DNA of 36,596 bases from Ruminococcus sp. (GTDB lineage Bacteria; Bacillota; Clostridia; Oscillospirales; Acutalibacteraceae). The DNA lies in assembly GCA_017405065.1 (NCBI GenBank), contig JAFRBD010000022.1:1-36596 (forward strand), given 5' to 3'. The notes under the pieces are model-generated. The model saw only the letters and a list, made by a program, of their open reading frames with translations. It was not told the origin of the DNA and ran no database searches. The stretch's first letter is position 1, and each line of letters starts with the position of its first letter. This document shows, piece by piece, positions 1 through 36,596 of the stretch. The translations under genes and the position numbers were made by a program.

Positions 1-110
1 TGCGGGCTCGCAATGACAGATCGAGGAAAGGGAGCCTTGGAGGGGTGCTGATCCTGTTTGTGAGATTGCCACGGCTCCTTAGGGAGCCTCGCAATGACAG
101 CGGGAGGATA
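1..110. repeat. Dispersed intergenic repeat, partial copies
   Basis: The 13-mer CTCGCAATGACAG occurs at 7-19 and again at 88-100. The second copy follows a small palindrome (GGCTCC TTA GGGAGCC, about 73-87) within a 'gattgccacg...ctcgcaatgacag' unit. Units of this shape are, to my knowledge, common intergenic repeats in gut Firmicutes. The first copy is cut by the window edge. No coding potential is seen in 1-128. Confidence 0.5.
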
Positions 111-128
111 GGGATTTTTTGCACAGAA

Positions 129-170
129 AAAGCAAAAGAAGCGCTCCCGAAGGAACGCCCCTTTTGCTTT
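129..170 (-). terminator. Intrinsic terminator of the small conserved protein gene
   Basis: AAAGCAAAAG (129-138) pairs perfectly with CTTTTGCTTT (161-170). An inner GCG/CGC and TCC/GGA extension closes on a CGAA loop. Read on the minus strand, the stem ends in a T-rich tract (CTTTTGCTTTTTC), which suits termination of the gene ending at 236. Confidence 0.75.
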
Positions 171-235
171 AGGATTTAAATTAACATGAAAAAAGTAGTG
201 ATTAGCAAATTAAATGGTTTCTGTTCTTCGCGTAA

Positions 236-499
236 TTACGCGGTATGTTCGATGTTGCCGAACATATTCAATCTGAATAACTTGCTCTCGTCAGCCGGAT
301 TGTCACAGAGGATATAAGCCTCGGTGATCTTGCCGCCGTTGATGAGCTGCGTCAAGCCGAGCAGCTGGCTGAGCTTGCTTCTCAGATTGATCTTGTCGCC
401 CTCGTGGGTGACGAGGTAGACATTGCCTTCGCAAGTGTCAAGCACGCTTAAGAACTCAGAAACGTCAATGTCGTGTAAACTCATGACAGAGGTCATCAT
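236..499 (-). CDS. Conserved hypothetical small protein, 87 residues
   Basis: Short acidic/neutral protein with the pattern FLSVLDTCEGNVYLVTHEGD followed by a KSKLSQLLG-like segment. It resembles a small, uncharacterised protein family widely conserved in Clostridia. Such members are often annotated 'polyA polymerase' in databases, without visible support for that function. I assign no function. The start is the first of two adjacent ATGs at 499: AGGAGG lies nine bases upstream, and longer readings would translate through that Shine-Dalgarno site. It has its own consensus-like promoter (625-652) and a terminator (129-170), so it is a monocistronic unit. Confidence 0.75.
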   Translation of the reverse strand: MMTSVMSLHDIDVSEFLSVLDTCEGNVYLVTHEGDKINLRSKLSQLLGLTQLINGGKITEAYILCDNPADESKLFRLNMFGNIEHTA

Positions 500-624
500 T
501 AATTTCCGCCTCCTTATTCTGCTTTTTCGTGCTGCCATTTACCATTTGGCATTGTGTCCTAAAATACCGTGCCGTCTTGGCCGCACGGCGCGGCAGTCAA
601 GCGGACTTTGTCTTGACGCTATTT

Positions 625-652
625 ATTATAGCACGCTTTTCGTGAAAGTCAA
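625..652 (-). promoter_or_regulatory. SigA-type promoter of the small conserved gene
   Basis: On the minus strand, TTGACT (652-647) and a perfect TATAAT (630-625) are separated by 16 bases. Transcription would start near 618, giving a leader of roughly 120 bases before the ATG at 499. Confidence 0.75.
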
Positions 653-965
653 CAACAAATTAAATATTTCTTTGTGCATAGTGCTAAAACCATGATGATT
701 TTTAATAATTTAGATGAATATTTGTTGTGTGAGTTGCACAACAAGTTCGACGGCATCTTTACGATTGAGAAAGAATGATGTAATCGGTTCTGTACAGTTT
801 GAACATTTCACCCTGACTTTGCCGCGGTTTACTGTCATTTTATCCAAAATCGCCGTTTCGGCGATGGAAACAGGCTTTATTGCCGGATAAACAGGCGTTC
901 AGCAGGGAAAATCTCTTGGTCTACGGCGCTGAATTCGTGATCAGCGGCAAGCGACCGGTGACCCA

Positions 966-1002
966 AAAGGAAAAGCGGACTCGATAAAGGAAAAGTGGAC
1001 TC
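966..1002 (+). repeat. Tandem 17-bp direct repeats upstream of the mutase promoter
   Basis: AAAGGAAAAGCGGACTC (966-982) and AAAGGAAAAGTGGACTC (986-1002) differ at one base and are spaced 20 bp start to start, about two helical turns. They end 8 bp before the -35 box at 1011, a position typical for an activator or repressor site. Confidence 0.55.
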
Positions 1003-1010
1003 TTTAGTGC

Positions 1011-1039
1011 TTGCACTGGAGAAGATTATTTGATACAAT
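1011..1039 (+). promoter_or_regulatory. SigA-type promoter of the phosphohexomutase gene
   Basis: TTGCAC (1011-1016), a 17-base spacer and TACAAT (1034-1039). Transcription would start about 1046, only some 24 bases before the ATG at 1070. Confidence 0.65.
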
Positions 1040-1069
1040 AACATGAGAAAATGCAATACGGAGGTTCTT

Positions 1070-2572
1070 ATGTTAAACGATACCTATCAAATATTCAAAA
1101 GCGGAACGGATATCCGCGGCGTCGCCAGCGAGGGCGTAGCGGACGAGCCGGTCAATATGACAGATGATATCCTGTCTGCGATGGCGGACGGCTTCATCCT
1201 GTGGACGGAGGAAAAGACGGGTAAGCCCGCCAATGAGCTGACGGTATCCGTCGGACACGACTGCCGTATCTCGGGCGAGCATATCGCGGATATCGTGATC
1301 CGCCGTCTGGCGAGAGCGGGCGTGAAGGTCTATGACTGCGGGCTGTCGTCAACGCCCGCGATGTTCATGACGACGGTCGATCTCGGCTGTGACGCGGCGG
1401 TGCAGATCACCGCGTCGCACCATCCCTTCAACCGCAACGGGCTGAAATTCTTTACCCGCGGCGGCGGTCTGGACAGCCCGGATATCGAGGCGATCCTGCA
1501 GCACGCGCAGGACGGCGATCAGCCTGAGAAGGCGGCGGGCGGGGTAGTTTCGCCGATCAATTATATGGACAATTATTCCGCGCACCTGCGCGAGATCATC
1601 AAGCGTGAAGTGAACGCGGAGGATTATGAGTATCCGCTTGCGGGATTTCATATCGTGGTGGACGCGGGCAACGGCGCGGGCGGCTTTTATGCGGATCGCG
1701 TGTTGGCGCCCTTAGGCGCGGATACGAGCGGCTCGCGCTATCTGGAACCGGACGGGATGTTCCCGAACCATGTGCCCAATCCCGAGAACGCCAAGGCGAT
1801 GGAGAGCATCTGTGAGGCGGTGCTTCAGAGCAAAGCCGACCTCGGCGTGATCTTTGACACCGACGTTGACCGCGGCGGCGCGGTGGATCAATACGGCAAG
1901 GAGATCAACCGCAACCGTCTGGTGGCACTGGCGGCGTGTCTGGCGCTGGAGAACAATCCCGGCGGCACGGTGGTCACCGATTCTATCACCTCGACGGGTC
2001 TGCATGAATTCATTGAAAAGAACCTCGGCGGTAAGCATTACCGCTACCGCCGAGGTTATAAAAACGTCATCAATAAGGCGATCGAGCTGAAGGCGCAGGG
2101 CGTCTGCGCGCCGCTCGCGATCGAGACCTCGGGTCACGCCGCGATGGAGGAGAACTATTTTCTCGACGACGGCGCCTATCTGTGTACCAAAATCATCATC
2201 AAGGCGGCGCAGCTCAGGCAGAAGGGCGAGACCCTCGACAGCCTGCTTGCCGATCTGAAGGAGCCGGTCGAGGAAAAGGAGATCCGCATCAGGATCACCG
2301 ATAAGGACTTTAAGACGACGGGTCAGCGCGTGATCGACGAGCTGCAGAAATATGCCGAAAGTCAGCCCGACTGGCAGATCGCGCCCGATAACCGCGAGGG
2401 TATCCGCGTCAGCTTTGACAAGGATAACGGCGACGGATGGTTCCTGCTGAGGCTGTCCGTACACGATCCGATCCTGCCGCTGAACATCGAGAGCGACAGT
2501 GAGGGCGGCGTGAAGGTGATCGAGGAAAAGGTCATGGGATTCCTGCGGACACAGGAAGGGATATTAGTATAA
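1070..2572 (+). CDS. Phosphomannomutase/phosphoglucomutase family protein
   Basis: Alpha-D-phosphohexomutase that interconverts hexose 1- and 6-phosphates (glucose or mannose) for cell-wall and polysaccharide precursors, cytosolic. All four family signatures are visible in the 500 residues: the phosphoserine loop TASHHP (114-119, Ser116), the metal loop DTDVDR (263-268), the sugar-binding loop ETSGH (352-356), and the C-terminal phosphate loop around DNREGIRVSF. The first-loop HHP and length suit the bacterial PMM/PGM group; glucose versus mannose preference cannot be read from sequence. The start at 1070 follows GGAGG closely; an ATG 27 bases earlier lies upstream of that site and is not used. 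It appears monocistronic. Confidence 0.9.
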   Translation: MLNDTYQIFKSGTDIRGVASEGVADEPVNMTDDILSAMADGFILWTEEKTGKPANELTVSVGHDCRISGEHIADIVIRRLARAGVKVYDCGLSSTPAMFMTTVDLGCDAAVQITASHHPFNRNGLKFFTRGGGLDSPDIEAILQHAQDGDQPEKAAGGVVSPINYMDNYSAHLREIIKREVNAEDYEYPLAGFHIVVDAGNGAGGFYADRVLAPLGADTSGSRYLEPDGMFPNHVPNPENAKAMESICEAVLQSKADLGVIFDTDVDRGGAVDQYGKEINRNRLVALAACLALENNPGGTVVTDSITSTGLHEFIEKNLGGKHYRYRRGYKNVINKAIELKAQGVCAPLAIETSGHAAMEENYFLDDGAYLCTKIIIKAAQLRQKGETLDSLLADLKEPVEEKEIRIRITDKDFKTTGQRVIDELQKYAESQPDWQIAPDNREGIRVSFDKDNGDGWFLLRLSVHDPILPLNIESDSEGGVKVIEEKVMGFLRTQEGILV

Positions 2573-2705
2573 TTAGGAATGAGGAATGAGGGATCAGGAA
2601 TTATGGTACAGCGCTTTTTTGAGACCGTCGAAAATGGTGCGCGCACCCAAAATATTGTTACAACGTGTCAGATTTTGCACTAAATGTACGCTTCCTAATT
2701 CCTAA
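2571..2705. repeat. Possible miniature inverted-repeat unit between the mutase and acpP
   Basis: AATTAGGAA (2571-2579) is matched in inverted orientation by TTCCTAATT (2692-2700), enclosing about 110 bp without a gene. The left end continues as repeated 'GGAATGAGG' units, and similar 'gaggaatgaggaatt' sequence recurs near 31558-31573. The 9-bp termini suggest a small non-autonomous element or a degenerate repeat. No target-site duplication is evident. Confidence 0.35.
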
Positions 2706-2738
2706 ACAGCACTAACGGTTAAAAAATTGACATAATCC

Positions 2739-2767
2739 TTGACAAAGGGCGATAATACTAATAATAT
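2739..2767 (+). promoter_or_regulatory. SigA-type promoter of acpP
   Basis: A perfect TTGACA (2739-2744), a 17-base spacer and TAATAT (2762-2767). A second TTGACA sits 12 bp upstream (2727-2732) without an equally good -10. The implied leader is about 120 bases. Confidence 0.7.
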
Positions 2768-2895
2768 GATGTTGTACTATGAAAACGGTGTGCCGTTTTC
2801 ATTGGGCAGAGCGGATGATTCCGACGGCTGTTTGGCGGTCGGTTCCATCGGCGTACGCCCGCTTTGACACGCATATTCAATTAGGAGGAGACACA

Positions 2896-3123
2896 ATGGT
2901 ATTAGAAAAGATTAAGGTTATCCTTGCCGAGCAGTTTGATGTGGAAGAGGATTCTTTGAAGCTCGATACCGATCTGCAGGATGATTTAGGCGCGGATTCT
3001 CTGGACGTCATCGATCTGCTCATGTCCAGTGAGGATGAGTTTGAGATCGAGATCCCCGACGAGGAGATCGAGAACATTCGCACCGTGGGCGATCTGGTAA
3101 ACTATATCGAATCGAATATCTGA
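2896..3123 (+). CDS. acpP: Acyl carrier protein
   Basis: Small acidic protein (75 residues) that carries growing acyl chains as thioesters on 4'-phosphopantetheine during type II fatty acid synthesis. The attachment motif is LGADSLD with Ser35. Flanking helices (LEKIKVILAEQF and VGDLVNYIESNI) match a standard ACP. The start at 2896 follows AGGAGG with ideal spacing. The longer in-frame reading from 2779 translates the leader and lacks a ribosome site. No other fab gene is adjacent. It has its own promoter and a strong terminator, so it is transcribed alone. Confidence 0.93.
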   Translation: MVLEKIKVILAEQFDVEEDSLKLDTDLQDDLGADSLDVIDLLMSSEDEFEIEIPDEEIENIRTVGDLVNYIESNI

Positions 3124-3137
3124 TCTGCAAAAAGATT

Positions 3138-3167
3138 AGGGCGGCTTTGAGCCGCCTTATTTTTTTG
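3138..3167 (+). terminator. Terminator of acpP, shared with convergent spoVAF
   Basis: GGCGGC (3140-3145), loop TTTGA and GCCGCC (3151-3156) are followed by TTATTTTTTT. It lies between two convergent genes. On the minus strand the stem is followed by a weaker T tract, so it may act both ways. Confidence 0.85.
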
Positions 3168-3169
3168 CG

Positions 3170-4570
3170 CTAATTTTGTTTCATTCTTGTTCTTGTCAGC
3201 TTCTTTTTCAGCTCCTGCGGCTTGAAGGGGATGAGGGGATAGAGGTAGCTTTTGCCGCTGATGGTCTTGTTGGTCGCGAGGAGAGCGATCAGGATGACGA
3301 TGCCGATAATGAAGCCGACGAGGTTGCCGATATAGGTCGCCGTCAGCAGGATGAAGCGCGCGTATTTCAGCGAGAAGCCCAGCTCGTAGTTGGGTTGGCT
3401 ATAGTTGGCGATGGTGACGAAGGCGACGTAGAGGGTGGAGGCGGTGGTGAACCAACCGGCGTTGACGGCAAACTGGCTGAACGCGATCGCGCCGATGATG
3501 CCGATCGCGGAGGTCAGGGAGCTGGGGGTATGCAGGGCGGCGAGACGCAGGCCGTCGATGCACAGCTCCATGATGATGAGCTGCCAGTAGATCGGCAGGC
3601 TGGTCGGCTCCACCATCAATACGAATTGAAAGACCTGCGGAACGTGTTCGGGATTTTGCAGACACAGCAGCCACAGCGGGGTAAGCAGCACCGAGGCGAT
3701 GGTGATGAGGTAGCGCGTGATGCGGATATAGGTGCCGGTGATGGGCGGAAAGTAGTAGTCGTCCGCCTCCTCGAGGACGTCGAAGATGGACGTCGGGATC
3801 AATAAAGCGGAGGGGGAGTTGTCGACGAGGATGACGATATTGCCCTTGAGACAGACCGCCGCCGCGACGTCCGGGCGCTCGGTGTATTTGATCTTCGGGA
3901 AGGGGTTGAGCCACTTCTTCTGGTAGAGCGCTTCGATCAGGCTTTGCTGATTCATGCTCAGGTTGGCGATGTCGAGACTTTTGATGCGGTCGGTGATATT
4001 TTTCAGCAGGGTGTGGTCGACCTTGTTGTCCATGTAGCAGATGATGATATCACTCTTGCTCTCCCGTCCGACGGTCATCGCCTTGGTGACGAAGTTCGCG
4101 GAGCGGATGCGGCGGCGGATCAGCGCGGAGTTGAAGATGACGGTCTCGACAAACCCGTCCTTGCTGCCGCGCAGTACCTTATCGTCTTCCGGCTCGGAGG
4201 TGGAGCGCTGGGGATAGGTGCGCATGTCAAAGGCGATCGCGGCGGTGAAGTCCTCGGCGATCAGACAGGGGATGCCGCTGAGGACGTTTTTGACGACCTC
4301 GTCGGGCTTGTCGACGATGCTGATCTCGACGTAGGGGACGCAGTGGCGGCAGAATTCTTCGGCGGAGCTGAGGTATTCGGGACGGGTATTGCTGTAGAAG
4401 AACTCCATCAGCTTTTCCATGATATCGTCCTTGATCAGCCCGTTGATGTAGAAGATGACGGCTTTTTTGCCGGCGATGACGATATTGCGCTCGATGATGT
4501 CAAAGCAGTCGTCACAGCGCAGGAGCCGCGCGAGGGTGCGGCGGTTGGTTTCGTAGGATGAGGTGAACAT
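3170..4570 (-). CDS. spoVAF: SpoVAF/GerA-family spore germination membrane protein
   Basis: Member of the GerA family, most like stage V sporulation protein AF, an inner-membrane spore protein linked to germinant receptors and dipicolinate channels. The N-terminal half (about 1-250) is soluble and carries family blocks RSTSEPEDDKVLRGSKDGF (122-140), ALIRRRIR (149-156) and WLNPFPKIKYTERPDVA (220-236). The C-terminal half has about five membrane segments (roughly 283-304, 326-345, 352-370, 376-392, 403-433). Length (466) suits SpoVAF. It is an orphan: no spoVA cistrons and no gerAB or gerAC partner are beside it. The GerA A-subunit is the alternative call. A weak AAGGA lies upstream of the ATG at 4570. 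Confidence 0.8.
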   Translation of the reverse strand: MFTSSYETNRRTLARLLRCDDCFDIIERNIVIAGKKAVIFYINGLIKDDIMEKLMEFFYSNTRPEYLSSAEEFCRHCVPYVEISIVDKPDEVVKNVLSGIPCLIAEDFTAAIAFDMRTYPQRSTSEPEDDKVLRGSKDGFVETVIFNSALIRRRIRSANFVTKAMTVGRESKSDIIICYMDNKVDHTLLKNITDRIKSLDIANLSMNQQSLIEALYQKKWLNPFPKIKYTERPDVAAAVCLKGNIVILVDNSPSALLIPTSIFDVLEEADDYYFPPITGTYIRITRYLITIASVLLTPLWLLCLQNPEHVPQVFQFVLMVEPTSLPIYWQLIIMELCIDGLRLAALHTPSSLTSAIGIIGAIAFSQFAVNAGWFTTASTLYVAFVTIANYSQPNYELGFSLKYARFILLTATYIGNLVGFIIGIVILIALLATNKTISGKSYLYPLIPFKPQELKKKLTRTRMKQN

Positions 4571-4610
4571 GGGATCGGTCCTTTTAAAATAATTTTTATT
4601 ATTTTTTTCG

Positions 4611-4639
4611 AAGTTGCATACTTTTATGCAACTTTTTTT
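4611..4639 (+). terminator. Perfect palindrome with T-run between spoVAF and the phage island
   Basis: AAGTTGCATA (4611-4620), loop CTTT and TATGCAACTT (4625-4634) are followed by TTTTT on the plus strand. It is a textbook plus-strand terminator, yet no plus-strand gene lies upstream since 3123. It may insulate the phage block, attenuate a short leader, or serve as an operator palindrome in the spoVAF 5' region. Confidence 0.6.
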
Positions 4640-4698
4640 ATTATCTCGGCATAGGTGGGAGATGAATGATCGTACAACGGTCTTGATCTTCCGTGCCG

Positions 4699-4727
4699 AT
4701 ACTTGAATAAGGATCGGTATTCAGTAT
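4699..4727 (+). promoter_or_regulatory. Imperfect inverted repeat ahead of terS
   Basis: ATAC-T-TGAATA (4699-4709) pairs with TATTCAGTAT (4718-4727) around an 8-base loop, with one bulged T. It lies 18 bases before the GTG start of the terminase gene. It may be an operator or a leader hairpin. I see no convincing promoter: only a weak TTGAAT-16-TATGAG overlapping this repeat. Confidence 0.35.
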
Positions 4728-4745
4728 GAGGAAAGGAAGGAAACA

Positions 4746-5231
4746 GTGAAACCGAGAGAAAAAGAATTCTGCCGTTTGATGACGGTATATGCCGATCCGA
4801 TCAGAGCGGCGCGGGAAGCGGGCTACAAGGAGCCGGAAAAGGCATGGTCAGAGCTTTCCGCGCGCGAGGAGATCGTCGGCGAGATCCGCCGCCGCTGCGA
4901 GAATATCCGCTCGATATACGAGAGTACCGCTGTATGCGGATTGTATCGGCTCGCCTACGGCGGCGTGAGCGACGCGCTGACGTTCATCAATCGGGAGATC
5001 ATTCGCGAGGAGGATCTCAGAGCGCTCGACCTGAGAAATGTCTCGGAGATCAAGCGTACCGACAAGGGCGTCGAGATCAAGTTCTGTGACAGGATGAAGG
5101 CGGTCGACAAGCTGCAGGAGGTACTGGGCGTTTCTTCCGAAAACAAGGGAGGCTCGGGGCTTCTTGACGCGATCCTGCTGTCAGCCGAGGCGCTCGGCAC
5201 TCGCTCGGGAAGTGAGACCGATGCAGTATAA
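4746..5231 (+). CDS. Phage terminase small subunit
   Basis: First gene of the structural island. Small terminases recognise phage DNA and load the packaging motor. The opening PREKEFCRLMTVYADPIRAAREAGY is the helix-turn-helix segment of the Terminase_2/XtmA-type family: 'EFCRLM...AAREAGY' matches the usual 'FVdeYl.d.NataAaiRAGYs'. The remainder is helical, and the length (161) is normal. The start is GTG at 4746, preceded by GGAAGG. Its end overlaps the large subunit by 11 bases, suggesting coupled translation. Confidence 0.8.
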   Translation: MKPREKEFCRLMTVYADPIRAAREAGYKEPEKAWSELSAREEIVGEIRRRCENIRSIYESTAVCGLYRLAYGGVSDALTFINREIIREEDLRALDLRNVSEIKRTDKGVEIKFCDRMKAVDKLQEVLGVSSENKGGSGLLDAILLSAEALGTRSGSETDAV

Positions 5232-6471
5232 GCCGCTGTCGGCAAAACAGCTTCGGGCGATGTTCTGGTGGGCGAAGGGCTCGGGGACCGAGCATTATGA
5301 CGCCGTGATCTGCGACGGCGCCGTGCGCTCCGGCAAGACCTTTTCGCTTTCTCTGTCCTTTGTGATGTGGGCGAGCTTATGCTTTGACGGCGCGCTGCTG
5401 GGCTTTTGCGGCAAGACGATCTCGGCGCTGCGGCGCAATGTGATCATCCCCCTCCTGCCTTGTCTGAAGGAGCTCGGCTTTGATGTGCGTGAAAGCGTCA
5501 GCAACAACCGCCTGCATATCCGTTTCGGGAATCGTGAGAACACTTTCTTTCTCTTTTCCGGAAAGGATGAAGGCTCCGCTTCGCTGATTCAGGGCGTTAC
5601 GCTGTCAGGGATCCTGTTCGACGAGGTCGCGCTGATGCCGCGCTCCTTTGTGGAACAGGCGCTGGCGCGTTGCTCGGTCGGCGGTTCGCGGTTCTTCTTC
5701 AACTGTAATCCCGAGTACCCCTCACACTGGTTTTATCGGGAATGGATCAAAAACAGGGAGCAGAAAAACGCCTTGTACATCCATTTCCGCATGCGGGACA
5801 ACCCTTCTCTGAGCGAGAAAATGCTCAGGCGGTATGAGAGTCTGTATACGGGCGCTTTTTATCGCCGCTTTGTCGAGGGAGAATGGGTGAGCGTCTCGGG
5901 CGCTGTCTATCCCTTTATGGGCGACAGCGGTATGTTCATCCCGCCTCCCGACGCCGTCTGTGAGGAATACTGTGTCTCCTGCGATTACGGCACGGTGAAT
6001 CCTACGTCGATGGGTCTGTGGGGGCGCAGGGGCGGTACGTGGTATCGCCTTCGCGAGAGTTACTACGACGCGCGAAAGGTCGGCAAGAGCAGAACGGATG
6101 AGGAACACTATGATTCTTTAAAAGAATTATTGGGTGAGCTTTTGCCGACTGCGGTGATCGTCGATCCGTCAGCCGCGAGCTTTATCGAGGTGATCGAGCG
6201 GCACGGGCTGTATCCTGTCGTCAGAGCGGACAACAACGTCATCGACGGGATCCGCAAAACGAGTCAGGCACTCAGAGACGGGGAGATCGTGATCTGCAGC
6301 ACCTGCACCGACGCCATCCGTGAGTTTTCGCTTTATCGCTGGGACGAAAACAAGCCGATGGACACGGTGATCAAGCGCGACGATCACGCGATGGATGACA
6401 TACGGTATTTTGTCAGTTATATAAAGGCGAACGGAGAAAACCTCGGTTACGCTTTTATCGAACGAGAATGA
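5221..6471 (+). CDS. Phage terminase large subunit (PBSX-like)
   Basis: ATP-driven DNA packaging motor with a headful or site nuclease. In 416 residues, the ATPase domain shows Walker A GAVRSGKT (33-40) and Walker B ILFDE (131-135). The C-terminal nuclease domain shows the acidic clusters CDYG (Asp255), VDPS (Asp315) and DHAMDD (388-393). All key residues look intact, so packaging activity is plausible. The start is the ATG at 5221 overlapping the small subunit; an upstream ATG at 5164 would lie deep inside that gene. Its stop overlaps a 30-codon ORF through ATGA. Confidence 0.92.
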   Translation: MQYKPLSAKQLRAMFWWAKGSGTEHYDAVICDGAVRSGKTFSLSLSFVMWASLCFDGALLGFCGKTISALRRNVIIPLLPCLKELGFDVRESVSNNRLHIRFGNRENTFFLFSGKDEGSASLIQGVTLSGILFDEVALMPRSFVEQALARCSVGGSRFFFNCNPEYPSHWFYREWIKNREQKNALYIHFRMRDNPSLSEKMLRRYESLYTGAFYRRFVEGEWVSVSGAVYPFMGDSGMFIPPPDAVCEEYCVSCDYGTVNPTSMGLWGRRGGTWYRLRESYYDARKVGKSRTDEEHYDSLKELLGELLPTAVIVDPSAASFIEVIERHGLYPVVRADNNVIDGIRKTSQALRDGEIVICSTCTDAIREFSLYRWDENKPMDTVIKRDDHAMDDIRYFVSYIKANGENLGYAFIERE

Positions 6472-6560
6472 CCGCTGTTTACTATGATGCAAAGGCGATC
6501 ATCAAACAGTTTTTTCATGATGTTAAGAAAAAGGTTTCTCGTTATCACCCGATCAATTGA
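6468..6560 (+). CDS. Possible 30-residue basic small protein
   Basis: ATG at 6468 overlaps the terminase stop as ATGA, a coupling arrangement used repeatedly in this island. The predicted peptide is Lys/His-rich with an aromatic-hydrophobic helix (AKAIIKQFFHDVKKKV). No family is recognised. It has no separate ribosome site. It may be a real micro-gene of the island or the decayed start of a lost gene, because the next 185 bases hold no ORF before the portal. Confidence 0.35.
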   Translation: MTAVYYDAKAIIKQFFHDVKKKVSRYHPIN

Positions 6561-6602
6561 TACAATACCTCTCGTCGTTTGCTGTACTTGTTGAGGCGGT
6601 CA

Positions 6603-6705
6603 GGCACGACCGCTCTCGTACTCGTGCCGCAGCTCCTCCTCTCCCCAAAAAGCAGGGGCTTTTCGGGGACTCCGGAGGGCGACAGCTCCCTTTCCCAAAG
6701 GAGCC
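6603..6705. repeat. Three successive hairpins between terminase and portal, one a family A repeat
   Basis: Hairpin 1 pairs GGCACGA (6603-6609) with TCGTGCC (6622-6628). Hairpin 2 pairs CCCC-AAAAGC with GCTTTT-GGGG (6643-6668). Hairpin 3 (about 6684-6705) is the minus-orientation core of repeat family A, of the type seen downstream at 31107, 32735 and 33843. None is followed by a good T-run. This is the only sizeable untranslated stretch inside the phage block. Confidence 0.5.
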
Positions 6706-6745
6706 TTTCTTAACAAATGAAATAATTATTGACAGGAGGTTAATC

Positions 6746-7879
6746 TTGCGATTATTTTCGAAAAGAAAAAATCCCCATGTCCCTCAGGTACAGACCTGTA
6801 CTGCGGCGGACAGGGGCATTATCCCTCCCTTACACATCCCGGACGATCCTGTCGAGTTCCGGCTGTATCGTGAACTCAGAATGAAAGTTCCCGTGATCGA
6901 TGCGGCGATCATGAAGCTGGTGCGTCTGCTCGGTGAGTTCAGGATCGTCTGCGCGGATGAGCCGTCGCAGAAAGCGATGGATGATTTTGTATCGCGTGTG
7001 CCGGTCGGCGGCGTTTCGACGGGACTGTATACCTTTATCTGTTCCTACTTCGATCAGCTGCTGACCTGCGGTAAGGCGGTGGGTGAGATCGCCGTTTATG
7101 AGGACGGCGGGATCGCCGCGCTGTATAACGCTCCGGCAGACGCGGTGACGCTTCGCGCAGGGGAAAACCCCGTGGATGCGAGGATGGTTCACAGCGGGAT
7201 CGGTATGAAGGAGATCGAACGTCCCGAACTTCTTTGCGTGACCTTGCTGAATCCTCAGCCGGGTACTTTTCGCGGGACGTCGATTCTCAGCGGTCTGCCC
7301 TTTGTCAGCGATCTGCTGACGAAGATCTTCCGCTGTGTGGGTCAGAATTTTGAGCGCGCGGGCAACGTGCGCTTTGCCGTGACCTACAACCCTCCCGCAG
7401 GCGCGGGCGCGGTCAACGCGCGTCAGCGTGTGAAGGAGATCGCCGAGCAGTGGAGCAGCGCGATGCGCGACAAGAACAGAGTATGCGACTTTGTGTCCGT
7501 CGGCGACGTCAATATCCGCGCGATCGGCGCGGACAGCCAGATCCTTGACTGCGACGTTCCGATCCGCCATGTGCTCGAGCAGATCGTGGCGAAGCTGAGT
7601 GTTCCGCCGTTTCTGCTGGGACTGTCGTGGTCCTCGACCGAGCGGATGTCCTCTCAGCAGGCGGATATCCTGACCTCGGAGCTGGAGCATTACCGCTTTT
7701 TGCTCACCCCCGTGATCGAAAAGATCGCGCGGGTGTTTCTGAAGGCGGAGCGGCTCGATCCGCGTGTGACGGTCGAATGGAGCAACATCAGCTTACAGGA
7801 TGAAACGGAGCTTGCCGCAGCGCGTCTGGATAATGCGCGCGCGGCGCAGCTCGAGCGGAGCATGGAGGTGAAAGAATGA
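6746..7879 (+). CDS. Phage portal protein
   Basis: Dodecameric portal at the capsid vertex through which DNA enters and leaves. The 377-residue product sits between terminase and protease as expected. It carries the portal-like C-terminal segment LSVPPFLLGLSWSSTERMSS followed by a helical stretch SELEHYRFLLTPVIEKIARVF, typical of HK97/XkdE-type portals. The start chosen is TTG at 6746, six bases after a perfect AGGAGG (6734-6739). The ORF is open back to 6557, but that extension runs through hairpins and a dispersed repeat. Its stop overlaps the next ATG. Confidence 0.85.
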   Translation: MRLFSKRKNPHVPQVQTCTAADRGIIPPLHIPDDPVEFRLYRELRMKVPVIDAAIMKLVRLLGEFRIVCADEPSQKAMDDFVSRVPVGGVSTGLYTFICSYFDQLLTCGKAVGEIAVYEDGGIAALYNAPADAVTLRAGENPVDARMVHSGIGMKEIERPELLCVTLLNPQPGTFRGTSILSGLPFVSDLLTKIFRCVGQNFERAGNVRFAVTYNPPAGAGAVNARQRVKEIAEQWSSAMRDKNRVCDFVSVGDVNIRAIGADSQILDCDVPIRHVLEQIVAKLSVPPFLLGLSWSSTERMSSQQADILTSELEHYRFLLTPVIEKIARVFLKAERLDPRVTVEWSNISLQDETELAAARLDNARAAQLERSMEVKE

Positions 7880-8826
7880 AATACGGACAGGTGATCAAAG
7901 GCGTCAAAGCCAATGACCCGACAGAGGAGATGGCGTTGGTCAACAGCTATTCCCGCCGTGAGCTTTCTGCCGATGAAGTGTATCTCTTTTCGGTCGTGCT
8001 GTGCGATAACGATATCGACCGCGATTATGAACGCTTTACGGTGGAGTCGCTTTTTACGCTCGAAAAGCTCTTTGTCGGCAAAACCGGCATCATCGACCAT
8101 GACCCGACCGCCAAGAATCAGAAGGCGCGGATCATTTCCTGTAAGGTCGAGAGCGTGGAAGGGAAAAAAACCGCGAACGGCGATCAGCTCTTTCAACTGA
8201 CGGCGCGCGCCTATATGCGCCGCACACAGGGGAACGCCGAGCTGATCGAGGCGATCGAGGCGGGTATCGTCAAGGAGGTTTCCGTGGGCTGCAGCGTAGG
8301 GCATACGGTGTGCTCGATCTGCCGCAACGATATCCACTCTCCGCTGTGCAGCCATCAAAAGGGCAGAGTATATGACGCCGAGCTTTGCTTCGGCGAACTG
8401 TGCGAGCCGAAGGACGCATATGAATTCAGCTTTGTCGCAGTGCCGGCTCAGCGAGCGGCAGGCGTAACGAAAGAATATAAGGAGAAGGATATGAACGATA
8501 TTTGTAAATCTCTTACGGGAGATCGTGACGTCACATTGACCAAGGATGAGGCGATGAGCCTCAAGGCATATATCGAGCGTCTGGAGAGTGAAGGCGAATA
8601 CGCGAAGGCGTACCGCGAGGAGCTGACCGACCGGCTCAGAACCGCTCTCAGAGAAAAGGGCGTGGAGCTTGATTATGTCGTAGAGAATTGTATTCTCAAT
8701 AAGCTCAGCGTACATGAAACGCAGTCGCTCCTGAAGGCGCTCAGCCGCAGGGAGCGCAAGGTGATCACACAGCTGGGTGAAGCCAAAGCCGATGATATTG
8801 TCGGCAATACCGAATTTACGATTTAA
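7876..8826 (+). CDS. Prohead protease with C-terminal scaffold region
   Basis: Processes the capsid shell during head assembly. In 316 residues, the N-terminal part (about 1-195) has a herpesvirus-fold protease layout: candidate His75 in GIIDHDP and nucleophile Ser136 in IVKEVSVG. A short cysteine insertion follows the serine: C146-x2-C149-x8-C158-x-H160, a zinc-knuckle-like pattern. The remainder (206-316) is charged and helical, as expected for a scaffold. The gene is coupled to the portal through ATGA. A strong internal ribosome site before Met206 suggests the scaffold is also made separately. XkdF-type protease is the nearest functional analogue. Confidence 0.75.
   Translation: MKYGQVIKGVKANDPTEEMALVNSYSRRELSADEVYLFSVVLCDNDIDRDYERFTVESLFTLEKLFVGKTGIIDHDPTAKNQKARIISCKVESVEGKKTANGDQLFQLTARAYMRRTQGNAELIEAIEAGIVKEVSVGCSVGHTVCSICRNDIHSPLCSHQKGRVYDAELCFGELCEPKDAYEFSFVAVPAQRAAGVTKEYKEKDMNDICKSLTGDRDVTLTKDEAMSLKAYIERLESEGEYAKAYREELTDRLRTALREKGVELDYVVENCILNKLSVHETQSLLKALSRRERKVITQLGEAKADDIVGNTEFTI
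8491..8826 (+). CDS. Probable internally initiated scaffold protein
   Basis: Same frame as the protease gene. An AAGGAG at 8479-8484 lies six bases before an in-frame ATG at 8491, an arrangement as good as the genuine start sites nearby. The 111-residue product is helical and highly charged (AYIERLESEGEYAKAYREEL), with no protease residues. Nested scaffold starts inside protease genes are established in lambda-like phages (C/Nu3). That this site is used is inference. Confidence 0.45.
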   Translation: MNDICKSLTGDRDVTLTKDEAMSLKAYIERLESEGEYAKAYREELTDRLRTALREKGVELDYVVENCILNKLSVHETQSLLKALSRRERKVITQLGEAKADDIVGNTEFTI

Positions 8827-8837
8827 CGGAGGTAACT

Positions 8838-9167
8838 ATGGAAATCAAGTTTAACGGATATATGGAAAATGTTCTGACGATGGAATGTACAAGTACCGTC
8901 AGGGCGGGCGATCTCGTGAAGATGTCCGCGTCCGGCAAGGTGACAAGAGCGTCGGCAAACGATACTTTTATCGGCGTATGTGTCGGCGTTAACGGCAGTT
9001 ATGCCGCAGTACAGCTCAGCGGCTATGTCGAGACGGCAAAATCCGGCACGGTGAACGTCGGCTATAACAAGCTCGCCGCAGCGACTTCCGGCGTCAAGAC
9101 CGCCGAGAGCGGTATTGACAGACTGGTCATTTACAGCGACGATACCACCGTCGGCTTTATTCTGTAA
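8838..9167 (+). CDS. Putative capsid decoration protein
   Basis: 109-residue beta-rich protein between protease and major capsid, the usual site of head-decoration proteins (lambda gpD position, or DUF2190-like). Visible features are short hydrophobic strands and small residues (VRAGDLVKMSASGKVTRA, TFIGVCVGVNGSYAAVQLSG) reminiscent of DUF2190-type sheets. The start at 8838 follows ACGGAGG. No catalytic motif is seen. The identification rests mainly on position and composition. Confidence 0.6.
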   Translation: MEIKFNGYMENVLTMECTSTVRAGDLVKMSASGKVTRASANDTFIGVCVGVNGSYAAVQLSGYVETAKSGTVNVGYNKLAAATSGVKTAESGIDRLVIYSDDTTVGFIL

Positions 9168-9180
9168 GAGGAGGATTATT

Positions 9181-10188
9181 ATGGCAAAATTTGAAACGAT
9201 CAATCTGGAAAAGGGTATGTATCAGACAGGCAGGAGCCTGACCGAGATCCTGGAGGAAATGGATCCCTCCGAGAACTATAAGGGCACCGCGCTGGAGGGT
9301 CTGGACGCGTTCAGCCGTCAGCTCAAGCGTTATGATATCAAGGTGAACGGTAAGGGTTCCGACGCCATCGAGAAGTTCTTTGCGACCTCCAACTCGGCGG
9401 CGCTCTTCCCCGAGTATGTCAGCCGCGCGGTCAACGCCGGCAGAGAAGAAGCGAATCAGCTGGATGATATCGTCGCGACCGTCACCAAGATCGACGGCAT
9501 GGACTATCGTTCCTGCACCTTGAACATGACCGATGAAGACAAGAGCCTCAAGCGTGTCGCGGAGGGCGCTTTCATCCCGACCACCGAGATCAGGACAAAC
9601 GATAATCTTGTCCGCCTATACAAGCGCGGCAGAATGCTGGCGGCAAGCTACGAGGCGCTCCGCTTCCAGCGGATCGATCTCTTTACCGTGACGCTCAAGC
9701 AGATCGGCGCGTATATCGCCCGCTCCCAGATGGCTGACGCGGTAGACGTGATCCTGAACGGCGACGGCAACAACAACGCCTGCGGCAGCGTCAGTCCCGC
9801 TTCTGCCGGCAGCCTGAGCTATGCCGATCTGATCAGCATGTGGAGCGCGCTCTCTCCCTTTGAGCTGAACACCGTGCTGGCTTCTACCAACGCTATGACA
9901 GCCCTGCTGACCATGAGCGAGATGAAGGACGCGGTAGCGGGTCTGAACTTCCAGGGCAGCGGCAAGATGATCACGCCTCTGGGCGCAAATCTGATCCATA
10001 CCACCGCACTGAGCGGCAGCAATATCATCGGTCTGGACAAGACCTGTGCGCTCGAGATGGTAGTTGCGGGCGACGTGGCTGTCGACTATGACAAGCTCAT
10101 CGATCGTCAGCTCGGAAAGGCGTCGATCAGCTGTATCGCAGGCTTTGCGAAGATCTGCAGCGGCGCGGCAAAGAAACTGACTTACTAA
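9181..10188 (+). CDS. Phage major capsid protein (HK97-fold candidate)
   Basis: 335-residue main shell protein, the largest product between protease and connectors. It begins with a helical arm (TGRSLTEILEEMDPSENYKGTALEGLDAFSRQL) that could be a delta-domain cut by the protease. It contains capsid-like stretches SAALFPEYVSRAV, KRGRMLAASYEALRFQ and YDKLIDRQLGKASISC. The start at 9181 follows AGAGGAGG. The upstream in-frame reading from 9115 lies inside the decoration gene and is rejected. Confidence 0.82.
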   Translation: MAKFETINLEKGMYQTGRSLTEILEEMDPSENYKGTALEGLDAFSRQLKRYDIKVNGKGSDAIEKFFATSNSAALFPEYVSRAVNAGREEANQLDDIVATVTKIDGMDYRSCTLNMTDEDKSLKRVAEGAFIPTTEIRTNDNLVRLYKRGRMLAASYEALRFQRIDLFTVTLKQIGAYIARSQMADAVDVILNGDGNNNACGSVSPASAGSLSYADLISMWSALSPFELNTVLASTNAMTALLTMSEMKDAVAGLNFQGSGKMITPLGANLIHTTALSGSNIIGLDKTCALEMVVAGDVAVDYDKLIDRQLGKASISCIAGFAKICSGAAKKLTY

Positions 10189-10202
10189 GGAGGTCGTGAC
10201 AC

Positions 10203-10559
10203 TTGCGCTTAAACAAGATCATTGAACGCTTTACGCTGGTGTCGGGCTTTGAAATGAAGGATGTGTCGCGTTATCTGCCGATCATCGGGGACTGTAAGGC
10301 TTATTTTGAGAGCCTGCTCCCTGAGCTGAACGAAAACGATCTGCGCCGGGCGGAATATGCCTGCGCGGTATACGCGTTTTACCGTATCAGCCAACTGGGG
10401 AGGCCGGAAGACCTGAAGTCGTTCAAGGTAGGCGATGTGCAGATGAACGTAGAGGCGATCGGCGAGGCGGCGAAAAAGCTGTGGGAGGCTGAGCGTGAGA
10501 ATATATCCGATATTCTGGATATCAGCGGCGGCTTTGCTTTCAGGGGCGTATGCGTATGA
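10203..10559 (+). CDS. Head-tail connector (gp6/adaptor-like)
   Basis: 118-residue helical protein directly after the major capsid gene, the normal place of the adaptor that docks on the portal. It begins with TTG at 10203 behind AAGGAGG. The helices (LRRAEYACAVYAFYRISQL, AIGEAAKKLWEAER) fit gp6-like adaptors. Its 3' end overlaps the next gene by ten bases. Confidence 0.6.
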   Translation: MRLNKIIERFTLVSGFEMKDVSRYLPIIGDCKAYFESLLPELNENDLRRAEYACAVYAFYRISQLGRPEDLKSFKVGDVQMNVEAIGEAAKKLWEAERENISDILDISGGFAFRGVCV

Positions 10560-10924
10560 AGATGACAAAGTATTTCAACCGCGCGCTCAGGAAATTCGGC
10601 AACACCGTGTATATCTGCCGCGACGGCAGGACAGAGGTCTGTATGGCCTTTGTCCAGCCGCTCAGGCGGCGGCACAGGCTGTATATCAATGACAGATACA
10701 TTCCCGCGGGTTATTTTGACAACCGCTATCTGCTCTATATCGGACCCGGAGACCGTCCGCTCAGGGACGGTATGCGCGTCGTTTGTAAAGGAACGGCATA
10801 TACGGTGGTGACGGAAGAGATCTTCGCGGCGCATGACGAGGATATCTATGTATGGGCGATCCTGATGCCCGTCAGCAAGGGTAAGGAGGATTATTATGAC
10901 CTCATCGATAGAGAACAGGATTGA
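10550..10924 (+). CDS. Probable head-closure or minor connector protein
   Basis: 124-residue basic protein rich in beta-type segments (NTVYICRDGRTEVCMAFVQP, RYLLYIGPGDRPL, GMRVVCKGTAYTVV). It sits second after the capsid gene, where head-closure proteins (SPP1 gp16 or XkdH position) occur. Two ATGs are possible, at 10550 and 10556. The gene overlaps both neighbours, which suggests coupled translation. No motif proves the function. Confidence 0.5.
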   Translation: MRMKMTKYFNRALRKFGNTVYICRDGRTEVCMAFVQPLRRRHRLYINDRYIPAGYFDNRYLLYIGPGDRPLRDGMRVVCKGTAYTVVTEEIFAAHDEDIYVWAILMPVSKGKEDYYDLIDREQD

Positions 10925-11333
10925 CGAATGGATCGGCCGCGTGAAGCAGCGCGGCGCGATGCGCGCCTTTTCTTTTATTCCCGGTTATCCGGCACATAAA
11001 ACCCCCAATCCGATCACAAAATATACGGTAGCCGTGACCGACAGTACGCAGAAGGTCAGCCGCTTTTTTATCGGTAACCGTATCGGTACCGATTTATCGG
11101 GACGGCTGTATGAGGTCGAGCTGACGCTGAGAGTCTACGCGCCCGAGAGAAGCTCAGGCTCGTCGTTGCTGCGCGCAAGCGCGCTTTTGATGGACGCGTT
11201 CGAGGCGGAGGATAACGACAGAGCGATCTATTCTCTTTCTTTGTCCGGGATCGGCTTTGACACCGCATCCCGCACCGAGTATCGCGACGTGGTCGCGCGG
11301 TTGGATTTTGTTCAAAAGGAGGCGGCGGCATGA
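10896..11333 (+). CDS. Probable tail terminator or completion protein
   Basis: 145-residue protein, third after the capsid gene, where tail-completion proteins (gpU/XkdJ-like position) are found. It shows an alpha/beta pattern with a central LYEVELTLRVYAPERSSGSSLLRASALLMDAF, the usual 'strand then helix' of gpU-type proteins. The start at 10896 has AAGGAGG upstream inside the preceding gene. It overlaps the next gene by four bases (ATGA). In contractile-tailed relatives the sheath gene would follow here; it does not. Confidence 0.5.
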   Translation: MTSSIENRIDEWIGRVKQRGAMRAFSFIPGYPAHKTPNPITKYTVAVTDSTQKVSRFFIGNRIGTDLSGRLYEVELTLRVYAPERSSGSSLLRASALLMDAFEAEDNDRAIYSLSLSGIGFDTASRTEYRDVVARLDFVQKEAAA

Positions 11334-11710
11334 ACGAACTGAGGATCATCAGGGGAACCGACGTCAGCCTTTATATCAATGACGCGCCGCTGTTTGGCGT
11401 CATCGCGTTCAGCGCGGAGGAAAAGCCGCTTTTCCATGAGGTGTACGAATACCTGTGCGTCAAGCCGTGCGAGCGGATCCCGCAGGGGACGGAATATCAT
11501 ATCCTGATCGGAATGATGTCGCTGTTCGATCATCAGCTTCCTGCGGATGAAGCGTTCACCTTGCGGGTGATCGACGGAAACGTCGCGTATTGCTATAAGA
11601 ATTGTCGTGTGACAGATCGCAGAACGAAAGCAGAAGGCAATCGTATGGCGACTCAGGAGTTCGCGATCAAGGCGGATCAAATGGAAAAGCAGGTGACAGG
11701 AAATGAATGA
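11330..11710 (+). CDS. Tail-tube-like protein
   Basis: 126-residue beta-rich protein. The opening GTDVSLYINDAPLFGVIAFSAEEK resembles XkdM-type inner tubes ('...GRLFLDGEEMAHIKTFEANVEK...'), and the length fits tubes of that class. It stands in the tube position but directly after the completion protein, with no sheath gene between them. It could instead be a hub or adaptor of related fold. Its end overlaps the next small ORF by eight bases. Confidence 0.5.
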   Translation: MNELRIIRGTDVSLYINDAPLFGVIAFSAEEKPLFHEVYEYLCVKPCERIPQGTEYHILIGMMSLFDHQLPADEAFTLRVIDGNVAYCYKNCRVTDRRTKAEGNRMATQEFAIKADQMEKQVTGNE

Positions 11711-11828
11711 GAACGCAAATTTGCAGGAGATCATCCTTGACAGCGAGCAGCTCTCGAGGGAGTTGGAGCGCGACGCGCGCCGATACAACAAAGCATTTAC
11801 GGAAGAAGAGGAGGTCAGGCTGATATGA
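11703..11828 (+). CDS. 41-residue helical ORF in the tape-measure position
   Basis: ATG at 11703 overlaps the stop of the tube-like gene, and its stop overlaps the next ATG (ATGA at 11825). The ORF is thus embedded in a coupled chain and accounts exactly for the otherwise empty gap. The product is acidic and probably one long amphipathic helix (LDSEQLSRELERDARRY). In contractile-tail clusters this slot holds the tail chaperones and the tape measure, usually hundreds of residues. No homology is recognised. It may be a stub remaining from that gene or a minimal length ruler. Confidence 0.6.
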   Translation: MNENANLQEIILDSEQLSRELERDARRYNKAFTEEEEVRLI

Positions 11829-12346
11829 GATTCGCACCGATGCGTTTTTATGGGATGAGTCTGCGCCATAATCCCGAAAAGCTCAGCATCAGCGGCAGAG
11901 AGCAGGTAAAAGAATATCGTTATCCTTGCTGTGATGCGGACAGCATGAGCCTCGGCACAGAGCTGCGGCATATCGCCGGTGAGGGCGAATTCTGCGGCGC
12001 GGATTGCCTCGCCCAATATCAGGCTTTGGAAAAACTGCAGACCAGATCCCAAAAAGCAAAATTGGTTCTGCCGCATATGCAGCCGATGTACGCGTATCTC
12101 AAGGAGCTCGATCTGACGGCAAAGCCGCTTGATCAGGTACTCTCTTATCGCTTTTTGTTTGTGGAAGCGCAGAGTCCGCGTCCGGAGGTTCATGGAACGG
12201 AATGTTATCTGACGGCGTCGGAGAGCGAGAGCTTATGGGATATCGCTTATGTTTACCATGTGCCGATCGAACGTCTGACGGCGCTGAATCCGCAGATCCC
12301 TTATATCGATGATCTGAGCGAGGGAGAGAGGGTCAGGATATGTTGA
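11825..12346 (+). CDS. LysM-containing tail hub protein (XkdP/gp53-like)
   Basis: 173-residue protein. The C-terminus (about 125-173) is a LysM-type repeat: SESLWDIAYVYHVPIERLTALNP followed by DLSEGERVRI. In phage tails a LysM domain marks the hub protein just after the tape measure (XkdP). The N-terminal region has several Cys (YPCCDAD, EFCGADC) and no recognised domain. It overlaps the next gene by seven bases. This gene and its successors keep the XkdP-Q-R-S-T-U order. Confidence 0.75.
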   Translation: MRFAPMRFYGMSLRHNPEKLSISGREQVKEYRYPCCDADSMSLGTELRHIAGEGEFCGADCLAQYQALEKLQTRSQKAKLVLPHMQPMYAYLKELDLTAKPLDQVLSYRFLFVEAQSPRPEVHGTECYLTASESESLWDIAYVYHVPIERLTALNPQIPYIDDLSEGERVRIC

Positions 12347-13281
12347 AATGTCTGTTACGGGACGTCAACGGAGAAGAACGTATTTTCCCGGGCTTGCTCT
12401 CGCTGCAGGTGAATGTCGATGAGGGAGTACCGGCGGATTCGCTTTACGCTTCATTCTCATATACGGCGACGGAACAGCTTGTCGGGATAACGCTTTATGA
12501 CGACGATACGCCGCTGTTTGCAGGCGTGGTGGACGAAGAGGAGCGTTATCGCGACGCGACGGGAGAATACCTCAGGATTTCCGCGCGCTCTTTGGCGGCG
12601 CATTTGCTGGATAATGAGGCGATGCCCTGCTCGTATGATCACCCGTCGCTCGGGCTGATCTGCGAACGATATGTGAACCCTTACGGTATTTCGCTGAGCA
12701 GCCGTGACGACGCCGTGTACTTTGGCGAGCAGAACGTGACGAAAGGTTCTTCCTGCTGGAGAGTACTGAAGAACTTTTGTACGGCATGTTACTCCGCGGT
12801 CCCGCGCATCAGTTCGGTCGGCGTTTTGTATCCCAAGGGCATCCGGAAAACCGAAAGGATCCTTTTCGGGAAGGAAGGCGTCCGTTTCACCTCGATCCGC
12901 GAGGTGCGAAAACGGTGTGAAGAGATCTCGACAGTGTATGTCAAAGCGTCGAACACAGGAACCTATTCGCTCCCGGTCGAAAACCCGGGCGCGACGGAAC
13001 GCGGCGTCAGAAGGGTACGGTATCTGAACGCCGTGCTTCCCGAAAGTCCGATGCGGTGTGCTGACGCCATGATCAAAAACAGTGACAAAAAATCGTACGA
13101 GTTACACCTGGAATGTCCGTCCTGTCTGCTCGGAAAGGAAGGCTGCCGGGCAGCGATCAAGGATACGTCGTTCAAAGATCGGAACGATCTTTATATCAGC
13201 GCCGTACATTATCGGATGACACAGGACGGAGAAAGCAGCAGCATTACACTCAAGAGGAGGCAGGATGATGTGGATCAATGA
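12340..13281 (+). CDS. Baseplate hub protein (XkdQ/gpD-like)
   Basis: 313-residue central hub on which the spike sits. It shows the gpD/XkdQ arrangement: an initial beta domain with LYDDDTPLFAGVVDEEERYRD, the segment YLRISARSLAAHLLDNEA, a LysM-like middle (PYGISL) and a C-terminal GDPxL-type strand set. Length is close to XkdQ. The start overlaps the preceding gene and the end overlaps the spike gene by 17 bases. Confidence 0.75.
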   Translation: MLKCLLRDVNGEERIFPGLLSLQVNVDEGVPADSLYASFSYTATEQLVGITLYDDDTPLFAGVVDEEERYRDATGEYLRISARSLAAHLLDNEAMPCSYDHPSLGLICERYVNPYGISLSSRDDAVYFGEQNVTKGSSCWRVLKNFCTACYSAVPRISSVGVLYPKGIRKTERILFGKEGVRFTSIREVRKRCEEISTVYVKASNTGTYSLPVENPGATERGVRRVRYLNAVLPESPMRCADAMIKNSDKKSYELHLECPSCLLGKEGCRAAIKDTSFKDRNDLYISAVHYRMTQDGESSSITLKRRQDDVDQ

Positions 13282-13606
13282 ATATATGACGGAACAATCA
13301 CGCAAAAGGGACGTCGCGACCGTGGGCGAAGTAATGACAGCCAATAACGGTCGTGTCGCTGTGGGATCGACCAAAAACTATGCAGCGCTGCCGATGATCG
13401 CGCCCGCAGGTATCGCGTACGTACCGGTGGCGGGCGCTTCTACGATGGTGATGGAAGGCGCGGGTTCAGCGGTATGTCTGGGCGTGATCGTCGCGCCTCC
13501 CGAACAGCTGGAAGCAGGAGAGCTGATGCTTTATTCAGCGGGCGGCGCCAGCATCGTACTGAAAAACAACGGAAAAGTGCTGATCAACGGCAGGGAGGTA
13601 TCCTGA
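13265..13606 (+). CDS. Baseplate spike protein (gpV/XkdR-like)
   Basis: 113-residue puncturing tip. An OB-fold-like part (VATVGEVMTANNGRVAVGS to CLGVIVAPPEQ) is followed by the short beta-helix usual for phage spikes: ELMLYSAGGASIVLKNNGK then VLINGREV. Two adjacent ATGs at 13265 and 13268 follow GAGGAGG; either may be used. The stop overlaps the next ATG (TGATG). A complete spike argues against random decay of the baseplate module. Confidence 0.75.
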   Translation: MMWINEYMTEQSRKRDVATVGEVMTANNGRVAVGSTKNYAALPMIAPAGIAYVPVAGASTMVMEGAGSAVCLGVIVAPPEQLEAGELMLYSAGGASIVLKNNGKVLINGREVS

Positions 13607-13956
13607 TGGACGTTATGATATCTGACGGCGATATCGCTATGGTGGCGTCGGGCGATTACCGGTATATCACCGGTATCGAAGAGGCGGTACAGCGTGTACG
13701 GATCTCTGCGCTGACGTACAAAGGCGATTTTGTCTTTGACAGAGAATTGGGAACGGATTACAGCGGACTGTGTTCCGATGACAGCATGCTGTGTGAAAAA
13801 CTGGAGCTGCTGCTCAAAGAAAGCTGTGCCGATATCCATGATACGACCGTCGAGGTGATCTCCTGTGACAGCGACAGCCTGATCGCGGTTTTAAAGGTCG
13901 TTTTCAAAAATCGCGAAACAACTACGGAGGTGGATCTATCTGGAATCATACAATGA
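13606..13956 (+). CDS. Baseplate wedge protein (gp25/XkdS-like)
   Basis: 116-residue lysozyme-like gp25/gpW family wedge component. Family features are the opening MISDGDIAMVASGDYRYITGIEEAVQRVRISA and TYKGDFVFDRELGTDY ('G.f..d..lG' block). It starts at 13606 in TGATG with GGGAGG upstream. A longer in-frame reading from 13474 lies inside the spike gene and is rejected. In contractile systems gp25 nucleates the sheath, and no sheath gene is present here. Confidence 0.75.
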   Translation: MDVMISDGDIAMVASGDYRYITGIEEAVQRVRISALTYKGDFVFDRELGTDYSGLCSDDSMLCEKLELLLKESCADIHDTTVEVISCDSDSLIAVLKVVFKNRETTTEVDLSGIIQ

Positions 13957-13960
13957 GATA

Positions 13961-14998
13961 TTGAACCGAATGCTTGATACATACGAGGGAGAAAGCGGAT
14001 TCCGTCCCGCGAATGAGTCCGATATCATGCTCAGACTGCGTGTGCTGGCGGGCGAGATCTATCGGGAGCGCGTGTATGCGCAGTACATCATGCGCCAGAT
14101 GTTTCCCGCTACCGCGACGGGAGAGTATCTGGACGCACACGCTGAGCAGCGCGGCCTGAGCCGCAAAAACGGTACGGTTGCCTCGGGACACGTGATCTTT
14201 CTCACGGCTTCTTCCGATCATGGAAACATTCTGATCCCTGCGGGTACGCAGCTGTGTACCAATGATGGTCAGCTGCGATTTACCACTGACAGCGACGCGA
14301 TCCTCAGCTCGGGATCGCAGTCCGTTACCGCAGGCGCGCACGCGGTGCAGGAAGGAAGCGCGTACAATATCCTTGTCGGAAAAATCGCCGTCATGGTGAC
14401 GCCGATCGCAGGGATCAGCGTTGTCAAGAATAACGAGAGGTTTACAGGCGGTTCGGACAGGGAAAGCGATGAACAGCTTCGCGCAAGAGTGATCGAAAGC
14501 TATCAGACGATCAGCAACGGCGCAAACGCGGCGTATTACCGCTCGGCGGCGATGTCGGTGGACGGCGTCTATTCCGCGTCCGTGATCGGCTGCGCGAGAG
14601 GCGCCGGAACCGTTGACGTTTATGCCTGCGCCCGCGGCGCGGTACTGTCAAATGAAAAGATCGCTGAGATCCAGACCTTATTGAACGAAAAGCGGGAAGT
14701 GAACGTCGACGTCAGAGCGGTCAGCCCTACGGCGATGAATATCAATCTTTATATCCGTCTGACGGTCGCGGAGGGATACGACTTCGATACGGTCGCGGCG
14801 AACGTCCGTGAGGCGGTTGTCGACTATATCAACGGTCTGGGTATCGGCAACGATCTGCGGCTGAGCAAGGTCGGAGAGGTCGTCTATCATATCGAGGGCG
14901 TAGCGGACTATAAGTTTTTGGAAAGCTACGGCTCCGACAGAGAAGTTCCGCTGAATCGATTTGCTAAGGCGAATACCATTACGGTGAGGGATGAATGA
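13961..14998 (+). CDS. Baseplate J family protein (XkdT/gpJ-like)
   Basis: 345-residue wedge protein of the baseplate J family. Recognisable blocks are ATGEYLDAHAEQRGLSRK (the 'G.yLD..a...gl.R' signature), RFTGGSDRESDEQLRARVIESY, and NGANAAYYRSAAMSVDGVYSASVI. The start is uncertain. TTG at 13961 and ATG at 13970 lack a ribosome site. CTG at 13940 lies nine bases after GGAGG (13926-13930) and would add LESYNEI in frame, giving a more family-like N-terminus. Four bases are shared with the next gene's ATG. Confidence 0.85.
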   Translation: MNRMLDTYEGESGFRPANESDIMLRLRVLAGEIYRERVYAQYIMRQMFPATATGEYLDAHAEQRGLSRKNGTVASGHVIFLTASSDHGNILIPAGTQLCTNDGQLRFTTDSDAILSSGSQSVTAGAHAVQEGSAYNILVGKIAVMVTPIAGISVVKNNERFTGGSDRESDEQLRARVIESYQTISNGANAAYYRSAAMSVDGVYSASVIGCARGAGTVDVYACARGAVLSNEKIAEIQTLLNEKREVNVDVRAVSPTAMNINLYIRLTVAEGYDFDTVAANVREAVVDYINGLGIGNDLRLSKVGEVVYHIEGVADYKFLESYGSDREVPLNRFAKANTITVRDE

Positions 14999-15561
14999 TG
15001 ACGGTATCGGAGCGTTTGAATCATGCGCTTTCACCCGTCGGGATCTATACGGCGGGCGCGGATGCGCTGAGTTGGGAGCTTACCGCTTACTCTGTCGAAC
15101 TCGAGCGGCTTTATACGGATCTCGGAGTACTGTTCCGGGAGCGATTTATCACTACGGCTCAGGATATCGGGCTCAAAGCGTATGAAGAACTGTTCGGACC
15201 CGAAAGAACGGATGAAAGCACCGCTGACCGCCGCGAAAAACTCTTGCTGCGCTTGAATCTGGGCGGCGGAGACTTTACGCCTGTGGGGGTCAGAAGGGCG
15301 CTTGACAGCTTTGGTCTGGAATACACGATCAGTGAATTTCCGTCGATCGGAAAGATGACGGTTACCGCGACGACGGATTATTCTCAGGCGCAGCAGGCGT
15401 GGATCAGGCGGGAGGTCGAGAAGATCATTCCCGCACATATCGAGTTTCAGCTGACGTTCAACACGATGACATGGGCACAGTGGGATGCTCTTGACAGAAC
15501 ATTTGCGGCGATCGACGGCGAAGATATGACATGGCGGCAGATCGATAACCGCACACAGTAA
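14995..15561 (+). CDS. Tail protein I/DUF2313 (XkdU-like)
   Basis: 188-residue baseplate protein that links wedges to fibres. It matches the XkdU/DUF2313 pattern: an N-terminal helical part with LSWELTAYSVELERLYTDL and RERFITTAQDIGLKAYEELFG, then a C-terminal alpha/beta part ending with IIPAHIEFQLTF ('P.h....'). Its ATG overlaps the stop of the J protein. It is the last baseplate gene before the fibre. Confidence 0.75.
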   Translation: MMTVSERLNHALSPVGIYTAGADALSWELTAYSVELERLYTDLGVLFRERFITTAQDIGLKAYEELFGPERTDESTADRREKLLLRLNLGGGDFTPVGVRRALDSFGLEYTISEFPSIGKMTVTATTDYSQAQQAWIRREVEKIIPAHIEFQLTFNTMTWAQWDALDRTFAAIDGEDMTWRQIDNRTQ

Positions 15562-15578
15562 AAGAAAGAAGGAAACAG

Positions 15579-16043
15579 ATGGCAACCAGTAATTATACAC
15601 CGAATCTGCACCTGAGCGCGTGGGCGGATTCCGACAGACCCAAACGGGCGGATTTTGTGTCTGATAACAACATCATCGATACGCAGCTCGGCGGTCACGT
15701 CGCGAACAATAACATTCATGTGACGTCACAGGAAAAGGCAAAGATCGCGGAGCCCTTTGTCAGCAGCCTGTATTCAGGCTCCGGCGAGAGTTCGCGTGCG
15801 ATCAATCTGGGCTTTCAGCCGAAGACGGTCTTTGTCTACAAGCGCGGCGTGCCCTTTGTCACGTACAGCGGCGGCGTCAACAACGTCAACGCGGCATGCG
15901 GATTCTACGGTAACGGCGCCAGTGTGGGCATCAGCATCACCTCGAACGGGATAAATGTGTCTCAGTCGGCGCAGGCGTCAGACGGCGTCAAGGTGTGTCT
16001 GAATGAAAGCGGCAGCCAGTATACGATCATCGCGTTCAAGTAG
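15579..16043 (+). CDS. Short tail fibre-like protein
   Basis: 154-residue protein at the end of the island. The N-terminal segment (SNYTPNLHLSAWADSDRPKRADFVSDN) is typical of baseplate-attachment regions in Clostridia phage fibres. It is followed by IHVTSQEKAKIAE and a beta-rich, Gly/Asn/Ser-rich C-terminus that may be the receptor-binding head. It is very short for a fibre. It has its own RBS (AGAAAGAAGG) and ends before a strong hairpin. Confidence 0.6.
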   Translation: MATSNYTPNLHLSAWADSDRPKRADFVSDNNIIDTQLGGHVANNNIHVTSQEKAKIAEPFVSSLYSGSGESSRAINLGFQPKTVFVYKRGVPFVTYSGGVNNVNAACGFYGNGASVGISITSNGINVSQSAQASDGVKVCLNESGSQYTIIAFK

Positions 16044-16065
16044 GATACCGGATACATAATCAAAA

Positions 16066-16106
16066 AAGAGACCCTTTTGAGCAATGTATACTCAAAAGGG
16101 TCTCTT
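16066..16106 (-). terminator. Bidirectional terminator closing the phage island
   Basis: A 16-bp perfect stem: 16066-16081 pairs with 16091-16106 around a 9-base loop. On the minus strand it is followed by CTTTTTTG, a good terminator for the membrane protein gene ending at 16128. On the plus strand the T-run is poor, but the stem can still stop island transcripts. Confidence 0.8.
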
Positions 16107-16127
16107 GCAGTTTCGTCTGTAAATTGA

Positions 16128-16976
16128 TCAATGCTTTTTTGTCGCACGGCGGGGTATGTATACTTCGTCGGTATCCGCTCGGGAAGAGGTGCGGCGGGAG
16201 TAACCGGGGTTCTCATCCGCGTAGCGGGAGGTTCTTTGACCGGAGCCTGCTTCACGGCGTTCTCTCTGTTCCATACGCGCCGCTTCGGAGCGATAGGGAG
16301 AAGAGCCGCGTCTGCGCTCCATGCGCGCCGCTTCCTTTTTCGCCGCGCTGCGGTGAGCGATGGTCGCGATGATGAAGTAGAGGATGCCTAACGCGGCAAG
16401 CGCCAAAAGCGCATAACCGAGATACAGGATCCAGTCGCCGTTGTCCTGGACTTCCGTATTGGACTTGATCGCCGAGAAATCCGCTACGCCGGTTTTGACG
16501 GTCTTTTCATCCAGCACGATATCGCTCCATTCATTCGGAGCGGCGTCTTCGGCGCTCATGCCCGAGGTGTTGTACAGGGGGGTGTTGGAAGAAACGGAGC
16601 CGACCGCTTCGTTACTGTCCGCGACATTGTAATTGTGGTTGGACGCGTCGCCGTAATACAGCGGATCGGGATCCTCCTCGACATAGTTGTTATAGCCGCT
16701 GTTGTCATATCCGTTGTCATATCCGGAGTCTCCGCCCGACTGGTTATCATTATGGGCGGGTTCTTCGACAGGCGCCGGATCGTTATTGACGGGTTCTTCA
16801 GCAGGAGAAGGGTCGTTGTTGACAGGCGCCGGTTCGTTGTTAGCGGGCTCTTCGACAGCCGGCAGATCACCGACTGCATTTTCTTCACCTACGGCGCTGC
16901 ACGCCAACATCACCGAGGCGGATATCATAAAGACAACCGCCAGAATAAGAGCAATAAATCTAAGTGATTTTTTCAT
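16128..16976 (-). CDS. Single-pass membrane protein with Pro/Asn/Glu-rich ectodomain
   Basis: 282 residues, no recognised family. It has an N-terminal signal (about 1-27, with LACSA that might also serve as a lipobox). A low-complexity extracellular part follows, with repeats of EEPxNNxPAPV (about 42-75), then a Tyr/Asn/Gly-rich stretch (82-108). A membrane helix spans about 182-207, and the tail is Arg/Ser-rich (210-282). The type I layout suggests an envelope anchor with a basic cytosolic tail. It starts 14 bases after the SurA-like gene and is probably co-transcribed with it. Whether it has any link to the neighbouring phage island is unknown. Confidence 0.7.
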   Translation of the reverse strand: MKKSLRFIALILAVVFMISASVMLACSAVGEENAVGDLPAVEEPANNEPAPVNNDPSPAEEPVNNDPAPVEEPAHNDNQSGGDSGYDNGYDNSGYNNYVEEDPDPLYYGDASNHNYNVADSNEAVGSVSSNTPLYNTSGMSAEDAAPNEWSDIVLDEKTVKTGVADFSAIKSNTEVQDNGDWILYLGYALLALAALGILYFIIATIAHRSAAKKEAARMERRRGSSPYRSEAARMEQRERREAGSGQRTSRYADENPGYSRRTSSRADTDEVYIPRRATKKH

Positions 16977-16990
16977 TCAATCAACTCCGT

Positions 16991-18130
16991 TTATTTTTTC
17001 TTGTTGGTCTCCTCAAACATAGAGGGGTTGTAACTGCTGCAAGCGGAGGAGAGGGTGATCTTCTGTTCGTCCGCAAGGTCCTTGAGCAGTTCGTCGAATG
17101 CATCATGCTTCATTGCGGAGAGGACGTCGTTCTTGTGCTGTTCGGGATCGGTATAGGCTTCTACCTGCTTCTCGATCGGCTCGCGATAGATGAGGTAAAG
17201 CTGTTTGGAGTTTTCATCCTCGCCGACCTCCATGGTCATCGCCTGACCGTCCTTCATATCCTTGATGGTTTTGAGGATATCATCGGTGGTTTCCTCGTCG
17301 ATGTCTTCAACATTTTCGGTAGTGGGATCTTCTTCCACTTCGTATTTTTCCATATACTCAGCGACAACGTCGGCATAGGAGCCGCCGTCGGACAGGGTGG
17401 ATGCATAATCGCTGAAGTCCTTCTGGTATTCTGCAATCTTATCCTCGGAGAGAGGCGTGTTCTCGGAAGCGGTTTCCTCGCTGCCGTCGGCTGAATCGGT
17501 TTCGGCAGTTTCATAAAGGTTAACGGAGAAATACTTATAGGAGGTATAGTTCTCCTTGAAGTAATCGGTCAGCTCTTCATCTGATACCGCAGAAGGACCG
17601 TCGGTGCCGTACTCTGCCTTGAATGCCTCGGTCTCCATGACGGGAATGGTGTAGCCCGCAAGGAAGAAGGAATCGAAGCTGATGCCGTAGGGCTCAAGCT
17701 GTTCGGCGTAGCTCTGATCCCAGTAGCTCTTGTAATAAGTCTTGGTGCTGTCGAGCTCTGTCTGGTCGATGGTGCAGCCGAGTTCGTTGAACTTGGTGTT
17801 GATCGCGACAGCGTTCTTAGTGTCTTCGTCCGCCTTATTCTTGATCCAATCCTCTGCTACGGCAGTTTCACCGTCGTCATCGGTGATCTCCATTTTCAGG
17901 AAAGACTTTTTGCCGTCGTATTTGCCGGTCTCAGCGTCATAAAGATCGCTCTTCTGCGCATAACCCTGAGCGCTGTTGTAAGCGTTGAACAGATAGTAGA
18001 TGTAAACGCCGATCGGAAGCTCAATGTCATCCTGCTGATACGCATACTGCGGAGAAAGGGAGCAGGATGCAGCCGAAAGCGCAATAACCAGCGCCAGTAC
18101 GACGCAGAGGATCTTCGAAAAATTCTTCAT
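16991..18130 (-). CDS. SurA/PrsA-like secreted lipoprotein (putative foldase)
   Basis: 379-residue acidic protein. The signal peptide ends LSAASC (Cys23), a plausible though imperfect lipobox. The body is mostly helical with Asp/Glu/Thr-rich linkers. It has a SurA_N-like middle (AVSDEELTDYFKENYTSYKYFSVNLY, where 'SDEEL..YF.ENY..y......' is typical of PrsA/SurA foldases). It ends with AMKHDAFDELLKDL and CSSYNPSMFEE. No clear parvulin catalytic core is seen, so isomerase activity is not claimed. The start at 18130 follows AAAGGACGG; the 15-residue longer reading is unlikely. Confidence 0.65.
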   Translation of the reverse strand: MKNFSKILCVVLALVIALSAASCSLSPQYAYQQDDIELPIGVYIYYLFNAYNSAQGYAQKSDLYDAETGKYDGKKSFLKMEITDDDGETAVAEDWIKNKADEDTKNAVAINTKFNELGCTIDQTELDSTKTYYKSYWDQSYAEQLEPYGISFDSFFLAGYTIPVMETEAFKAEYGTDGPSAVSDEELTDYFKENYTSYKYFSVNLYETAETDSADGSEETASENTPLSEDKIAEYQKDFSDYASTLSDGGSYADVVAEYMEKYEVEEDPTTENVEDIDEETTDDILKTIKDMKDGQAMTMEVGEDENSKQLYLIYREPIEKQVEAYTDPEQHKNDVLSAMKHDAFDELLKDLADEQKITLSSACSSYNPSMFEETNKKK

Positions 18131-18310
18131 TTTAATTACCGTCCTTTGTTTATTATGGATGCGGCTTAACTGCATAATATCGCATCATAATAATATTTAA
18201 CTCATACAATATACACCATTTTTTGTTTTTTGTCTATAAGATTGGGGTAAAAAATCGAATTTTAACAGTTTGTTATAAATTTAATTCTGATAGAGAAATA
18301 TATTTTGATA

Positions 18311-18345
18311 GAAAAAATGAGTCCCGCGGGATCCACAGGACTCAT
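18311..18345 (-). terminator. Terminator downstream of mfd
   Basis: ATGAGTCC (18317-18324) pairs with GGACTCAT (18338-18345). On the minus strand the stem runs into a T-rich tract (TTTTTTC). It closes the prs-pth-mfd transcript, separate from the lipoprotein gene ahead. The rest of 18131-18390 is AT-rich and presumably holds the lipoprotein promoter, which I could not resolve. Confidence 0.8.
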
Positions 18346-18390
18346 AGTAATGACCGTATAGCAGAAAGGAGAATCGTGTGAAGACGCTGT

Positions 18391-21300
18391 TTACATCCCA
18401 AACAATTTTTTCAGGAGCTTTGACGGTGTTTCGCCTTTTAGCAGGCGGACGGCGATATACGGCTTGCCGCCCGCAGAGAGCATCGCTCTGCCGGGGAGCC
18501 TCGCGATCAGCTCCGGCACCTCCTTGCGGCGGATGTCGCTGAGGTACAGCATCAGGCTTGCGTCGTTCTGGCGGATCTCGTAGACGCCCATCGCGGCGGC
18601 GCGGTTGCGCACCAGCGCACTGTCGATCAGCCCCATGACCGACGGCGGGACGTCGCCGTAGCGGTCGACGAGCTCGTCGATGACGTCGCGCGCGTCCTCG
18701 GGAGAGCGGATATCGGCGATCCTGCGGTAGGCGTCGAGGCGGTTCGACAGACTTTCGATGTAGTCTTCGGGGATGTGTGCCTGCACCTGAATGTCGATCA
18801 GGCAGTCGCGTTCCTCCAAGCCCTCCGGCTGCTCGCCCTTTTCCTCGCGAACGGCTTCGCCGAGGAGCTTGATATACATATCGTAGCCGACGTCCTCCAT
18901 ATGACCGTGCTGCTCCGCGCCGAGGATATTGCCTGCGCCGCGCAGCTCAAGGTCGCGCATGGCGATCTTGAAGCCGGAGCCGAATTCGGTGAATTCGCGG
19001 ATCGCGGTCAGACGCTTTTGTGAGATGTCGGACAGCACCTTCGCGCCGTTGTAGGTGAAGTAGGCGTAAGCGCGGCGGGAGGATCGACCGACGCGTCCGC
19101 GGATCTGGTGGAGCTGAGAGAGTCCGAAGCGGTCGGCGTTTTCGATGATCAGCGTATTGGCGTTGGGCAGATCCACGCCCGTTTCGATGATGGTGGTGCA
19201 GACGAGTACGTTGATCTCCTGATTCAGCATTTTGCGCCATACCTCGCTGAGCTCCTGTTCGCTCATTTTGCCGTGACCGACGGCGACATTCGCTTCGGGG
19301 ATGGCTTCACTGATGCGGATGGCTTTCGCTTCGATGCCTTCGACGTTGTTGAACAGGTAGAATACCTGTCCGCCTCGTCTGAGTTCACGGCGGATCGCTT
19401 CGTTGACGACCGCCGTGTCATGTTCCAGCACATAGGTCTGGACGGGATGACGGTCGAGCGGCGCTTCTTCGATGACGGACATGTCGCGGATGCCGCTCAT
19501 CGCCATGTTCAGCGTGCGGGGGATGGGGGTCGCGGAGAGGGTGAGGATGTCAATGTTTTTCCGCAGTTCCTTGAAATGCTCTTTTTGCGCCACGCCGAAG
19601 CGCTGTTCTTCGTCGATGATCGCGAGTCCTAAGTCGCGGAATTCCACGTCTTTCTGAACGAGTCTGTGCGTACCGATGATCATGTCGATCTCGCCGTGCT
19701 TCAGCTTTTCGATGATCTCCTTTTGCTGAGCGGGAGAACGGAAGCGGGATAATAATTCCACGCGGATGGGATAGCCGTCAAAGCGGTTCAGCACCGTCTG
19801 GTAATGCTGCCACGCGAGGATGGTGGTGGGGCAGAGCAGGGCGCACTGCATGCTGTCGGAGACGCATTTGAAGGCGGCGCGCAGCGCGACCTCGGTCTTG
19901 CCGAAGCCGACGTCGCCGCACAGCAGCCGATCCATCGGGACGGCGCGCTCCATAACGTGCATTATCTCGTCACAGCAGCGCAGCAGATCCTCGGTCTCTT
20001 CATACGGGAAGCCGGCTTCAAAGTCGTGCTGCCATTCGTTGTCGCCCGAAAAGGCGTGCCCCTGCGCCTGCATGCGCTTGGCATATAGCTCGATCAGCTC
20101 CTTTGCCATCTCCTTCGCCGCCGCCTTGACGCGGCGCTTGGCGTTGACCCATTCCTTGGAGCCGAGACGGTTGAGCTTGACATGGGCGTTTTCTTTGGGC
20201 CCGATATATTTTGCGACCAGATCGAGCTGGGTGACGGGGACATACAGGTTGTCGCCCTTGGCGTACTCGATCATGATATAGTCTTTGAGATAGCCCTGTA
20301 CGTCCATTTTGTGGACGCCGCGATAGACGCCGATTCCGTGGATGGAATGGACGACGTATTCGCCGGGGGACAGTTCGCTGAGGTTATAGACCGCCTTGCC
20401 GTCTTTCGGCGTACGGCGGCGCTTCTTTTTATAAGCGGTGCTGACGGCGGACAGGGTATAGAGGATGAAGTTTTGTTCGGGATACTCGATACCCGCGCTG
20501 AGCATACCGGGCATGACGTAGACGAATCCGCGTTCCGCTTTGTCGAGCTTTTCGACATACAGCGCGTTAACGCCCTTTTCATTGAGCAGAGAACAGAGAT
20601 TTTCCGCGCCTTTTGGGGTGCCCGCGAGGATGACGACCGCCATACTGCCGTAGCCGATATCCTCCAGATCCTCGATCAGCGCCGTGCTTTGTCCCGACCA
20701 CGGAGAGGTCTGGCGCGCGCTGAAGGTAACGGCGGCGGAAAGCGGCGTATTGTACGAGGAGTGGGAGAAAGCGTCAAGGAAAACGGTCGGTCGGCGGAGC
20801 AGCAGCTCCATGCTCTGCGTGAAATCGAGGGCGTAGGTCTCGAAGCCGCGGCACAGAACGCCGTCCTCAAACAGCGCCTTGAGCTCCTCTTTTTCGTGAA
20901 ATTCGACGGAGCGGTCGCGCTCCTTGACGTTCTGATACTCGGAAATGAAGACGATCTCGTTCTCGTCGAAGTAATCGAACAGGGTCGCGGGCTTGTCGTA
21001 GATCAGCGAAATAAACTTGTCGTAGGTCGCGAAGCCGATCCCCGAGCGGAGCAGTTCCGCTTCCTTTTGCAGGCGTTCTTTGGCTTTCGCGTTTTTCAGA
21101 CGCGCGGCTTTTTTGTCGATCTGATCGGCGAGCCCGGTCTTATCGCCGACCAGTATCTCGCCGGAGGGGGTGAGAGCGATCGATTCGCAGTAATCGGTGC
21201 GGCGCTGGGTCTCGACGTCGAAATAATTGATGGTGTCGATCTGATCGCCCCACAGCTCGATGCGCACGGGCGCGTCGCTGTCGGGCATGAACAGGTCGAT

Positions 21301-21831
21301 GATGCCGCCGCGGATAGAAAACTGACCGCTGCCCTCGACGTTGTCGCAGCGCTCGTACCCTAAGAGGATCAGCGTCTGTTCAAACTCGGTCAGATCGATC
21401 TCGACGTCCGGTTCTAAGGTACGGGTGACGGAGCGCAGAACGTCCTTTGGGATGGTGAACTGCGCCGCTGCGTCGAGGGTCGCGATCACGACGTCGTAGT
21501 CGCCCGACAGCATCCGGCTGAGGACGTTCAGGCGCTGATGCTCGTATTCGTGCGATTTTACCTGTGAGGGGATGTAGATAAAATCCTTCTTCTGATAGAC
21601 CAGCGCGTTAAGCCCCATTGCGCTGATATCGTTGCACAGCGCCTGCGCTTCCTGCTCGTTTTGGGCAGCACAAAAGGCTCTGACGGAGCGTTCCCGGCAG
21701 AGCGATGTGATGATATTGGCTTTGTGGACTCCCGATACGCCGATAGCGGCTGAGCGGGAGCCTGATCGGAGGGCGTCGTCCAGCGCCTTGAATTGCTTGG
21801 TGCGCCGGATGATCTGGTCTAAAAATTGCAT
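18391..21831 (-). CDS. mfd: Transcription-repair coupling factor Mfd
   Basis: 1146-residue ATP-dependent DNA translocase that removes RNA polymerase stalled at lesions and recruits UvrA. Domains appear in standard order. A UvrB-like N-terminal part is followed by the RNA polymerase interaction domain starting at [16 protein letters not shown] (490-505). The RecG-like motor has Walker A GDVGFGKT (639-646), DEEQ (740-743) and motif [17 protein letters not shown]7 domain is C-terminal. Length is normal. The start at 21831 (MQFLDQ) is family-like. The only Shine-Dalgarno-like GGGAGG is 13 bases upstream, inside a dispersed repeat. The order prs-pth-mfd is common in Firmicutes. Confidence 0.95.
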
Positions 21832-21842
21832 GATACTTTTGA

Positions 21843-21970
21843 AGCCTCCCTTTTCTAAGGGAGGTGGCACGAAGTGCCGGAGGGTTGAAAAGTGTATATG
21901 TGTTGGGGCGGCAACCTCCGGTCGGCATGACGCGAGCGTCCGCTGACAGCCCCTTTAGGAAAGGGAGCCT
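21843..21970. repeat. Two facing family A repeats between pth and mfd
   Basis: One unit (about 21843-21887) has the core CCTCCCTT...AAGGGAGG with GGCACGAAGTGCC. A second, reversed unit (about 21942-21970) reads GCTGACAGCCCC...AAAGGGAGCC. They fill the pth-mfd spacer and form strong secondary structure. The first unit's GGGAGG (minus strand) lies just upstream of the mfd start. Confidence 0.65.
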
Positions 21971-21984
21971 TTTTAGGTTTGCTC

Positions 21985-22584
21985 TCAATTATACAAATTC
22001 ATCGCCTTATCGATATCGCCGTCAATGATGCATTCCACCGCGCCCTTGATATCGGGCAGGCGTTCGGCGATGAGCTTTTGATCCTTGTCGGTAAAGCGGC
22101 TGAGCACCCAGTCCTTGAGATCATAGTCGGGATGGGGCTTTTTGCCGATGCCGATCTTGACGCGCGGGAACTCGTCGGAGCCGGAAAGGTAGATGATATT
22201 CTGCAAGCCCTTCTGCCCGCCGTCAGACCCCTTGCGGCGGATGCGGATCACGCCGACGTCAAGGGAGATATCATCTGACAGTATAACAACCTGACGGGGC
22301 GGGATTTTATAGAAATTCATCGCCTCTGTGACCGCCTGACCGCTGAGGTTCATAAAGGTAGACGGCTTCATCAGCAGACACCGCCTGCCGCTGATGGTCG
22401 CTTCGCCGACAGTGGACTTGAATTTGATCCTGTTGATCTTTACGCCCAGCTGTTCGGCGATATAGTCGATCGCGATAAAGCCGGCGTTATGACGGGTGCC
22501 CTCATACTGCCTGCCCGGATTGCCGAGACCGACGATGATGTATTCGATATTGTTGTTGCTGAATTCTTTCTTTTTGAAAAACAT
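21985..22584 (-). CDS. pth: Peptidyl-tRNA hydrolase
   Basis: 199-residue cytosolic esterase that frees tRNA from stalled peptidyl-tRNA. The family signature GLGNPGRQYEGTRHNAGF gives Asn22 and catalytic His32. MKPSTFMNLSG (Asn79) and ILSDDISLD (Asp104/105) complete the active site, and RKGSDGGQKGLQNI is the conserved glycine loop. The start at 22584 leaves a short basic extension before the first strand. The preceding ribosome site is weak, so the start is less certain than the family. Confidence 0.93.
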   Translation of the reverse strand: MFFKKKEFSNNNIEYIIVGLGNPGRQYEGTRHNAGFIAIDYIAEQLGVKINRIKFKSTVGEATISGRRCLLMKPSTFMNLSGQAVTEAMNFYKIPPRQVVILSDDISLDVGVIRIRRKGSDGGQKGLQNIIYLSGSDEFPRVKIGIGKKPHPDYDLKDWVLSRFTDKDQKLIAERLPDIKGAVECIIDGDIDKAMNLYN

Positions 22585-22611
22585 AATCAATCTTACTTTT
22601 GCAGACAGAAA

Positions 22612-22647
22612 AGTGAAGAGTCGAGGGAATGTCCGCAACTCTTCACT
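22612..22647 (-). terminator. Hairpin between prs and pth
   Basis: AGTGAAGAGT (22612-22621) pairs with ACTCTTCACT (22638-22647) around a 16-base loop. On the minus strand it is followed by TTTTC. It is a possible weak terminator or processing site within the prs-pth-mfd unit. Confidence 0.45.
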
Positions 22648-22665
22648 CAAAAATCGGTTTATGGA

Positions 22666-23631
22666 TCAAACTAACAGATTCATCGGAGAAACAGGCTTGT
22701 CCTCGTAGATCCTCTCGATCGCCTCCGCAAACAGGGGAGCGGTGGAGAGAATGGTGAACTTGTCGAGCATCTTCTCTTCGGGGATCGGAACGGTATCGAG
22801 CAGGATACATTCCTTGATCGCGCTGTCGCGGATGCGCTCGATCGCGGGGCCGGAGAGAACCGCGTGAGAAGCACAGGCGTAAACTTCGGTAGCGCCGCCC
22901 TTTTCCACGATGGCGTTGGCTGCGTTGCACAGAGTACCTGCGGTGTCGATCATGTCGTCGACAAGGATGCATTTCTTGCCTCTGACCTCGCCGATGATGT
23001 TCATGACTTCGGAAACATTGGCGCGCTGTCTGCGTTTGTCGATGATCGCCATGGGGCAGCCGATCTTTGCCGCAAAGTTGCGCGCTCTGGTTACGGAGCC
23101 GAGGTCGGGGGATACGACGACGAACTCGTCCTCATGACCTTCGACCTTTTTCTTCATGTGCTTGGCGAGCATCGGAGCGCCGACAAGGTGATCGACGGGA
23201 ATGTTGAAGAAGCCCTGGATCTGCGCCGCGTGCAGATCCATCGTCAGCAGACGGTCTGCGCCGGCGGTGGTGATCAGGTCGGCGACCAGCTTGGACGAGA
23301 TCGGATCGCGCGCCTTGGCTTTGCGGTCCTGACGGGCATAGCCGAAGTACGGAACAACCGCTGTGATGGAGGAGGCGGAAGCTCTCTTCATCGCGTCGAT
23401 CATGATCAGAAGCTCCATGAGGTTGTCGTTGACGGGCGAGCAGGTCGACTGCACGATGAAGCAGTCGGAGCCGCGGACGGATTCATGCAGAGATACCGCG
23501 ATCTCGCCGTCCGAGAAGGTTGCGCAGTCGCTCTTGCCGAGCGGAACGCCTAAGCAGTCCGCGATGCCGTGAGCGACAGCCTTGTTGGAGTTGAGTGTGA
23601 AGATTTTGATGTCCTTACCGTGTGAATTCAT
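22666..23631 (-). CDS. prs: Ribose-phosphate pyrophosphokinase
   Basis: Class I PRPP synthase: makes phosphoribosyl pyrophosphate from ribose 5-phosphate and ATP for nucleotide, His and Trp synthesis. It shows [22 protein letters not shown] (96-117), MDLHAAQ with His134, [12 protein letters not shown] (173-184) and the PRPP loop [11 protein letters not shown] (223-233). Length (321) is normal. The start at 23631 has GGGGGA upstream. It leads the minus-strand prs-pth-mfd group. Confidence 0.95.
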
Positions 23632-24034
23632 TATTTGTCCCCCTAAATGAATTTTTGCTTAATATGTCTCGGATATATATTAACCTTGCGGTTTGGATGC
23701 GGATAATCAGATGCGGAAAGGTCTTCCCCTCGAGAGGAAGGCTTTTGGATATCTGCAGAGCCAAATGGGCGCTCTCGTAGATACTACTATTATCGCATAT
23801 ATTTGGGATTTTGCAAGAAGAAATTACAGAATTATGACAATTTTAACATTTTACACACTATCCACAAAATATGCGTATGACTTTTGTGCCACTTTTTTCG
23901 TTCTTTTTTCTCTTTTGAATAGTATTTTATTCCAACTTTTGCTATAATACATTTGTATATGTATGCTGTGGCGGTATATGCACCGCATAGATCCCGCAGT
24001 ATTTACTATAACAAACTTTTAGGAGGAGATTCCA
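23632..24034. other. Divergent AT-rich promoter region of prs and ppdK
   Basis: 403 bp without a convincing gene. The half next to ppdK is very AT-rich and contains its extended -10 (23940-23948). A small hairpin GCGGT/ACCGC lies in the ppdK leader near 23972-23987. An 84-codon ORF at 23693-23947 is not called because it lacks a ribosome site and runs through the promoter. I could not pick out the prs promoter with confidence. Confidence 0.5.
23940..23948 (+). promoter_or_regulatory. Extended -10 promoter of ppdK
   Basis: TGC-TATAAT (extended -10, TATAAT at 23943-23948) lies about 85 bases before the ppdK ATG. No good -35 is placed correctly, which is usual for extended -10 promoters. Confidence 0.6.
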
Positions 24035-26662
24035 ATGAGCAAAAAATGGGTTTACCTTTTTACAGAAGGTAACGCTGACATGAGAGAGCTTCTCGGCGGC
24101 AAGGGCGCTAACCTCGCCGAGATGACCAACATCGGTCTGCCTGTTCCTCAGGGCTTCACGATTACCACGGAGGCTTGTACGCAGTACTATGAGGACGGCC
24201 GCCAGATCAATGATGAGATCCAGGCGCAGATCAATGAGTATATCGGTAAGATGGAAGAGATCACCGGTAAGAAGTTCGGCGACAAGGAGAACCCGCTTCT
24301 CGTTTCCGTCCGTTCCGGCGCGCGCGCTTCCATGCCCGGTATGATGGACACCATCCTGAACCTCGGTCTCAACGAGGAAGTTGTTGAGACGATCGCTGAG
24401 CAGAGCGGCAATCCCCGCTGGGCTTACGACTGCTACAGAAGATTTATCCAGATGTATTCCGACGTCGTTATGGAAGTCGGAAAGAAGTATTTTGAAGAGC
24501 TTATCGACGAGATGAAGGCTGACCGCGGCGTCAAGCAGGACGTTGAGCTGACCGCCGACGATCTCAAGGAGCTGGCTGAGAAGTTCAAGGCTGAGTACAA
24601 GTCGAAGATCGGCGTTGACTTCCCCTCCGATCCCAAGGAGCAGCTCATGGGCGCTGTCAAGGCTGTATTCCGTTCATGGGATAATCCCCGCGCGAACGTA
24701 TATCGCCGCGACAACGATATCCCCTACAGCTGGGGCACTGCCGTCAACGTACAGTCCATGGCGTTCGGCAACATGGGCGACGACTGCGGTACCGGCGTTG
24801 CGTTCACCCGCGACCCCGCTACCGGTGAAAAGGGCCTGTTCGGTGAGTTCCTGACCAACGCGCAGGGCGAGGACGTCGTAGCCGGCGTTCGTACCCCCAT
24901 GCACATCTCCGAGATGGAGCAGAAGTTCCCCGAGGCGTTCGCTCAGTTCACCGAGGTCTGCAAGACCCTCGAGAATCACTACAGAGATATGCAGGATATG
25001 GAGTTCACCGTCGAGCACGGCAAGCTCTATATGCTTCAGACCAGAAACGGCAAGCGTACCGCTCAGGCGGCGCTGAAGATCGCCTGCGACCTCGTTGACG
25101 AGGGTATGAGAACCGAGCAGGAAGCCGTTCTGATGATCGACCCCAGAAACCTCGATACGCTTCTCCATCCGCAGTTCGACGCAAAGGCGCTGAAGGCTGC
25201 TACCCCCATGGGCAAGGGCCTTGGCGCTTCTCCCGGCGCTGCCTGCGGTAAGATCGTCTTCACCGCTGAGGATGCCAAGGCTCAGGGCGGCGCAGGCGAA
25301 AAGGTCGTTCTCGTTCGTCTCGAGACCTCTCCCGAGGATATCGAAGGCATGAAGGCTGCTCAGGGCATCCTGACCGTTCGCGGCGGTATGACCTCTCACG
25401 CGGCGGTTGTTGCCCGCGGCATGGGTACCTGCTGTGTATCCGGCTGCTCCGAGATCACCATGGACGAGGCTAACAAGAAGTTCACCTTAGCCGGCAAGAC
25501 CTTCACCGAGGGCGATTATATCTCCATCGACGGTTCTACCGGTAACATCTATGACGGCATCATCCCCACCGTTGACGCTACCATCGCCGGCGAGTTCGGC
25601 CGCGTTATGGAGTGGGCTGACAAGTACAGAACCATGAAGGTCCGCACCAACGCCGATACGCCCGCAGACGCAAAGAAGGCTCGTGAGCTGGGCGCCGAGG
25701 GTATCGGTCTGTGCCGTACCGAGCACATGTTCTTCGAGGCTGACAGAATCGCCGCGTTCCGCGAGATGATCTGCGCCGATACCGTTGAAGAGCGCGAGGC
25801 TGCTCTGGACAAGATCCTGCCTTATCAGCAGGGCGACTTCGAGAAGCTCTATGAGGCTCTCGAGGGCAATCCCGTCACCATCCGCTTCCTGGATCCGCCT
25901 CTGCATGAGTTCGTTCCCACTGAGGAAGCCGATATCGAGGCTCTGGCGAAAGCGCAGGGCAAGAGCGTAGAAGAGATCAAGGCTCTGATCGCTTCTCTGC
26001 ATGAGTTCAACCCGATGATGGGTCACCGCGGCTGCCGTCTGGCTGTCACCTATCCCGAGATCGCCAAGATGCAGACCAAGGCTGTCATCCGCGCCGCGAT
26101 CAATGTTCAGAAGGCGCATCCCGACTGGACGATCGTTCCCGAGATCATGATCCCGCTGGTCGGCGATATCAAGGAGCTCAAGTATGTCAAGAAGTTCGTC
26201 GTAGAGACCGCCGACGCTGAGATCGCCGCTGCAGGCGCCGACCTCAAGTACGAGGTAGGTACCATGATCGAGATCCCGCGCGCCGCTCTGACTGCCGACG
26301 AGATCGCGAAGGAAGCCGACTTCTTCTGCTTCGGCACCAACGACCTGACTCAGATGACCTTCGGCTTCAGCCGTGACGACGCGGGCAAGTTCCTCGACGC
26401 TTACTATGACGCCAAGATCTTTGAGAACGATCCGTTCGCGAAGCTGGATCAGACCGGCGTAGGCAAACTGATGGATATGGCTATCAAGCTGGGCAAGCCC
26501 GTCAATCCGAACCTCCACATCGGTATCTGCGGCGAGCACGGCGGCGATCCTTCTTCCGTTGAGTTCTGCAACAAGATCGGTCTGAACTATGTATCCTGCT
26601 CTCCCTTCCGTGTTCCGATCGCAAGATTGGCGGCTGCGCAGGCTGCGATCAGCCAGAAGTAA
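24035..26662 (+). CDS. ppdK: Pyruvate, phosphate dikinase
   Basis: Interconverts PEP, AMP and PPi with pyruvate, ATP and phosphate. In anaerobes it often serves as a PPi-linked glycolytic step in place of pyruvate kinase. At 875 residues it has the complete layout: N-terminal ATP-grasp (GGKGANLAEM at 21-30, SVRSGARASMPGMMDT), the swivelling phospho-His domain GGMTSHAAVVARGMG with His455, and the C-terminal PEP/pyruvate barrel (GLCRTEHMF, and HIGICGEHGGDP with Cys832). It starts at 24035 with AGGAGG. Codon use is strongly biased, as for a highly expressed gene. It is monocistronic, ending at a good terminator. Confidence 0.97.
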   Translation: MSKKWVYLFTEGNADMRELLGGKGANLAEMTNIGLPVPQGFTITTEACTQYYEDGRQINDEIQAQINEYIGKMEEITGKKFGDKENPLLVSVRSGARASMPGMMDTILNLGLNEEVVETIAEQSGNPRWAYDCYRRFIQMYSDVVMEVGKKYFEELIDEMKADRGVKQDVELTADDLKELAEKFKAEYKSKIGVDFPSDPKEQLMGAVKAVFRSWDNPRANVYRRDNDIPYSWGTAVNVQSMAFGNMGDDCGTGVAFTRDPATGEKGLFGEFLTNAQGEDVVAGVRTPMHISEMEQKFPEAFAQFTEVCKTLENHYRDMQDMEFTVEHGKLYMLQTRNGKRTAQAALKIACDLVDEGMRTEQEAVLMIDPRNLDTLLHPQFDAKALKAATPMGKGLGASPGAACGKIVFTAEDAKAQGGAGEKVVLVRLETSPEDIEGMKAAQGILTVRGGMTSHAAVVARGMGTCCVSGCSEITMDEANKKFTLAGKTFTEGDYISIDGSTGNIYDGIIPTVDATIAGEFGRVMEWADKYRTMKVRTNADTPADAKKARELGAEGIGLCRTEHMFFEADRIAAFREMICADTVEEREAALDKILPYQQGDFEKLYEALEGNPVTIRFLDPPLHEFVPTEEADIEALAKAQGKSVEEIKALIASLHEFNPMMGHRGCRLAVTYPEIAKMQTKAVIRAAINVQKAHPDWTIVPEIMIPLVGDIKELKYVKKFVVETADAEIAAAGADLKYEVGTMIEIPRAALTADEIAKEADFFCFGTNDLTQMTFGFSRDDAGKFLDAYYDAKIFENDPFAKLDQTGVGKLMDMAIKLGKPVNPNLHIGICGEHGGDPSSVEFCNKIGLNYVSCSPFRVPIARLAAAQAAISQK

Positions 26663-26682
26663 GAACTGACAGGATATTCGGA

Positions 26683-26735
26683 TGGGCGCTGCCCATACCC
26701 GATTTCTGCGGGAGGAGCAAGCCTCCTTCCCTGCA
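26683..26735 (-). repeat. Family B repeat downstream of ppdK
   Basis: Read on the minus strand it matches the unit at 31314-31367: a GGAGGCTTGCTCCTCCCGC hairpin, a short AT-rich link, then GGGCAGCGCCC. The + strand hairpin GGGCGCTGCCC lies at its left end. It sits between the ppdK stop and its terminator. Confidence 0.6.
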
Positions 26736-26750
26736 ATACCAATCGACATC

Positions 26751-26780
26751 AGCGCTGTGACTTCGGTCGCAGCGCTTTTT
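26751..26780 (+). terminator. Terminator of ppdK
   Basis: AGCGCTG-T-GAC (26751-26761), loop TTCG, GTC-G-CAGCGCT (26766-26776), then TTTT. The UUCG tetraloop and T-run make a strong intrinsic terminator. Confidence 0.85.
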
Positions 26781-26799
26781 GTCTTGTTTGTCTTTTTTG

Positions 26800-26828
26800 T
26801 TGACAGAATAATGAGCGGATATTATAAT
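26800..26828 (+). promoter_or_regulatory. Perfect consensus SigA promoter
   Basis: TTGACA (26800-26805), exactly 17 bases, TATAAT (26823-26828). It serves the HdeD-like gene starting at 26860, with a leader of about 25 bases. Confidence 0.85.
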
Positions 26829-26859
26829 AATCTTGACAGAATTTGAAAGGAGTTTTTCT

Positions 26860-27381
26860 ATGTCAGTATTTATGATTATCTTCGGCGTTCTGATGGTGAT
26901 CGGCGGTATCGTATGCCTGCTGACTCCCGTCGCGACCACATTCAGTCTCATGTACTTTTTCATGACCCTTATGTTTGTGACCGGTATCGTTCTCCTGATC
27001 CAGAGCATCGTGTATCGCCGTGTGATGGACTTGATCATCGCGATCCTCGCTCTGCTCGCCGGCGCCTTCATCGTATTCTCTCCCAACCTTGCGTTTGTGA
27101 CAGAAACGATCCTGCTGTACGTCGTGGCGTGCTGGCTGATCATCCGCGGTATCTTCGGTATCGTTAACGCCTGCCGTGCCAAAAAGAATATCGGCGGCGG
27201 AATGTTCGCTTTTGCGCTGATCGTGTCGCTGCTTACCATCTGTGCAGGCATCTATTCGTTTATCCATCCGATTATTTTTGCCGGCTTCCTCGGTATTCTG
27301 GCAAGCTGCTATTTTATCGTGGAAGGTATCGATATGATTATTGCCGGCTGTATCGGCAAGGACATCGAAAACACAAGATAA
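26860..27381 (+). CDS. HdeD/DUF308-family membrane protein
   Basis: 173-residue integral membrane protein with about six helices arranged in pairs. Repeated glycine-rich hairpins (MIIFGVLMVIGGIVCLL, LLYVVACWLIIRGIFGIV, FIVEGIDMIIAGC) match the internally duplicated DUF308/HdeD family. HdeD is named for acid resistance in enterobacteria; the role here is unknown. The start at 26860 follows AAAGGAG. A nine-codon longer reading would begin at the promoter. It is monocistronic with its own terminator. The perfect promoter implies strong, simple expression. Confidence 0.8.
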   Translation: MSVFMIIFGVLMVIGGIVCLLTPVATTFSLMYFFMTLMFVTGIVLLIQSIVYRRVMDLIIAILALLAGAFIVFSPNLAFVTETILLYVVACWLIIRGIFGIVNACRAKKNIGGGMFAFALIVSLLTICAGIYSFIHPIIFAGFLGILASCYFIVEGIDMIIAGCIGKDIENTR

Positions 27382-27405
27382 TATTCGATTGTGTACCGAA
27401 AATAT

Positions 27406-27447
27406 CCTCCGAATGCGTTGGCGTTCGGAGGTTTTTCTGTTTTTTTA
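27406..27447 (+). terminator. Terminator of the HdeD-like gene
   Basis: CCTCCGAA (27406-27413) and TTCGGAGG (27424-27431) with a 10-base loop, followed by TTTTTCTGTTTTTTT. Confidence 0.85.
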
Positions 27448-27509
27448 TGATAATTTGAAACCAAAACGGCTTCTGAATTGTATTACTGATGAAGGAGGGA
27501 GATAAAGCG

Positions 27510-28025
27510 ATGGCAGACAAGACCTTTGCCGGGTTGAGCTACGACGCGGCTTTGCAAAAATATGCCGACACGGTCGCCGGCGTATGCGTGATGCGGCTGC
27601 AGAACTGGGCTGACGCCGAGGACTGCTTTCAGAATACCTTTATCAAGCTCTTTCAAAAGTCTCCCGACTTCCAAAGCGAAACCCATCTGAAAGCGTGGCT
27701 GATCCGCGTCGCCATCAACGAGTGCCGCAATTATATCGCCAAAAACCGCCGCTTTCTCTCCCTCGAGCATTTAGAGCGCGAACCTGCGACTCGTGAGCCG
27801 ACGGTTTGGCGTGAAAATGAAAGCGATGTGTCGTGGGCGCTGATGCGCCTCGAACCAAAGTACCGCGAGGTGCTGTATCTGCATTACTGCGAGCAGTATA
27901 AGGTCAACGAGATCGCGGATATCCTCGGCAAAAGCCCCAACACCGTGAAAACACTGCTCAGGCGCGGTCGCGACAAACTGAAAAAGATGTACGGAGGTGA
28001 CATGGATGAATCAAGTGAACTTTGA
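27510..28025 (+). CDS. ECF-type RNA polymerase sigma factor
   Basis: 171-residue sigma-70 family protein of the extracytoplasmic-function type. Region 2 includes DAEDCFQNTFIKLFQKSPDF and LKAWLIRVAINECRNYI. Region 4 is LEPKYREVLYLHYCEQYKVNEIADILGKSPNTVKTLLRRGRDKLKKM, a clear helix-turn-helix. The start at 27510 follows AAGGAGG; the ATG at 27489 lies upstream of that site and is rejected. Its last codons overlap the next gene, which encodes a probable membrane-bound regulator. Confidence 0.9.
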   Translation: MADKTFAGLSYDAALQKYADTVAGVCVMRLQNWADAEDCFQNTFIKLFQKSPDFQSETHLKAWLIRVAINECRNYIAKNRRFLSLEHLEREPATREPTVWRENESDVSWALMRLEPKYREVLYLHYCEQYKVNEIADILGKSPNTVKTLLRRGRDKLKKMYGGDMDESSEL

Positions 28026-28893
28026 CGCTTTGAAGCATATCAAGGCGCCTCAGGACTGGCTGGATAAAGCCGCGGCGATCCCCGGGATCTGCGTACAGAA
28101 GAAAAGAACTTTTCCGATCTATCGTGTCGCCGCCGCCGCGAGTCTGGTATTGGTGAGTGTGATCGGTTTATTGGTATTTTTCTTTTATGGAAATAAAAAA
28201 CCAATCGAGATCCGACCCTCTTCGACTGAAACGACGGTATCTGCGACGGAAGCTCCCGGATCATCACAGGAGCTTTTGCCGACGCTGACCATCGAAGCGT
28301 TCCTCCCGACGACCCCGCGTGAAGCGCCGACCGACCAACACGGTCAGCCTGTGACGGAAGTTATTCCGACGGAGAAAAGGAACAGCACCGCGACCGAACC
28401 GACGACGCGCGTATCGCCGTCGCAAGCGGCGACCGAACACAAACCGAAGCCGACGCAGGGAACGGTCAAGCCAACACAGGGCATGCCGCAGCCGACGTCA
28501 CATTCTGACGCGGCATACACCGCCGATCCCACACAGACGACCGCCGAACCGACCGCCTCGCCGAAGCCGACCGACACGCCCGTCTCACAGATCCCGACAG
28601 AAGGGATCAGTACAGTAGAAAGCAGCGTCAGCTTTTTCGCGACCTTTGACGCTTCCTTGCTCAACGAGGGCGAGACAGTTTATTGCATTTATTCTCCGGT
28701 GGGATATGCGACAGGCACGAATAACTCTTCCGTGAAGCAGCCGGCAGAGTATTTCATCACAAAAAACGGAACAGTATACGCCTCGTGCGAGGTGTGGATC
28801 GATGAGCCTGTTCCGGCGGAAAACAGTACCTATCAATATTATTTTATCAACGAACGCGGTCACAGGCTTGCGAGCGGTACGAAGACAGTGTGA
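28006..28893 (+). CDS. Membrane protein with Thr/Pro-rich ectodomain, probable anti-sigma partner
   Basis: 295 residues. A short cytosolic part (about 1-36: NFDALKHIKAPQDWLDKAAAIPG) precedes one membrane helix (about 41-62). A long Thr/Pro/Glu/Ala-rich stalk follows (about 68-200, repeated PTxxT/KPTQGxxKPTQG motifs). A compact C-terminal domain ends the protein. Overlap with the sigma gene by 20 bases and the topology fit an anti-sigma factor that holds the sigma at the membrane. The cytosolic part lacks the His-Cys zinc motif of ZAS anti-sigmas. The ATG at 28006 is eight bases after GGAGG. The sensing role is inference. Confidence 0.65.
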   Translation: MNQVNFDALKHIKAPQDWLDKAAAIPGICVQKKRTFPIYRVAAAASLVLVSVIGLLVFFFYGNKKPIEIRPSSTETTVSATEAPGSSQELLPTLTIEAFLPTTPREAPTDQHGQPVTEVIPTEKRNSTATEPTTRVSPSQAATEHKPKPTQGTVKPTQGMPQPTSHSDAAYTADPTQTTAEPTASPKPTDTPVSQIPTEGISTVESSVSFFATFDASLLNEGETVYCIYSPVGYATGTNNSSVKQPAEYFITKNGTVYASCEVWIDEPVPAENSTYQYYFINERGHRLASGTKTV

Positions 28894-29012
28894 GTGCCTA
28901 ATGTCGCCGACTTGAGGCTCCGCCATCCTCAGGAAACCGGCGTGAGGCGACTGATGACTGCTGAATCATGTTTTTGATTGGGAAAACTTGTTCATCAGAA
29001 AAAGTCTTACGA

Positions 29013-29053
29013 CCCACCGGCACTTTGTACCTCCTCCCTTAGAAAGGGAGGCT
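29013..29053 (-). repeat. Family A repeat ahead of the dockerin gene
   Basis: In minus orientation: GCCTCCCTTTCTAAGGGAGG followed by a spacer and AAAGTGCCGG, like the first unit upstream of mfd. It lies about 30 bases before the dockerin gene start. The remaining 28894-29012 shows no gene. GTCGCC/GGCGAC may form a loose hairpin after the anti-sigma-like gene. Confidence 0.55.
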
Positions 29054-29081
29054 CAAAAATACCCAAAAGGAGGTTATTAAC

Positions 29082-31061
29082 ATGAAAAAAGTAATCGCAT
29101 TATGTTTATCGCTGATCCTGCTTCTCAGCTGCGGCATCGTTGCCGTGAACGCTGAAAGCAGCGGCGATGATTCATTCTTGCCTGCGGCGCTGGTGGTAAC
29201 ACTGACGCGTTTAGGGCATCCGCAAAATATCACCATGCCGCTGAATGGCTTTGATACCGAAACGCCGTATCTGATGAATCCCGGCGATCCTCTTGCAATG
29301 TATTATGTACAGTTCAAGGACGAAGTATCCGATGAAACCGTGGATGAGGCGGTCGACGCTCTGAAAAGCAATCCGGTATTCATTAAAGAGGTCACCCCCT
29401 ATTACAGCGGGATGGAGCTGCCGGTCGATCTGCTCCGGGAATTTCCGTTCAATCCCCCGAAATCCTCGGTGCAGCCGATAACCGACAGCGGATTTAGTCT
29501 TCCCGATGGAACACTCGATCCGGCATCCGCATCTATGATAGCCGAAACGATCGCCGAAGCGGCGAACAAGCGGTACTTCGATCCGCGTCATACGATTACC
29601 GCCGAAGACATCAGCGTCTTTGATTTTTACCAATTTCAGGATTCACCAGCGTTTGCCGTATACTTTTATGTAAAAGAGCTGGGCTATTACGACGTCATGA
29701 TCGAGGAGAAGATCGGCGACTGGGTGCTGGTTTCTTCCCATCCCGAACCTTACCTTTTCGTCAACAACAAGCTGTATGGCTTTAAAGAGGCGTATGACGC
29801 GGGTATGATGACGGACGATATGCTGGAAGAGCTTGCCGCGTCCGATTTCCGCGGCGGCTGCAGGTATCCGATCTTGACCCCCTACGACGACTCATATGTC
29901 CTCCCCGAACCGACAATACAGGATCATGACGCCTATCTGAACGGCGAATTATATGTATCTGTTCAGACGGAAATGAAAGATGATATCCCTTTGATCGCAA
30001 AGACGCGCTTGACAGTCATGAACCTGCTGAAGGATTTTGAAACGGAATCCGTCAGTATTATGTTCTCTTATGATACGGAAGCGATCTTCAAGGTCACTCT
30101 TGCCGAAAAGGCGACGACGGCCTTATGGGACGCGATCGCCGTGCTGGAACAGGATCCCGCCGTGAATTTCGCCATTCCCAACCACGGCGAGTACTCATAT
30201 GGGATCCCCGACGATTTTGCTCCCGGCGTCGTTCTGGTCTGCGGTTCCGGTTTTGAAGAATTATTGAGCGATTTTGACGTTGTTTCCGTCGATGCTTTGA
30301 CTTCTTCTTTCCCGCAGACGATCTACAAGGTGACGTTTGCCGAGCAGAATACGGACGTCGTATGGAGAGCGCTGGAAATTCTGGAAAACGCCCCCTCGAT
30401 CTTATTTGCGGATCCAGATTATTATCAGCATGTCGACAATGCTTCGCCTGACGATCCGGAGCCGAATCCGACCGAGGCGCTGTGGCAGACCGGCGCTGAC
30501 CCGACCCCTGAGGATATCGTATTTGCTGTAAACAATCGATATTCCGACATCCGGAGCGATGTATCTGCGGATGCGATCACTGTCAGGAATTCCTATCGCT
30601 TCAAGTGCATGCCCGCATACATCGTCGACTACCGTATCGAGGGCTGTAACTGTTACGCGGACGCCGTATGGGAGGAATATACGCTCGGTGATTATCTCCT
30701 TTATTCTTCCTGTGCCTATGAACCGAAGCTTTGGATCGACAATAAGCTCTTTGAGCTTTCTGCGGCATACAGAGCGAATATCCTCTCGGATGAAATGCTG
30801 CAGGAGCTTGTCGAGGCGAATTATCAGGGCGGTATCAACGAAATCAAATGCCGCCTCGTGACCCGCTTCATCAAGGGCGACGCGGACGGCGACGGCGAAG
30901 TGAGCATCATCGACGCGACCGTGATCCAACGCCACGAGGCAAACATCGCGAACGGCGCGTTCTACAAGCCGCTCGCAGACGTGGACGGCGACAGCGAGGT
31001 CAACATCATCGACGCTACCCTGATCCAGCGAAGTGAAGCGGGAATGTATACCATCACATAA
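29082..31061 (+). CDS. Secreted dockerin protein with two internally repeated domains
   Basis: 659 residues. The signal peptide (1-24) ends VNA; an LLSC inside it could be read as a lipobox. Repeat 1 occurs at about 156-259 and 477-584: both share 'NxRYxD.R..ita..I.V...Y.F...PA', a NNKL/DNKL segment and DMLEEL/EMLQEL ending RGG/QGG. Repeat 2 occurs about three times (near 70-110, 291-372, 382-450): a strand-helix-strand with IFKVTLAEKATTALWDAI / IYKVTFAEQNTDVVWRAL, resembling protease propeptide/I9-like folds. A type I dockerin (599-655) has two calcium loops, DADGDGEVSIIDATVIQR and DVDGDSEVNIIDATLIQR. It is presumably attached to a cohesin scaffold. No catalytic domain is recognised. Confidence 0.85.
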   Translation: MKKVIALCLSLILLLSCGIVAVNAESSGDDSFLPAALVVTLTRLGHPQNITMPLNGFDTETPYLMNPGDPLAMYYVQFKDEVSDETVDEAVDALKSNPVFIKEVTPYYSGMELPVDLLREFPFNPPKSSVQPITDSGFSLPDGTLDPASASMIAETIAEAANKRYFDPRHTITAEDISVFDFYQFQDSPAFAVYFYVKELGYYDVMIEEKIGDWVLVSSHPEPYLFVNNKLYGFKEAYDAGMMTDDMLEELAASDFRGGCRYPILTPYDDSYVLPEPTIQDHDAYLNGELYVSVQTEMKDDIPLIAKTRLTVMNLLKDFETESVSIMFSYDTEAIFKVTLAEKATTALWDAIAVLEQDPAVNFAIPNHGEYSYGIPDDFAPGVVLVCGSGFEELLSDFDVVSVDALTSSFPQTIYKVTFAEQNTDVVWRALEILENAPSILFADPDYYQHVDNASPDDPEPNPTEALWQTGADPTPEDIVFAVNNRYSDIRSDVSADAITVRNSYRFKCMPAYIVDYRIEGCNCYADAVWEEYTLGDYLLYSSCAYEPKLWIDNKLFELSAAYRANILSDEMLQELVEANYQGGINEIKCRLVTRFIKGDADGDGEVSIIDATVIQRHEANIANGAFYKPLADVDGDSEVNIIDATLIQRSEAGMYTIT

Positions 31062-31106
31062 AATGATGTCAAACAAGTATTATTGGTTCGACCTAAGGGC
31101 GTCCAA

Positions 31107-31155
31107 GGCTCCTTTTGGGAAAAGGAGCTGTCGCGAAGTGACTGAGGAATTGTAC
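31107..31155 (+). repeat. Family A repeat, short copy
   Basis: Hairpin GCTCCTTTT-GGG-AAAAGGAGC (31108-31128), then GTCGC/GTGAC (31130-31142), then TGAGGAATTGTA. It matches the first half of the aro operon units at 32735 and 33843 but lacks their third hairpin and mini-ORF. Confidence 0.65.
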
Positions 31156-31213
31156 GATCGATCGACCAAAGGGAGAAACATAAACTAATACCCACCCATT
31201 TTTATCCCCGGAA

Positions 31214-31250
31214 AGGCGCTGCGGCTGAGACTGCGGCGCCTATTTTCTTT
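31214..31250 (+). terminator. Terminator downstream of the dockerin gene
   Basis: AGGCGC-T-GC pairs with GC-G-GCGCCT (31214-31241), followed by ATTTTCTTTT. It lies about 150 bases after the stop, beyond the family A repeat. Confidence 0.7.
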
Positions 31251-31275
31251 TCATCAAAAAAGTCAGGAATATCTG

Positions 31276-31304
31276 TTGACTTTTGCGCTTTAACGTGTTA
31301 TCAT
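31276..31304 (+). promoter_or_regulatory. SigA-type promoter of the pheA-aro operon
   Basis: TTGACT (31276-31281), 17 bases, TATCAT (31299-31304). Predicted start near 31311, giving a leader of roughly 300 bases that contains a family B repeat, a leader peptide and a terminator. Confidence 0.7.
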
Positions 31305-31313
31305 ATACCCAAT

Positions 31314-31367
31314 GTAGGGGAGGGGCTTGCTCCTCCCGCATATAATCAGTCGCGGGCAGCGCCCGCC
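31314..31367 (+). repeat. Family B repeat in the operon 5' leader
   Basis: GTAGGGGAGGGGCTTGCTCC begins a hairpin unit at 31314. An AT-rich link follows, then GCGGGC-AGC-GCCCGC (31352-31366). The same unit lies reversed after ppdK, and its first 25 bases recur as the inverted ends at 35053 and 35163. Here it sits just after the predicted transcription start. Confidence 0.6.
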
Positions 31368-31389
31368 AACACAGTGAAAGGAGCTGTTC

Positions 31390-31485
31390 ATGATGAAATA
31401 CACGGTTCGTGAAAAAATGAATAACTGCTTTTACTTTACATTCGCGCGCTTTTATGCGGGCTTTTATTGCTGTGCAAAAGATTGA
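31390..31485 (+). CDS. Phe/Tyr-rich leader peptide (attenuator)
   Basis: 31 codons from ATG at 31390 (a second ATG follows at once), with AAGGAG six bases upstream. The core NNCFYFTFARFYAGFYCC holds eight Phe/Tyr in thirteen residues (14-26), counting Phe 14, 16, 18, 21, 25 and Tyr 15, 22, 26. Such runs are the hallmark of ribosome-mediated attenuation, as in E. coli pheL. It precedes a terminator hairpin and then pheA. Slow translation at these codons when charged tRNA-Phe or tRNA-Tyr is scarce would favour read-through. This is a peptide made for regulation rather than for its product. Confidence 0.8.
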   Translation: MMKYTVREKMNNCFYFTFARFYAGFYCCAKD

Positions 31486-31496
31486 TGCTCGAATGT

Positions 31497-31552
31497 AACA
31501 GGTGCTGAAGGATGATTAGCGGTTCTGTTTTCGGGCAGAGCCGCTTTATTAA
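31497..31552 (+). promoter_or_regulatory. Attenuator: overlapping antiterminator and terminator
   Basis: Terminator: AGCGGTTCTG (31518-31527) pairs with CAGAGCCGCT (31536-31545), then TTATTAATTT. Alternative fold: AACAG (31497-31501) pairs with CTGTT (31525-31529), and GCTGA (31504-31508) with TTAGC (31516-31520). This captures both ends of the terminator's 5' arm, so the two folds exclude each other. The alternative stem begins 12 bases after the leader stop, within reach of a ribosome paused there. The pairings are seen; the switching is inferred. Confidence 0.7.
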
Positions 31553-31607
31553 TTTGGAAGAGGAATGAGGAATTCTCATTTTGCTTATGTTTTCTTGGGG
31601 TGATCAC

Positions 31608-32711
31608 ATGGATCACTTGCGGGACGCGCGTACTCAGATCAACGAGATCGACAAAGAAATGGCGGCGCTGTTTGAGCGCCGGATGCAGGCGGCGCGGGTG
31701 ATCGCCGAATATAAAAAGGAGCGCGGCTTGCAGATCTATGACGCGAAGCGCGAGCGGGCGCTGATCGAAAAGAATTCCGCCTATATCAAGGATTACGACA
31801 TCCGCTCCTACTATGTGAAGTTTTTGCAGGATGAGATGGCGGTGTCAAAGCAGTATCAGGAGCATATCATCAGCGGCGTGAAGATCGCCTACAGCGGTAT
31901 CGCGGGCGCGTATGCCAACATCGCCGCGAAGAAGATCTTCCCTTACGGCAATCTGTGCGCTTACCGCGACTTTCGCGAGGCGTACGAGGCGGTGGAGCGC
32001 GGCGACTGTGACTGCTGTGTCCTGCCGATCGAGAACAGCTACGCCGGCGAGGTCGGCCAGGTGATGGATATGATGTTCCAAGGGAGCTTGTATGTCAACG
32101 GCATCTATACCCTGCGGATCAGCCATCTTCTTTTGGGCGTTCCCGGAGCGGCTTTGAAGGATATCAAAACGGTCGTCAGCCATCCGCAGGCGCTGGCGCA
32201 GTGCGCGGAATATATCCGCGACCACGGTTACGGAACCGTCGAATACGCCAACACCGCTAAGGCGGCGAAGGCGGTCAAAGACGGTAATGATCAAAGCGTC
32301 GCGGCGATCGCCTCGCGGGAAACGGCGAGATTGTACGGGCTGGAAATACTCGACCATGATATCAACGAGAGCGCGCTGAATTCCACCCGCTTTGCGGTGT
32401 TCTCCAGAGTGGAAAACAAACAGGTGAATACGGCGGGCGACAGCCGCTTCATGCTGATGTTCACGGTCAAGAACGAGGCGGGCGCTTTGGCGCAGGCGCT
32501 GAATGTACTCAGCTCCTACGGCTTCAATATGCGCGCGCTGCGTTCGCGTCCGATGAAAGACCTCGCGTGGGAGTACTACTTCTATATTGAAGCGGAGGGC
32601 GACGAGACCGGTCAGAACGGCGCGGATATGCTGCGGCATTTATCGCTCCACTGCGATATGCTGAAGGTGGTCGGACACTATTCCGACGAAGTGATTTTGA
32701 AGGACGATTAA
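31608..32711 (+). CDS. pheA: Chorismate mutase / prephenate dehydratase
   Basis: Bifunctional enzyme turning chorismate to prephenate and then phenylpyruvate, committing flux to phenylalanine. In 367 residues, an AroQ-type chorismate mutase (1-85, e.g. RRMQAARVIAEYKKERGLQIYD) is followed by prephenate dehydratase (91-268). Its active-site NSTRF has Thr260-Arg-Phe262. The ACT domain (278-355) contains GALAQAL (292-298) and LRSRP, the Phe-binding feedback motifs. The start at 31608 follows GGGGTGA; ATGs nine codons earlier lack a site. It is the first structural gene after the attenuator. Confidence 0.93.
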   Translation: MDHLRDARTQINEIDKEMAALFERRMQAARVIAEYKKERGLQIYDAKRERALIEKNSAYIKDYDIRSYYVKFLQDEMAVSKQYQEHIISGVKIAYSGIAGAYANIAAKKIFPYGNLCAYRDFREAYEAVERGDCDCCVLPIENSYAGEVGQVMDMMFQGSLYVNGIYTLRISHLLLGVPGAALKDIKTVVSHPQALAQCAEYIRDHGYGTVEYANTAKAAKAVKDGNDQSVAAIASRETARLYGLEILDHDINESALNSTRFAVFSRVENKQVNTAGDSRFMLMFTVKNEAGALAQALNVLSSYGFNMRALRSRPMKDLAWEYYFYIEAEGDETGQNGADMLRHLSLHCDMLKVVGHYSDEVILKDD

Positions 32712-32734
32712 TACACAATTGCAGCAAGTGATAC

Positions 32735-32820
32735 AGGCTCCCTTTGGGAAAGGGAGCTGTCTGCAAAGCAGACTGAGGAATTGTATCGATGTTTGAGCGT
32801 GATTATTCACGCGAGTAACC
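32735..32820 (+). repeat. Intercistronic family A element, pheA-aroB copy
   Basis: Three hairpins in a row: GCTCCCTTT/AAAGGGAGC (32737-32757), GTCTGC/GCAGAC (32759-32773) and GCGTGA/TCACGC (32797-32812). Between the second and third is GAGGA, then a nine-codon ORF (ATG at 32790, MFERDYSRE) ending TAA. The element fills most of the pheA-aroB spacer. Confidence 0.75.
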
Positions 32821-32839
32821 TTTTCTAAGGATGATTCAG

Positions 32840-33844
32840 ATGAACATATTACATATGAATTTAGGCGCGGACAGCTACGATATCGTGATTGAACGCGGCG
32901 CTTTGCAAAAGGCGGGAGAATACCTTGACCTTGACCGCAAGGTACTGGTGCTGACCGACGACGGCGTGCCGAAGCAATACGCGCAAACGGTCGCGGCTCA
33001 GGCAAAGGACGGCTTTGTATTCACTGTGCCGCAAGGCGAGGACAGCAAAAGCATCCCGCAGTTCAGCATGATCCTGTCCGACATGCTGAAACGCGGCTTC
33101 TCGCGAAAAGACGCGGTCGTAGCGGTCGGCGGCGGTGTGGTCGGCGATCTTGCCGGTTTTGTCGCGTCTGCGTATATGCGCGGGATCGACTTCTACAATA
33201 TCCCCACCACCGTGCTCAGTCAGGTGGACAGCTCTATCGGCGGCAAGACGGCGGTGAACCTCGACGGCGTCAAGAATATCGTCGGCGCGTTTTATCAGCC
33301 GAAGAAGGTGCTGGTCGATCTCGATCTTCTCGACACGCTCGATGATCGGCTCGTCAGCGAGGGACTTGCCGAAGCGCTGAAAATGGGGCTGACGTCCGAT
33401 GAAAAGCTGTTCGAATTATTCGAAAAAGGAAATATAAAAGAGAGCATGGACGAGATCATCCTCCGTTCGCTGATGGTGAAAAAGGCGGTTGTGGAACAGG
33501 ATGAAAAAGAGCAGGGACTCAGAAGGATCCTCAATTTCGGACATACGATCGGTCACGGGATCGAGAGCTGCGGCGGGCTGTATCACGGCGAATGTGTCGC
33601 GGTCGGCATGATCCCGATGGTCAGCGATGAACTGCGTCCGAGGCTGATCGGAATATTAGTGAATTTACGGCTCCCGTCGTCGGTGAATGTGAATCCCGAT
33701 GAGATATATGAAGCCATGACGCACGATAAAAAGGGCGAGGGAGATTATGTGACGGTCACGACTGTCCCCCGACCCGGAGAATTTGAGATGAACAGGGTGC
33801 GGTTCGAGGACTTGTATCCGATGATACAGATGATTACCAAGTAG
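32840..33844 (+). CDS. aroB: 3-Dehydroquinate synthase
   Basis: NAD- and metal-dependent cyclisation of DAHP to 3-dehydroquinate, second step of the shikimate pathway. The 334-residue protein has the NAD loop VGGGVVGDLAGFVAS (from about 96), the PTTVLSQVDSSIGGKTAVN block, KNIVGAFYQP, and the metal-binding NFGHTIGHGIE with the preceding EGLAEALK. The start at 32840 follows AAGGA; an ATG nine bases upstream overlaps that site. Slightly short for the family (usually 350-360), the difference lying in the C-terminal helical part. Confidence 0.94.
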   Translation: MNILHMNLGADSYDIVIERGALQKAGEYLDLDRKVLVLTDDGVPKQYAQTVAAQAKDGFVFTVPQGEDSKSIPQFSMILSDMLKRGFSRKDAVVAVGGGVVGDLAGFVASAYMRGIDFYNIPTTVLSQVDSSIGGKTAVNLDGVKNIVGAFYQPKKVLVDLDLLDTLDDRLVSEGLAEALKMGLTSDEKLFELFEKGNIKESMDEIILRSLMVKKAVVEQDEKEQGLRRILNFGHTIGHGIESCGGLYHGECVAVGMIPMVSDELRPRLIGILVNLRLPSSVNVNPDEIYEAMTHDKKGEGDYVTVTTVPRPGEFEMNRVRFEDLYPMIQMITK

Positions 33845-33929
33845 GCTCCTTTTGGGAAAAGGAGCTGTCAGCGCAAGCTGACTGAGGAATTGTATAGATG
33901 TTTGAGCGTGAGTATTCACGCGAGTAACC
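33843..33929 (+). repeat. Intercistronic family A element, aroB-aroC copy
   Basis: Begins within the aroB stop codon. Hairpins GCTCCTTTT/AAAAGGAGC (33845-33865), GTCAGC/GCTGAC (33867-33882) and GCGTGA/TCACGC (33906-33921). Stem bases differ from the pheA-aroB copy but pairing is kept. The mini-ORF (ATG at 33899) reads MFEREYSRE, with one conservative change. Confidence 0.75.
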
Positions 33930-33956
33930 ATATAGTAATTAGTCAGGAAGACCGTT

Positions 33957-35048
33957 ATGAAAAACACATTCGGCAATTCGATTGCATTAACGCTGTTCGG
34001 CGAGAGCCACGGCGTGCAGATCGGCGCGGTGCTCGACGGACTCGCGCCGGGAATTAACATCGACGAGGATTTTATCCGCGCTCAGCTCGATAAGCGCCGC
34101 CCTGTCGGCAAGATCAGCACCGCCCGTCATGAAGCGGATGCGTTTCAGATCGTCAGCGGCGTATTTGGGGGTAAAACCACCGGAACACCCTTAACGATCC
34201 TGATCCCCAATACCGCCCAGCACAGTAAGGACTATTCCGCGACGCGCTCGCTGGCGCGTCCGGGTCACGCGGATTATACCGCATACGCCAAATACCACGG
34301 CTTTGAGGATTATCGCGGCGGCGGGCATTTCTCGGGGCGCGTGACCGCGGCTTTGGTCGCGGCGGGCGCGATCCTGATTGCCGCGCTGCGCGAAAAGGGA
34401 ATTGATATCGGCACGCATATCCATAGCTGTGCGGGAATCAAAGACGCTGATTTTGATGATATCAAAGCCGATATCGTGAAGCTGAACGACCTCGGCTTTG
34501 CCGTACTCGACAGCGGCAGGGGAGAGGAAATGAAGGCGGCTATTGAAGCGGCGGCAGCCGAGGGCGACAGCGTCGGCGGCGTGCTGGAAACAGCGGTGAT
34601 CGGCATGCCCGCGGGCGTGGGCGAGCCGTGGTTCGATACCGTCGAGGGTGTGTTATCGCACGCGCTGTTCTCCGTTCCGGCGATCAAGGGCGTGCAGTTC
34701 GGCGACGCTTTTGAGATGGTCAACGGAAAAGGATCCGAATACAACGATCGTTATTATATTTCTGATAAAGAAATAAAAACAAAAACCAATCATAACGGCG
34801 GCGTCAACGGCGGCATCACCAACGGCATGCCGATCCTCTTCCGCTGTGCCGTCAAGCCGACGCCGTCGATCTTCAAGGCACAGGAGACGGTCGATTTTAT
34901 CAAAAAAGAAAATTCCGTATTAGAATTAAAAGGTCGTCACGATCCCGCGATCATCCACCGCGCGCGCGTTGTGGTGGACAGCGTGACCGCCTTGGCGATA
35001 GCCGATCTGCTGGCGCAAAGATACGGGACGGATTGGCTGGCAGGATAA
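33957..35048 (+). CDS. aroC: Chorismate synthase
   Basis: Reduced-flavin-dependent conversion of EPSP to chorismate, the last shared step. The 363 residues show family signatures FGESHG (14-19), RPGHADYTAYAKYHGFEDYR with GGGHFSGR, and the C-terminal AVKPTPSI and GRHDPAI blocks. Length is normal. The start at 33957 follows AGGAAG. aroA (EPSP synthase) is not in the window, so the pathway is completed elsewhere. Confidence 0.96.
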   Translation: MKNTFGNSIALTLFGESHGVQIGAVLDGLAPGINIDEDFIRAQLDKRRPVGKISTARHEADAFQIVSGVFGGKTTGTPLTILIPNTAQHSKDYSATRSLARPGHADYTAYAKYHGFEDYRGGGHFSGRVTAALVAAGAILIAALREKGIDIGTHIHSCAGIKDADFDDIKADIVKLNDLGFAVLDSGRGEEMKAAIEAAAAEGDSVGGVLETAVIGMPAGVGEPWFDTVEGVLSHALFSVPAIKGVQFGDAFEMVNGKGSEYNDRYYISDKEIKTKTNHNGGVNGGITNGMPILFRCAVKPTPSIFKAQETVDFIKKENSVLELKGRHDPAIIHRARVVVDSVTALAIADLLAQRYGTDWLAG

Positions 35049-35052
35049 CAGC

Positions 35053-35187
35053 GTAGGGGAGGGGCTTGCTCCTCCCGCGGTAGAACGTTTGTTGATCGAG
35101 AACGTTAGTTAAGGAGAAGAATCATTTGCTTCGCCCTTATATTCTTTTATTATGAAACGTTTCGGGAGGAGCAAGCCCCTCCCCTAC
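35053..35187. repeat. MITE-like element with 25-bp perfect inverted ends (family B)
   Basis: The 25 bases at 35053-35077 (GTAGGGGAGGGGCTTGCTCC and five more) are the exact reverse complement of 35163-35187. The 85-bp interior shows no gene beyond a nine-codon TTG ORF behind AAGGAG. The same end sequence starts the leader repeat at 31314. It fills the aroC-aroE/K spacer without breaking either gene. Confidence 0.7.
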
Positions 35188-35210
35188 AAATACCTAAAAA
35201 GGGAACTGTT

Positions 35211-36443
35211 ATGGACTACGGATTGATCGGAGAGAAGCTGCCCCACAGCTTTTCCAAAGAGATACATGAAAAATTAGGATCTTATCAATATTCTCTGAGA
35301 GAACTAAAAAAGGAAGAATTACAAGATTTTATTCTGCAAAAGAATTTTAAAGCGATCAACGTCACCATTCCGTACAAGCAGGCGGTGATGCCGCTGCTCG
35401 ACGAGATCGACCCCGACGCGCTGTCCATCGGCGCGGTGAATACCGTCGTCAACCGCGGCGGCGTGCTGTACGGGTACAATACCGATTTCGGCGGGATGAA
35501 GGCGCTGATCGAACGCGCGGGCGTGGTGATGAAGTACAAAAAGGTGCTGATCCTCGGCACCGGCGGCACCTCGCTGACCGCGCGTGCCGTGAGCGAGCGC
35601 ATGGGCGCGAAAGAGATTCTGCGCGTCAGCCGCCGTGCGTGCGAGGGAGCGATCACCTATGAGCAGGCGTATCGCGATCACTCCGACGCTGACGTGATCA
35701 TCAACGCGACCCCCTGCGGGATGTTTCCTAACATTTTTGACTGTCCGATCGAGTTGGAAAGGTTCCCGAAGCTCAGCGGCGTGATCGACGTCATCTATAA
35801 CCCGCTGCAAACGAGCTTGATTTTATCCGCCCGCGAGCGCGCAATAGACGCCGAGGGCGGGCTGTATATGCTGGTCGCGCAGGCGGTATTGGCGGCGGAA
35901 AAGTTTCTGGATACGGAGCTGGACGTTATTCAACTGACCAACAAAATATATGATGAAATATATTTCGATAAAAGAAATATCGTACTGAGCGGCATGCCCG
36001 CTTCCGGCAAATCTACCGTCGGCAAGCTCGTCGCGGAACAGCTCGGACGCGAGCTGATCGATACGGACAAATTGATCGTAGAGCGCGAGGGACATATCCC
36101 GACCATCTTCAAAGAAAAGGGAGAGAAATACTTCCGCGACTTGGAAACGGAAGTCATCAAAGAGGTCGCCGCGTTCAGCGGCAAGGTGATCTCCCTCGGC
36201 GGCGGCGCGGTGATGCGGCCTGAGAACGTCAGGGCGCTGCGGCATAACGGCACGATCTTCTTCATCGACCGTTCACCGGAGCATCTGATCCCGACCGGCG
36301 ACCGACCGCTCGCAGATAAAAAGGAAAAGATCATGCGCCTGTACAAAAAGCGCATCGATACTTATTTGAACACCGCCGATTTCATCATCGACGGCGACTG
36401 TGAGCCCGCGGACGTAGCGGATTCCATCATTAACGGAGAGTAA
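35211..36443 (+). CDS. aroE-aroK: Fused shikimate dehydrogenase - shikimate kinase
   Basis: 410-residue bifunctional protein for consecutive steps: 3-dehydroshikimate to shikimate, then shikimate 3-phosphate. AroE part (1 to about 245): substrate residues NVTIPYK (Lys56) and NTD (Asp92), nucleotide loop GTGGTS (116-121), and NATPCGM. AroK part (about 255-410): P-loop GMPASGKST (261-269), shikimate-binding DTD (284-286), FRDLE (308-312), LGGGAV (329-334) and the lid-region GDRPL (363-367). The join is short and neither half is truncated. The start at 35211 has GGGA upstream; aroQ follows with one base between. Confidence 0.93.
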
Positions 36444-36444
36444 T

Positions 36445-36596
36445 ATGAAAATACTTGTCATCAACGGGCCTAACCTGAATATGCTCGGTATCCGTGAACC
36501 GGATATTTACGGCAGAACGACCTACGCCGACCTCTGCGATATGATCAGGAATCATGCGGAGAAGATCGGAGCAGACGTCGAGCTGTACCAGAGCAA
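36445..36596 (+). CDS. aroQ: 3-Dehydroquinate dehydratase, type II (partial at window end)
   Basis: The first 50 codons of a type II dehydroquinase, which converts 3-dehydroquinate to 3-dehydroshikimate. The N-terminus [22 protein letters not shown] carries the family signature (GPNLNxLGxREPxxYG) with the catalytic Tyr and Arg loop. It begins one base after the aroE-aroK stop, with GGAGAG upstream, and is cut by the window edge. Confidence 0.95.

Follow-up and report, generated by a model that had tools for sequence, protein, structure and literature searches.

We propose, with a probability of roughly 0.7, that the island at positions 4746–16043 of the window (the whole stretch of 36,596 nucleotides of Ruminococcus sp. 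DNA analysed here) holds the structural genes of an element, passed on vertically and similar to gene transfer agents (GTAs), that descends from a contractile phage of the PBSX/phiCD27 type. On the best reading of the sequences, this GTA-like element would be spread over several loci and ancestrally contractile, with a tail reduced to a stub, and we infer that DNA packaging and transfer would be carried out by the island particles.

Gene content and organization of the island

The island, encoded on the forward strand, contains a head and packaging gene set and XkdP-to-XkdU-type baseplate genes. The initial annotation described it as a continuous gene chain, and this chain is real, the genes being closely packed and their products named by family models. 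It opens with the small terminase TerS (4746–5231; PF03592, 6e-7), which aligns to Terminase_2 across nearly the whole model, so that specific packaging may still take place. The large terminase TerL (5221–6471; phrog_2, 1e-47) and the portal (6746–7879; phrog_30703, 1e-113) follow; the portal start was set by the gene call and by comparison with 377-residue relatives, the open reading frame (ORF) itself opening at 6557. Next come a protein in the head protease/scaffold position (7876–8826; phrog_16951, 'unknown function', 1e-83; phrog_4523, 5e-5), a small head protein (8838–9167; phrog_4588, 5e-13) and the major capsid protein (9181–10188; phrog_3922, 3e-96). Three head-tail connectors, in the adaptor (10203–10559; phrog_71 only at E 0.25), stopper (10556–10924) and tail-terminator (10896–11333) positions, were named by position, because HMM iterations merged the second with tube families and the third with the fibre.

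The baseplate module comprises a LysM/XkdP-like protein (11825–12346; family matches weak alone, assigned by comparison with phiCD27), an XkdQ-like hub (12340–13281; phrog_177, 2e-11), an XkdR-like protein named from its spike position (13265–13606; phrog_25991, of unknown function, 4e-12), an XkdS-like gp25-type wedge or sheath initiator (13606–13956; phrog_120, 9e-7; PF10934 only at E 0.054), the XkdT-like baseplate J protein (13970–14998; PF04865, 4e-51) and an XkdU-like gpI/Mu gp48-like protein (14995–15561; PF10076, 5e-11), and is closed by a short protein in the fibre position (15579–16043) with no family match. The XkdP-Q-R-S-T-U-like order claimed earlier is thus upheld by family matches and by the LysM-hub-spike-gp25-J-I order that the island has in common with phiCD27. 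It is also correct that every forward-strand ORF from the connectors to the spike has at most 313 residues, and that integrase, repressor and replication genes are absent, family-model searches having found none in the cluster.

Tail tube, sheath and tape measure

The 126-residue protein encoded at 11330–11710 was identified as a tail tube protein by comparing a combined family profile with a solved tail tube. It has a homologue in relatives, encoded just downstream of their sheath gene (hhalign 95.6%, E 1e-8), and the joint profile of the tube family retrieved a structure titled 'Tail tube protein' (PDB 8q01_A; E 5.4e-5), a match that likens the island to phages of the phiCD27/phiCD508 type; the window-side profile alone reached this structure only at E 0.27, and the sheath-side profile alone (3 sequences) did not match. 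No sheath family was found in the island by family-model searches, nor was the tail sheath model PF17482 in any of nine draft genomes (controls positive in 3 of 14), in agreement with the sheath having been reported missing, and no tail-chaperone gene was found in the island. Where phiCD27 carries ORFs of 473 and 157 residues in the sheath and chaperone positions and a tape measure of 1429 residues, the corresponding island stretch holds only a 41-residue ORF.

Among related loci, the sheath is kept in 19 of the 78 in which its state could be determined, all outside the window's lineage, and its state changed at least four times on the tree. Between the tube end and the LysM start, 15 of 16 sheath-bearing loci have 570–1277 bp, and 42 of 43 sheathless ones have 3–155 bp; in locus L094, an exception, a sheath is present and the two genes are only 31 bp apart. 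Some lineages have no recognised tube gene, and the examined stretch of four loci (L091, L092, L110 and L210) contains head genes only.

The 41-residue ORF (11703–11828, forward strand) occupies the tape-measure position and ends in the C-terminal motif RDARRY. The initial annotation had reported no tape measure, which holds for an ordinary one of hundreds of residues but overlooked this ORF, which fills that slot. The C-terminal RDxRRY motif recurs in proteins of 95–285 residues in 11 sheath-bearing relatives; in its strict form it is present in 45 of 70 LysM-bearing loci (background 50 of 19,067 ORFs), and a looser version was recognised by eye in many, not all, of the 20 listed among the 25 loci lacking the strict motif. 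The motif is missing from the phiCD27 tape measure. Counted from the most upstream start codon, ruler-position ORFs of sheathless loci have 25–52 residues in 28 of 34 cases and 58–93 in the other six, so that the longest nearly reach the shortest sheath-associated one (95 residues, L066), and with only two independent pairs a sign test relating sheath presence to ruler length could not reach significance. By position and motif, the 41-residue ORF may be linked to the tape measure. The tape-measure model PF10145 gave no match in six of nine same-genus genomes searched; in genome G000, its two matches, one below the cut-off, both lie inside other prophages and not in the island. The proposal of a baseplate on almost no tail is therefore favoured at the sequence level by the missing sheath and by a surviving tube gene beside the 41-residue ORF.

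Inheritance and selection

A homologue of the major capsid protein occurs in 43 of 48 same-genus genomes (the window's own included), in one copy each, and across the family, which its named members suggest to be Acutalibacteraceae-like, in 177 of 300 genomes and 80 of 135 genera; none of 45 matched capsid genes contains an internal stop. Among the carriers are two in culture, Anaeromassilibacillus senegalensis mt9 and Caproiciproducens galactitolivorans BS-1. The dN/dS values of 18 island genes against seven relatives range from 0.04 to 0.34 (three tube cells undefined), denoting purifying selection. Island divergence correlates with that of the host genes spoVAF (r 0.75–0.93) and prsA (r 0.81–0.90), values not reached in any of 2000 permutations. 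A comparison of flanks had been suggested earlier and, within the window's clade, in which alone flank conservation was assessed, the neighbours are conserved on both sides: spoVAF lies upstream in 17 of 18 loci (L031–L055) and the same genes lie downstream in 16 of 17 testable ones. Intact relatives beside a frameshifted copy were not encountered; the present copy has no frameshift, and its close relatives miss the same genes. These sequence data point to vertical inheritance under purifying selection and, of the two origins first considered, speak for a domesticated, GTA-like element.

A palindromic element and distant lysis genes

Upstream of terS, at 4613–4632 (forward strand), we identified the palindrome GTTGCATA-N4-TATGCAAC, presumed to be part of an operator or promoter, followed at 4650–4658, 18 nucleotides past TATGCAA, by a CATAGGTGG box that is putatively −10-like by its position. 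Among 47 aligned sites, the spacing from TATGCAA to the box is 18 in 32 and 19 in four, and the strict box is absent in 11. The palindrome has four exact copies in the window's genome and none in 16 of 20 genomes searched. The exact element was found at 34 sites in six genomes; six of these are at the island, and 24 of the other 28 precede phage-type genes, the labels 'receptor-binding' and 'fibre' being given by eye, as were those of sites L246 (fibre) and L247 (XhlA-like). The genes downstream of the remaining four (L239, L249, L254 and L258) are without assignment. Overall, 23 of 83 loci have a TTGCAT-type palindrome before terS, as do five of 12 additional loci from the same genus. Matches to a looser pattern at L294, L297, L298, L302, L303 and L307 are intragenic or without assignment.

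The hairpin (−9.2 to −11.9 kcal/mol at the 12 of 47 sites that were folded) and the T-run would suit an intrinsic terminator. A promoter or operator is nevertheless tentatively preferred, because some sites have no T-run and the spacing of the CATAGGTG box is preserved. That the palindrome is part of spoVAF was rejected, since the palindrome still stands beside terS in L049, where spoVAF is about 1.65 kb distant.

One of the exact copies in the window's genome, on another contig, precedes an operon that encodes a holin and a CHAP endolysin together with a putative receptor-binding protein. The initial annotation had found no lysis genes, which is right within the island and misses the holin and endolysin encoded elsewhere behind the same element. 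No Pfam model matches the 356-residue 'receptor-binding' protein, whose single family match is to phrog_25888 (unknown function; E 0.004). A CHAP endolysin homologue lies downstream of the element in five of six genomes, and in G033 the element core precedes a different lysis set, composed of an XhlA-like protein, an SPP1 holin and GH25 (both XhlA matches fall under the Pfam cut-off). The accessory lysis loci thus share the element with the island, and their control by it is putative.

The element also stands before replication-type genes (VapE, AAA_25, primase/helicases), which counts against the GTA-like interpretation, since no GTA is known to need such genes. In G037, it precedes the replication genes of an 11.4-kb element that has an integrase, a repressor and a primase-helicase and lies at a tRNA-Met gene between 52-bp repeats. 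A broader interpretation, which we put forward only tentatively, is a dispersed GTA regulon throughout the family, with one palindromic element in the window's genus, a tail shortened stepwise and parasites acquired on the way, as in G037. In it, the ruler-position protein would have passed from 95–285 residues with a sheath to 25–93 without one, the tube gene being no longer recognised in some lineages, and the replication genes of the tRNA-Met element would behave as if timed to GTA production.

Alternative interpretations

The PBSX-type baseplate order would also suit a tailocin-like killing particle, with genes kept to kill relatives and packaged DNA left undelivered. PBSX-type elements are defective prophages, and tailocins of this type depend on a sheath and a long tube. 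The island has neither of the features of a contractile particle, a sheath and a tape measure of hundreds of residues, and purifying selection acts on its terminase, portal, protease-position and capsid genes; we therefore consider this explanation improbable, though the likeliest of the alternatives. The authors who described FpGTA in Faecalibacterium voice the same doubt about their element (PMC12946183). Slightly less probable still are particles that serve some other end (repair, nutrients, signalling or lysis itself), as might be suggested by the element that lysis genes and putative receptor-binding genes have in common with the island; the terminase and portal homologues retained under selection argue against it, since they imply DNA packaging.

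That head and baseplate parts serve another phage, or that the island is a satellite borrowing a tail, could be imagined from two prophages of the same genome that look siphophage-like by their gene neighbours, but we regard this as very unlikely. The island is single-copy and present in 80 of 135 genera, its divergence is congruent with the host, and PF10145 is missing altogether from six of the nine same-genus genomes searched; of the marks of PICI-like satellites, an integrase and a variable insertion site, it shows neither, its flanks being conserved within the window's clade. The satellite origin considered initially is hence disfavoured. Least credible is a prophage remnant on its way out, as genes absent relative to phiCD27-type phages could suggest: the capsid genes are uninterrupted, dN/dS is low, and the same reduced gene set persists across deep divergence, with repeated changes of sheath state.

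Comparison with known gene transfer agents and proposed mechanism

In its layout, the GTA-like element resembles FpGTA (loci I and II in CP030777), described in 2026 in Nat Commun (PMC12946183), whose operon I is present in all 12 Faecalibacterium genomes examined and whose capsids measure about 40 nm, have no identifiable tail and contain about 9 kb of DNA. Both belong to Gram-positive gut anaerobes, and both carry TerS, TerL, portal and capsid genes in a head operon and have a separate locus for receptor-binding protein (here named by eye), holin and endolysin. In FpGTA the baseplate genes lie, with fibre, receptor-binding protein, holin and endolysin genes, in the second, distant operon, whereas here they are in the head operon. 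The words 'sheath' and 'tape measure' are both missing from the main text on FpGTA, and the same source, as far as it was available, describes no shared promoter element (PMC12946183). In CcGTA/RcGTA, which are alphaproteobacterial, control by GafY, GafZ and IHF is described (PMC11150451), and the island's element differs.

In the mechanism we envisage for the GTA-like element, activation through the shared element would lead the cell to make small capsids, with the baseplate sitting on about one or two tube rings and the 41-residue protein, the last remnant of the ruler, docking in the LysM and hub proteins. Terminase would load the capsids with chromosomal DNA, and the cell would be lysed by the holin and endolysin of the distant locus. 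The particles would attach to kin and pass on their DNA in the manner of a podovirus, with no contraction of a sheath.

Implications

Islands of the same kind appear in public phage and provirus collections, and virome counts may therefore include host genes. If our interpretation is true, the family offers a natural series from contractile tail to stub, in which sheath, chaperone and ruler are lost together while the baseplate and often the tube are kept, and the tape-measure rule could be put to the test at its lower end: would 41 residues still make a ruler? The palindromic element would be a DNA signature leading to further loci, such as lysis genes, and GTA-like elements would be a widespread trait of this rumen and gut family, well beyond Faecalibacterium.

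Gene content and tail architecture

The island (4746-16043, forward strand) comprises 18 closely packed plus-strand genes, from TerS through a short fibre-position protein, as the initial annotation had described. Family-model matches identify TerS, TerL, portal, capsid, hub and the gp25-like, gpJ and gpI-like proteins; the connectors, spike and fibre take their names from gene position. The absence of sheath and tape measure, also proposed earlier, is upheld: no island protein matches either family in family-model searches of the whole set. Profile comparison with relatives identified the 126-aa protein at 11330 as the tail tube (a weaker assignment for the protein alone); it is followed by a 41-aa ORF (11703-11828), overlapped by both neighbouring genes, and by the XkdP-like baseplate protein LysM (11825-12346). 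A membrane-type protein with a low-complexity linker (16128-16976), without a match in the family search, adjoins the island within the clade (18 loci).

Relatives sort into several tail architectures. Sheath-bearing loci encode a 328-353-aa sheath (PF17482, 6e-9, in L066; PF04984, 1.5e-15, in L100), followed by the tube, in most cases a chaperone-like protein and, just ahead of LysM, a protein of 95-285 aa (range from 11 loci with the strict C-terminal motif). The window's clade retains the tube plus an ORF of 40-60 aa. In Anaeromassilibacillus-like loci (L067, L073, L076 and L109) the capsid-to-LysM gap of 582-790 bp holds two connectors and a stub, with no tube recognised between capsid and LysM. 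We link the long and short proteins at the ruler (tape measure) position because they have in common a C-terminal motif, [RKQ]D.RR[YFWH], whose strict form occurs in 45 of 70 LysM-bearing loci versus 50 of 19,067 background ORFs. Sheath state changed at least four times across 78 determinable loci (19 sheath-bearing), and tube-to-LysM distance separates almost cleanly by this state (exceptions L094 and L080). From these sequences, we read the series as a contractile tail that would have been whittled down, from sheath and longer ruler-position protein to tube and short ORF, and then to a stub.

L094 has sheath and tube, yet its tube-to-LysM gap is about 31 bp, with no visible chaperone or ruler. 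Downstream of the capsid gene, L056, L059, L069 and L087 carry 230-260-aa ORFs, possibly connector 3/tube fusions, where these are separate genes elsewhere; the connector region of Caproiciproducens-like loci holds 214-248-aa ORFs. In nine loci (L075, L077, L081, L085, L091, L092, L103, L110 and L210) the head and connector genes give way to other genes, with no LysM or baseplate within the fetched stretch; their tail module perhaps sits elsewhere, as in the Faecalibacterium gene transfer agent (FpGTA).

The contractile phage phiCD27 has the same gene order as the island, with full-size parts. Among nine tail/baseplate profiles run against it, the collinear gene was the best match for eight and the second match for the ninth (I, contaminated by J), the chaperone, spike and gp25 matches not being significant alone. 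A tape measure corresponds to about 0.15 nm per residue, so 41 residues would span about 6 nm. This would equal one or two rings, since the phiCD508 sheath is described with a rise of 39 Å per ring (PMC11948020).

Elsewhere in the genomes, the PF17482 sheath was found in none of nine drafts (controls positive in 3/14), and the PF10145 tape measure in three of nine, the latter being weaker evidence because tape measures are hard to detect by family. Both PF10145 matches in the window's own genome (one below cut-off) lie inside prophages judged siphophage-like from neighbouring genes. These prophages (contigs C159 and C139) each have their own tape measure, and one carries holin-like and GH25-like genes, by eye.

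Distribution and inheritance

Of 48 genomes from the genus, the window's own among them, 43 carry the capsid gene, as do 2 of 31 others from the order; within the family its profile matched 177 of 300 genomes (once in 175, twice in 2), and at order level 71 of 394. Named genome contigs yielded 89 relatives; among the best 80 are rumen MAGs labelled Ruminococcus, together with Anaeromassilibacillus, Caproiciproducens, Caproicibacter, Acutalibacter and Lawsonibacter. Genera in a different family of the order have capsid proteins about 40% identical (G077) and compact islands (L192). IMG/VR gave 329 matching stretches, many of the best 80 being about 10 kb long. Twelve 'phage' records matched: five closely (57-67% identity), all of them fragments from faeces that lack annotation, and seven at below 30% identity.

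Against seven relatives, dN/dS was 0.04-0.34 across the 18 island genes, the 41-aa ORF included (0.04-0.27), with three tube values undefined. Head-gene dS overlaps that of the host gene spoVAF (0.40-0.84); tail-gene dS is higher (up to 2.9) and near saturation, so tail-gene dN/dS is only rough. Island-gene distances follow host-gene distances (host-versus-host reference, spoVAF-prsA, r 0.71). The fixed position raised in the initial annotation was largely borne out within the clade (L031-L055): 17 of 18 loci have spoVAF on the upstream side, and the downstream genes are kept in 16 of 17 testable ones (exceptions L035 and L052). Lineages outside the clade have different neighbours.

A palindrome associated with the island and other phage-type genes

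All 20 testable clade loci have a palindrome, GTTGCATA-N4-TATGCAAC, upstream of terS, and a looser pattern places it there in 23 of 83 loci overall. It was also present in 5 of 12 additional stretches from the genus, of which two lacked a terS call. In several divergent loci this place is occupied by different inverted repeats, after which come a T-tract and a stretch resembling GTGAAAGGAG. Among 20 genomes scanned, the exact 20-mer occurs four times each in G000 (the window's genome) and G004, six times in G012, once in G011 and not at all in the other 16; the reversed 20-mer gave none in all 20. The 18-mer has 34 exact sites in six genomes, 6 at the island and 28 elsewhere; the control, with one mismatch permitted, gave 0-1 in each genome.

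Of the 28, 24 precede phage-type genes (receptor-binding-type 6, DUF6291 9, fibre-type 3, replication 4, holin 1, XhlA-like 1) and 4 are unassigned; most were assigned through a BLAST match to a single scanned reference, those of receptor-binding, fibre and XhlA-like (L247) targets being by eye. The receptor-binding-type target occurs once per genome in all six, followed by a CHAP homologue in five. In the window's genome, one non-island copy precedes a putative receptor-binding protein (by eye), an r1t holin (PF16945, 3e-12) and a CHAP endolysin (2.5e-12); of the others, one stands ahead of a DUF6291 gene and one ahead of a VapE gene. A looser core in five more genomes from the genus gave targets of the same kinds, plus chance matches. 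In G033 this core precedes an unrelated lysis set: XhlA-like (below cut-off), SPP1 holin (3e-26) and GH25 (1.5e-28). Because palindrome or core precedes lysis genes across genomes, this unrelated set included, we read the lysis cassette as probably belonging to the system.

Divergent from the receptor-binding/holin/endolysin operon of the window's genome is an ECF-sigma-like gene (by eye; L232, 7433-7912), whose place is taken by an aroF-like gene in G004 and G012. In G037, an 11.4-kb element at a tRNA-Met gene (L308, 7053-18486), flanked by 52-bp direct repeats, carries integrase-like, XRE-like and excisionase-like HTH genes (all by eye) and a primase-helicase (D5_N), with no capsid gene seen; its replication genes lie behind a GTA-type site at 10040. 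L309 holds another integrase-like/primase element that bears the site and gave no direct repeats.

Relation to known systems

By its layout, FpGTA is the closest described system. As described, FpGTA has a head operon, a separate distant baseplate/receptor-binding/holin/endolysin operon and 40-nm capsids with no identifiable tails; the parts of the study consulted report 4.6-kb fragments packaged in R. callidus and name no operon for it (PMC12946183). Titles and abstract openings of open-access journal papers gave no other GTA description for Ruminococcaceae, Oscillospiraceae or Acutalibacteraceae and, among the matches listed, none of a contractile or baseplate GTA in Clostridia.

As judged from sequence, the island is a real, widespread and domesticated element. 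It most likely encodes a GTA-like particle with a stub tail, for which particle production, packaging and transfer are predicted from the genes.
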